A DNA stretch of 64,000 bases from Lepisosteus oculatus (taxonomy: Eukaryota; Chordata; Actinopteri; Semionotiformes; Lepisosteidae). The notes below the pieces were generated by a model. That model was not told the DNA's origin. It saw nothing but the letters and a program-made list of their open reading frames with translations, and made no database searches. A program made the translations under genes and the position numbers. The first letter of the stretch is position 1. Every line of letters starts with the position of its first letter. Location of the stretch: contig NC_090704.1 in NCBI RefSeq assembly GCF_040954835.1, positions 35,592,979 through 35,656,978 of the forward strand. The letters are read 5' to 3'. Positions 1 to 64,000 of the stretch are shown piece after piece.

Positions 1-1500
1 AAATTAAAAAGAACAATTGCAGGACAATTTATTTATAATAATACCAGAAAAGCTTCTACATATCGTAATTATGTAAGTACATTTTGATTCAATCTGAATA
101 GTAAGGCAATGTTTTATTGTTTTGTTACTGTACTTAATACGACCTGGAGCTACAGGCCAGATGTCACCTCGCCCAGTTAAGTCATTTTAATTTATGGTTT
201 TAGTTGAAGGTAAAAAAATGAGCGTAAAGCGCAAGTGTGCGGAACATCCAGCACAAGCAAACTGCGAGGAGTGCATAAAAGCTGGATTTGTGAAGGAGAT
301 TATTCGAGGGAGTGTTGATCTGAAGAGTTTTAGTAAATACGGTCTGGAATGCTAAAGGAAGACTTTCTTAATCTTCTGATTGTGGTAATGAGTTACGGGA
401 AATGAACGGTTTAAATTCAAGTTTTTCTATTCTGGTGCCGGAGCTCCATTTTGTGATGATCTAACTTTTAATTAAACTTTATTTTTTTTAAACTAGTAAT
501 ATTTGTTTATGTTTTAATAGTGCTAGTTCGTATTTAGACATTTGGCATGGATCCTTGGACGGATGCCACATCAATAACCAAACTGCTTACAAAATGTATA
601 AAAAAGCTCTTAGAAATAATTCAGTTAAGATATTCAAGGACTGAGAAACAAAGGATTGTATATTTTCTGAATACATTTGCTCTTCCTTCTTTATGAGGTT
701 TAAAGGGCCAGGTTGCAACAGACTTGCCCATTTAATACGGAGGTACTTACTATTCTGAGTACTAGTGCTGTACTGTCGAAATCATCTCAAACTGCATGAT
801 CAGTTCACAAAATAAACCGCGGAACAAAGTTAGCCGATCCTTTATAGTAGGTTACCCAGGATTAACCTGTTTTTCTTCCAAGCGGAAAACGAAGGGGGGT
901 TCTCATTCAGAATAATTGACAGTATTTGGACCAGTAAAATAATCTGGGCGGACATGAAGACATCGTTCTTACTCCGTTGTATGTACTGTGATTTGCTAGT
1001 TTTAATAAATGAATGTTCTCAAACATATTGCCAATAAGCGTACAGAATCAGCTACAGAATCTATAAAATATTCCTTCAATTTCAATGCGATATGAAACGA
1101 GTACAACTGCTGTAGATTTAAATTTGATGGTGTGGCGTATCACGGTGGCTTTAATTTACATTGAGAAATAATGGGGACGTACTGAGATACTTTACAGTAC
1201 ACGTAGGTCATTATTTTTGTATTAAACTGTTCTTTAATGCCAGCTCTATTTGGTGACTTGGCCTGCCTCCTTCCACCACATCAAGGGAACCCTCCTCAGT
1301 CCTGGCTGTGCTGAACAACATGGTCCCTTAAGCCCGTCTTCCAGCTCTGGGTAGGGTGGGAGGAAGACTATGCTGGGCCCTTCCTCTGCTGCTTTCTGTA
1401 GAGTCCTGTCCTGGGTGTTTTGGTGCAAACTGTGTTTCCTCTGTCTTGCCACGTGAATCCTCATGATTGTGGAATGTGCAGCCCCTGTAACCAGGTTAGG
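1..1500. other. intergenic, no gene recognised
   Basis: AT-rich sequence with no convincing exon or repeat that I can name. A 45-codon open frame with four Cys and one His lies at 218-355 (+), but it has no recognisable homology. A GC-richer part at about 1240-1500 has an open minus-strand frame that looks like chance. Confidence 0.4.
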
Positions 1501-1501
1501 G

Positions 1502-2072
1502 GGCTGAGTGGTGGCTCTGGGGCTAAGGATCTGTGCCTGTGGCTGGAAGGTTGCCAGTTCAAATCCCGCGGCTGGCAGAGGAATCCTCCATTGTAATCCT
1601 CCAGGGGTGCTTGTCACGGATGTTGGAGCGGACAAACCGTGGAGAGGCAGGAGAGTGGAAAAAGACCCATATGCGTAGCGGCGGAACGGGGAATAAGCCC
1701 AAACTCAGCAATTCAGGAGTTGTATAGAAACCAATGCCCTAAGGCAGCGGACGTGGGGCGACCTGGATGTTAGGTGGGTCTCAGGACATCCTGTGCTGAG
1801 CACAGGAGAATAAGAGACCCGGAAATATATAGCCCCAAAGAAAAAGACACTGGAAGGAGAGCAAGGCACAGGAAACTAGGGACAGGACAGAGTAGGAGTG
1901 CCCTCTGGCTGCTGAGGGTGTGACTGTGCTGTACAAATGGCTGACCCTGCGCTCTGACTCCAAGCTTCTCTCTCCCTGTCTGTGTGTCTCATGGAAAGCA
2001 AACTGGGGTATGTGAAAAGACAAATTCCTAATACAAGAAAATGTTTATGGCCAATAAAGTGATCTTATCACA
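1502..2072 (+). mobile_element. tRNA-derived SINE, copy A, with a ~300 bp interruption
   Basis: The head carries a Pol III A-box-like stretch at 1512-1528 and a B box (GTTCAAATCCC) at 1557-1567. The tail at about 1930-2072 ends in CCAATAAAGTGATCTTATC. Head and tail both match the inverted full copy at 49009-49292, which has only about 90 bp between the two parts. Here about 300 bp of unrelated sequence (roughly 1615-1920) separates them, so the copy probably holds an insertion. The insert is unclassified. Confidence 0.7.
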
Positions 2073-3400
2073 GGGGTGTGGACATGTCCCTTTGATGTCT
2101 TGGATGTGGGCTGAGCCAAGTGCTCGGGGCTCATTGCTCAACTGGCTGTGTGCAGATGGCCAGGTGTAAGAATGTGCCGTGTATTCATCCCCTGCTCCAG
2201 AGCCTCCCCTATCAGACTGAGGCCCAGTCAGTCCTGTCTCACAATCTCACATCTCTTGGCACGTGGGGAAGGAGGACCTTTGATCAATGAGAACACACAA
2301 AAAAGTTACCACCCTTTTGGACGTCAACATAGTCCCTGACAACTGTTTTGTTCATTCTGTGACGGTATTGTTTCCAAAGAACTATCCTAAATAATCACAT
2401 ATGTAAATAACCAAATAATAGTGTTTTTTTTACTATATTTACTACATAAAATAACACATTTTGCCCACTGTACCCCTATTCCTCAGTGTCCCCACTTCCC
2501 TCTAAGAACCTACAAAGTGGAACCCAGTCAGTAAAAAATAGTGGAACAGTGATGTGTCCACCAACACTTATGTCATGGCCATTATATGCATTTCACTTAA
2601 TTTCGTTTTACTTCCTCTACAGAATGTGTTTTTTAAAACTCACTACCGCATACTTGAGACTGTACGTGCATTCGGAGGTGCTAATTTCTTTAGAGTAAGA
2701 ACATGAGCTGTAGGTATTCCGTTTTGTTCCGCCAGGATTACTCCCTTGTCGAAGACTTATTTTCAATGTAGATCACTATCTGACGTAGCCACTAGAGGGC
2801 ACACATTACCCGCGAATACTGCTTGAAGGAAACGGAAGACAACGTCCAAAAATTGTGAAGTCTTAATTCTGTGATGGAAGTTCTGTTCCTTCCTTTTTTT
2901 ATTCTTTCATTTAATGAAATCACTTTCACTTTTCTTTTGGTTGATCATATCTGTTTTAACATAGAATAAAAATCGTGTTGAGGTTGGAATTAGCTCGCAA
3001 TGACATCTTTTAGTATACAGAAAAGAAGGATAAAACATGAATATTGTCATAGCTCGACAGTTTTAACTCCTTCAGAATAAGGTCCCGGACTATGACAGTC
3101 AGGAGGACTGTAAATTGAATCTTTTCCAAGAATGCAATCTAGTTATGGGATCTAAAAGAAACTTTGACACTGGCAAGATTCCAGCTTGGGTGTGAGAACT
3201 GATGATGTACTGGATAAATCCCTCTAAAGTCTTTAATATCTCAATGAGACTGTTTGGCGTCCTACCAAAACTAAAAATCCCACATAATCTGTAAGTAGCT
3301 GCAACAAAAATGGTCCCTGTGGTCTGGAGCTGAGCACGTTGTCTCTGATTTCATCACAAAAAAAAAAACAAGATACAAAAGACGGTTCCGGACCCCGTCG
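2073..3400. other. intergenic, no gene recognised
   Basis: Low-complexity AT-rich DNA with no ORF of note, no recognisable repeat family and no RNA gene. Confidence 0.4.
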
Positions 3401-3406
3401 CTACAA

Positions 3407-3790
3407 TTATCCTATTCTCGTATTCTGTGCTCTTAACAATGGTTTCTTTGCAGTAATTCTTCCTTGTAGGCCATCTTCACGCAACCTCCTCTGAACACTT
3501 CTAGTTGCATTGAGCTCATCTTGTATTTCAGGGGCAGTTAGTTGCTGGTTCTGCAGACTTTTGACACTAATGAACGTATTCTCTGATTCTGAGGTCACCT
3601 TTGGCCTGCCTGACCTTTTCCAGTCCCCATGAGGGCCAGTTTCTTCATGTTGTTTGATAGTCTTGGCCACAGCAGTTACTGACACTTGCAAAGTTCTTGC
3701 AATTTTTCTTAAAGATTGACCTTCATGTCTTAAAGTAATTATAGACAGTTTTTTTCCATGCTTAACTGAGCAACAGTTTGCCATGTTCAT
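3407..3790 (-). pseudogene. Tc1-like transposase, N-terminal fragment
   Basis: A 127-residue minus-strand frame matches the N-terminal half of fish Tc1/mariner transposases. The first helix-turn-helix contains QSLRKIARTLQVS, then comes the GRPKVTSE linker, then a second helix-turn-helix ending SVQRRLREDGLQGRITAKKPLL. This region normally binds the terminal inverted repeats. The DDE catalytic domain that should follow is absent, and a short stretch before SVQRRL also seems deleted. It is therefore a dead, truncated copy. A terminal-repeat-like end of the same style lies at about 6061-6135. Confidence 0.85.
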
Positions 3791-4127
3791 TCAGGAATTA
3801 CAAACATTTGCCCATGGTCCCTATATTTATAGTAATCGTGGACCCTCACCTGTTTACCAATAATTGGTGACAAAAGGTAAATTAGGTGACATGCTACTTA
3901 AATGTGAGACCATCTAACACATTTTTAAACTTCTTTTAGTGATCTAACACCATGTTATACACATTTCTGACTTTTAACTAACCTGGGCTTCATACTGAAA
4001 TCCACTTGCTTTGGGTGTTCATTTTATTGAAAATGAGAAATTAACATTTTCAATGCAGTTCACTTAAGATTATAAGTACACATATCATGTAATTAAATAT
4101 TCAGTGTTTATAGACAGGTTTATACAG

Positions 4128-6060
4128 TTTAATTTAATTCAACTTTATTGTCATTAAACTTACACAGGTACATAGTATAATGAAAAGTGTTTCTCATTAG
4201 TCACTCAGGTGCATTATATAAATAGGACAGAAGATGAGACAATAGACAGTTACACAATAGCAATAACAGTAACATGTAATAACATAACATAAATAACATG
4301 TGATCAAGTAATCAAAAGTGTGCAAAATTCCACAAACAGAGATAATATAACAAGACAAAAACAGTGCAAGGTAATTCTTGGAACAGTGCAAAAATAGTAT
4401 GGTTAAAAATAGTATGATTAATTAATAAATATTAAATATTATTACAACCGGTACAGTTTTATTGGGCTATTGAGGGGACAGTACAATTTCGGCTTACATG
4501 TGTGTGTAGTGGTGTAGGAGTACAGTCATTGTGGGTACAGGAAGATGTTAGGAGAGATCATAATATGGTGGGAGGGAGTGGGGGCATCAACAACTTGACA
4601 ACTCTGGGGAAAAAGCTATTTTGGAGTCTAGTTGTGTGTGTCTGGAGTGACCTGAACCTTACGCCGGATGGTAGGGGAACAAACAAGTTATGACTGGGGT
4701 GAGTGGAGTCAGACATAATTTTGGTGGCTTTTTTCAGACTTCTGGTGTTGTATATGTCCTGGATGGATAGTAAGGCACTGCTGATGATGTGTTGGGCAGT
4801 TTTGACCACCCGCTGTAGTGCCTTACGGTCGGATGCGGGGCAGTTGCCGTACCAGACTGTGATGCAGCTGGTCAGTATGCTCTCCACCGTACATCTGTAG
4901 AAGTTGGTGAGGATCTGTGGATGTAGGTGTATTTTCTTCACCCTTCTTAGGAAGTACAGCCGCTGTTGTGCCTTCTTGATTAGACTGGAGGTGTTCAGTG
5001 TCCATGTAAGGTCCTTAGAGATGTGACCACCTAGGAATTTGAAGTTATTCACCATCTCCACCGCAGACCCTTCTATGTAGATGGGGGAGTGAATTTTTCC
5101 TTGTCTTCTGAAGTCAACAATCAGCTCTTTGGTTTTGCTGATGTTGAGACATAGGTTGTTGGTTCGGCACCAGTCTGCAAGTTGTTTTATCTCCTCCCTG
5201 TAGGCAGTCTCATCATTGTCAGTGATCAGGCCCACAACTGTGGTATCGTCAGCATACTTGATGATGGTGTTTGTACTGAACTTGGCAGTACAGTCGTGGG
5301 TGAACAGGGAGTAAAGGAGTGGGCTGAGCACACAGCCTTGAGGGGTGTTAAGGGTGAGTGTGTTGGAGGTGAGGTTGCCAATCCTGAAAGTCTAGGGTCT
5401 GCTGGTGAGGAAGTCTAGGATCCAGCTTCAGAGGGTTGTATCTAAACCTAGAGCCCTGAGTTTGGTAGAAAGTTTTATGGGTATGATGGTGTTAAATGCT
5501 GAGCTAAAGTCAATGAACAGCATTCTTGTATAGGTGTTCCTTTTATCCAGGTGGGTTAGTGTGGTGTGTAAAGCTATGGAGATTGCATCCTCTGTGGAGC
5601 GGTTTGTACGATAGGCAAACTGGAGAGGATCCAGTGTTTTTGGAATGCTGGCTTTAATGTGTGGAATAAGTAGTTTTTCGAAGCACTTCATTATAATGGG
5701 GGGTGAGTGCAATAGGGCGGTAGTCGTTCAGGCATGTGAGGGCTGATTTTTTCGGTACTGGCACAATGGTGGTCATATTGAAGCAGCTAGGTACAGTGGC
5801 CTGGGCCAAGGACAGGTTGAAGATGTCGGTACAGACATCAGCTATCTGCCAGGCACATGTTCTAAGTACCAGGCCAGGGATACCATCAGGTCCAGCAGCT
5901 TTATGTGTGTTCAGTCTACTTGGTGATTTCCACACATCTAGCTTGGATAGTGTGGGGGGTAGGGTGGTAGGGGAGTCAGTGGTCCAGGTGGTTGGTTCAG
6001 GGTTATGAGCTTCGAAGCGTGCGTAGAAGGTGTTAAGCATGTTTGGAAGAGAGGGGTCAG
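4128..6060 (-). pseudogene. L2-type LINE, 5'-truncated, broken reverse transcriptase
   Basis: Minus-strand frames give an ordered non-LTR reverse transcriptase: the pre-RT region (NTFYARFEA, about 6040), [11 protein letters not shown], the [10 protein letters not shown] block, then a frame change to [12 protein letters not shown] and [11 protein letters not shown] (5428-5712). After an in-frame TAG near 5395 comes TPQGCVLSPLLYSLFTHDC and the catalytic YADDTTVVGLI, then the C-terminal PLPSGVRFRS tail (4558-5331). The frame break and stop make it inactive. The endonuclease half is missing, as in ordinary 5' truncation. The 3' end (about 4128-4170) carries the TGACAATAAAGTTGAATT-like tail usual for this clade. 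L2 (Maui-like) is the best family call; CR1-group relatives are the alternative. Confidence 0.85.
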
Positions 6061-6135
6061 TAGCGCTTAAAGCACAGATAATCAGGAAAAACCTGGTTTC
6101 AAGGAGGTGTACTCATACTTTTGACTTGTACTGTA
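6061..6135 (-). repeat. Tc1-like terminal inverted repeat remnant
   Basis: Read on the minus strand it begins TACAGTACAAGTCAAAAGTA and continues GAGTACACCTCC, the style of fish Tc1 ends (TACAGT followed by a CAAAAG-ACACC block). It abuts the truncated 5' end of the L2-type LINE. It may be the outer end of the element whose transposase fragment lies at 3407-3790, separated from it by the LINE. No partner repeat was seen below 3407. Confidence 0.5.
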
Positions 6136-7840
6136 TATGCAGATCATCCTGTAGAAATGTTAGCTGAACATTTTACATTTATAAAAAAAGAACTTTGCTA
6201 TAGGTCTTATAACCTTTGCTGTAGGTGTTTAATGTCTATGCTTGGTTTCAATTCAGAAACCTAATGGGGAGAGGGGCAGGGTGAGAGGGGAGGACATTAA
6301 AGGCAGAGGAAACCTTCAAGAGAACCTCCCCAAACACAAAACTTTCAGTTTGAGGGTCTTACCTAGTCATTATTTAAAAAAAATGAAAAGTTTTTTTTAA
6401 GAAAAAAATAACTTCTCAAAAATAACTAAGATTTCTTTAAGATAATTAACAAAAGACAGTTCTAGTGAGGAAGGCATCCGCTACCTCTCAGCTCTTCTGC
6501 TATAAACTAGTCATAGTTAATGTAGTCTGGTCTTTATTTCTTCTCGATTACTAACCACTTATTCCTGGTGGTGGCAACAGGCTGAGGAGAGCAGACAAGC
6601 CCTTTTCCAGAGACGGCAACCAGCTCCTCTGTGGGGATTTCCAGTGTCTGCCCTTGGGGGGAGTGGTCTCTTCCCAATAGAACGGTGTCCAGGGGGCATT
6701 CTTACCATATGCTTGAACCATTTCAAATGGACCGGGATGGGCTAGACCTTGGCAGTGGAAACTGCCTCTAGGGATGTGGAGCTACATGGAGCCATTGTGT
6801 GGGCTCACCACCCACAAAGCGAAGGATGGGGGGTTGGGTGCGATGTCAGTCAGGTTGACGGGCATGAGCAGGACGGATCTGGATGGGCTGGACCTCGGGG
6901 GTGGAAACTGGCTATCCAAACCCACCTGAGGCCCTGTTTGATGGCCTCCAGCGGGCCATGGTTTTTACATTCCTGTCACAGGGCTCCTGTCATGTGTCCT
7001 CTCTACAAGCTCAACCCAATGGGAGCAGTTTCAGCCTGCCTCAAGTTGAAAGACAGGCAGGTGGGCAAGACCTGCCTGAACACCTGTCCTCCCTGGATAA
7101 ATGTCTGTACACTCTTCCTCAGGCAGGTGTTTAGGGGCATCCATGCTTTCCCACAGCGCCTGGGCAGTTGACCCAGGTAGCTTCCCAGAAAATATGAACA
7201 GGTGGCCTCAAACCTGTGGTGACCTTCACCTGTTGTGAGGCTGTTGGAAAGGTATTGGACCCCACTGCCTCCACTACTACTTCTCGTGTGTTGGGGCAAA
7301 CACTGGAGAGCTCTTAGCATTCTCATCCATTATGTCTGCTGGTGTCAACCTGCTACTGCTCCAGGAGATGCAGTGGGGAGTCTCCAACCCTACTCCTGCT
7401 GCATGCCTCTCTGAAGGTCTCTCAGCATGTCTTTCTTTTCACCCATTTTCCAGAAAGGGTGTCCAATCCACCTGAATGGATTGTGTCATTAAAATTGTAT
7501 TATCGTACCAAAAGCAGTCATGCAGAGTTAAGCATAACAAAGTTGGAATTTGTAAACAGGGTTTTCCAGCTTTTCAGCAACACCTCGCTCACCAGGTATA
7601 AATGACACAATTTTCATTGTAATTTCTCCGTCAGTTGCTGACTAAACCAAGAAACCCGGTCAGAAAAAGAGCCATTTTGAATGTGTGGCAAGAAGCCTGT
7701 ATAGCTTTGTTTAGATGTGTCATTGCAATTGTACATAAAGGGGGAAGTGTAATAAGAGCTCAGATTGTTTCTTGACCATAGTTCATAACGTTCCGGCAGC
7801 AAAATAAGCAGAATTAACTAACAGGTATGTCTGATTCAGG
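6136..7840. other. intergenic, no gene recognised
   Basis: Contains overlapping open frames on both strands at 6749-7326 with no family signature. A roughly 35-bp segment (GATGGGCT-GACCT-GG-GTGGAAACTG) occurs at about 6735 and again at about 6882, a short direct duplication. Confidence 0.4.
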
Positions 7841-7847
7841 ATCTCTG

Positions 7848-8025
7848 GGGAACTGGCAAGCAACAGGTATACAGTATGGCAGGATACACCCTGGATGGGA
7901 TGCTAGCCCATCACAGGACACACACACCACAGCCAATTTTCCCAGAAGCCAATCAACCTGCCTGTATGTCTTTGGATTGTGGGAGAAAAATGGAGCACCT
8001 GGAGGAAACCCATACCCAGGGGCAG
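7848..8025 (-). mobile_element. tRNA-headed fish SINE (family 2), partial
   Basis: Matches the middle of a family seen several more times here, including the blocks CACCCTGGATGGGATGC, CCAATTTTCCCAGAAGCCAA and TATGTCTTTGGATTGTGGGA. The tRNA-like head that should follow at higher coordinates is missing. Confidence 0.7.
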
Positions 8026-9191
8026 AATCTGGAGCTGGAATAGATGATGATATGAGCTGAGCATGACAAGGCAGGTACATTCTAGATTATTTCACTACAA
8101 GGGACCTAATGGGCTGGGTGTTGAAAAGGCTCCTGAAACACCTGCATAGTCCACGGCCGAGCCAGAAGCAAATTGAAAACTGAAAGGTGAGGAGGGAGAG
8201 CAGAGAAATCAGACTCCACCTGAACGACCCCAGCATTGGAAAAGTGGTGGTTCTGGGTTAGTTTTGCCATCTTGGGAAAAGTGTGTGGATGGAGCTGATT
8301 AAGGGGTGCAAGTCAGCTTCCAATGGGACACACGTATAAACACGCAATTCAGATAAGAGATAAAGATGTGAGGCACAACACATTTGTCCCTGTGAAGAAA
8401 TGAAGGGTTTGATATTCACGGTAGTGCCAGCATCTACAAACCAACACGTAGGAAAAACACAAAGAGGAAACAAAGGGAGAACAAAGTCATCACTTTAAGT
8501 GCTGTAGCTCTGCATGGAATCCTGTGTAGTCAGCTCTGTGACTATTGATCAGTTCGAAATTCAACTGCTAATTTTTTCGATGCATTTGGAAACTCGGTCT
8601 CACCTACTTTTAAAATTACAATTGCTTCATATTAAATTATCTTTTGGGGCGGCGGGTATTCTATTCGACTCTACCATCTTTTCAAAACTGTTGTATTTAC
8701 AGTAGGCTACTGAAAAAAGCAAACCTCCCTAATGTCTCCTTAATTAATTGATGTGATATACAGTATGTATATTTTATACAGTTAAACAGCTCACTTTTGT
8801 TCCGATTCGTGTGTGTGAATACACTTAATAAAACTTTTAAAAAACGCATTTACGATGTTGTGTATATTTTCTACGGATGAGAGAATTAGCGAACAGATTT
8901 CAGTTTTTGTAGTTATTGTAATCTCTTATCGGGAAAAGTTTTCTTCCACAGATAGGGCATTTGGTAACCGGCTGACTCACATGATGTACATTTTGTTTGA
9001 GATTCCTAAACGTATCCAACAGGTGTCACTAGGCAAGCCCATTTCCCTGCATATCGTATTTAAATCTAGTAAATATTGGTGGTGTTTTTTTTTTGGCAGT
9101 ATGACAGTACAAAGGAAGTGAAGGCAATGGATTTTGTCAAAACCGTGTTCCAGACCTTCTGATGGTTTGAATGTCCTTGTGTGTCATTAAT
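8026..9191. other. upstream region of gene 1
   Basis: No coding sequence recognised before the first coding exon of gene 1. No TATA box stands out close to 9192. A non-coding first exon could lie here but cannot be placed from sequence alone. Confidence 0.3.
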
Positions 9192-9292
9192 ATGACAGTT
9201 AGGAGACTTTTCTTTGTGACCCTGGCAGTAACCTTCGTATGTCTTTTCTTCTATGGGTTATATTCCAAGAACCTGGTGATGTATAATATGCG
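9192..9292 (+). CDS. st6galnac1: st6galnac1-like exon 1 (membrane anchor)
   Basis: Encodes [20 protein letters not shown] and the residues just after: an Arg-Arg pair before a hydrophobic span, as in type II Golgi transferases. The ATG at 9192 is the only one giving this arrangement. It ends with two bases of an Arg codon before the donor GTAAGT. Confidence 0.85.
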
Positions 9293-12200
9293 GTAAGTCA
9301 TTAAAGACTTCATCAGAAAGTCAGAAAGGATACTTAGTGAATACAAGTCATTAAGGGTATTACACAGGGTAGTAGAGAACGATCAGAGCGCGGCTTAAGA
9401 ATTTTTAGAATGTAATTATCGTTAATTGGCTTATAAAGTAGCTTCCCTCATAATTGGGGGAAATTATCTTCTTGTATTTGAGGATGTAAATCTTTCAGAT
9501 TGGTATTTGATATATTCTCCCCAAACGAGTGCTTTACATTATAGGATTTTATAAGAGTTTTACAAGTTACTATTTTTTTTTACTTTCACCTACAGTACTA
9601 CCAGTATCAACAACTGTAAAGGACACCCGAGTATTTTTTCATTTTAATATTCAAAATGTACGGGAATCTTTGTACTCCACATTTATCAGATATTGGGTTA
9701 AATATACTACTACAGTATATATATATATCAATTGCGCTTTTTCTATAAAAGAAGTGAACACTAGCGATTTTATTTGTAAAAACGTATAGTTCAGTAACTC
9801 CTGAAGTACAAATAGATGTAGATTAAATTTCCTCGTATTAAACTTGAAACGTGCATAAAAGGCATGAGGTGACGAAAGATGACAACTTGATTAAACGTAT
9901 AACGCAATGACAGAATATATGTATATATGGATTATTTCTCAAAAGTAGAAAAGTACTCGAAAGTAAATGTCTTCGTATGAATTATCATGTGAATCCTTGG
10001 ATTCAGTAACTGGTGGAACCTCCTTGAGTAGCGATTACTTCAATTGAACTTTTACAATGGGTGAAAATATACTGCTTTCATTCATGTTTGTCAGCTCTGG
10101 TCTGTTGGGTTAAAAGATGTACTCAAAGTGTAGTAAGACTGATGTTTGTGAGGTTTGTGGGTGATCTTTTGTTTGTGTTTGAAGAGTAGCATCCTGTACA
10201 CTTAAAAAATCAAACAAGGATGAGATCTTGTGCAACTGACAGCTGGAGAGAGCACAGACTGAGAGGGGAAGAAAAACTCACTATTTGTGTTTTGGTGTTT
10301 TTATATTGAGTGTTTCCCAAATTGGGAAGAAATAAAAGTTGTTACTGGAACTAAATCTCTTAAGGGATTTGATTTCCTTGATTTGTTTTCAAAATATTCT
10401 CGTAAAGCATTTGGGAAAAAAATATTTATAGCCTCCAATTGAGTCCATTACCCATAGGCCATCTGTAAATATGGCTACTATGGTAGCAGTTCATTTGTTT
10501 TAGTTTGTTTTATGATGTTAAAAGTTTATCTGGGTGGGAGGGTTGGGTAAAGTAGTTAATAATTGTTATAACAATATTTGTGTTGTATTTATCTGCTGAT
10601 GATAAAATATAATTGTGTTTAGTTTTGGATAAGATGTTTTTATAAGGAGAGATAGGAAGTCAGTTCCTGGATGGCTTATTGGCTTCTGGCTTTTGTTCAA
10701 ACCTGAATAATCAATTAAACTTGACTAATTATTTTATTAAACATAAATGATTTTATTAAGGCCTTTTATACCTTAAGTGGGTAATTTTATTACTTAAAAG
10801 TTGCCTATTAAATGTGGCAGCCTGCTTACACATATAACAAATTTGAAGTTAATTAAATAATTAGCCTAACCATGTAATGGACGGCTCAGATGTAACAAAA
10901 ACTAGAGAAGACCTGTTTATAGATATACCTTCATTTTCAGTCATATTTATTCAAAAGCAATTTATATTGTGTTCATACTGTTGTCATTATTTACAAAGCC
11001 TGCTGGTTAGGTCATTTGTTTGCTGCACTGCAACACTCAGTGTCTTTGCACCGCTAAATCAAAAAATGATTAACCAATTTTTATCATTATATTACAGAGT
11101 TAGTCTTTTTTATTGCTTCACATTTATTTCTTCTAACTCTTTTATCAGTGTATATTAGCATGTGACCTCAAGAACGTCACAAGCAAATACATGAAGCCGT
11201 AATTAAAACTTTACTTAGTAAATTCCACCATTCACTGATTTCCTGCAATTGAAAAGTTTAGAGAATGTGGTTGTGTAAGAGTAAGTACAGTACATAGAGA
11301 TGTAGCATCCCTGATCTGGAGAAGTATATAGTGGGTATATCTTATTTTCAGGTCGATTCTTCCAATCACATCTGGCCACTAATGTACCACATAGATCTCC
11401 AAATGCTCCTCCAGCTCCCAGAATCAAAGATTGGACTGCTGCTCACATGGTTTGCACAAGGAAAGAGAGATTTCATTTTAAAACAATAACATTTGCAACA
11501 CGTATCAAAAAAGTTCAGAAACAAACTTAGGGACAGCACTATGATGATGAAATTGTACTTTCAACTCTATGGGTTTACCTCCTATTAGGATTGCTTATCA
11601 CTACATTTTGCTCCACTTTGTCTTCTCTTCCCTCACTGGCTTGGTCTAATGTTACCTAACTGATGGTTCATTATACTTTATCTGCTGCTTTCCCTTGTCA
11701 CTGCCAGCTTGTCCCATGTTGCTGTTATTGGATTTGTATGAAACACGAACCTCTAGGTCCAAACGAGAACTATGCATTTAAAATTGAGAGCAGGGTGCAA
11801 GTCTTTACTAACAAGAGTTGTGGGATTATAGATCAAGCTAACCTGCCCCATCATCAAAGTCATTACCTTGGCTTCTTTCAAGAAACAACAGGATGAGACC
11901 CTTGGCTCAGTTATCTCAGTTATACAGTACTAGCTACCTAATGTAGCAGATGGGCTGAAAGGCCTCCTATCCTTTGTAACTTTTCATAAATATATCTAGT
12001 CTTTATATTCTTTACTTTATTTATTGAAACCTTTTATGTCTAAATGGTTTTGGTCAGACTTCAGGATTCTTACTAACTAAACACAAGAAAAGCTCTCTCT
12101 GTTTCTCTTTGAACCCTTTGAATTTACCGCTTTACCACTTGACACCAATGGTAAAGACATCATCAAAACAACAAAACGTGCAAAACCTGTTTAGCCATTT

Positions 12201-15200
12201 ATGGACCAACACGTTAGGTATCATTTGTGTGAAAATGCAATTTTAGTATTGCAAAATGAGGCTCATGTAAACCAAGACAGCTGCCATATTTGTCTTTGGA
12301 AATTGTTGCAACGATGAGTTCAGCCTCTGCAAATTTATTAAGCAGGTGGTGTACCCCTTAGGTGTTTTAACCATACCTTAAGCAAATTAAATATTGACTT
12401 CTTTTCAATGGTCTGTTTTTTCTGTTTGGTGTAAAACTAGGAACTCAGACTTGACAGTCTGTCTGCCTGTGGTTTACTGACATTCCACTCTATTTTGATG
12501 AGAAGCAGTCCAGTGCAATTGTTTTTTTTTCTTATTGTTCCATGTAATCCTACAGGCCATAATAGATCATTTCTGATCCTCTCTTGATCTGTGGTTTTAT
12601 TGCTGCAAATTACTAATTCCATGGGTGTCGTATATGAGATGATACGTACATATACAGTAATAAGAGGTACAATATTTTTTGCAAATTCTGTTGCATGTTT
12701 GGTTGATTTCTTAAATATGCTTAGAAAGTGTATTTAGTATTTATCCTTTTGAAGAGCAGTGCAAGCACTGAATACACTTGAATAGCATCCAAACACTGTT
12801 GCACTTCCAGCTGATGTTCTGTCACTTGTGCACTTGAAAAGAACAGTTGTGAGGTGGAATATCAAATGTTGTTAGGGATTGCTATTGATCATGGTTAAAT
12901 GAAATAACCACACAAAGTAAATACAGTAGCACTTAAACATGCTTGTATGGGTTCAGAAGAACAAGTAAGCAAAACATTTGCTTCTTTAAGGGGTTTGTGC
13001 TTCATTTACAATGGCCAGGCAGCAGAGTACAGCATAACAGGGGGAACAGACTCTCAGTGTTGCAAAACCACAGGACAAAAAAAGCACAGAACACACACAA
13101 AATAAGATGATCTGTAACGGTTAGCCTTTTCATGCTTTTTTCAATTTAACTACTTCGAAATAGACTTAACTATGAATGTATACATATTTTCACTACTGTT
13201 TTCCCTCTTAAACATAGCTTAATAAACCGTTTATCATTATAAGATTCATTAAACAGAATGTAGTTTTGTTGTTGCCTGCTTTTTCAGGTAAGTTTACCAT
13301 GCAGCTCATGGTGATCTTTATCACATGATCAACAGTCCCTCTCTGCACATTAGATATGTTTCACTGTTTCAAGTCAATTTCCAGATCATATTTTAGAAAA
13401 ACTCTTTCCTATCCTATTAAAAAAATGAAAATAAATTTAAAAAATCAGTAACAGAGCCACACCGGTATTATATGCGTATAGAACTGTTTAGTTCGCAAAA
13501 AAAGATAAATTTGTCATGTTGTGAAAGTTTGTGTGTTTTCTTTTATTTGTATGAGAGAGAGGTTAAAGAGAAAAAAGTTTTGGTTTACCAAAGAAGGAAT
13601 TGCAGTCCTATTTGCTCTGTTACAATTAAGATGTATTATTTTTATCAAACTCCGCTCTAATCAGGGCATCTTGCGAGCTTGGATGTGTCATTTCAATTTG
13701 TCACTGCCAAATGCCTAGAAGAAGCTATTTGACATCTTTCCATTATTATTGTATTGTTTACCTCCTTAAAGACAGCTTCACTCACAATAGAAGGAAGTGT
13801 AATGAATAATAACATCTTTACATCTGTCCCTTTTTTTCCACAAAAGGGGAAGCTTTGTACACACAAGAGGATCAGAGTTTTCCAAAGAAACAGCAAGCGT
13901 CTTATTTCTAGATGAAAACCAAGGTAGATCCCAGCATGCACTAGAAACACTTGGTTCCAATGGTACCCTAAAAGCCAGCCTGGACAAAAAGGCAGAAACT
14001 ACAAATAAAAGAATTGAAAAGGACAAGGTGGAGAGTGATGACAATTTGAAACCCAAAGCACTAAGCTCCAAAACATTCCCAGGCAGCAAGACCACCAAAG
14101 ATACCCCCAAACCCAGCAAGGTTGGTACCACCACAAAAAGACCTCAAGAGAAGTCCACAACTGCCAAGTCCAAAAAAGTCACATTGACAAGAGGCACCAA
14201 GGCTAACCGGATGTCACCAGCAGAAGACAAACTGGAAGGACGTACCAAAAGCATGACCCCTACGCCACTTGTGCCACCCATGAATAAATTGGACTTTAAG
14301 AAAATTCCCAAATGGGATTTTGAGGACATATATCGACGGGACTCCCATCCCAGACAGACGGTGAGGTACCTGCGTCAAATGTGTGTTTAAAAAATGTTTA
14401 TAAACAACATGCTGCACTCTGTGATGTAGAAGGAATGTGTCCTCTGAGCTTGCAACTACACTAATATTGCTAATATTTAACTCATTTTAAAACATGAACA
14501 TGTCTTTTTCATCCAGAGATTAAGAACTTAAAATCAAAAACTGAAGGCAATACTGGGCAAATCGTACCCACAGAGTAATAGATATCTGTAAATTGGAGTG
14601 AAGTAATCTGCACCTATCTGTAAATTGGTAACTTCTCTGCCAAATAGCCATGTGCTACAGATTTAACTAACCAATATGTCGCTGCTCATTCAGCTCAGTG
14701 ACATGTTTCTGAGCACAAAGAGCAACCCACAGCTCAGGAAACATTCTCACATGCTTCACTTAGTAAAAGAATATTATACAGTAAACAGATTTTGTGTAGT
14801 TTACTGTAGATATTAGCAGTCTTACAAAAACAGTATGCATGATTCCTGAATAAATCCAATCAAGACAACACAAGGAAATTCAAAATTCCTTTTTTTTTTC
14901 TGTCTCAAGAGCCCAAAAGGGAAGTTTTCATGGGATTGCTGCAAGGTTTTTACAGGAATCTGTCAGGGTTTAGGCCCAGGATTAAGGATTTAATACTTCA
15001 GATTTGTGTAAGTATGGGGAAGGAAGGCTAGATTGTGATAAGTAGTGTCTTTTACAGGCATGGAAATAAGAGACTTTAGAGTTACAAACATATCCACATT
15101 TCTCCACAGATGTGTGAGTCATTCTTTCAGGGAGTTGCCACTTCTGACACTTTGTGGACATGTTGGTGAAGGCTGTTAAACAAGGCATTCTCGGAAGTTG

Positions 15201-18200
15201 TGCAGGGTAAATGTAAGCATTGAAACACCAAACAATGCCAAGTATTGGTGGTGTGATCTCCCCAGTAGATCATGTTTAAAACTGAACAGTAGCATGATGA
15301 TGAACGCACAGTGCAGCAGACAAGGCAATGTTTATTAATATTTCAGTAATAAAATAATACTTGTGAAGATGGAAAAATATTGTATGGTACTGTAGGTCTG
15401 AAGTGTTTGAAAATACACACATGCATTTGTGCCATTTTTATGTATCTTTTTTAGATTTGTATCCATTTAATCTTTAAGGCCGCTTGTGCTGTTCATGGAG
15501 GAAATGTCTGTAAAGAGATTGTAGTTAGGTAAGATTTCCAGATATTGCACCCTTTCAGACATATTTGACCACCATACATTACTTAAAAGTTGAAATAATG
15601 TTGTGTCTACCTTCCTTACTGTCTATTTATGGTTTCTAGAACTAATTAACAATAATGAGAAAAGTCATAAATTCTAAATGAATTTTATGGACACTCATTG
15701 ATGATCATTTTTACTTTTTATGCCAAAGATTGATAAAGCTATAAAATTATATGATGGAAGTCATAAGCAGCTTAATTTTCCATTCATGTCTGCAATGAAA
15801 GCACTTCACTTTGCAATGAAAGTGGTAATGTTTCAATATGGGTGTTTCCATGCGCCCTATTAAAATGTAAGAGGTATTTGCAAGTAAAGTATGCATGTAT
15901 GTAACATAATAGTGTGCATTACACATTGATCAGAACATAGGATATAACAGTAGATTTGTATCAGCGGTAAGCTTAGCTGCCTCAGGATGCAGGGGAAAGT
16001 AAAATATTTCCTGTTTAAAAATAAATTATGCCCTGGTTCTACATGCCCTGGAATAAATTATGGACTAGTACTCCAAATTAGAAGACTAAAGGTGAAGGCA
16101 GAAGCAGGGAATCTCATCTTGTGTTTTACTCAAGCTCAGATGTTGTGACTCTTCTGTGGGTAACTCACCTTGACTGTCTCATTTCTTAGCTGTTGCATTT
16201 CTAACCAGACACAGAACAGATCCCCATTATATTACAGAGGATTACACTGGGTTTTGTGTGAAATGAGTCATGGTGCGTTCAATGCAATTGCAAATGCCTT
16301 CCTGTTTGAATAATGAGTAGCCGTCCCAACATGATTGAAAGAGAGTACCTTTAGAGCCCCGATGAAGATGCGGGACGCCCCACTTCATCATCCAGCGCTG
16401 TCTTCATGTTTGAGGATTCTGAATTTCTGCATTTCTAACATCAGATCTAAAGCATTTGTTTTAAGAGGCTGTGCACAAAATTCAGAGGATTTCTTGTTTG
16501 TATCGGACTTGGGAATAGCCTCAAGCTGGGCATTCCTACATTTGTGATGATTTGTAACCTTTGCTAATTAAATCAAACCACACCTGTCTCATCCATGAGA
16601 ATGTCAGTCCAACAGGAGGCATCCGTGTGCTCAAGGTAGAACAAGTTTAAGAGGAGAGCAGTATGGGGAGAGTACAGTATGTGTCAGTGTGAGCACTGAC
16701 AGGTACAACAAAAAAATGGTAAAAAAGTTGCAGAACTTTAAAGAGAGATGAAAACAGCTGTGTTCATAGTTTCACTCAAGCGCAAACCTTGTGGCTCTTC
16801 TTATGTGGATCACTCATCATATGTTACGTGTCTAGTTGCTTAGCTGTTGCATTTCAAACGAGAAAATAAAAACAGATCCCCATTTTTCTGCATACTTTTT
16901 GTCAGTGTTTTGTACCTCACTTTGAAAATGATAAAAATTGCAATTTAAATAAAGCTGCCAATGTAACACTGCTGAGATTTAATAGAAACAGTTGACCCAA
17001 AGAGGTGTGAACAGAATGTGAGTGTCTCAAATATCTCAGGTTAAGTGTAGATCTGTATCTGTGATCTCCTGATAGCTTGATTTATTCCCTTCACTTTGTA
17101 GAAAACCTAAATGTCTTCTCTTTGTGTTCTTTGTTTTGGAGTTAGAAAGACAGTTTGAAATGTAATTATTTATGGTTTTGTAAAGTTTGTGAGCTTAATT
17201 ATTCAGAAGCAAATTGAACTGTAAGAACTGCAGTTCACTTCGTTTCTTGCTCTGTTTCAGACCTGCCCAGAATCGGTCATGCTGTCTAAAGATCCTGATT
17301 TTCAGAAGGCCTTAATTCCTGATATTAAAATCTTTATGCACAAGGAAGATTTTAACACCAGTGAATGGAATCGTCTCTACCATTTTAATAATCCCTTTGG
17401 CTTCATGGGGGGAAACTATACAGGTGAGTTTGTGGAAATATAATTCCCATCAATTTCAATTGATAGAAATAATAAAAAGAAGGTTTCTTGAAAAACAAAC
17501 TAGAGATTTTGCTGTCACAAACCACACGCAGACACAGTTGCATTCCCATGAGCACCCGATCACTCACTAATTAACTTCACTCACATTGTTTATTTAAACT
17601 TCCACTCTTCAACTTGTCCTCGGTCGCTATTGAGGTTTCCTCAGCCTGAGCTACGTATCCCGTTGGTGACTTACTCCGACTTCTCGGTCAGTCTTGTGAC
17701 CCCACTGGATCTCCGACCTCGCTCTAGTCTCACGAGTTGGATTACATTCGCCTTGGAATTCAGTTTTCTCTCTCAGACTCTGCACAGGGTCTTTTCCCTA
17801 CCCTTTTCCCTCGAATTAGGTTTTATTTTGCAACAAGGAGGACCTACTGTAAATACAATCATGTTTGAACTGCTTGAGGTATGGAGAAACATGATACATT
17901 AACCATGGGTATTAAGAGACTGCCCACTGTCTTTCCTTGTTTTAAATTATACCATGGATACCCACTTGACATTCTGTGGGCTACAGATATTTAAAAAATG
18001 TTTGGGGAAGTAAGAATTGATAAGGAGATTCATGAAGTGTCTTAAAGGCAGGGCAAATCAGCAAATAATTAGTCCACTGTTTTTTTCACCTACAGTATGT
18101 GATTTAAGAGACAATATGGTACAGCACAAAGTTTTTATTAACAATGTCTTTAGCTTTTGTCTATTTTTTTCCCTGCTGATTTTATTATCAGCTGCTGCTA

Positions 18201-21200
18201 ATATGCATAATTTCTGTCCCTCTTTCATACCAGAAGGGCATTATGGGGCAGTTATGACTATGAAACCCAAGTTAAAATTTATATTTTGATCAATACAGTC
18301 AACAGAAGAAAACTAGTTTGTTTCAGTAGCCTGATCTAATTAGGATGTGATTTTCCTGAACCCACCCTGGTCAAGTGTTTTTCCCTTCTCATTTTATTTT
18401 TAAATAATATTTATACCATCCAGGTCCTGTATTTAAACCCCATAAATGTCTAAGAGGAGACATAAAAGTGCAGATTCTAGTAGTCCAATTTCCACTAGTA
18501 CTCCACAATTTTAATATTTTTCTAATATTTTGCAGGCTTTAAATCCTTGCAGTGTTGATTTTGGGCAAACTGTACAGTACATTTGAAAAATAAGATATGA
18601 GAACTATATAAGTATCTTTGCTTATTTTACAGATTCCTCCGTGATAAAAGTTAGATGTATTTTGCTTTTGATGATTATACTGTGGAATCTAAACCTAAGC
18701 TAAATTTATGATCACTCAGTGTTTGTGAAGGGCTTGGAGGCCTTTTATAAAAAAAAAACATATGACCAAGACTGTGTCATTTGCCAGCTGTTGTGGGACA
18801 CCTTACAACACTGATAACTTTACTACAGCATACCAGTCATTATCCAGGCACAGTTTATAAATGTTTAACCTTCAATTTGTCATTAAAACATTGCCCTGTA
18901 TTCATTTTAAACTAAAATGAAAGCAGTTTCACTGTACATACAATACTAAGTAACTGACCTGAGTTGACAAGACCTTTGTTATTTCTTGTTTTATTGGTAA
19001 AAAAACTTATTTTGCATTTTCAATTAAAAATGTGAAATGTGTCAAAAAGTCTTGAAAACAATTAATGTAATATTAAGAAAGACCTGTGAACATGCATGTG
19101 TGGTAATGGTTGCAGATTATAACTTTGCTTACTATTTCTGGCTACTGCTGTCTACATTTTGCTGAACTTAAACAATTAACATAAAACACATAATTGGTTA
19201 TATACAGTACTTTAAATGTGCTTTTCTATGATTTGTTACAATATGTCTCTGAAGTATTTTTCTGTATATTATTTCCCACACAATACCTCTTCAACACTTC
19301 CTTAAACATTAAGTCACCCATTAATTAATCTGTTTAGTGATTACTAGAACACACACTGGCTGCGCTCAATTAACAGGTGGTTTCTCTACAGCTAAATTGT
19401 TTTATATATGCAGCAACATTACATGGTGATGAAGTTTAGAATAGGATATGTGCATTTAATACTGATAATCCTTCTTGGTTTCCTACAGAAGTCAAAGAGG
19501 CTGTGCAGCTCATCCCGAAATTGAAAGACTATCAGCTTTTGCCCGTTCCAAAAAACGAAGCACACGGATGTATCCGCTGTGCTGTTGTTGGCACTGGAGG
19601 GATTTTAAATGGCTCACGCATGGGTAAAGAAATTGATTCACATGAATACGTATTTAGGTGAGTTGTCCATTTTTGCCAGGTTTGTTATAAGACACCCTGC
19701 TTTTTTCATTATGCCTGGTAATTTTCTGATGACTTTCAAAGCACTTTTCCTGCTGTGCAAAATTGGCTAGATTTATATACGACTAATAGTTCTACACCTT
19801 TTCCCTGAAAATAATCATAATTATTTTCCACATAAATCATTTCTTGGATGGTTATCAACTGTTACCATTGGTAATTTCTTATTAGAAAGAGGGAACAATA
19901 GAACTGAGTGATCTATCTTCCAACTATGTTGGAAGCAATAAGCTTTTTCACAGTTAAGAATTGTTGTGTCTTAAATTATATTTAAGTGCCATGTGTATTG
20001 TGAAATAGTTGATGATTTTGCTGTGGAATCTAAACCTAGGTTACACTCAGCACCCCATTCTTGTTGCATTTCTTGAAGGTAGTTGTGTACAAGAAAAACA
20101 GAGCCATTTCTGACCAAGTGCCTGTTTTTTGCCTATAGGATGAATGGCGCTGTGACTTTAGGCCATGAAGATGACGTGGGAAATAAAACATCTGTTTATG
20201 TCCACACAGCCCACTCCTTGAGTTCCTCAATCTCTTTATTTAAAAGGCACGGCATGAGTGGTATACCACACAATGAGGTAAATACTCAAGGCTTAACCCT
20301 CATTCAATATATAGGGTATTTTCCCAGTTTTCTTTATTTACAAAAAAGAAATAGAGAGAAACCCACCAACCAAAGAAGGCTAAAACCAGTAACCTGTCAC
20401 AGAACATGTCACTGGGAACTTGGACACAGCAAAGTCTTAATAAGAAGAGGCACTACTGTACATGTTGTAATTCAACATTTGATTAAATTCTTTTTGCTGG
20501 ATGTTGTCTGAAAGGAGGAGGGGGGACTCTACTAAGGTAGTGTGATTCATATTGCACTCCAGATACAGTTCTGCAGGGCATCAGGTTCTTGCTTCATCTC
20601 TGTTCTCAGGTTTGCATTTCACTCGATGTTCTAACTTAGAAGGTGTACATTTAGATCCGACAGCTTCTTTACACAAAGAGTTGAGGAGGTCTGATGCATA
20701 CTGTTGTTGGATCAGATTTTCTGGGATCCTATAGGAGCAAATGGAAAACATCAAATAAGAGATAGAAGGGGACACTACCACTGGCCAGAGATGTGCAGGA
20801 TTGGCTTGAATTACTATCTCTGTGCCCACAGTTAACTGGCATACAGGACAAGTGAGGTCTTGTGTTCTGACTGACCTGACCTTGTGCCCTCCTGCTTCTG
20901 AGGTGCCTTGGTTTGCCATGACCCTCACCGGGAAGAGTGACTGTTCAGATAAGCAATTGTTTTTCTTATATGAATGCGATTAAAGTTTATTTGGGGCAGT
21001 ATGGTGATGTGAGCATTGAGAAAAGCTATAGTGTCTTGGTTCGATTCCAGCCTTCAGCATCTGTCTGTGTGGAGTTTGCACGTTTTTATTAGGTTTGCAG
21101 GAGCTTTCTCTGGGTACATCAATTTCCCCCAGTCTCCCTGCACATTTGCAGGAGAATACACATGCATGCATGCACATTTGATCGGCTGCTCTAAATGGCC

Positions 21201-24200
21201 CTTTGGGTTATCCCCCACAAGGGCTCCCCACCTCATTAACCAAACATGAATGGAACCTTGGTGCTTCTTTGCCCTGTGCCCTGTTCACAGGTTATGGAAA
21301 TAGAACCTTGTGAGAGGTTCACAAAAAACCCTTCTTGCTGTGCCAATCAGAGGGGGCTGGCATTTCTCAAGTGATCGTGCACAATTTTTCACTATAATTT
21401 GAAATAATGGCCTCCTCTTTTTTTTTTGAAGGGAACCAAGTACGTCATGATCCCAGAAGGCATGCGTGATTTCCAGTGGCTCATTGGCCTGCTGAAGAAC
21501 ACTACTGTTGCCACTGGTCCGTATCGAGGAAGAAAGTAGGTTGACTGGTTGCCGATTCCACCCAAAACAATTGCTTTGAATGTTTTGTGCTGTCTTAAAT
21601 ACATTTATTTTTAAAAAGTAAAGCATACCCCAAAAAAGAAGAGGAATAATACCACAACTGTCCAAGACACATTGTAAGGAACTGATGAAAATCACTGCAT
21701 ATTAAAGGGGTGTTCAGTCATTTTCACACACATGCAAAACATTAACCAAAGCAGTTTCCAAACATTTTGGATTTTGTACATAGCCCTGCACAAACCACTT
21801 TATTTCTAGAAGTCTTTTGTTTGCATTGTTTAAAAAAAGGGAACAGAATGTACAGTACTTTTCACCATAAAACGTTCTCTTCTTCAGAAGTAAAATGGAT
21901 GAGCCATGACCATCATGAATCCTAATCAGGCAATTACTTCAAAATCAGCATATTTATTAAATAGTAGACATTCTGATTGTTAGAAGAGCACGTGAAAGGT
22001 AATAAACACAAGAAAGCCATTTGGCTTATCAAACTAGTTTCTAGTTTCTTAAATGATCCCATCGAGTTAACAACATGTCTGTAAAATGGATTCCAGACTC
22101 CGTTTTCCAGTCTTTCCACTTTGTCTCTGTATTATTCCTCATGTGTTATCATAGAAATCTGCTTATGAAGATGCATAACATTCATACAGTACTTTTACTG
22201 AAGTAATAATAATAATAATAATAATAATTGCTTACACTTAAATAGCGCTTTTTCTGGACACTCCACTCAAAGCGCTTTACAGGTAATGGGGACTCCCCTC
22301 CACCACCACCAATGTGCAGCATCCACCTGGATGATGTGACGGCACCCATAGTGCGCCAGAACGCTCACCACACATAAGCTATGTGGCTGCATTCGATTTA
22401 TAGTGAAAGTCAGTTTATGTTTAAACTGTTCTAACCAAACACAGAGCTGCCCTAAAGAAGCTAGTTTAAACAAGATAAACGTGTGCTATTATTGTGTGTC
22501 CAAACAATAACCCTAGTATCTCACTGTGTACCAAGAAACAGCCTACAGGACTCTACTGGGAACATTAATACATAACTACAGGTATATCTGCCTCTGGCTA
22601 TATCTAGGATATGGCCAATGGCTACTGTATATCACCCTGCAGCCCACTGCTGCTAAGCTGGTGTGAGGTTGGCCAGTACCTGGATGGAAGACTTCCTGGG
22701 AAACCTAAGGCTGATGCTGGAAGAGGTGTTGGGCCAGTAGTGGGCAGTCTGTGAGGGTCCTAATGTATAGTGATGGGGACTCTATACTGTAAAAAGATGC
22801 CGTCCTGTAGATAAGAAGTACTGAACTGTGAACTGAGGTCCTGACTTTGTGGTCCCACAGTGTTTCTCACAAAGAGTACAGTAGGTGTATTGGCTAAATT
22901 TCCCCTGGCCTTTACCAATCATGGCTTCCTAATAATCTCCATCTATGAATTGGCTTCATTACTCTGTTCTCTTTCCCACTGAAAGCTTGTGTGTGGTGAG
23001 AGTACTGGCACATTGTGGCTGTCATCACATCATCCAGGTAGGTGTTACACATTGGTGGTGGTGAAGGGACGTCCCCGTTGCCTGTAAAACGTTTTGATTG
23101 GAGTTTCCAGAAAAGTTTTTCCAGGAAAAAAAAGCTTGGACGGTCACTGTACCCTGATGTGATCACTCAACATCACTCAACAAAACCATGGATGCTGATA
23201 ATTCATTTGTATTGGTTCATTATGTGCATAGGCCTTAATTTTGTGTCTTGTTTTCAAAGGCTCTGGACATATTATCCCAGCCAATTTGATCCAAACAAGT
23301 TCTATGTGCTTCACCCTGATTTCCTCCGATATATTCGGAATAGGTAAGGTCATAAGAATGGAGAAAGATGAGAGAAAGTCATCCTGTCTGTCATTCCGAC
23401 TGTCCAATGCCTTGAATCAGGCTTGAGAGAATGTTATAACTTGAATAAATGACATGACATCAATAAACACCAATTTAATGTGAAACAAAACAAAAAATGT
23501 GAATTGATATATCAATGTAAAGGACCTATGCTGTTTGTATGTATAGCTTTGGGTGAAAATGTTTTCTGAGTCAAAGAATACTGTCACATGAAAACATATA
23601 GGCAACCATAGAGCAAACATAGAACATACATGGAAAACAACCATTGTCTTTCCCTTTCAGAATCTGGAGTACCTCAATCAAACCTCCCCAAAATGTTCTG
23701 AATTAAGATTAATGGTTTTTGTCTTGTGTACTCAGAATATAGCTCAGTATTGTTCCAGTTTTAAACTCCTTTAGTGCAGCTCATTTAATTGCATAATATT
23801 GACCAAACCTATTGATTTAGTGCTCTATAAAAGTTTACCAAGCCTTTAAGAACAACTGTTGTTGATTCTTAACTGTTGTTCAGTTAAGTTGACTTCAGCT
23901 GCTCCTGTTTTCTTCTGATTTCTTCAGACATGCCTATTGGGTAAACTGCTGTCTCTGAACTGTCTATGTGTGCATGTGTATGTGCCCTGTCCTGTTTCCT
24001 GTCAGGGGTAACATTTTACTTTGTCCTGAGCCTCCAGGATACGTACTAGATGTCCACAATCCTCACTAGGAATGTTTAGCTTCTTAATTAAGCATGGAAG
24101 GATATTCAAAGAAAAGATGTTACCTCTTTCAACAAATACTTACATTTTTTGTTTTAGTGACTATTAATACTGGCCTTTAAAAGTTACCACTCCTGAAATT

Positions 24201-25670
24201 AGTATTTTGTAACACCTAAAGTATTACAGTATATCCTCAGTGATATCCTACTTATTCCATATGGCAATAGCCTTCTGTTCTGCATTTTCTGAATCCATAG
24301 CACTCTGAAAGTTTCAAGGTGGAAAAGGCAACAGGACAATATAAACATCAAATTAAGAAATGCAATAAAATAGCATGGGAGAATGTGTTATATAATGGAT
24401 TAATATGTGTAAGTTTTAAATCTGTTATCATTGCAAAATGCTTCTATGGTTGCCACAAGCACGTATAACAATCAAGTAACTACCATATCACTCTAGTATA
24501 TCCTTAAAAACATTGACTAATACTGGATCTAAGACTGCAGCTAAGAATGTCCAATAATTCCATTGTGCAGGTTTCTGAACTCCACTCAACTTCAGTCTCC
24601 ACACTGGCACATCTTCAGACCAACCAATGGAGCGTTCACTTTGTTTCTGGCTCTTCATGTCTGTGACGTTGTAAGGTGTTTTCCTCCGTATTTTTCAGAA
24701 CTTTTGCTATCCTTGAAAGCAAAAGCAGAGCGCCAAAAGATAGTTATGCAGCTCTCGGATAACACCCTTTAAGAACACTCCCTGAATATTTTACTGCTAA
24801 TCCAAAATACTGTTAGGTAATCTCTGTGTCTCCTACATTATATCTCTGAATATCAACAACACAGGACTCCTAGGATGAGATAGTGATAGGGCACTGAATA
24901 CTTCCAGAAACAGAGATCCAAAACTCAAGTTCTGTTAAATACTATTCTATTAATTTCTATTCTATTATATTTTATTGCAGTTTAAACACCTATTCATTGT
25001 ACTTCTGGATCTACACAAATCCCCGGAGTGTCCTGGGTGTTTAAATTGCAATAGATTATACAAATACTGTACTCAGTCAGCTAATACAGGTTATTATTTG
25101 GAAGATTTTCCTGAAGATGCAATATCTTTATATTTAATTAGCTTCTGTAACAATTATGTGTGTGTTTTCCTCTGTGTGTGCCCTGTGAGGGACTGTTGTC
25201 CTATTCAGGCTGGATCCTGTACTGCACCCAGTGTTTTACAGGATAAGCTCCAGGACACTGAGACCTTGAATTTGAAAAGCAGCTACTGAAAGTTGTGCAA
25301 CGTCACTATATTATTTCATAACTCTAAAGGTTTTAGTTTGTTTAAGTCTTTGGCTTGCACTTAGGTCTTTGGGATTTGTTTGTACAGTTTTTCTAAATAT
25401 TTTTCCCAAGTACAGTATTTCCACGCTGGATTTTTACTTCCTTCTCTGTCTCACTTTCAGGTGGATGCCTATGGGTTCATTACAGCAGACCATGCCAAAT
25501 ACCCCAACTATTACTGTGATAAGCAAAAGAGCCGAGTTGTTTTTTACATCAATCACGACTATAATTTGGAAATTAGAACATGGAAGAAACTTCATGACAC
25601 TAAGATCTTGAAACTTTATCAGGGGACTGAGGTCACGCAGAAACCAGAAAATGAAGAAAAAAAAGATTAA
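9192..25670 (+). CDS. st6galnac1: alpha-N-acetylgalactosaminide alpha-2,6-sialyltransferase (ST6GalNAc1-like), nine coding exons
   Basis: Joined exons: 9192-9292, 13847-14360, 17261-17423, 19489-19657, 20139-20277, 21432-21535, 23260-23343, 24571-24670 and 25461-25670. All introns are GT/AG, the reading phase closes at every junction, and the product is 527 residues. It is a type II Golgi protein: a short cytosolic tail, a membrane anchor at about residues 6-24, then a Cys-free Lys/Thr/Ser/Pro-rich stem to about residue 200. The GT29 catalytic domain follows, with sialylmotif L (about 286-330, [17 protein letters not shown]), motif S (about 412-445, [12 protein letters not shown]), motif III (YYCD, 475-478) and motif VS (His490-Glu495). 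The family transfers sialic acid from CMP-sialic acid to C6 of GalNAc on Ser/Thr O-glycans. The long stem favours ST6GalNAc1 (human about 600 residues) over the short-stem ST6GalNAc2. A tandem paralogue follows at 38020. Family certain; orthologue name likely. Confidence 0.9.
9293..13846 (+). other. intron 1 of st6galnac1-like gene
   Basis: AT-rich. No internal gene or recognisable repeat apart from simple A/T runs. Confidence 0.6.
13847..14360 (+). CDS. st6galnac1: st6galnac1-like exon 2 (long stem)
   Basis: A 514-nt exon. The acceptor follows the pyrimidine tract CCCTTTTTTTCCACAAAAG, and its first base completes the split Arg codon. It encodes about 170 residues with no Cys, rich in Lys, Thr, Ser and Pro, with a [11 protein letters not shown]-type stretch and one N-glycosylation sequon (NGT). 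It ends with [18 protein letters not shown] at a GTGAGG donor, phase 0. The first base and frame were fixed from both neighbouring exons. Confidence 0.85.
14361..17260 (+). other. intron 2 of st6galnac1-like gene
   Basis: Contains a diverged direct duplication of about 110 bp at roughly 16133-16240 and 16769-16892; no coding content seen. Confidence 0.55.
17261..17423 (+). CDS. st6galnac1: st6galnac1-like exon 3
   Basis: Begins TCPESV, the conserved entry to the catalytic region of ST6GalNAc1/2, and ends in FGFMGGNYT. Acceptor TCTGTTTCAG, donor GTGAGT, 163 nt, ends phase 1. Confidence 0.9.
17424..19488 (+). other. intron 3 of st6galnac1-like gene
   Basis: AT-rich except for a GC-richer patch with several CpGs at about 17620-17830, which may be an unclassified insertion. 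A segment with GTGGAATCTAAACCTA near 18682 recurs near 20023 in intron 4. Confidence 0.5.
19489..19657 (+). CDS. st6galnac1: st6galnac1-like exon 4 (sialylmotif L, first part)
   Basis: Carries [20 protein letters not shown] followed by DSHEYVF, the CMP-sialic-acid-binding L motif. Acceptor TTTCCTACAG, donor GTGAGT, 169 nt. The intron splits an Arg codon just before MNGA. Confidence 0.95.
20139..20277 (+). CDS. st6galnac1: st6galnac1-like exon 5 (sialylmotif L, end)
   Basis: Encodes [20 protein letters not shown] and the residues following, the second half of motif L, with an NKT sequon. 139 nt, ends phase 0 at GTAAAT. Same length as gene 2 exon 5. Confidence 0.95.
20995..21235 (+). mobile_element. 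tRNA-headed fish SINE (family 2), in intron 5
   Basis: A GGGGCAGTATGGTGATGTGA head with a B box (GGTTCGATTCC), followed by CTGTGTGGAGTTTGCACGTT and the shared middle block. Diverged, plus orientation. Confidence 0.7.
21432..21535 (+). CDS. st6galnac1: st6galnac1-like exon 6
   Basis: Encodes [20 protein letters not shown] and on to GPYRGRK. The acceptor is a poly-T tract ending GAAG, the donor GTAGGT, 104 nt. Aligns with the [14 protein letters not shown] exon of gene 2. Confidence 0.9.
22203..22382 (-). mobile_element. 5S-derived SINE, 3' part, in intron 6
   Basis: Read on the minus strand it ends in the family tail (CATTACCTGTAAAGCGCTTT, then CCAGAAAAAGCGCT) and an (ATT)n microsatellite, here (AAT)n on the plus strand at 22203-22230. 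The 5S-like head is missing. Confidence 0.8.
22612..23118 (+). mobile_element. 5S rRNA-derived SINE, near full length, in intron 6
   Basis: The head resembles the 5S rRNA internal promoter (GCTAAGCTGGTGTGAG, then AGTACCTGGATGGAAGAC). The body and tail match the copy at 52129-52727, ending GTTTCCAGAAAAG. It lies just upstream of exon 7, opposed to the fragment at 22203-22382. Confidence 0.8.
23260..23343 (+). CDS. st6galnac1: st6galnac1-like exon 7 (sialylmotif S)
   Basis: Encodes [20 protein letters not shown] then FLRYIRN, the start of motif S. 84 nt, acceptor TTTTCAAAG, donor GTAAGG. Confidence 0.95.
24571..24670 (+). CDS. st6galnac1: st6galnac1-like exon 8 (motif S, end)
   Basis: Encodes [20 protein letters not shown] then [13 protein letters not shown], the second half of motif S with the conserved Thr-x-Gly turn and Cys. 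100 nt, phase 0. The last residue is Val, where gene 2 has Gln. Confidence 0.9.
25461..25670 (+). CDS. st6galnac1: st6galnac1-like exon 9 (motifs III and VS, C-terminus)
   Basis: Begins [10 protein letters not shown], contains YYCD (motif III position) and HDYNLE (motif VS, catalytic His and Glu), and ends in a charged tail (KPENEEKKD) before TAA. Acceptor CTCACTTTCAG. Confidence 0.95.
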   Translation: MDAYGFITADHAKYPNYYCDKQKSRVVFYINHDYNLEIRTWKKLHDTKILKLYQGTEVTQKPENEEKKD

Positions 25671-25767
25671 AGATTTTTAAAAAATTGGGGAGAGCATGGT
25701 GATATGATATGTTGCCCGCTGGCACACACAGTTTGCTGTAACGTAATTCTGTGGTGTACATATTCCT

Positions 25768-25773
25768 ATTAAA
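25768..25773 (+). promoter_or_regulatory. candidate polyadenylation signal of st6galnac1-like gene
   Basis: ATTAAA about 100 nt past the stop codon, followed by a T-rich stretch. The only close candidate; a longer 3' UTR is possible. Confidence 0.45.
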
Positions 25774-25859
25774 TATTTCTTTTTTTCTTTCAATGAAAGT
25801 GGAGTCTTGTAAGACCTAGTCGGTCACAAGATTCCTTTGAAATGATCTTTTAAATTATG

Positions 25860-25946
25860 CAAAGGAACAAGTAATAGGTGTATTCCATGCTGAAAAGAGA
25901 AGAAAGAAAACACAACGTTTCGGCTGTGGAGCCTTCTTCGGGTATT
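25860..25946 (-). mobile_element. Penelope-like element remnant with hammerhead-like core
   Basis: Read on the minus strand it contains CCGAAGAAGGCTCCACAGCC directly followed by GAAACGTTGTGTTTTC. This has the layout of the hammerhead core reported in Penelope-like retroelements: a CTGANGA block, a 4-bp stem (GGCT/AGCC) with a 4-nt loop, then GAAA. The usual U at position 4 is C here, so self-cleavage is unlikely. Only a terminal fragment is present, with no reverse transcriptase. Identification rests on recalled motif layout. Confidence 0.5.
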
Positions 25947-28058
25947 AAAATTTATTTTAAAAATAAATACATTTTAAAAATAATTTAAATATTTCAAATT
26001 ATTTTAAGCCTTTGGCACTCCTTTAATACAATGCCAGAAACACGACTAAAGTTTCTTTGCTGAATGGCTAGATTTTTTTGCATCTTTGTTCCAGTTTCCA
26101 TTTATAAATTTGCTCACCATGTTGACAAACTACTGAAATTACCTTTTAAAGATTAAGAACAGTAAATGACTCAAGAAACGAGAATAATTCAACTTGAAAT
26201 ACAATCCTTGGTGTCCTAGCTGTTTGGGGTTTTAACTCCATGTGGAACATTTTATGCAATTTCTTCTTTTTTTTTAATAATTAAAAATGTTAAGATGCAA
26301 CAGTTATGCAAATGATATATTGTTACATCTAAACCTTGAATTTAATATTATGGACTATTTGCAACTGGAATATCCTAATATGAGACACGGTAGACTACTG
26401 ATTATGTAAAAGTAGGGGAGTAAAACTTGTAGAATTCTAAGATGACAAATTTAATCTATACCAACTCTCAGTTATTCTCAGTTACCATCCAGAAGTTACA
26501 CAGTCCTCTTTGAAAATAGTGTGGAACCATGTCATGATAAAAAGTGTTTCTTTTCCCGATTGAAATCACTCATTGTCTGACTTTTGAGGTTTTGTTCAGA
26601 ACAAATTTTGTGTTACTCAATTGTATTTTGCATACGATGTTCAATATTTGCTGTAAATGTGACAATGAAGCACTGTTAAGATACCTGTGTTTTCATAGTG
26701 CAGTAGAATGGGGGTTTGAGTTTATAATGAAAGTGGAACATGCATCTCCTTATATAAAACTAATCTCTGTGTCATCATGACCCTGAAATGGATGAACCGT
26801 TATTGAATGATATGTAGTAGTGCTGTAAATAGTTTAATAATTGTAGTTCTGTTAAAACATTTCCAAAACTACATTTGGCTTGCTTTAAAACTATATTCAA
26901 ATGCTTGAAAATGAAAAATATACATTCAGACCAAGACATTATTCTTGGATATGAGCTGGCACTGCATATTGTTGACACAGTTGTGAAATCACTTTATCAG
27001 TGCCAACCTATACTGTAGAGTTGTCATAGAACCACAGTTCATTGTATCCACAGTTCATTTGAGACATTTCAGTAATTACTTTGGTATTTTGAATGGCTTA
27101 ACAGTGTTGCAACAGAATCAGGATAAAAAAGTTCACATACTGAGACTGCATAAACAAAAGAACAATACATCAAGGAAATTCAAGAAAAACCAAGGCTGAT
27201 TTGGGTGGGACAAATTTCCAAGTGACGTCCGCAATGAAATGGTTGATGGACTTCTGCAGGGTCACGTAGGAAACATGGAATTAAATATTTAAAGAGGTTT
27301 TTGAAGACAGTGACATAAGCTGAATGTCACGGAAGCCGGTTCTGACTCCCGTGAAGTGTGTTATTAAAGATCCTGTGCAGAAGGTATAATCCGGAGGGAC
27401 AACTGAGGAAGGTCTAGCGGGGTTAGGATGGGTTGATAGACAGGGGGCAGTAACTGTAGTGATCAGGTGCACGGGGGGATGCCGAAGCAACCAAAGTCCA
27501 AACAGTCCGAAGTCCAAAACGGGAAGTCGGTGCGCAGTCCGTAGTCTGAATCAGGGAAGTAGCCTGGGTTGACCTTAGGCCTACCCAATCAGTCCAAGGT
27601 AATTTAAGTTTTTTTTTCCCCATGTTTGCGTTACATGATTTGCTTTTCAATGTTACGTGTTCGCTTTTTTTTTTTCATTTGATGTGATTTGCTATTGGCT
27701 CGCTGTATCTTTTGTGACCAACAAGATACGCGGCGCATGCGTAGCTTACTTCGATATCATTATCGTCAGACTCTCTTTGAGCTATCTAGCGCTAGGTTTT
27801 GGTTTATTAACCGACATGGCAAAACAAAGGCATGTATCTACGTTTTTCAAAAACCGCCTGTAGGTGACCAGAACAGTCCCGTAACAAATAAGACACATGA
27901 GATGCTACAGGCATCTTGGGCTTTAAGGAGTACATCCTGGCTTCTCGGATACAACGTGCACACGTTTGCTTGTAGGAGTTGAGCACGGAGAGATTCTAAA
28001 ATTCATCCGGTAAACAAATTACAAGTTTTGGAATGCATGAATAACATTAAGATAATAG
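25947..28058. other. spacer downstream of gene 1
   Basis: AT-rich to about 27200, then GC-richer. The stretch 27310-27600 (AGTCCAAACAGTCCGAAGTCC and similar) looks like an unclassified, possibly LTR-type, repeat. At 27733-27742 there is an NRF1-like GCGCATGCGT. A 15-codon frame at 27816-27863 reads MAKQRHVSTFFKNRL then stop, reminiscent of the start of hAT/TTF-type transposases, but too short to call. Confidence 0.35.
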
Positions 28059-28294
28059 TGTAACGCTTACGGCCGACAGGCGCTGTGTAAGAGCCGGCGT
28101 ACCAGAGCGGGTGACGTCACCGCCCTTCCCTGTGATAGCAGGACCACAGCTACTGGGCTGTGGAGAGATCTCTCTTTGGCTCACGGGGCTAGGTCGCTGC
28201 AGAGAGACGCGGAAGTCCTGGGTTCGAGCCCCGGACGGTGCAGGGGCTGACCAGATGCGGCAAGGGCGCCCGCCCGAGCCCCCGTTGCGTTACA
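28059..28294 (+). repeat. LTR copy 1
   Basis: 236 bp. Contains a palindromic CRE (TGACGTCA) at 28112-28119, an A-box-like TGGCTCACGGGG at 28177 and a B box GGTTCGAGCCC at 28221-28231. Confidence 0.75.
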
Positions 28295-28295
28295 T

Positions 28296-28312
28296 TGGTG
28301 TCAGAAGTGGGA
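28296..28312 (+). promoter_or_regulatory. tRNA-Leu-type primer-binding site
   Basis: TGGTGTCAGAAGTGGGA, one base after the LTR end, complementary to a tRNA-Leu 3' terminus including CCA. The second internal (from 28594) has AGAAGCGGGG instead. Confidence 0.7.
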
Positions 28313-28356
28313 TGGGATAGCCCTTCGCCGGGGACGGCGATTTAAGCGGGGGAGAG

Positions 28357-28592
28357 TGTAACGCTTACGGCCGACAGGCGCTGTGTAAGAGCCGGCGTAC
28401 CAGAGCGGGTGACGTCACCGCCCTTCCCTGTGATAGCAGGACCACAGCTACTGGGCTGTGGAGAGATCTCTCTTTGGCTCACGGGGCTAGGTCGCTGCAG
28501 AGAGACGCGGAAGTCCCGGGTTCGAGCCCCGGACGGTGCAGGGGCCGACCAGATGCGGCAAGGGCGCCCGCCTGAGCCCCCGTTGCGTTACA
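28357..28592 (+). repeat. LTR copy 2
   Basis: 236 bp, three transitions from copy 1. The B-box stem is a perfect CCGGG/CCCGG here. Confidence 0.75.
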
Positions 28593-28654
28593 TTGGTGTC
28601 AGAAGCGGGGCGGGATAGCCCTTCGCCGGGGACGGCGATTTAAGCGGGGGAGAG

Positions 28655-28890
28655 TGTAACGCTTACGGCCGACAGGCGCTGTGTAAGAGCCGGCGTACCA
28701 GAGCGGGTGACGTCACCGCCCTTCCCTGTGATAGCAGGACCACAGCTACTGGGCTGTGGAGAGATCTCTCTTTGGCTCACGGGGCTAGGTCGCTGCAGAG
28801 AGATGCGGAAGTCCCGGGTTCGAGCCCCGGACGGTGCAGGGGCCGACCAGATGCGGCAAGGGCGCCCGCCCGAGCCCCCGTTGCGTTACA
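28655..28890 (+). repeat. LTR copy 3
   Basis: 236 bp, two transitions from copy 2. It is followed by ATATTGACGG, not by another primer-binding site, so the array ends at an LTR as an integrated element should. Confidence 0.75.
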
Positions 28891-29394
28891 ATATTGACGG
28901 ATAGATGTGAGTGTGCATTTTACAGATAACTATTCAGATCGCCTCTAAATGCCCTGCAGTATTTTTAATTGAACGACGTTTACAGAACTAAAATACATCC
29001 AAAGTATGTCTTTGACACTTTTATTAGCAGACCATTCTTGCAATTAAAGGTACGATGAATTGCTTAGCACTGTAGTGCGACTATAACAGTTTAGTGTTAA
29101 GTTTTCTGGGAAGTCATGAATTTCCAAGTTAGGTGTCTTCTGGCATCGAAAATAGAATACTTATGTCGTGGGTTTCATACAAGTTTAAAAGCATCATGAA
29201 GGATCAAAGAAGATCTTCAGAACTAAATATTTTAATACCTTCGCAGTTTGTATTCTCATGGCGCCTCACTCGATATTACCCTTGGGGCGGTGCATTTACT
29301 CCAGCCTCTGAAACCCATACGTGCGTGCACGTTCTTCTGGTATATTTATGCTCAAGTCCGCTGAATATTTAAAGGCAAGGTAAAAGCTCCGTGA

Positions 29395-29668
29395 AGTTGC
29401 AGACAGAAAAAACGATTAAAACCATCTCATTCGTTCGTGCTATGTTTGTGCCGATTTGTGTCGTTGAAAGTAGCGTCTGTGCGCACTCACGTCACTCAGT
29501 CTCCGTACAATGTCGTAGGGAAACCAAACCGGTCTCATTCGTGTTACGTTTGCTGCTTTCGTTCCCGAGATATAGCGCCTTGTTTTCCCGGAGAGCACAT
29601 GACCATGCATGATGACTTTGACCTCCAGTGACCCCGCCTGCCGAGTTCAAGCGCTCTGTTACAGTTAA
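29395..29668 (-). repeat. unclassified spacer repeat, inverted copy
   Basis: Minus strand reads GGCGGGGTCACTGGAGGT, then ACAAGGCGCTATATCTCGGG with AACGAAAGCAGC, then CGCTACTTTCAACG and CAACTTCACGGAGC. All these blocks recur in the same order at 32690-32915. This copy has about 70 extra bases in the middle. No coding capacity. Confidence 0.7.
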
Positions 29669-30064
29669 GCTCGTACCTTTACCATTTTAAAGACAATATC
29701 CATAAACAAATGAGTCTCCATACATGTGAATAATACTAAGACTTGACGCATGCCAACAAGTTAACCATCTATGACATAAGCCTGTGGTTGTAATATACGT
29801 AAAATCACCGTGATTGTAAGATCTATGCTTTTTATTCTCTAAGGCACGTTTTCCTTTTCTTTCCGTACCGTGACACGCTTTTGCCAAGCGCGTAACTGTG
29901 GGATACCATCACGTCAAGAACTCGGCAGCATGTCATGATAGGGACCCTATGTATATCGCATGTATATCGCGGCAGTGTATATCACGACTGGCGCCTTGCT
30001 TCCATGCCATCCTGGCACTGCTCAAGGTCTCATCAAAGGTCTCATATCATGACATTATATTCCC

Positions 30065-30556
30065 AGATTGGACGTGTCGCGACATGGGGGTTAACATATC
30101 CTGTCAGAGTATGTCATATTAAAACATATGGACTCCATGTCACGACATGGGGGTGGGCGTTTTGGCTGGGCATGTCATATCCCAATTTAGGGCCTTCAAT
30201 GTCGCGACATGGAGCGGGGCATTTTTGCCGGGATATGTCATATCGGATACGGAGGCTTCATGTCGCGACATAGCCGGGGGGGGGGGGGCATTTTTCATAT
30301 CGCGATATGCGTGCTTCATGTCGCGACAAAGCCGCACGGGCGGGGGGCATTTTTCAAATCGCGATTTGGGCTCCATGTCCCGACATGGGGGGGTTCATAT
30401 CGCGATATGCGAGCTTCATGTCGCGACATAGGAGGAGGGGGGGGGGGGGGGGGCATTTTTCAAATCGCGATATGCGAGCTCCATGTCGCGACATGGAGGG
30501 GGGCGTTTATCGGGGTATGTCATATCGCGATATATGGACTTAATGTTCCGACTGTG
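30065..30556 (+). repeat. ~60-bp minisatellite of TCGCGA palindromes
   Basis: About nine units start near 30073, 30134, 30197, 30257, 30315, 30371, 30416, 30479 and 30541. Each holds ATGTCGCGACAT or a close variant, most with a second palindrome (ATATCGCGATAT or AAATCGCGATTT) and a G-rich spacer ending CATTTTT. CTCCATGTCGCGACATGGAG at 30479-30498 is a perfect 20-bp palindrome. G runs reach 13 (30276-30288) and 17 (30437-30453). The short plus-strand frames here are by-products of the repeat. Confidence 0.85.
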
Positions 30557-31579
30557 GCGCCATGACTGATGCGCAGTCGCAATGGGTATCGGGGTGTGAT
30601 CGTGATGCGCACACTCCTATCGTAACATGCTATCGGAGTGTGAACGCGCTGTGGATGTCATGACATTCTTTGTCTGCTATTCAGTTTTGACCTCAGTGCG
30701 ACTTTTCTTAGATTGATTAGTAATTTGAAACCAATGGATGTGTTACTGAATATCCATCGTGCTCATACAGCACACACCGTTAACCGGGGCTACAGTATGT
30801 GGACCAAGAAGAACATCCATCACCTGTGTATCTACATTTTCTCGGAACTTCCGCTGTGGCACTGTACCCAATCAGAGTATCGATTCTCACTCTTTACCCA
30901 ATCGCGGCCCGAGCTGTTCGGGGGTTTAGCCAATCACGGGTCTGAGAGCTGTTCAAACTAGCAGCGCCAGGTGGATCTGCTTGTTTACTGTCAATGAGAA
31001 TCTATTTTTAAAATGCTTTACTTATTTGCAAAATAACTACATCGGCTTTTTTTAACGTCTCTTTTGATTCACAATCTCCCGTACTCTTCGAAAAAAATAC
31101 ATTTTTATTTGCAATATAACCTTCCCCGCTGCTCTCTGTAATGAATTCATGGTATTTTGAACAATTTTAATCGTATATTTAAGGTAGAGGAAACACCTTC
31201 TGCTTTGTACTTCAAAAATAAATAGAAATGTCAAGTCTATGATCGTTATATTTTGATGCTCGTGCTTTCAATTTGGTTTATAATTGTTAAATTATATCGA
31301 TCTTGAAACTAATACCTAAAAATGTGAATATGGGCTCTCGTGTTGTACCAGCGGTAAATTGGAAACCGGTGTCTCTTCACCAATGAAAGGAGTACACAAG
31401 CAATACATTTTCGAGAACATCGTTAAAAATTAAACGACAACACCTAACCCAATGTACTAACATAGTAACCCCTCCCTAAATGTAACACTGTTTATTCGTG
31501 TAAAGGCTGCAAAGTCTGGGGCAACTGATCAAATGATCACAACTGAAAGATGTGGTGGTCGAGACTTTGCTGTTTTGTA

Positions 31580-31870
31580 CGTCACAGCCAGGAAAAGAAG
31601 GCGCTATATTGAAACATCCAGCCCCCCCGACCAGACAGACTCGGAAAACAAATTTCCCCCATTGTTTTCGTTACAATCATGAGTTCAAGTACCGAGTTTG
31701 TTAGTACCTGCAAACTTCCTTGTAGATAGTCACGTGATTGCCCGAAAAAACAATCCGCTGTATCTCGGAAACGAAAGCGGCACAAACGCTTACAGCGACA
31801 CAAACCGATTCAAGTGAGTTTCGTTGTTTGTGCTGTTCGACGGGCGGGTGGTCAACTTCATGGACCAGGA
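31580..31870 (+). repeat. unclassified spacer repeat, second copy (diverged)
   Basis: CACGTGATTGCCCGAAAAAA, then GCTGTATCTCGGAAACGAAA with GCGGCACAAACGC, and TCAACTTCATGG near 31850 match the copy at 32690-32915. A partial extra echo (AAGGCGCTATATTGAAAC) lies at about 31598. Confidence 0.55.
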
Positions 31871-32689
31871 CAAGCCAACATGTCTGGGTCATTATATTGC
31901 ATACTGCAGAAGACTCGACTTCACCTGAGGATCTAACACAGGCGCCCATACCTGTGTCTTCAGAGGGCAGGTGTGCCCTCACGCTGTACTCTACACCAAG
32001 GACTGGCCGGAAACACAAAGAGAAAAGGACTGTGAGCTCATCGCTTCATGTTTGCGCATAAGACCCCTATAAATACAAACACGCAGATAATGACAATTTA
32101 TTAAATAATTCAGATATATGTTCACTTCTGTTATGTGAAAATAAAAAAAATATGTTTCCAATATTGCCGCGGTCCGCAGGTGTGAGACGGTGGACTTTCC
32201 AGTGTTGCTTCTCGGATGTGTCATTATCTACCCTAGACAACCTTGCACGTAGTGCCCCTTAAAACGCCCTGGTTCTTTTTCACGTTAACGAATGTGCTTT
32301 GCATAAAAAGTCTTGTTCGTAAAGTTGCAAATTCAAGCTTTTTTGAACACGGGGCTGGACTGACAGGTCGAATCTTTACACTTCCCTTGGTGCGCGTGTT
32401 TAAGAAGGAGACAGTGAGAAACTGATCACTTCTTCAGATTTGTTTTTAAAAAGCACACCGCTACGAAGTATTACGACGTGCTCATTAAAGCCTCTTGGTA
32501 AGAACATGCAATTGTTTGCTAGTGTTCGCTTTTTGAGACTACACCCGCAACTCTTCTGATTCGGGTATGTGATATTCGTGAGAAATTTAATTTTCCAGCT
32601 CACACAAACGCACAGACGACACTGATATTAAATGCAAAATCCATCGCCACCCCACCCAGGCAAACAGAGGAACACAAATGAAGAACTGT

Positions 32690-32915
32690 TACTCTCGCAG
32701 CGGTAACGCTTGATCTCGGCGGACGGGGTCACTGGAGGTTAAAGTCACCGTGCATTGTCACGTGATCACCGGAAAATCAAGGCGCTATATCTCGGGAACG
32801 AGAGCAGCACAAACGCTACTTTCAACAGTACAAATGAAGCACTAACGAATGGGGTGGGTTTCGTTTGTCTCGCCTGTAGGGGGGGGGGGGGGGGCAACTT
32901 CACGAAGCTCTAGGT
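32690..32915 (+). repeat. unclassified spacer repeat, third copy
   Basis: GGACGGGGTCACTGGAGGTT, CACGTGATCACCGGAAAA, TCAAGGCGCTATATCTCGGG and GCAACTTCACGAAGCTC in order. A 16-base G run lies at 32879-32894. Inverted relative to the copy at 29395-29668. Confidence 0.65.
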
Positions 32916-33335
32916 AAACCCTGCATGGTATTTTAAATACGATATTTAGGACGGATTTTGAATCTTGCGTTTTGCATTGTGTTCATTGTTTTGCAATAAA
33001 ATATTAACTTCAGATTAACTCGTAAAACTACTGAACAATCTAAAAGCAGGCATACGAAATACTTAGAACTAGTACAAGCAACAAGTGAAAATGAGCTCTT
33101 GCAGCTTTTCTTAAGCTCAAGACAAAGTCCCCATATGAGAGACCTTTGCAAACTAGCTGTCATTTGAACGGGAATTTGCCGACTCTCTAGAGAGTGACAA
33201 GATTATTGCCATATTCAATTCCAAGCCCCGACGCCTGCGTCTGGTCTAGAAGGCCAAAACCTCACAACAGAGGTAGGCACTGATTGTTTGTGTGGCCCAG
33301 TAGCGTTCGGCAGCCTAGGTAATAGTTACATAACC

Positions 33336-33362
33336 TGTGTGTGTGTGTGTGTGTGTGTGTGA
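33336..33362 (+). repeat. (TG)n microsatellite
   Basis: Uninterrupted TG dinucleotides of about 13 units. Confidence 0.95.
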
Positions 33363-33399
33363 CAGAAAGACACAATATATATAAGTTTCTGGTAATTCT

Positions 33400-34254
33400 G
33401 CTGTTTGATTATACCGCTCGAGGATTGCATTGTAAATTGGAGGGGTGCACAGGACCACCCAAAAATCAATTCCTGGCTATGCCCCTGGTCCAAAGGCCGG
33501 GAGATCCATCCAAGACAAACAGTTAAAAATAGGAACTGGGTCAGAACCGGAACTAAAAAGATAACGGGACCAGACGGTCAGGACGCCGGAGAATAAGGCC
33601 TGCCTTCGGGCTACCATTGAGCCCGGGGAATAGGCCAGACTTATGGCGTCCATCTTCCAATATTGATCCCGGAATTGCAGAGACGCTAGGCTTTTAACCA
33701 AAATTCAAACGAGACGCACCAGGAAATAATACAAACTACTCATAACAGAAAGGGGGTAGGAGCGCTCTCTAAAGAGGGATGTGGAACGTAACACCGAAGA
33801 GTTGTACCCAGTCTGGGGGTCGGAAATACTTTGACTTTGATGGTATTATTTTGAAAAATTATAGCACTGAACTCTGCATGTGACATTGTGAGTTTACTGA
33901 TTGTTTTTAATGATGGTTCCATGGCCATGGTCTCCTCTTTCTGTGATTCTGAAATATAGTGACCCGGGAGAGTAAGAAAGTCTGAGAGGACACTTATTCG
34001 TTTTTACCTAAAATAGATTGCAATGTAAATATAAACTAGTGCAGTATCTACCATTAGAGATGTTTTAGGTTACAGGTACATTGAGAATTTAAGTTTGAAC
34101 ACTAAACGCAATTAGTTCCTACATTAAAGAATACAGGTGCTGCAAATAGAAACTGAGCATAATTCGTAAGTAAAATTGAATCAGGCAGTGTGGTTTCTGT
34201 TTTTTTTGTGTGGCTCATAAACCAATAATTAATGTTGGACTAATTATTTCTGGT
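33400..34254. other. spacer with unclassified repeat-like sequence
   Basis: 33420-33500 resembles a common fish repeat (GGGGTGCACAGGACCACCC, GGCTATGCCCCTGG). 33530-33720 is CpG-bearing and could be an LTR fragment. Neither can be assigned. Confidence 0.3.
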
Positions 34255-34372
34255 GTGTTGACATTCTGATGTGTTCTTTGCCATCTTGTCCAACTCTGTT
34301 CACTCAGTGCCTCATAATCAATTCATTCATCAATTTCCCTACGGGATTAATAAATTATTATCTATCTATCTT
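34255..34372 (+). mobile_element. LINE/SINE 3' tail fragment
   Basis: Ends CCCTACGGGATTAATAAATT followed by a short (TATC)n run, the form of many fish non-LTR 3' ends. Family not assigned. Confidence 0.4.
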
Positions 34373-36414
34373 TAATGTGCCAAGAAAGGTAATCATAGCT
34401 GACATTAAGTTTTCCTGAGTTTACATGTGAGCATAAAACAACAGAGGGCATGCAATTTTATGATTTATAGGGGCTGCAACCCATAAAATACCATGAAATA
34501 CTCTTTTTTATTTATAACGAGTTTCCCATTCCAAGTGGTTCCACTGTATAATTTCTACTTACTATAGAGAACTGCAGTCAGGTGTCTTGGTGGTGAGGTA
34601 TGTCAGCACAACTCTCGGCTCCAGACTGCATCTTAGTTGTACATCATATTAACCCTGAACCTTACAGCTAGTTAATTTGGCTGTAAACAAGCATGGCTGT
34701 GTTAGTTTCATGCACAGTAGGGCTTCCCGTAACATTGCATAGCGTACAAATTTCCTGTCTTTGTTTCCTGGCTATTGGAATTGATTTTGTACAGGTCAGA
34801 TCTGGCACTTTTATTTATGAAATACTCCCACCCTCCTGAATCAGTTAAGATTAAAGTATCACTGAGAATCCCACTCCATTTCAAACTCCTGCATAAATTC
34901 TTCTGGGTGTGACAAAAATCTCTAGGACAACAGCAGCTACTTGTTGCCTCCTTTATCTTGAATTAGATCAGTGTACGGACCAAGGGGGCCTCATAAATGA
35001 TGAATTGAAGAGAATTCCAGCTGATGTGAATTGGACGTGAAGTTGGGAAAGCTCAGCAAAGCTAGACAAAAAATGAGTAAACAGATTCTGGATGATTGGC
35101 TAAATGTTTAGGCCTTCTGCTGCAGACCAGACTTGTGGTCCTGCTGAATCATTCCGGTTGCTAGGTTACCCTTAAGACTCACTTATTCTTTCTAACTGGA
35201 GAAGTCTTCTTTCACTCAGTTTATAAGCCAGGGAAATTCTCCCTCTGACCTCTCCAGCTGTCTTACCATCTTCTGAAGTCTGGCCATTGATAGTAACCAA
35301 TTGATAGTAGTATGAAAAGATATTTTAAGCTCGAGAGTTTAAATGCTCTATTTAGGCAGAGAGCAAGACCTATAGAAGATTTAGAAGTGGCCTTCTTATA
35401 TATTTTGGTCAGACATTGGGCAATTTTTAAAAATTCATTTACTTAATTCCTATAAATGCAGGAATTGATACATTTATATGAAATAATCCAATACATCTGG
35501 TTTCACATTTTATTCCCCTTTACATTTTAAAAGCAAGATCCACATTAAACATGTCCTGAGTTTTATAAGCAAGTTAAGACCGAAGCAGCTTTCTCAGCAA
35601 GAACCTGCCTCACTGCTTTTAATTATCATATGGCAATCATTTAAATCATATGCTATGCACATCTTCTGTTTTACTAGAAAATGTTGTCTTGTTTGCATTC
35701 TCTAAGGGATGCATTGCAAGCCATGCAGTCTTTGAAATATGCAAATAGTTTTGTCATATGACAAGACAGGCATGCAAAACAACAAGTCCCTGCTCAAAAT
35801 ATTGATTGGTAATTAGATCACACAACTCTTTATTTTGCTTTTCTCTCACTACTGTTTTTTTTGTCTATTGACATATTTTTACCTTGTAACAAAAAAATAT
35901 ATTTGCAATAGCAGATAATGCTTTTAGAACAGATGAATTCTGCAGAGACACATCATTTTGCTGAATGTGGACAGAGGATTCTAAACATGTACTTAGCAAT
36001 TATTAGCAAAATGGTAAAATAACATGTGACTGTTGGTATGAAGCACAGTGACTGCTAAGCAGCAGGTTACATGTTTACATCATGTTTCTAACCTGCAATA
36101 CTGGCTTCAGCAAGACAACACCTTTAAAGTCCAACCTTCAGTCATCACCGGGCTTACCACCTCCTGTTTTGTACTTTAAATGCTACATAAGTCTGCTAAG
36201 CCAGATAATCATCATGGTATGTCTGTAAACAAGGTCTTTTATAGCATTAGAATTCTTCACCTAGTTGTGTGTGGCAACCGAATTTATGTGTACAGTTCCA
36301 CAGGTACCTCGCTGATATGGTATAGAAGTGAGAAATTACTACTTGAATCTGCGACATTTTTTACACCATTTATCTACAATGTAGTAATAATAATATCATT
36401 TTATATCAGTTCAT
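34373..36414. other. spacer, no gene recognised
   Basis: AT-rich, no repeat or coding signature seen. Confidence 0.4.
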
Positions 36415-37130
36415 AGATGGGGATTATTAGAAGGCCGTGACTGGTAAAGGCCAGGGGAAAATCTGGCCAGGACACAGGGGTAACACCCCTACTCTTTTTG
36501 AGAAACATCGAGGGATTTGTTTTACCCCTGCACTATCAAACTATTAAACTCCCAGCCCTCTCACCTACGATCTGAACCTCACAGTGCCTTCTTTCTTACC
36601 AAAAACTCAAACACACATTGAAATCTACCTCTACCTTACATGTCAAAAGCTCCCTCCCCATAATTTTCTATCCTTTATTTCATTCCGTTGATGCATGTTT
36701 TTGCACATCTGATGTTGTTTTGCATATTACCTGTTACCTTTTGTTGTTTTGCACACTGCCTGTTGTCTTTGTCTTTCTTTTATTATACAATTGTATTGTT
36801 TTGTTTTTTTTGTACTACTTATTGTCTGAGAGCTAGCTAAATAGCATTTCGTTACACCATATACCTGTATATGAGTATCATGACAATATACTTGAACTTG
36901 GATTTTTAATTACCACGGAAAGTCAGGACCTCGGTTTTATGTCTCACCCGAAGGAAAGCGCCTTTTTTACAGTACATTATCCCCATCACCACGTTGGGGT
37001 ATTAGGTATTAGGAAACCTATCCCAGTAGCTACCTTTTCCCAGGGGGTCTTCCATCCAAGTACTGGCCAGACTCACACTTGCTGAGCTTCAGCGGGTTGC
37101 TAGTTGTGAGTTTGCAGGCTATGGTGGTGT
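36415..37130 (-). mobile_element. 5S-derived SINE split by an L2-type insertion
   Basis: Minus-strand copy of the 5S SINE. The head with the 5S-like part (TCTTCCATCCAAGTACTGGCC and GCTGAGCTTCAGC on the plus strand) lies at about 37040-37110 and the body continues at 36415-36518. The sequence is interrupted at 36519-36899 by an L2-type 3' end. Confidence 0.75.
36519..36899 (+). mobile_element. L2-type LINE 3' end nested in a 5S SINE
   Basis: Ends in AGCATTTCGTTACACC and ATGACAATATACTTGAACTT, the 3' UTR form of fish L2 elements. GGATTT occurs on both sides (36513-36518 and 36900-36905), a likely target-site duplication, and removing the insert restores the SINE alignment. Severely 5'-truncated, no coding sequence. 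Confidence 0.75.
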
Positions 37131-37184
37131 TATACAGTCATTAATTTCCCTTGGTGTCTTGTTTAGTAACTCCACCCAATCATT

Positions 37185-37385
37185 TTAAATAACCGCTTTC
37201 TCCAACACCTGTTTGCGTGAGCTGGAGCCTAATCCGGCAGACAATGGGCAGGACACACACAGTTATATCTGTATTGTTGGACTGCGGTAAGACAACAGAA
37301 CATGCACGCTCCACACAGAGTGTGCCCAAGGGCGAAATCTACCCAAGAGCCCCGAGGCAACGGCGCTAACTAGTGCTATGTCACC
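37185..37385 (-). mobile_element. tRNA-headed fish SINE (family 2), diverged
   Basis: AACCGCTTTCTCCAACACCT, GCCTAATCCGGCAGACAATG and GGACTGCGGTAAGACAACAG follow the family order; decayed head at about 37350. Confidence 0.55.
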
Positions 37386-38019
37386 GTTCTAATTATCACG
37401 TTATTTCACATTTCTGTAGTTCTCAATCTGTCACTAATTTCACTGATTTCAGGTTTATTCAATCATGTGGCATCTTCCATTTTGTATTACACATTTGTCT
37501 TCGTTTTCAGACCAAAAATCGAATACAAAACAAATACTGGTACATTTGTTACCCCCAGTTTACCAAATACCCGAAAAGAGTAGCAAAGAAAAGTGTCGTT
37601 GGAGCAACAAAGAATACCAACACAAATAATAAAACTGTCACAACTTTTAAAAAGCGGATAAAATCGCTGGTCTGGCTACAGTTTTAAGCTCAGGAGCGTT
37701 ATACATCTGAGAAAACACGCACGTCGGGAGTATGAGAGTAACTTGCAGCCCGTTTTCTAAATCACCGAGGGGAAATACACCATCTACTTCATGGACGGAT
37801 TTACTGAGAACTGGATTCAGCTGAAACGAAGTGTGTGCAGATACGGGAAAGCGTGCAGGACACTAGAAAAGGGAGGAAGCAGGCAAATGAGAGCAGATTT
37901 TGCATGGCAATAATGTGTGTGTGTAAAGCGTCTGCGGAGTTTATCTGGTTTCTACAGGTAAAAAGCTCAAAAGGCAAGCGTGACCAGTAGGATTTGTTGT
38001 TTCCATTCGTAGATCAAGG

Positions 38020-38147
38020 ATGCCGAACTGCCGATGGAAGTGTGTGTTTGTTTTGGGGGCTGCCTTTTTTACCTTCAGTACTTTTATCTATGGACATTAC
38101 TATGAACTGGATTTCTTATTTCACTTCGGGAATGATCTGCAACAAAG
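38020..38147 (+). CDS. st6galnac2: st6galnac2-like exon 1 (membrane anchor)
   Basis: Encodes [20 protein letters not shown], then a hydrophobic end and [14 protein letters not shown]. The donor is GTACAG, weaker than the consensus. The ATG at 38020 precedes basic residues then the membrane span, as expected for type II topology. Confidence 0.85.
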
Positions 38148-41100
38148 GTACAGTAGACTTCCGAAATCTTTTTTTTTTTTTTTACCGTTAACTATATACC
38201 GTTTTTTTTTTCTTGGGATGGGAAAGATGCAATCAGTTCACAAAGGTAAATCCTCTGTCTCACCAAGACGATAGGATACAAAACATTTTTCAGGTCAAGT
38301 TAAACGGCAAAACCCATGGTATTATGCATTATATTACGGATTCCCCGCAGTTTAAAAAGGTTTTTATTCATAGTGACCTTAATAATGGAACGCTAAACGC
38401 TTTTCCTTTTGTTGAACTTACTTTTGTTTGGATTAGCGCACAGAAACCCGTACATTTGTGTTCACATTCGTATGGACTTAATTGAAGATTATTTGTTTGG
38501 CGTCTTGATCCGATGAGACTTAATAAAATACACTGAAACGAAGCAACGTGCAGACGTAGTAAGTTATGCTGTGTTAAAAAGTACCATTTGTTGATTAGTG
38601 TGTTGCCTTTTTTTTTTACTAAGGCCACTCTTCAGTACATGGTTAGTGGAGGAGACCCTGTTGTTACTGGTCGCGAATGGGTGACGCTCTTGTTTTCTTT
38701 ATTTGAGAGTTAAAAAGCACAATAAAGCACTCCAAACGAGCATTTTGTTTTCACAGTAAACCTGCTTGTTTTGAACAGAAAAGGTGGAACTTTTTAAAGA
38801 AATGGGCTGATACTTTGCGTTACTTTTTGTTAGTCAAAACTAGGTACAGTGGAACAGCCAGACTGAATGAAGCTCTGCATGGGAAATCTTGAGTACAAGC
38901 GAATTCTTTCCTGCAAGACCGCACACGTTCAGAATTCCTTAATTAGCTTTTTTCCCCAGGAGAGTTGGTGCAGACATTCGCCTCTCATTCCAAAGTAACA
39001 CTTTACACAGGCAGCTTGTCTGTGTATGCTTAACATCGTTCATTACTCTAATTGTGTGGTTTATCTGCTTGTCATTTTAATTTTTTAGGTCCCTTAGAAT
39101 CTTTCGCTTAATAGTCTGTTTCAGGGGTTCCCATCTCTGGTCGAGGGATACCCGCGTTTGCTAGCTTTATTTTCGGTTTAGCTCTTAAGTAATTGAACTC
39201 TTAACTATCATAATAGTATTAGTTTGGGCTATTGGAAGTTAACTTTAAACTAGTGTTTCGATTGTATGTAATTCGAAGTGCTCCTAATTCCGAGTAGAGA
39301 TGGGAAAACATTTTAATCTAGTTATTTTGGTTATGTTAATCGAGTAATGAGCTTGATAGAAAGAAGACCAGCAGGCCTTTGAGTCACTAGAAACGTTGTG
39401 AACCCCCAACTTACTATTTTAAGTGGCTTCATGATTCCTTTTCTTGGATTTGTTACTTGGAGAAAACAAGGGTGACACAAGCTAATCCTGCCCTTCACCC
39501 TTAATTTATCCTGAGCGAAGATCTAGCACTATTTTTTTTAAACCGTTAAATATCTCTTAAAATTGGGCCTGCAATGACTGTTTATATACCTTCTGGTAAT
39601 GCACTTTGAAGCCTGCAGGTGAGATTTCAGATGTCTTTTTTTAATGAACTGCACAAGTTAAACGTATCAGATAATACATGCTTTCTCACAGGTTAATGCA
39701 AAACAATTAGAGCACTATATCAAGCTGATAAAGAATGTGCAGAATTTGTCATGATGCTTAAACGATTTCTTATGTATTTAAGGTTAAAAAAACTATGATT
39801 TTAATTTCTCTATTTCTGACAGAATATATTGTTCCCTAGAAGAACCAGTTAGATGATGGGCGGATGGAATAGCTTCAGGCCTTTCAGGCTGCACCACTGC
39901 ACCACTGGGCCACCTAGCATGAAACTGTTGTTTCTGCAGTTTGCTTTAATATGTTCTTTTTTCTGTTGCATTAATTGTTACAGTAGAATTGACTTATTGT
40001 TCTGTATATTAAATTAAATTTAGTGAATATAGGAAAACCCACAGCATTAGACTTGTCCTCAAGAACACATGCTGCACATTGCTGGTGGTGGAGGGAAATC
40101 CCCATTACCTGTAAAGTGCTTTGAGTGGAGTGTCCAGAAAAGCGATATTTAAGTGTAAGCAATTATTATCATTACCGAACAGAATGTTTAAAGTCTTACA
40201 GCGGCATGGAATTAAAGTGCCTCTTAACTATTGCTACTGTTCTAGAGGCAGTACAAAGGAGAGCAACCAGACATGAAGGGAACACCATGCTCAGACTACA
40301 AAAGGCTTAATTAAAGCATAGATACATCCTCAAGGGCTAGTATCCAGCAGGCTTTAGGTCTCCAGAAAGTGTTGAAGTTAATGGTTAGCTCAAATTGGTA
40401 CTAGAGACCACTGGACTAAAGATTTTTCTGGTACTTAATTTAGGTGTTGAATACCTTTCAGGATTCTTACCCTGTAAGATTATTTTAAGATCCGGAGGAA
40501 TACAAGGGCCTAGGGCCAACAGTAGAAATTCTACATGGGAGACTGGATGTCTGCAGTCCACTCTAAGCTATGTGGTTGAAGCTGACTCCATGGGGACCTT
40601 TAAGAATGGTTATTGCACAATTAGAAGAGTTGCTTGCCATTTGTGGACAATATACGAACAGTGATGTGCTGGTGATTTGTTTTGACTTTGAACCATCTCC
40701 ATTTTCATAGCCCCTAATTCTGGTCTTGGCAAATGGTAATCTACTAACAGAAAAGCAAAGGTACCACATTGAAGACCTAAGATGCAATTGATAACACTGC
40801 ATACTGAAGGATTTTTAATACAGGGGGTCCTGGGACCAAGACAAGCCAAAGAAACTTGCCTTGTTTTTGACTCCAATGCAGCAGTCTTTTTCTTTTAACA
40901 AATGCAAAGTCTCAGAGCCAAGCAAATGCATCTTGTCCAGGTGTGTTAAGGGTGAGTTGTCCTCCACTGAATCTCTGGATTGGCTTTCCTCTAGGATGTG
41001 CTGCATATTGTATTAAGTCTGACAGGATTAAAGATGGATTTCACTGATTTCCTATCTATTGAGGTTGGCAAGACATGGATCACATCTAGTCCTAAAGCGA

Positions 41101-44100
41101 TTCTGAGTGGATCTCTTGTTGGGTAGGCTGTAGAATGTGGTAATTGTTTACGTCCAGTGATGCCCAGGTGGAGTCTGCATTGAGGTTTTGTTGGGGAGGT
41201 TTTTTTTCAGATGTGTCTTTGGTAGGTTAAATATGTCCTTGTGTAGTGGCAGGTGAGGAGCAGTACAGTACATAGGTATGCCCGGGAAAGCTAATGATAC
41301 CACTAGCAGACAAAACATTAAAGAGAAGCTTCAGTAGAGGAGACTGGAAGAATCCTGCATTGGTCCTTGGAGTCCTGGTCGCAGTCAGCTGATGGTGTTG
41401 GACAGATTGAGGCACCCAAAGAGGATGTGCTCCCGAGAAAAATAACGAGCTAGTTGTCTCAGTTGTGGAGTTCCTTCAAAGCACTGTGGTGTATTGCTTG
41501 AGTTGAAATGCACTATACACAGCATAATACAGCTGTCATTCTGCCCTGTCTAGTAGACTGACTTTTGTGCTAGGTTTGGTTTTAGAAGGACAGTGACCGG
41601 TGCTGTGCCCCATACCCACTGATTACACTGATGTCTCTCTTCAGTGATCGTATTTATCAGTCTTTTGAAAAGGCTCCCAGTTACAAAATATGATCATTTG
41701 ACACAACCCATCTGGATTTTGTAATCTGCTTTGGATTTGCCTGTGACCCAAAGGTTGAATCTTTATCTGTTGCAATAAATCTGATGAAATCTTTGAATTC
41801 TGTAGTGTGGATTAAAGAACTTGCCCAAAAACCAAGATATAATACCTTTGTTTGCCCCAGCCCCTTCCCAAAATATTTCATTTAAATTGCCATTGAGGCT
41901 CATTTGCTTACTGTTTATATGGGCTGGGTTCTGCCATACAATTAGATCCTAACAGATGTAACTAGTAGTTCCTTAATTTGAATTCCTCAACTTTTAAGTG
42001 ACCTCCTATGTAACTCAAATTAGTAATTTTAAGTTTGGACGTTTTGAACGTTGAAACCTTGTAAGCACAGTCTTGAGACAAGTGAATAAGCATTTTGCTA
42101 AATGTTTGTCTGTGAGCAAGACAAACACTAAATTAGACTAGAGTATACATTTGTTTTCTTCTTCTTGAGCTGATGTAGACTGTTGTCTGCACCAAAGTAA
42201 TTAGTCTGTTTGCTTGCCAGTGAATGTGTTTTTTAAAAAAATGCTGTGCTCAGAAGGACCTCGAAGTACATCAGAGACCTTCAGTTTGAGAAAGGGATAC
42301 ATTTGTCCCTGGTTGGAATAAGAGTGTGTGATACTAAAAACTGTAGAATGTCATGATAGAGGAATCTAACAATATTGTCAACATATGATGAGACTGTTCT
42401 GTAGTTTTGAAGTCATTTGGTGCAATGTAAGTTGTGTATAAAAGACAGCAGAAGAATTTCTGAATCTCCCTCATAATTAAAATATGTGCTACATCCAGTA
42501 CTTTTCCTCTATCAATAAAATCTAAAAATGTTTTGCAAGGCACTTTCAGCCATTTACAATACTCTGCAATTTTCTTGAACAACTTGTCTTTACTGTTAAA
42601 TGGGTCATTTAAAAATGATTAACATCTGAAAGATGTGAGATGGTTTTGAATAAGAGCTGCATTTAATGCATATTTAATTCACTGCAATTATCAAAACATA
42701 TTTGGAGGCTTTTTCAGGTAAATTTTTTTAATGGGGGAGGGATTTTGCTTTCATAAGTTCTCCCAGGCTTTTATTAGTGTGGGTCTGGTTTCAATTTGAA
42801 TTTGGTAAATGGTTCCATTATCCTGATGCACTTGACTATTTTGTTACGCAAAAATAATTAAGTTATGCAACAGTTACATTGCCATACAATTTGTTTTTTT
42901 TGGGGGGGAGGGACTCCTTGAGTTCTTTGTATGCCAGGGGCTGAGAACAGCGAACCATTACAATTTTTTAATCTTCTGATCTACTACTTAGAATATTAGC
43001 CTTGCAGAGTGTCTTCTCAAAGGAAAGGGGGGAGGTTGTAGCTTTCACGTATCCTATTGTGTGCTTGTCTCAGGCCTTGCAATTTCATTCTGTGTTGTGC
43101 TAATAGAGCAGAAACGTAGAAATAGGGAGACGCAGAGTGATATACATTTTTGTAAACGAAAGACTCTTGAGCAAATACATTGGAATATTTAGATTGGATC
43201 TTTTGTAGGGTTTTTAAGTATACCAAGCATCAAATGAAACATCCCTCTATGCATGTATGTTTTTAGAAAAATTGGATATAAAGGTTTTTGGCATTATACA
43301 GTATGTTTTTGTGACATCTAATTGACCATTCCTGTCTGCCTATCATACACTTGAGTTACTTTGAACATAGTGAAAAAACATGCCAGGATAATGATCTTTA
43401 TTGTATTTACAGCAATAAAAACCAATGATATCTCTTGGCTCTTTGCCATTTACTGTTTTTGCTTCCGAACAGTGATCTCCCAGCATCAGCAGTACAGAAC
43501 AACAGTTGTAGGGTTGAATGTTCAGCTGTCACGATCCTTCTGTTATCTGGAATTGCCACATGGGTGATCCAGAGGAGGATGAGGAAAATGAAGCGATGAA
43601 ATATATTTCAAGGTTTTGTAAGACTATGCAGCTTAAGAACCCTGTTAGGCAGTTTTATGACACCTTGCAAAGCCAATTATCAAGATCCATTCTCTCTAGG
43701 TGAAAGGATGGTAGCTTTCAAATCTAGAATAAGAATGCACTTGGAAGTGTGGAGTAGGTGGAGTGAATATTTGTTCCTGATTGCGCAAAATCAGGCGGAG
43801 CAGTGGCTCTGTGGCTAAGGATCTGCTTGGCATGAAGGTGGGGCACTATGTCTGTTGATCTGCATTAAAATGTACTGAACAGGAAAAGGATGCAGCTTAC
43901 AGTCTGGTTCTGGGCTGTGTGGCTGCCATGCAAAAGACTTCTGAACTTGCTAACTACGGCTGTATTCTAGGTCATTGCTGAGGTAAAAATTCCATCATCT
44001 AATGTGAGATAATGCATTCCAGAACGGTTAAATCAATGAAAATAGGTATGGATATTGTAAACCACAATGTTCTTGAAGCTATTTTAAAGGTTGACTACAC

Positions 44101-47100
44101 CTCTGTACTTCTGATTGCAGGTGGAGTGGCTCCATCCTGCCCCTGGTCTGAGCCTCATCCCTCCACATTACTGGCAAAGCACGAAGCACAAAATTGGTGT
44201 CTGCGACCTCTTTTGAAACAGGCACTCCATTGTATTAAAGGGCTTATGATGTCATCTTTAATTACAAGGCATGGGTTCACAGGTTCTCTGTGTGTTTATC
44301 TCTTTCGGGAAATGGCCTTCAGTTTATTCTTTGAGACCTGCAGTCAAAGCTTTCTGGAAACAAAAGGCTTATAGGGCTATTAATAGTTCCTGATGTGGGG
44401 CTTTTCCATTGGCTTTGTTGTCTTTTTTTTTTTTTCACAATTTAATTACACTACTAGTACTGACCTATCTGTTGCTAATATTGAGAACTACCGGAGCCGC
44501 AGTTCCTTAATCTGATTTTTGCATGAAATTAACTGAGAAAATATTTGGGTTCCAAAATTATTTTTTTAATTTTGGAATCAACAGTTTTGTTTTTGCTCCA
44601 GTTCGGGTTTAGAAGAATCGGTTGTTAGTGTGCTTGGCTCACTGCTAGAGCTGTGGACTGTATGTACACATGCTTTCCTCTTCCCGGCTCTGCACCCATT
44701 GGCAGCTCAGTGCCTACTGAAGAGGGGGCATCAGCTGGAGGAGATCTGCTGTATTGTCACAGTTGCTCACGGGTATCCTTTAAGAGCTGTAGATCCTTTG
44801 AGCTGCTCAGCTACGGCAGTATTCATTTAGGCTTGGGTAGAAAACAAGGCATCAGGTCCTATACTCCTAATAATGTAGTAACAAAATGTAACACGATAAA
44901 GTAAACGCTTGATTCAGTGACCTAAAAAATAAGCACTGCAATCTCAAGGTGCATGTTCTGATGGTAGGTGCCTTATTTAGATATTATGACATTTAGGTGT
45001 GTGTTCAAAGGTATTTTTCACAACTGTTTGCTCATGAAGTATTGCCAACTCGTATAATTTTCTGATTATTGCTGAATAAATATCGGAAAACTTTAATTGA
45101 GCTTGCAAATTCGGACATACCCACCCCCTTTGCCATCACACCCTTCTCCAGAAAATATTGCTGACCTACGGAATAATGAGAAATGAAATCTGCAGGAAGT
45201 GCTGTGAAAGGGGGAATTGAATTGTGCGAAGGGCAGAGAACAGAAAAAAGCTGCAGCTTTTAGTGGAAGAAGCAGAAAATACTGTCACAAGTGCTTAGGA
45301 ATTCCTGCAGTAAATTTTGATGAGGAATTAGCTGTACTATAACCTGTTACAAATGGATGTCTTGTACACTGAAAACTGCAGAGAGAGGAAAAATTAAGTT
45401 TCTGACACGATTGCAAAATTAGCTTTTCATGAAGTTAGCATATACTGTGTTTTCACTGAACACTGGATTAGTTCTGTATTCAGTACATCTGTACCCCAGT
45501 GTTAAAATGTACAAGTATGATTGATGGACTTCCAATCCAAGTGGTAAATTATGCTTTTATTTTATTGATGCTACTTTCTTACCCAAGTTCACACTAAATT
45601 CTTGCACAGGTACTTTTCTGGTCAGTGTTGGCTAATGACACAACCAAGGTTCCCAGCAGTAGCTTTTTATTCCTCATATCTCCAGGTTTTGCAGCCCCAC
45701 TGGAAAATATGTTGGTGAAAAATTGTCAGCTGAATGTGACAATTCAGCTTCTTCGTTAATTTCAATGTTGCAGGCAGCAGTAAATGTCGGAGGAATTAAA
45801 AAGGCGACTCTGCTGTCAAAACATAGTTTCGAAGATATAAAGATTTCAGGATGATACCAGATGAGCAAAAGAGTTGCACTGGGCCACTGGAGTTGGCACA
45901 TAAGGTGGTAATGCTCCTCTCAATAAGAGGGTGGGGGTGCCAGAGTCTATCCGGGCAAGCAGTGGACGCAAGGGAAGATATAACCTGGACAGGATAGCAG
46001 TCCATCAGAAGGACAGACAGACGCAAACACGCTTGCACCAGGGTTAGTTTTTTCTAGAACTCAATTAATTTGTGGATTTCGATTATGGGAGGAAACTGGA
46101 GCACCTGGAGGAAACCCACCAGAACACGAGGAGAACATCCAAACCTCACGCTGATAGCACCCCAGAAAATGAACGCAGGGCTTCAGTGCTGTGAAGGCAG
46201 CAATGCTGGCCAGGGCACCAGCACGCTGCCTGTTGTGGTTTCCCTTTGTTGAAAGCCTGAGGTGTAAAGTACATAGTTGGAATCTTCAGATGACAGGCAT
46301 CTGTTCATACATGATCTGAGGATATTTACAGTTACTTTTGGATACTTTGGTTGTTTTAATACTTTTATTTATCCCTCAGCACTCTTTTGTGGCTTGCTTT
46401 AGAGGTCATCTTCCCACTTCATTGCACTGTCCAAATCCACAGGGATTCATCTGTTTTTGTGGAATACAAGATTGCCTTGGCTGTGATGTTTCACAGGACC
46501 CTGCAGCTCTATTCCCTGCCATGAGTCATTGGCAAACTGAGGAATTAAGGAATATGTTGTGAATATGTGCATCAGCTGTTGTGTGGTTTTGTTTTTTTGG
46601 TTGGGTAAGGATGAATAGACTGTTCTTTGTCACGTGCCCCATGATAGAAGCATGCTAAATAAGACTCCTTTTTCAGGCTTAGTCCCAGCACCTGCACCAA
46701 TAACTGACAATGGGCTCTCTTGTTGAAGATTTCATTCATTCAGGTACCAGAACTGATGAGTGCTGCTACATAGTTCAGTTAGCAGCTGTAGTAGCATGCA
46801 GAAAGCTCCAATCCCCTACTTCATGTTCCCATTTTCCTTCTTTGTTTATTTTAACATCATCTCAATCTGGTTAGTCAGACTTAAAAAAAAAAAAAAAAAC
46901 ATCCTTCCATTTTCTAATGTTTATTGGCAAGCAACGCGCACAAGGTGGAGTACACCCAGTCTGTTGTAGGGCACAGACATGCACACACTTGCACCAGGGC
47001 CAATTTTCCCAGAAGCTAATTAACCTATAAGTATGTCTTTGGACTTTGGGAGGAAACCAGAGCACCTGTAGGAAACCATTTAATCACAGGGAGAACATAG

Positions 47101-50100
47101 AAACTCCATACAGTTAGCAGCCCAGGTCAGGAATTGAACCCAGGGCCTCAGCGTTGCGAGACATGAATGCTAAGTACTGCAGCATCATGCTGCCCATTTA
47201 TTCTTAGAACATGTTCTGTTATAAACTTGGAAGTGGCTCAGCAATGTACCAACAAGAAAGTGCTTGCTATTGAATCTCAGGATTCCTGGTTTGTTTGGAT
47301 GTGCCAAACCATTTACTTACCAAGTAAACACATACGAGTAATTGACAATATCAAGGTTGGGCAACATTAATGTTCACAGTCCAGCCATGGTCAAATAAAC
47401 AGCGTGGTCTTTTGCAAATCTTGCCAGAAAACACTTCTAATAAAAGCAAATCTATTTTATTAGACTTACACTTATTCAGCAATGAAGCATATTTGATTAT
47501 TTCTCTCCTTCAAGGTGCATACAATTATCCTCTGTATTGTAACTTGAGTGTCTATCAATGTGCACTAGAACAAAAGTCTATTTCAATGTAAATAGCATTG
47601 CTTGGGACTGCAAAACTCTTGCAGTGAGTGCAACTCTTCCAGCACATGAACTGATTCAGAAAATTTTGCAAGGGGTTTTGTGTTGTAATGGCTGTAAATA
47701 AATCCAGAATCTTAATGTTTTCTGATAACCTAATGATGACTGCCATCGTGTTTTGTTAAAACGGTTGAAGGTGTAGTTTTTAAATTGATGAATCTGTTTT
47801 GGTGCTTTTCCTTAAGGGGGTACCAGGGGCAGGTAACGGATGAAGATGTGAAAGAGGGTTTGGACTCCAGGATGCTGGTGAAACCCACTCCAGCACAGAG
47901 GTGGGTGAAAAAATGACCTTTTTGATAAGGGGTTATCACGAAGGTAATTTAAAAAATAGGTTACTCAGTGTTTGTGTGTGCAGAATTAGGCCAGAATTTA
48001 TTTTTTTTAAAAGAGAACCTAAAGTGGTATCATTGAGTCTTCCTGCTCCAATGCAGCTTTGCTACTGCCCATTTGAATGTGTTGTGGGGAACGTTTTGCA
48101 TTATTCTTATGGAATTTCCCAGATTATCTTTTGATTTGCAGTCAAGTTTAGTTATTTCTGAGCATCTCCTGGTTCATTGTCATTCTACTTATGCTTTGTA
48201 AATGCCATTTTTGTAAAACGATAAGAATTAATTTCAAATATCACCCAAAGATATTTTATCATGAAAACTGGTGATAGTGTGACAGGTCAAAGTTTCCATG
48301 AATTACATGTGCAATGTATGGACTAAATTTATTCATTGGATCACAACCCATAACTAATACTTAACTGTAAATGCATAAGAAACGCAAGGTGATGCCAATA
48401 TTGAATGTAATCAAACACTGGGCATACATCAAGATGAAATGTACCACCTACAGTTGATGTACTGATTGCGCTTGTGAGCTTTTCCAACATCTCTCATAAA
48501 AATCAATGATCACATTGAGGGCAGGTGTAATGATTCCAGTATACGACAGATGGATCAGGGTCACGCCCACTACTGTAATTGCCTCCAGATGGCTGTTCAT
48601 GTGTCCCTGCCTAGTAGTTGAAGACTGAATCCTCAATCGTCCTCATCAGCCTGTGACAACATGGCCTCCATCACTCCTGGTCTTTTGAGACGTACAGTAC
48701 TTTTCCACTCCCTGACCAATGTTATGATGATAAAGACATAGACCTTGAAAAGCTGGGTGTTTTGATGATTGAGGTGTTTTTCTATCTGCTATGCAGACAA
48801 TCTTGTCCAAAGCAACCTACAAGCTACACAGAAATTAAGTAAAAGGTATGTGCTGGACCTCAATGCTTCATCAGATTGATTTTGTTATTTTGTTGATCCC
48901 CCTGAACCACGCTGTTTTCCCATGTCTTTGGTATGTGTTCTCCTTGTACAGTACGTAACCAAATCATGAAACCACATTGGTCATGTTTAAAACGGGAAAA
49001 TAACTCTAAGATAAGATCACTTTATTGGCCATATTACGTTTCTTGTATTAGGAATTTGTCTTTTCACATACTCCAACTTGCTTTTCATTGAGAAACACAG
49101 ACATGGAGAGAAGCTTGGGGGCAGAGCACAGGGTCAGCCATTTATACGGTGCCCCTGGGGTAGTTGGGGTTAAGGGCCTTGCTCAGGGGCCCAACAGAGT
49201 AGGATTCCTCTGCTGGACACGGGATACAAACCGGCAACCTTCCAGCCACAGGCGTAGATCCTGAGCCACAGAGCCACCACACTGCCCCTCTAAATTCCAT
49301 TTCTTAATATAAAGTACTCATCAGGGGAGTATGCTGCACCCCTCTAACCCAAAAGCACATGCAGGCAGAGATCTTACTGAGAATATACAAGGGTAGGAAA
49401 AACTGGGTAAGAATGTAAACTGGAAGGAGAGGATGCTGGTATTTTACATAATTGACAAAATGCTGTAAAGTATAATGCTGTAATTTATAATAAACTGCAC
49501 AAGCTATAGTACAAGAGAAGCAGTAAGGCAGTTTCATTTTAAAAGTTTTACCTGGAGCAATAATTCCTCTCTGTACACTTAGGTTCCTTATCTAACTTAG
49601 AGCTTGTGTTCTTTCTTTGTGTTTTATCAAAGCAATCAGTAGCTTCACTGTTACCTCCTTCTGCAAATAAGAAGGTGAATGTTTTTTTTTCCATGTGGTC
49701 AATAGGAGTTCAAAACTTTCTTTCTCTGTATGACTCAATATCTAGGCACACCCATCAGACAGTTTATTGCAAAGTGCAAAATAAACTCTATGCCAAATTA
49801 AGATTATTAATCTAATATTACATTTTTTATGTTATGAAAAGCATTAATGAATGCTCGTGTTTTCCCATTGAAGTGATGATAATGCATGCTGCAGTGCCCT
49901 AGATTTCTTACAATGCTCATCTCTATGTAGAGGTCCAGCAGCTTTGTCACTTTTATTGAGCAAAATCTGGCACTAGCTATTTCAGGGCTAAGTGCTTATA
50001 ATGTCTCGGAGAATTCTGAAGCCTGGAGTAATCTGTACTCCCATTTTGCATGACAGAAGCCACAACCCTGGAGGAAAAAAGGCACCTGCTAGCTCCACTC

Positions 50101-52681
50101 AAGGAATCCTGTGGAGCTGATATTAGCATTGCCAACTTCTAGCCAGAATTTGGGAGCAAGGCTGAGCCCAGCCAGCACTAGGCCTAGAGCTCACTAAGGA
50201 AAATCAGGTCTCTGTTATAAATGTTGGACCACTAGATGGCCCCCTAGCCCCAAAGTTTCAAATCAAATACTCCTGTATGATAGGGACACTGGAAGAGGAA
50301 CCAAGGCACTGTATTAAGAGCAGAGGCGTTAACACTGGTGTTCAGCCTACATTCACCTCTGAAATTCCTTTATTTAACTGTTTAACTGGCAACAGACAAT
50401 GTCTCACTTTCTACCTGATCTGCTCTGTACTCCTAGTGTTGATAAACTGGTGGTTGAAGTGGGTCCCCTCCTATATCTAAAGAACTTTTTGGTCCTTTGG
50501 GATGGAGAGCACTTTATAAATGGGGCAAATATTGAACAATTTTGTTTGTCTCATGAAGTGTGGTTGTGGTTTGATTGTTATTTTCAGCTTTAAGTGAACC
50601 TTTACAATATGCCTAGGAAAAAAAAAATTCTCCCATCAGTTTGCTTTTATGTCTTTGAATGATATCTCATCCACAGTTCAGTTAGTTATCACCTTTCTAT
50701 GGTCTCCATTCTTTAAATGTTTGAACAGCTTTTTCCATACACTTGGGTAAACAAGTGTCTTTCATCCTTTTCATCTCCTGGAGATCCTTTTTTGTATTGA
50801 TGATCAACATTTAAAAATTGTTCCTGCAGAAAGTTATGAGTGAGGGTTTATTTTTTTGAAGTGATAAACATAAATATTTATCTTTTCTAGGACAATAACG
50901 CACAGAAACTTTGTTCTTCAGGAAGAGGAAGAGACCAAGACTAGACAGGAAAAAGAGGTAAGGTTTCATGATTCTTGCAGACTGATGTGTAGTCTCAAGT
51001 TACAGTATTTGAACACTTAATTTCATTACCCACTTAACTGCAGTGCACAACCTAATTTATCACCTCAAGTACCACATTTGTTTCTCTGGCATCCGTTACT
51101 GATGCAGTGTATCATTCATTGAATTCATGTTAAATAAAACAATGTGATTTTAATTTGATTACTTAAGTAACTTTGCTAGTGACTAAACTAGAAGGATTTT
51201 GCCAGAAGAATTGAATGGAGGGTTTATCCCATAATGGCACTCTGTGGTCACGGGTTTGAGTTACAGTATGTCACTAGCTGACCATGACCATAATTCTGCG
51301 AGTGTTGGCGTGCCATTGTCAAAGCACCACTGGCGAAAAAGTGGGATTAGTTATCTCTACAGCATGGCGACCCTTGTGGACTTGTGCACATCTCTTCTCT
51401 GGTCTGCCGTCAGCTTCCAGTACGAGGCTTTCTTTCCCATGATTAAAAGACTGTGGGTCGGTGAGGCAAAAAATCGCCCATGCTCTGTTCCCCTGTGTGT
51501 GGTCAAAGGGTTCATTACTGTGTGCCATAGCGGACAAACAGGCACTACTGCTTGTTCCAAATCAGGTGGACATGACAAAAAATTATCTGAGATTTTAAAA
51601 CTAATTCTTTACAGGGCCAGATGACATTGTAATGTCTTGAAATTAACTCAAAAGGGTTGAGAAGGTTTCATTTCAGTTGCTTCAAAACAGGATATTAAAA
51701 CACTACAGCATGCCAGGTATTGGGGTTGGGGAAAAAAATAAGTTAAGGATTGGTATCGGGGCTATAGCAAAATCATCAGTGGTGGTCTTGGGGGGGGTTG
51801 GTGAATCCACTACAGCATTATCCCCATTTGAAGATATTTGGAAAATCTAAACATGGCCTTGCTTTTAACAAGAGGAGCAATCTACAGTAGATTCTCCCCC
51901 CTCCTCCCCCCATCTTGTTTACCCCCAGTTTAAGTGCTGAAACTAGCATGACTGATCAGGTAGATTCTGGGTTTGCTCTGTCTGCCCGGAAGAATCGAAT
52001 TATATAGCATGACAAAAACCGATGGAGGTACCTGCTTTGCCCTCAGGCCAGCAATCAAACAGTGCAAGTCAAATATTTGAAAAGAACGTTAATTTGTTTT
52101 CTGTTAAAGTTGTTTAACAGCAGCCATATTACTCTACAACTCACAACTGGCAACCCACTGAAGCTAAGCAGGTGTGAGCCTGGTCTGTACCTGGATGGGA
52201 GACCTCCTGGGAAAAACTAAGGTTGCTTCTGGTAGAGGTGTTAGTGGGGCCAGCAGGGGGCGCTCACCCTGCGGTCCATGTGGGTCCCAATGCCCCAGTA
52301 TAGTGACGAGGACACTATACTGTCAAATAGGTGCCGTTCTTCGGATGAGACGTAAAACCGAGGTCTTGACTCTCTGTGGTCATTAAAAATCCAAGGGCAT
52401 TTCTCGAAAAGAGTAGGGGTATAACCCCGGCATCCTGGCCAAAAAAATTCCCAATGGCCCTTACCGATCATGGCCTCCTAATATTCCCCATCTATGAATT
52501 GGCTTCATTACTCCGCTCTCCTCCCCACTGATAGCTGATGTGTGGTGAGCGTTCTGGCGCGCTATGGCTGCTGTCACATCATCCAGGTGGGGCTGCACAT
52601 TGGTAGTGGTGGAGGGGAGTCCCCATTACCTGTAAAGCGCTTTGAGTGGAGTGTCCAGAAAAGCGCTAAATAAGTGTAAGC

Positions 52682-52726
<45 letters not shown>

Positions 52727-55700
52727 ATATGCAAGTTTACCTTATGAAATCATTTGAATGTTTTTAAAACATCCTCCATCCATTTTCTAACCGCTTCATC
52801 CAATTCAGGGTCATGAGGGGGGCAGAATCTATTCCAGCAAGCAACAGGTGCATGGCTGGATCCACCCAGGATGGGATACTCACACCAGGGCCAGTTTTCC
52901 CAATTAACCCACCAGCACATCTTTGAGCTGTGGTCGGAAAATGGAGGGCCCGGAGGAAAGCCTCACAAATGCAGGGAGAACATACACACTCTTCTCAGAT
53001 AGTACTCCTCCAGGAAACGGCTCCAGCCCTGTGAGAGAGCAGTGCTAACTACAGCACCACCTTGCCATCCTGAATTAATCATACCTGTTAGTAATGAATG
53101 GCTGTACCGGAAAGGATATCTTCAAATCAGACTTTTTGGCTTATTCTTTTTGTCTCAGGTTACGTGCTCCCTGCGATGGAGTATTCACCAGCATCCCAAG
53201 CTGCACAATCTCTTCAACTTCTCTGTGCCGGTACTACAGTGGGCCAGCTCCTTCAGCCCCTCCGAGTGGCAGAGACTGCAGCAGCACCTGCCTCCCTATG
53301 GCTGGAAGGGCCTGCCTGTGGAGGGTATCAGTGCAGCTTTCCTCCCGTGTCACCCCTTCACCTCTCTGAGCAGTTTACCGTAGGGAGGGACCGAGCACAA
53401 GGAAGTAATGAAGAACCTGGTTGATCCTAGAGCTCCTATCTCTCCCTTTGTTTCATCTCTATGGTGCAAACGTTCAATTAAACATAGTTTGCATATTAAT
53501 TAATCATAGTGTAGCACCACATGGTGTAGACCCCGCTTGGGGTTGTGTTTTACACCTGTTGGAGAGCAAACTACTGCAGAGTTGACTGTTGCTCTACACT
53601 TGCAACGTATACAGCAATCTGCAGATTGTTCATGCGCTGGTTGTAACTGTTATTCTACATAGACAATTGCCCACTCACAGCCTTGAAGTGCTTCTCTTCC
53701 TAATATTTTTCAGAATGTATCCTTAAAAGGTCTCCATAATTCTGTGGCATTTTAATTTGTAAGGAACTCAAATGAGGTTATTAGTATCTAAACAGGAATT
53801 GTGATGTGGAACACGTGTGCATGTTTGCACTGTGCTGTGCTATGACGTAGTGGTGTTGTTTCAATTTTGGCAGTTGGCCGGTGTCTAATGTGGAGATTTC
53901 AGCCCCAGAACTCGTTGCACAAGTCTATTTCATCAGGAAAGTTAGGAAACCTATTGGATGACTCTCTTCTGTTTTCTCTGAAATCCTTTCTCCACTGTCT
54001 GGGGTTTGTCCTTGTTCCAGTGGTGAACTCAACCCTGGCCCTCCTCGGTGAAGAGGCAAACCGCGATGTCTTCCCAGTGCGCCCGCAGGGGGGCTGTGTC
54101 CGCTGTGCTGTGGTGGGCAATGGGGGTATTCTCAATGGCTCAAGGCAGGGCCACGCTATTGACAGTCACGACTTTGTTTTTAGGTGCGTGCTATGAAATT
54201 TCTGTTTAATAATTGTATACTTGACTAGCATGTTTACCAGGAGGTTTTATATGTTGGCTTTAAATGGACAAATAGCACTGATCTGGAAAGAAGGAAACTT
54301 CAAATGAGGGAACCTGAAATAAAAAATACAGAGAAGTGGAGAACAGATAGTACTTAAATGTAGAATTTCTGTTTATCCTGCAAGTGCCGAGTAAAGTTAA
54401 AGCAATGTTTTTATGAGAATGCTGTTTTTCCCCCTCTTCCTCTTTTTCATTTCTTTTCAGTTGTTAATTTTTAAAAACCCATTGTTTTCTCTTTAAAGCA
54501 CCTTTATGGCATATGTTGTGGTTTGCAAATGTTCAGTAAAATATAAAAGCATTTGAGATGTATAGCAGCATTTCTAACGTGCCATGGCATCTATAACATC
54601 TACAGTATCTACATGTGCTAGGAACTTGTGCAGTGGTGATAAAGTGATTTGAACAACCAGATAACAGCATCTGAGTCCTTCTAAAGCCTGTTTTGTGTTC
54701 CTTCCAAACAATTGTTTGTGCATGTTTAGAATAAATGGGGCCATAACAAAGGGGTTTGAAGAAGATGTTGGCACTAAAACCTCCTTCTATGGCTTCACTA
54801 CCAACACCATGAAGAACTCTCTGATTGCATACAGGGCCTTTGGCTTTGACAAGGTTCCTCAAGAGCAGGTAAGAAGTTCTTAGTAAATCTGCAGATGCGT
54901 GAACATTGCGTTGTCAAGTCATTTCTAAAGCACGTGGTAACCATCCTTTATAAATTATTAATTCTCTTTTATTACTATTTCTGCAGAGTTTTTGCATTTA
55001 TGCAGTATGCTGAAAAATCTGTTACCATTTAAGCTTTATTAAAGGAGGTCTCATGGCTTATACTATTTTGGAGGTATTTTCAGGGAGGCAGTGCATTAAT
55101 AAACACACTATTTAGCTCTAGGTGATTTGGTATAAGGCTGCATGATGGTACATTGCTGCGCTGGGGCCCTGGGTTCAATTTCATACCTGGTGTGCTGTCT
55201 GCATGGCATTTTGTAGGCTCTCCTTGTGTTTGTGTGGGTTTTCACTAGGTTCTCTGGTTTCCTCCTCCAAGACATACTAGTGGATTAATTGGCTTCTGGA
55301 AAAGTGGGTGTGGGTGTGTGTGTGTGCGTCCCGCTCATGTGTACCCAGCCTTGTGTCCATTGTTTACCAAGATAGCCTCTGGCTCCCCCGCGGGCGTATA
55401 TGTGCCATTCGGAGGTAGAGGCCTGTCAGTTTGCTCCAGAACACCTGAGGCCCTCCTCCCACTGTTGTGTGTCCTGCAGGACATTCAGTACATCTTCATC
55501 CCTTCAGACGTCCGCGACTATGTGATGCTGAGCTCAGCGATCCGAAGTCTGCAGGTTCCCTGGGGACATGACAGGGGTGACCTGTGAGTTTGGGGAGAGC
55601 AGTGGTGGGGCTTCCATTTGGGGGGGAAAAAATGTTCTTGGACTCTTGGCAAACTCAAAAGGATTTTGCCGAGTTGAGAAGTTGCTTCTAGAGAAAGCTA

Positions 55701-58700
55701 GAAAGTGCCAGTCCATCAGTCTTCCTTTATGAACGAAATGTCATGTTTTAAGCACAGAACTATTAGCCTGTAGAGTATCTAACCATATTCAGTCTTTTAG
55801 TGCATTAATATGCCTAAGGTAAAATATCCTATATAATAAATATTTTAGCCATTTTCTGGTATCTTATTGCATTATAAAGAGTTCAATTGAAAATGATTTT
55901 TTATTCTCTGGAAAGGACAATATGAGGTACCTGACTTTGTGTCATGATATGAAATGATATTTTTGCAGCATGAATAGGAATTGCATTGCACTAATGCATC
56001 TGATGGACTTTTTTCTATCTTCAGGCCCTCTAAGTATTTTGGCTCTCACTCTTCGGCAAAGGATTTCAAGATGCTTCACCCTGATTTCATCCGATACATC
56101 AAGGACAGGTAAATGGCAGACCTTCACAAAGCCCTTATTTGAAGATACTCTGGTTTTGTGGAGGATTCTGGGTGATTGAGGTGATTAACACTTGGCATTG
56201 AAGAGCAGCTTAGAGCTAGGGAATTAGGAGCTGGGAGGCTCCGTATTGATAAGCAAGGCCTTTCAGGGGGAAATTAAGTGTTTAGATGAAAGATTAATCA
56301 GATCTGCTTTTTTTCCATTTTTGCTCCTAATAAAATTAAGAATTTTTTTCAAGACAAATTGTTTTTGCTTCTTTTTTTTTTGATTGATATATCCTGAAAG
56401 CTTATATGAACCTGGGAAAATCGATGCATAATTATTTTTTCCTAATTAATGATTTAACTCCACCTGGTGAATGAAATAGAAATGTCAGACTTGTAATACA
56501 CAGTACTCCAGAATACACCAATGCAGGCCAGTAATGTTAACCATGGTCTATTTTTCATGCTTTACTGTGATATTCAGCTGGAGCCCACTCTTACAACACA
56601 TACACCAAAATGGTTCCCAGTGTTTCTTTTGGCAGCTTTTCTTGATTTCTTTTTCTCTAGACATTCCTACAACTAGGCTTTCTCCACAATTAGTAGCATG
56701 CTATGATCCTTGACAAAACATGACCTCTTCACTCAACGCAATAGATAATTGACAAAGCCTACTGCTAGGAAGGATTGATAAGGTTTTGCTTTTCAGCCTC
56801 TATGGTGTTTTGTGTAGCACTGTTTCGGCATTTGGTGCGTTTTCACATTTTTATTTTTAATTTACTTTGTCTGCATTGGTTATTCAATGGCATATGCTAA
56901 CATTATGAACAGAAGAATGGTCACAAAGGAGACAAGGCCATTCTCTCATCCAGCCTGTTTGGGAGTTAAGTTAGTTTGATTCCAGAATCTCATCCTGCGG
57001 TTTCTCGGGGAAAAAAGCCAGGGTATCAACTTGAACAACATGGCTGGCTATCTTGTTCTACATTTCAACAAAAACACTGTGGCATATGGCATTGTATGAA
57101 TTTTGTATATTCTAGTCCGATAAATTTAGGTCATAGAGTGGAGTCGTGAAGTCGGTAGATTAATAACATGAAATGTCGGCTACTGTAAGAAACTGTTAGA
57201 AAAATACATGGTTTCAAAATCAAAAGATCATCTTAAATGAAGTTACTCTCAAGTTCCTCAGTTGGCTGTACCCAATTAGTTTCCTGTATTTCCAAACATT
57301 CACATGTATCCTGTCTTTACAATTTGATTTAAAATGGGTTTAAAATGTTAAGGTAAAAAGTTGAGAAACAGAGTCCATAACATTTCTGGTAATTCCATTA
57401 CACACATGTGTTTATGCAGGTTCCTGAAATCACGTCTGTTGAAGATGACGTACAGTCACCTCTATATGCCCAGCACTGGGGCCCTGATGCTTCTGACTGC
57501 ACTACATAGCTGTGACCAGGTGAGGGAATGTTCTCTACATATGATTTTTATTTAGTGCCCTTCTCAGGTAATTCAGCCTTGTCCGTCTAGTAACAAATAC
57601 CTTACCTGTGCTTTGTTTTTTGCATTGCTAAATAAATTTAATTTGCATTGCTAATTAAAATAATTGGAAGGAAGATATTTGGCCAGTGATCAAAAGTGAA
57701 GGGAGTTGTGTAGCATAAGCAGAGTTGTGCAAGGTGTCACAGTTCAATTGGTTGTACTCTGAAGTCTATGCAGTCCACGCGTAAGGGAGTACAGACTAGT
57801 GTTACACAGGCTGGACACCAAAATTCTTCAGGGAGTTTTTCCTTTGCATGTTCTCAGAATCATCATGGAGAAATCATTTCTGTAGTTATGCTTAAGGCCA
57901 CGATTAAGCATGGTTAAGGAAATAGAGAAATAGCTTCATCTGCTGGCAAGAAAACAAATTACAACTAAATGTGCATATTGCTCTCCCAGAGTAAGCCAAC
58001 AGCGCTGTTTACCTGCTTTTAACATTTTCTAGGAGTTTTTAGTACTGGCTCACATCACTTTACTAAGCATCAATTTGGTGCACTTTTCAAATGAGTGCTG
58101 TTATGCAAGTAACACCTGTGAACTTACTAGTATAATAAGGACAAATACCAGAGTGACTCGCTGTCATTGATGTTTTTCAGTAACTGATAATCCACTCAAT
58201 AGCTCAAGAGTTATTTAGGGTTGAGCTCCAGACATAACAGAGGATATAAACATCACATTTGAAACCCAGGTCTTTTTTTGTGGCTGTCGACATATGCCAA
58301 TACAGTGTTGCCAGTGCCGATACCAATGTCCTGGCAATTCAAGATCTTTGCAAGGGGTAAACTAACTTTTGAAAATTTAAGTATTTTCTTTTATGCTTGT
58401 CCTTCTGTTATAAAGCTGAAAGTAAATGAAAACTGCAAATAAGATGGACACCTATGCTTATTACCTTAGGCAGCCTATGAGGCAGTTTGGTCTCCCTTGA
58501 TTGTCAGCAAGGTCTGCTGGTAATTAAGTGGCCAGTTTCAGCCCACTGCTGAATTTTGTTTGTCCTTAGGTGTCCGCATACGGCTTCATCACTGAAAATT
58601 ACGTGGATTTCTCGGACCATTACTTTGACGTGGTGAAGAAGCCACTGGTGTTCTACGCCAACCATGACATGCAGCTGGAGGCCCAGGTGTGGAAGCTGCT

Positions 58701-58767
58701 GGACTCCCTGCAGGTGCTGCAGCTGTACAAGAGGGCGGCGCCGCTTCCCATGGCAACGGCCGGTTGA
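38020..58767 (+). CDS. st6galnac2: alpha-N-acetylgalactosaminide alpha-2,6-sialyltransferase (ST6GalNAc2-like), nine coding exons
   Basis: Joined exons: 38020-38147, 50891-50957, 53159-53324, 54021-54183, 54730-54868, 55480-55583, 56025-56108, 57420-57519 and 58570-58767. The phase closes at every GT/AG junction and the product is 382 residues (human ST6GalNAc2 is 374). It is a type II Golgi enzyme with a membrane anchor at about residues 7-25 and a short stem containing a Glu-rich EEEET. The GT29 domain has motif L (144-190, [20 protein letters not shown]), motif S (273-300, [12 protein letters not shown]), motif III (HYFD, 334-337) and motif VS (His349-Glu354), all intact. The family adds alpha-2,6 sialic acid to GalNAc of core-1 type O-glycans. 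The gene follows the longer paralogue in the same orientation with matching intron phases. Family certain; orthologue name well supported by length and stem. Confidence 0.92.
40063..40176 (+). mobile_element. 5S-derived SINE tail fragment
   Basis: CACATTGCTGGTGGTGGAGG, CCCCATTACCTGTAAAGTGC and CAGAAAAGCGAT, with a decayed ATT tail; head missing. Confidence 0.75.
43790..43850 (+). mobile_element. tRNA-derived SINE head fragment (family of copy A)
   Basis: GCAGTGGCTCTGTGGCTAAG then GATCTGC matches the A-box region of copies at 1502 and 49009. The rest is not alignable. Confidence 0.5.
45925..46240 (-). mobile_element. tRNA-headed fish SINE (family 2)
   Basis: CAGAGTCTATCCGGGCAAGC, GGAGGAAACTGGAGCACCTG and CAGTGCTGTGAAGGCAGCAA in order; near full length. 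Confidence 0.8.
46901..47195 (-). mobile_element. tRNA-headed fish SINE (family 2)
   Basis: TTCCATTTTCTAATGTTTAT, GCCAATTTTCCCAGAAGCTA, TATGTCTTTGGACTTTGGGA and a head with the B box TTGAACCC on the plus strand. Near full length, flanked by an A run on the left. Confidence 0.85.
49009..49292 (-). mobile_element. tRNA-derived SINE, copy B, full length
   Basis: Minus strand reads TGGCTCTGTGGCTCAGGATC (A box), GGTTGCCGGTTTGTATCCC (B box), a central GGGCCCCTGAGCAAGGCC block and the tail CCAATAAAGTGATCTTATC. This is the reference for the interrupted copy at 1502-2072. Confidence 0.85.
50891..50957 (+). CDS. st6galnac2: st6galnac2-like exon 2 (short stem)
   Basis: A 67-nt exon encoding [20 protein letters not shown] and two more residues. 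Acceptor TCTTTTCTAG, donor GTAAGG, phase 0. Replaces the 514-nt stem exon of gene 1. Being short and of low complexity it is the least certain exon, but the splice sites and phase fit. Confidence 0.75.
52129..52730 (+). mobile_element. 5S rRNA-derived SINE, full length, in intron 2 of gene 2
   Basis: The head reproduces the 5S rRNA internal promoter (GAAGCTAAGCAGGTGTGAGC, then TACCTGGATGGGAGACC and CCTGGGAA). The tail GTAAAGCGCTTTGAGTGGAG with CCAGAAAAGCGC leads into (ATT)n at 52681-52725. Same plan as the 5S-headed SINE3 class of fish: Pol III head, LINE-like tail. Confidence 0.9.
52766..53068 (-). mobile_element. tRNA-headed fish SINE (family 2)
   Basis: CCATCCATTTTCTAACCGCT, CACCCAGGATGGGATACTC, CCAGTTTTCCCAATTAACCC and a decayed head ending GCACCACCTTGCC. 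It ends about 90 bp before exon 3 of gene 2. Confidence 0.85.
53159..53324 (+). CDS. st6galnac2: st6galnac2-like exon 3
   Basis: Encodes [40 protein letters not shown] and on to YGWKGLPVE, which parallels mammalian ST6GalNAc2. One NFS sequon. Donor GTATCA is non-ideal, but the phase-1 junction gives EVVNSTL, as in the family. Confidence 0.88.
54021..54183 (+). CDS. st6galnac2: st6galnac2-like exon 4 (sialylmotif L, first part)
   Basis: Encodes [20 protein letters not shown], then [20 protein letters not shown] and DSHDFVF. Acceptor CTTGTTCCAG, donor GTGCGT, 163 nt. The open frame upstream of 54021 is intronic. Confidence 0.93.
54730..54868 (+). CDS. st6galnac2: st6galnac2-like exon 5 (sialylmotif L, end)
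   Basis: Encodes [20 protein letters not shown] and on to [14 protein letters not shown], 139 nt, phase 0, donor GTAAGA. Acceptor CATGTTTAG. Confidence 0.95.
55138..55335 (+). mobile_element. tRNA-headed fish SINE (family 2), in intron 5 of gene 2
   Basis: GGCTGCATGATGGTACATTG head, GGGTTCAATTTC B-box position, then GGTTTCCTCCTCCAAGACAT and GATTAATTGGCTTCTGGAAA. Truncated, running into a short TG repeat. Confidence 0.75.
55480..55583 (+). CDS. st6galnac2: st6galnac2-like exon 6
   Basis: Encodes [20 protein letters not shown] and on to GHDRGD, 104 nt, acceptor TGTCCTGCAG, donor GTGAGT. Confidence 0.93.
56025..56108 (+). CDS. st6galnac2: st6galnac2-like exon 7 (sialylmotif S)
   Basis: Encodes [20 protein letters not shown] then FIRYIKD, 84 nt, acceptor CTATCTTCAG, donor GTAAAT. 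Confidence 0.95.
57420..57519 (+). CDS. st6galnac2: st6galnac2-like exon 8 (motif S, end)
   Basis: Encodes [20 protein letters not shown] then [13 protein letters not shown] with the canonical PSTG turn. 100 nt, donor GTGAGG. Confidence 0.95.
58570..58767 (+). CDS. st6galnac2: st6galnac2-like exon 9 (motifs III and VS, C-terminus)
   Basis: Encodes [20 protein letters not shown], then NHDMQLE (motif VS), ending in a GC-rich tail PLPMATAG before TGA. Strong GC rise relative to the introns. Confidence 0.95.
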
Positions 58768-59115
58768 CCCCGCCCCCCTCTCGGCTCCTTGCTCCTGCCC
58801 GAACGGAGCTCTTCCTCTTCAAGTCAGTGGTGTCCCCGAGGAGCCAGTGAAGGCAGAAGTGAGCATGGGGTGGGGGTTGGGGCCTCAACCAGGACTGGGG
58901 ACTTGAAAGAATACAAGTAACAAGTGTTAATGTTTGAGAAGCATTTGAAACCTTTCTGCACTATTTGGTGTGGGGTGTGCTGTGAATCTTTTCCTATTGT
59001 GTAATGGACTGTGATATTCCTTAAAGAATCATTTTAGGACTAGGCAGGAAATCATGTGTGCAGTGACTGTTCAAAATCGAAACAAAACTCTGGTGATTTT
59101 TCAAAGTAGCGGCAG

Positions 59116-60878
59116 AATAAAATTCCAAGGGTAGGTGAATAAGTTCATAGAATAAGGACTTTAAAATTTTTTTAGCAACAAGGTCAACTTCTCTGCAAAA
59201 CAAGCAATCTGAAGCCTGACAAGGAGAGGTTCTGAAGCACCCACCTTGCAGAGATCTCAAATATATCCTTAGGAAACGCAGTTGTCTCATTCATCAAGCA
59301 GTGACAATGTGGGTCACAGCTTAGGTGACGGGGTCGTCAGCGGTGACATCACTAAGCATGGGTCATCTTCAGGGTAGTGACGCCTACACTGAACTCGACT
59401 GAATTCATTGTTATGGAGTATTTGGGGGGACTTTTTTTTTTTTTTTACCATACACATGCACTGTTATCGAATAGATCTTTGTGAGATGTTCTCCTCCCTT
59501 AAACTGCAACTTTGTGAAAGCCCTGTGCTCAATTTAAATGTGAACTGTGGTTTATGAGGAGATTCATTGCATCAGTTGTCCTCTAGCCCAGCAGAGGAAG
59601 AGAGAAAATTGTAATTATTTCAGTGAAGAAATTAGCTTTCAAGTGAAGCATGAACTTAACGGGTCTGATGAAATTAAATACTGTATGGTTTGAGCCTATT
59701 CAAGCACCTTCATCGATGCAGTAAGAATGTTTCGGTAATGTACTTACTGAAGACCTGCACTCAGAATCTAGAGAAATATTGAACACTAATATTACACTTT
59801 TGGGAAATTTTGTTCAGAAATAATGGAAGCCTTAAAATAATAAGCTTCCAAAAGGCTTGAACACTAAGAGCTTAAAACCGGTGAAGATTGATTTTTTTTT
59901 TGTCAGTTAAAACGTGGCAGAGAAAAAGTATGGTAAGTTCTTAAAGTTTTAAATCAAAAGTCAAGCTTTTGTATTCCAAAAGCACCATGTAAAAAGCAGT
60001 ATGGATTTCTTATATCTTGAAGAAAAGAGGTAAAATTAAACTTTTGTAAAGTAAAATAAACTCGATATTTTTGAGCAGGTTCCATATTTTTCTATGCACT
60101 GTTTTTTTTTTTCCCAATTTGTTTTGGTAAAAATTATACAACTATGTAGCTATTTTTGTAAGCTGTCGCTCACACAATGCAGAGCACCAAAGCAGTTTGT
60201 GAATTGGTATATGCCACAGTCAGAGTTGAGGAATGATAGTTGAACTTCCTTTACATTTCCTTGATATGTGGTCTGTGGTTTTACTCCTTTTGTCTTTTGT
60301 GAAAACTTCATTTTATAATAAAATAATTGAGCATTTTTAGCTGTTTTTCATTTGTAGGATGTGTCCCATTTCTTTGTTCTGTTCTTGTATTATATGTTCT
60401 GTGACCTCCATATTTAAAAATATAAGTGAGTAACAAGTCTCCCAAAGAATAGGAACTGTGACTAAGTAGAGAAGTGAACAGTGTGATGAACATATAATAG
60501 AGAAGCAATTCTCTTTAGGAAAGCGGGAACTCGGTCATACAAATGCTTGTCTTGGGACAGTTATAAATTTAAAAATGTTTTGGAAGCACACCAATGCCAA
60601 GGCCACAGGGACACAAAGGATACTGAAGTTAACAAAATGGTTAGTAGAGCAGGCTGGCTTTCATCAGAGCCATTAATGTGTATATCCTGAACTCAAAACA
60701 AATGGCTAATTTGTGAAAAAACAGGATGTACAGTATAATAAAGTAAAGCAACTGAGAGCACATACTGTACTCTAAAAGGAGTACTTGTAAAATGCCAACC
60801 TATCCAAAATGGATTTTAGGTTAGGTCATATTTTTTAATTTTTTTTCCTTCCTGAAATGTTTTGAATCTCACAATAAA
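59116..60878 (+). promoter_or_regulatory. 3' region of st6galnac2-like gene, candidate polyadenylation signals
   Basis: AATAAA at 59116-59121, 60055-60060, 60317-60322 and 60873-60878. Sequence cannot say which is used; a 3' UTR of 0.3-2.1 kb is possible. No repeat family recognised in this interval. Confidence 0.4.
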
Positions 60879-62014
60879 TGTTTTTAGAAATTGTGTATTT
60901 CTGATTTTTTTTTAAGAAAACATTTAAACAGTTGTTACGAAGTGGTCAAGAACTCAATGGTAAAATCCTGCTGTAACAGATTTAGATCTTATTCTGTTCC
61001 GTTCTACCAAGGGGTAAAAATGAAACCATAAGAAAGGTTACAGGAGAGAGGAGTCCCTTTCAACCAGATTGTGGGCACTCGGTTGGATATTCAGTGAATG
61101 CAGGATCTTATCCAGCCGTTTCTTGAAAAATCCCAAGAAATCAACTTAAGCATTCATGTGCAAAGATGGTTTTCTTATTCCCATTCCTAAACACCATTCC
61201 TAATTTCCTTTTCAATTCTAGGGTCTCTGTTGCATTGAAGACATGAAGTAGCCTATTCGATAAAGTTCATCTTTCACTTATTTTCATAATTACTTCAAAT
61301 CCATTTGAAAGTGTCCATTATTTCAAACTGAAAAGGAACCTTTTTTTCAACTTGTGTGTGATTAGTGTACCTTTTTATCTTTTAGACTGCCAATTAAATG
61401 TGGTGCTCTATTTGAAATCTTTCAAGTGCAGCATTAGCAGTTTTGGAACATCATTATCTGTTGATGCTGAATAGGTTGGTGTAGAATTGTGGCACATTTT
61501 CTCTTGTTCGGAATTTTAGACTTGCTGCATATCAGAGCGTTTGTGTTTTAACATTTCCTTTGTGTAACACTTTGTGGAGAGGAAAGATAGTGTCCACTCA
61601 ATATGTAAAATCTGCCTGATTTGATGTATTTCTGTAGTAAATGAATGTTTTGTGGACAACACAAAATCCACACTGTAACACAATCAGATAGTTGATGCAT
61701 AATTGATTTTTTTAATCTATTCTAATCCCATTGTCCTCCAAATGTTCAACTGTCTTTTTTAAATAGAATTTAAAAAAGCTGAAAATTGATAATGGAGATA
61801 AAGCAAATCCAACCCAAACTTTCTCTTTAACTTAAAAAAAAACTGCTCAAAAGTATTTAGAAAGGTTTGCAATTTTTTGTAATCTTACTATTACCCAACC
61901 CTTAAACAGAGTTATTGTTATTGTACTTCCTTCACTGATGTGTTTATCCCAGAGCAGGATACAGGAAGAGCAGGGGTTACACTGCACCCGTCTTCCACTA
62001 TGCAGTCTGCCCTG
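60879..62014. other. spacer upstream of ficolin
   Basis: AT-rich, no exon or repeat recognised. Confidence 0.4.
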
Positions 62015-62022
62015 TATAAATA
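62015..62022 (+). promoter_or_regulatory. TATA box of the ficolin gene
   Basis: TATAAATA 73 nt before the ATG. It would place the transcription start near 62045 and give a 5' UTR of about 40 nt. Confidence 0.65.
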
Positions 62023-62087
62023 CAGCTTTTCCCCTTGGAGAAAACATCCCTTGAATTGAAAGGGCAGCATATTTGATCAGCAACAGA

Positions 62088-62172
62088 ATGAATTTCCAGA
62101 AGGTAACTGAAACCACCCTTGTTCTCTTCTTGTGGCTCACTGTGGTTGCCTTCGCAGAAAGCACCTGTCCAG
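62088..62172 (+). CDS. ficolin exon 1 (signal peptide)
   Basis: Encodes MNFQKVTETTLVLFLWLTVV then AFAESTCP; donor GTAAGT, phase 1. The only ATG giving a signal peptide and lying downstream of the TATA box. Confidence 0.88.
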
Positions 62173-64000
62173 GTAAGTGCTGACACTTAACGAATGAAGT
62201 CCAGTTAGGCTTAATGCAGTTCTGTGTCTAGTATACATTCTAAATCAACTAAACAGGTTTATCTTGCATGCCAAGGAGTACAAAGGTGAAGAGGCTAGAG
62301 TAATCCCCTTCTGAACTGCCCTCCCGCATCACTTACAGCTCAGTTTTCCTGTTGATGTGCTCTTCTGTGTCACAGAGGTGAAGGTTGTGGGCCTGAATGA
62401 CAAGGACAGACTGACCATCCTTCAGGGCTGCCCAGGACACCCAGGGATACCAGGTACTCCTGGAGCTCCAGGCATGAAGGGAGAACAAGGCCTGCCAGGC
62501 CCTCAAGGTATGATCCAGCTTCTCCTCTGCGGGAGTAAATGAGGACCACAACTGTCTTCATTTTTGTGTTTTGTGCAAGTTTTAGCTTAACAAAATAGTT
62601 TAACAGCTGTAGTTCAAATGCTGCATTTGCTAAAGGTCATCAGGGGAAGGTTTACAAGCTTTAGTTCTATTGACAAGCTGAGCTTGGAGCTGAGCTTACA
62701 AGTTATGGCTCTTAATGTAGTTAAGGTTTGGGGTGACAAAACATAAATTTGTCAGGCCATGGCCAACAACATGAAAGGAAAACAGTATTATTTAGAGACT
62801 GTTAGTCATTACTTACAAGTAGTGTTTTTTATTAGCTCATTATTTGTTTTTGATTGTTTTATAACTCAAATAGCATATCTTCACATTATTCAAAGTAGAT
62901 TGACAAGACTTTCAGAAACAGTCTTTTCCTTTGCTCTACAAATATCATGCAGAAAATTAGAACTTAGAATCAGTTCCTGCTTGCAGCACTGTATTATAGA
63001 GTTGGCTATTAACATTATCATCAGTTTAAGGCCCAGTGTGTTCATACATTTGTTAATTCTGTAAAACTGGGCTTCGAACTAAAACAAGATGTATTGGCAG
63101 CCCAGGCCAGCATGAACTTCAACTGGAAAACTACCATTCGAGTGGTTAACTCTAGTCAGTTTGACACTTGTAACAGTTTCTTCGGTTGGTAATGACTGGC
63201 CTTTTCTTCTCAGCTGGATTTCTGTATTTTAGGTTTAAAAGGAATAGAAGGAGCTTTTGGGAAGATAGGTCCTGCTGGAGCCAAAGGTAAATAGGGACTG
63301 ATTTTTGTTTTCATTTTTTGTTTATATTTAGTGAAGAAGCGGGACAGATGATTATTCAATCAGTACAATTGAAAATGTGTTGGCAAAAAGATCATATTGC
63401 AGCTTATTCCATTAAAGAAATAACCACTGTATGTTTTGAAACACAACTTTAAGTAAAATAACAGATAGAATAAACTTATAAAGTAATACATCCTAATACA
63501 GCCATAAAGCCCAAAACCTAGAGGAAGCTTGTCTAATATTGAACACTTAATTTCCAGAAACACCACAAGTGTTATGCCTCAAGTTTCTATATGTAATTTA
63601 CCAGCATGTAATAATAAATATTGAATCAGGCTGTGTTTTCTTCATGTGTTGAGTCTTTCATGCATCCATTTTCTAAATGTTTCATCCAATTCAGAGCCGC
63701 AGAGGAGCCACAGCTTGTCCTGGCAAGGCACGGGCTCGAGGCAGGATTCAAAGTGGACAGGACTGTAGTCCATCACAGGGCAGACAGACACAGGCATGCA
63801 CACTCACACCAGGGCAGTTTTCCCAATTAACCTCCCAGTATGTCTTTGGACTGTGGGAGGAGATCAGAGCACCCTGAGGACGCCCATGTGAATGTGGCTA
63901 TAACAGATAAACTCCATGCAGATAACAGCTCGGGAATTTAACCTAGAACCTCAGCTCTGTGAGACAACATTGCTAACCATTGCGCAAGTGCCATCGCACT
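62088..64000 (+). CDS. ficolin, 5' part (signal peptide and collagen-like region), runs off the window
   Basis: Exons 62088-62172, 62376-62507 and 63233-63286, all GT/AG with phase-1 junctions; later exons lie beyond 64000. Residues 1-23 form a signal peptide (hydrophobic core, AFA cleavage site). The mature chain starts ESTCPEVKVVGLNDKDRLTI then LQGC, closely resembling mammalian ficolins. Cys27 and Cys47 become mature Cys4 and Cys24, the positions of the inter-chain disulfides in human L-ficolin. From Gly46 there are 15 unbroken Gly-X-Y triplets, with GKIGP at 82-86 matching the MASP-binding Lys motif. The family are secreted oligomeric lectins that recognise acetylated sugars and start the lectin complement pathway. 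The fibrinogen-like domain, which would settle the identity, is not visible, so no paralogue number is given. Confidence 0.88.
62376..62507 (+). CDS. ficolin exon 2 (N-terminal segment and first collagen triplets)
   Basis: Encodes VKVVGLNDKDRLTILQGCPG and eight further Gly-X-Y triplets, rich in Pro at Y. 132 nt, acceptor CTGTGTCACAG, donor GTATGA. Confidence 0.9.
63233..63286 (+). CDS. ficolin exon 3 (collagen-like)
   Basis: 54 nt, a multiple of nine as typical for collagen exons. Encodes LKGIEGAFGKIGPAGAK, flanked by Gly codons split across both junctions. Holds Lys83 of the GKxGP motif. Confidence 0.88.
63661..64000 (-). mobile_element. tRNA-headed fish SINE (family 2), reaches the window edge
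   Basis: GCATCCATTTTCTAAATGTT, CAGTCCATCACAGGGCAGAC with one base changed, TATGTCTTTGGACTGTGGGA, and the tRNA-like head at about 63930-64000. Lies in a ficolin intron. Confidence 0.85.

Follow-up and report, generated by a model that had tools for sequence, protein, structure and literature searches.

Tandem forms of a miniature LTR retrotransposon in Lepisosteus oculatus, and fold-back forms joined at or near a palindrome in its LTR

We asked what kind of element is represented by an array of three LTRs in Lepisosteus oculatus, found at 28059-28890 of a 64,000-nucleotide stretch of contig NC_090704.1 (the whole of which is here called the window), and how an element of this shape could have arisen. 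The sequence of the window contained three LTRs of 236 bp alternating with two internals of 62 bp, and this arrangement, as it had been described in an earlier note made from the letters alone, was confirmed both by the coordinates (Table 1) and by TRF, which gave a period of 298, 2.8 copies, 98% matches and a score of 1619. Pairwise comparison of the LTRs revealed 3, 3 and 2 differences per 236 bp, solely transitions, in agreement with the LTR-LTR identity near 99% and the absence of other changes that had been claimed. BLAST with the unit found no further copy elsewhere in the 64-kb window. The putative primer-binding site (PBS) may be of the tRNA-Leu type, as had been assigned earlier, an assignment that would fit vertebrate tRNA-Leu.

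Table 1. Features of the three-LTR array, with positions in the window.
Feature	Position	Strand	Remarks
LTR 1	28059..28294	+	236 bp, ends TGTAACGC...GCGTTACA
LTR 2 (middle)	28357..28592	+	98.7% to LTR 1
LTR 3	28655..28890	+	98.7% to LTR 1
Internal 1 (62 bp)	28295..28356	+	PBS type TGGTGTCAGAAGTGGGAT and PPT-like end
Internal 2 (62 bp)	28593..28654	+	PBS type TGGTGTCAGAAGCGGGGC; rest as internal 1
Putative primer-binding site 1, 18 nt	28296..28313	+	by position: adjoins LTR end
Putative primer-binding site 2, 18 nt	28594..28611	+	by position: adjoins LTR end
Polypurine tract (PPT-like) GGGGGAGAG	28348..28356; second copy 28646-28654	+	by eye
Left flank ATAG, imperfect 4-bp target duplication	28055..28058	+	
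Right flank ATAT, target duplication	28891..28894	+	
12-bp palindrome GAGAGATCTCTC, LTR 105-116	28163..28174; copies 28461-28472, 28759-28770	+	fold-back junction at other loci; proposed RNA 5' end and R region (putative start)
A-box-like TGGCTCACGGG, LTR 119-129	28177..28187; also in LTRs 2 and 3	+	fits TRGCY and YGG of Kojima 2024
B-box-like GGTTCGAGCC, LTR 163-172	28221..28230; also in LTRs 2 and 3	+	GGTTC of Kojima 2024
Palindrome GGTGACGTCACC with CRE/ATF-like core, U3, LTR 52-63	28110..28121	+	from sequence

Searching the 1.2-Gb genome for the junction between LTR end and PBS, with at most 2 mismatches, gave 1,089 matches (523 on the plus strand and 566 on the minus strand), which is a count of junctions and not of elements, as one tandem element may hold several; a control search with the reversed pattern gave 0 matches. 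With 28000-28900 as the query there were at least 65 matches, a lower bound derived from the 40 of 2,367 first-look candidates that were scored. The sample studied consisted of the DNA of 38 loci. Eight of these (L001-L008) represent four distinct places, namely the window, an array on C19, a place on C14 and an array on C5, with L001, L002 and L004 being the best matches to the three-LTR query and thereby a biased sample. The other 30 (L009-L038) are the first exact matches to the PBS junction, all on contig C1, and correspond to 26 distinct loci. Thirteen of those 26 had the canonical form of LTR, internal and LTR (534 bp with 236-bp LTRs), one was truncated (L009), two were three-LTR tandems (L017 and L028) and 10 were fold-backs. 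The canonical copies thus had two short direct LTRs and a short non-coding internal, together with a PBS assigned by position and a PPT assigned by eye, as typical of a terminal-repeat retrotransposon in miniature (TRIM). In four of the 13 (L011, L016, L021 and L024) the two LTRs were identical, which makes the recent activity proposed in the earlier note plausible, though another canonical copy, L032, showed 34 LTR-LTR differences.

For target duplications we used a strict score, in which the four flanking bases on each side must be identical, with 28 loci scored at both ends; left out were L033, the right end of which is absent from the sequence, and the C5 array, which is spanned by no single locus and has ATAA/ATAA at its ends, within a TAA repeat. 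A perfect 4-bp duplication was found at 25 of the 28 loci, comprising 13/14 canonical or other copies, 4/5 tandems and 8/9 fold-backs, the three failing loci being the truncated copy L009, the array of the window (ATAG/ATAT) and the truncated fold-back L030. With copies both dispersed and flanked by 4-bp target duplications, we reject the reading of the unit as a satellite, and the earlier proposal of a mobile TRIM, with LTR-62bp-LTR copies at separate places, is supported. The duplicated sequences were ATAT (15 loci), GTAT (5), ATAC (2), GTAC (2) and GTTA (1), the targets strongly preferring the form RTAY (24 of the 25 perfect duplications). Swapping of flanks between loci, as a control, gave a match in 265 of 756 pairings (35%) because ATAT dominates; five fold-backs (L013, L015, L023, L026 and L038) had duplications other than ATAT, for which this bias does not account. 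From the perfect duplications in 8/9 of the fold-backs it is clear that these were inserted as units, with a U5-type end on either side.

Judged by its anatomy, the element belongs to a class already known, the Helenus-type TRIMs (TRIMp3, Kojima 2024). The signature of Helenus consists of an A box with TRGCY and YGG and a B box with GGTTC, both within the LTR (Kojima 2024, PMC10886601), and in the LTR studied here we found TGGCT...CGG at LTR 119-129 and GGTTC at LTR 163-172, the two boxes being 44 bp apart; the assignment to Helenus follows from these tRNA-like boxes, which, like the fold-backs, had no place in the earlier note. The 4-bp duplications of the scored loci are as reported for animal Helenus (PMC10886601), and the 534 bp of the two-LTR form falls within the Helenus range of 311-1263 bp (PMC10886601). 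A promoter derived from 5S rRNA, which would have indicated Cassandra, was not seen, as a comparison of 27900-29000 with Rfam, taken up to E = 1, yielded nothing. With ARAGORN finding no tRNA gene (0 genes) and Rfam no family, we do not read the stretch as a tRNA gene or a known RNA family, and a stable tRNA-like fold was likewise rejected, the tRNA-like stretch folding no better than its shuffles (z 0.30).

The element probably uses the tRNA-like promoter of its LTR, as suggested by the sequence of the two boxes. In tRNA genes the transcript begins some 12-20 bp ahead of the A box; a like distance would place the start here at about LTR 99-107, so that the RNA should begin at or in the 12-bp palindrome, which ends two bases before the A box. 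The transcription start, the length of R and the use of RNA polymerase III are all predictions from the sequence. Points against this reading are that ARAGORN and Rfam did not recognise the tRNA-like stretch, that its fold is no better than that of shuffles, and that the 298-bp unit has no TTTT terminator, which would make read-through of tandem units easy. A second palindrome, GGTGACGTCACC, has a CRE/ATF-like core and is situated some 45 bp ahead of the position at which the RNA is proposed to begin; ATF sites located upstream assist certain viral genes that polymerase III transcribes.

The fold-backs made up 10 of the 26 distinct C1 loci (L013, L015, L019, L022, L023, L026, L030, L033, L035 and L038), a fraction that pertains to one contig and to copies with an exact PBS junction and is not a genome-wide frequency. 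In form A, the right part of the LTR (about 105-236) is present in inverted orientation and adjoins an upright right part, after which come the internal and an LTR; in form B, the join connects two whole inverted elements, and since this form holds two internals it had two chances of being sampled. One of the loci, L038, combined a fold-back with a direct three-LTR part. The join coincided with the palindrome GAGAGATCTCTC or lay close to it, the two outer ends being of the U5 type, and at least one arm ended at LTR 99-112 in nine of the ten fold-backs according to the BLAST bounds, the exception being L035 (131/128). At the join itself the palindrome was intact in L019 and L038 and had one change in L030, with bases lost, gained or rearranged in the remaining fold-backs, including L035, in which the palindrome region was lost. 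Palindromes are prone to such loss, gain and rearrangement of bases, and those of this kind are a source of unstable DNA. Three further joins of the fold-back kind were present among the matches to the three-LTR query, at C9:30494257-30495112, at C2:73238990-73240185 and in the C5 array, with the sequence read for C5 alone (L007 and L008).

The two arms of a fold-back were compared over LTR 148-236, for all except L026, in which one arm was too short. The number of changes between arms was 5 in L013, 0 in L015, 12 in L019, 11 in L022, 5 in L023, 11 in L030 (over only 40 columns), 3 in L033, 12 in L035 and 3 in L038. Over the same part of the LTR, the 13 canonical LTR pairs differed at 1, 0, 5, 0, 2, 0, 0, 0, 0, 1, 1, 17 and 3 positions, that is by 0-2 in 10 of the 13 and by at least 3 in three, with the 17 belonging to the old and diverged copy L032, and random pairs across loci had a median of 10 differences. 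Four of the nine scored fold-backs (L019, L022, L030 and L035) carried different subfamily motifs in their two arms, which fits the pairing of two cDNAs and not the snapping back of one. Arms with 3-5 differences (L013, L023, L033 and L038) could derive either from two cDNAs or from aged copies of one cDNA.

Further arrangements were seen. The C5 array, at G000 C5:59391076-59394907, had 12 full LTRs with an inverted pair of LTR halves at its end and was situated between TAA repeats. At G000 C5:6668937 (+) and 6669270 (-), two PBS junctions face each other 333 bp apart, in a layout opposite to that of the fold-backs. At G000 C17:6996899-6998535, neighbouring matches occurred in both orientations, also in a layout unlike the fold-backs.

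Taken as a whole, we consider it probable that this is a non-autonomous Helenus (TRIMp3) LTR retrotransposon that is started by RNA polymerase III in the palindrome, thereby having a self-complementary R, and that the pairing of its cDNAs explains the several forms. RNA polymerase III would start inside the palindrome that immediately precedes the A box, giving an RNA that begins with the self-complementary R, and a helper LTR retrotransposon would provide Gag, reverse transcriptase and integrase. The minus-strand strong-stop cDNA would end in R', the pairing of which with R at the 3' end of the RNA would be the normal course. If R' instead paired, after the cDNA had run to the RNA 5' end, with R of a partner RNA, tandem LTRs as in the window would result, and if it paired with R' of another cDNA, the product would be a fold-back, having two U5 ends that integrase would accept. 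The PBS end of this paired product might be used in second-strand transfer once, giving form A, or twice, giving form B, with the bare palindrome (form C) as a further predicted product. The fold-backs suggest, in other words, that the palindrome misleads the copying of RNA into DNA.

A wider proposal, which we hold to be evenly poised between right and wrong, is that the self-complementary R makes strand transfer ambiguous and thereby opens a second common route of replication, in which two strong-stop cDNAs pair via R' and replace the normal plus-strand strong-stop DNA. The resulting elements would be bounded by U5 on either side and be inserted by integrase in the normal way. The junctions of fold-backs would then record in the genome, like fossils, where the RNA begins, and those fold-backs that are chimeric would reveal the helper of a shared particle. 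If true, a palindrome of 12 nt at the start of the RNA decides between direct and inverted integration, an element bounded by two U5 ends is acceptable to integrase in the germ line, and there is a purely genomic way to find the RNA start sites and the helpers of non-autonomous retrotransposons.

Other origins of the fold-backs should be weighed against the pairing of two cDNAs. One cDNA could have snapped back on itself at the palindrome, a reading that is aided by the lack of differences between the arms of L015, by the arms of L007, which match except near the centre, and by the possibility that arms with 3-5 differences (L013, L023, L033 and L038) diverged after insertion. We nonetheless find it rather unlikely, as snap-back arms would start identical, whereas L019, L022 and L035 had 11-12 changes between arms and L030 had 11 over 40 columns, with subfamily-specific motifs in each arm. 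The fold-backs could also postdate insertion, if a second copy had entered the first or an inversion had taken place between copies lying side by side, which is conceivable in a family abundant enough for nested copies; it is made highly improbable, however, by the single target duplication at the two outer U5 ends in 8/9 and by an inner join that is not an element end and that recurs at or near one palindrome. Inverted chimeras are also known from long-read data, but such artefacts of sequencing or assembly should show a mirrored flank and two arms of the same sequence, and they are scarcely credible here, with scored fold-backs having two flanks that are not mirror images, a target duplication in 8/9 and clearly unlike arms in 4/9.

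As for the array of the window, three positions distinguish one internal from the other, all of them within the 18-nt PBS and none elsewhere. The PBS type of internal 1 was found in 12 of 45 full-length internals, or at 5 of 28 loci when counting one internal per locus, and that of internal 2 in 23 of 45 and at 16 of 28. As both versions recur at other loci, new mutation alone does not account for the differences in the window, and CpG decay was dropped as their source on the same grounds. Internal positions 1-13 are invariant by selection in L009-L038, these having been chosen by exact match there, so that a comparison can be made between positions 14-19 and what follows them in the internal. 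Non-consensus cells amounted to 47/270 at positions 14-19 against 14/1,980 beyond them (a number that includes position 1) in the 45 internals, which are not independent as the C5 array alone supplies several, and to 22/168 against 14/1,232 with one internal per locus (28 loci).

With the PBS as the sole difference between the internals of the window, an origin of the trimer in reverse transcription is favoured. If a cDNA that had reached the 5' end of its RNA were transferred to the 3' end of a second RNA, the new element would have two identical outer LTRs and a middle LTR that might differ, and the first PBS would be renewed from the tRNA primer with the second keeping the version of the template. 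In L017 the outer LTRs showed 0 differences from each other and 4 from the middle LTR; the corresponding numbers in the direct part of L038 were 0 and 3, and in L004 the outers were 1 apart, with 4 and 3 differences to the middle. In L002, five LTRs of two types alternate, and the doubling of unit pairs there points to later expansion in place as well. The trimer L028, having 5 differences between its outers, lacked the pattern of identical outer LTRs, and the LTRs of the window gave no outer/middle signal, with their differences being private.

Recombination, either by crossing-over within one element or between insertions, is the other possible origin of the tandem forms, and has been proposed for tandems of TRIMs and of other LTR elements (PMC11899658, PMC4528315, PMC4558846). 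The private LTR differences of the window would agree with it, as would the inexact flanks ATAG/ATAT, which crossing-over between two insertions could leave, and the repeating unit pairs of L002 and identical runs of the C5 array, which look like later expansion in place. Crossing-over within an element should nevertheless give identical internals and would not yield the PBS difference of the window, with three changed positions and each version recurring; crossing-over between two insertions could yield it, but should spoil the target duplications, which are perfect at the four other tandem loci scored. The middle LTR differing from nearly identical outers in L017, L004 and the direct part of L038 also speaks against recombination, which we therefore deem unlikely, though deserving serious thought. 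The evidence hence favours the array of the window being a trimer product of reverse transcription, with one target duplication decayed. Where the earlier note had left the choice between unequal recombination and reverse transcription, the PBS difference thus favours the latter, and recombination between insertions is less favoured. If this is true, reverse transcription is the source of at least part of the TRIM tandems, a matter that had been left undecided in PMC11899658.

No helper with the same LTR ends was found, and the nearest candidate came from the fold-back L033/L034 (G000 C1:57853996-57854281), the upright arm of which runs through U5 and PBS into coding sequence. The first open reading frame of this arm, of 332 aa, had weak zinc-knuckle matches below the cut-off (E 0.051 and 0.073), and the next one encoded an aspartyl protease domain (PF13650, E 7.2e-07). 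This order is that of gag and protease in an LTR retrotransposon; the sequence read, which stops short of the far end, showed no reverse transcriptase. It is the R-U5 part that is joined to the coding sequence, the LTRs of that element also being outside the sequence read. By analogy we infer that the coding element is of the Gypsy type, because of the 4-bp duplications and the argument made by Kojima for animal Helenus. The locus may have formed when TRIM cDNA primed on helper cDNA via a shared PBS, or may represent a helper that shares R-U5; the protease-coding element is a candidate helper in a possible TRIM-helper chimera.

TRIMs in tandem have been reported in plants, bivalves, cestodes and zebrafish (PMC10886601, PMC6934838, PMC4717578, PMC4558846). 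Helenus/TRIMp3 resembles the present element in its tRNA-like A and B boxes, PBS, PPT, 4-bp duplications in animals and short non-coding internal, and tandem arrays are noted for the zebrafish LTR-11_DR; the main text of that paper gives no inverted, palindromic or fold-back form (PMC10886601). Cassandra likewise has a polymerase III promoter in the LTR (predicted in the gar element) and tandem arrays with at least 12 LTRs, for which template switching has been proposed as one origin (PMC7215508), but its promoter is 5S-derived with a terminator, and there are 18-bp duplications at the RNA ends (PMC10886601), in contrast to the gar unit without TTTT. For Zma-SMART (Gao 2016, PMC4717578), L3I2 was the commonest tandem form, with 63/93 in maize, and Fig. 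2 of that study, on a PCR-checked set, has one element with two inverted TRIMs and a single target duplication; it is a single inverted case, presented in the available part of the paper without junction, arm comparison or mechanism. The biv-TRIM of bivalves (PMC6934838) has repeats of 202-218 bp, an internal of 77-80 bp mostly ending in GGGGAGA, and long tandem arrays, but no unambiguous PBS, and fold-back elements are not described in the part of that paper available. Together with the internal of 85 bp in Selaginella Helenus (PMC10886601), this shows the earlier description of 62 bp as near the minimum to have been fair. Plant tandem LTR retrotransposons (PMC11899658) also share LTRs and are flanked by target duplications, with two rice loci read as single insertions, but these are elements of coding size, for which the authors left the mechanism open. 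Recurrent fold-back TRIMs joined at a palindrome were found in none of the publications listed by title and start of abstract, a scope outside which preprints and most subscription papers fell. As far as the literature searched goes, it seems new that fold-backs occupy 10/26 sampled loci, joined at or near a promoter-side palindrome and partly having arms of unlike parents.

The window held other features apart from the array. A 5S rRNA-like stretch at 52116-52234 (+), scoring 39.5 against the Rfam gathering score of 38, may be a pseudogene of 5S rRNA or else the leading part of a SINE derived from 5S. At 53846-54196 (+) there was a GT29 sialyltransferase exon, with alpha-N-acetylgalactosaminide alpha-2,6-sialyltransferase 2 as the best solved relative. 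The N-terminus of a helix-turn-helix transposase, with Pfam HTH_Tnp_Tc3_2 below the cut-off and Tc1-like by eye, was seen at 3407-3790 (-), and open reading frames at 4558-5391 and 5654-6112 (-) resembled, again by eye, pieces of a non-LTR retrotransposon reverse transcriptase. At 30254-30386, finally, there was a short tandem repeat of about 59 bp in 2.3 copies, which is overlapped by two long stop-to-stop frames.
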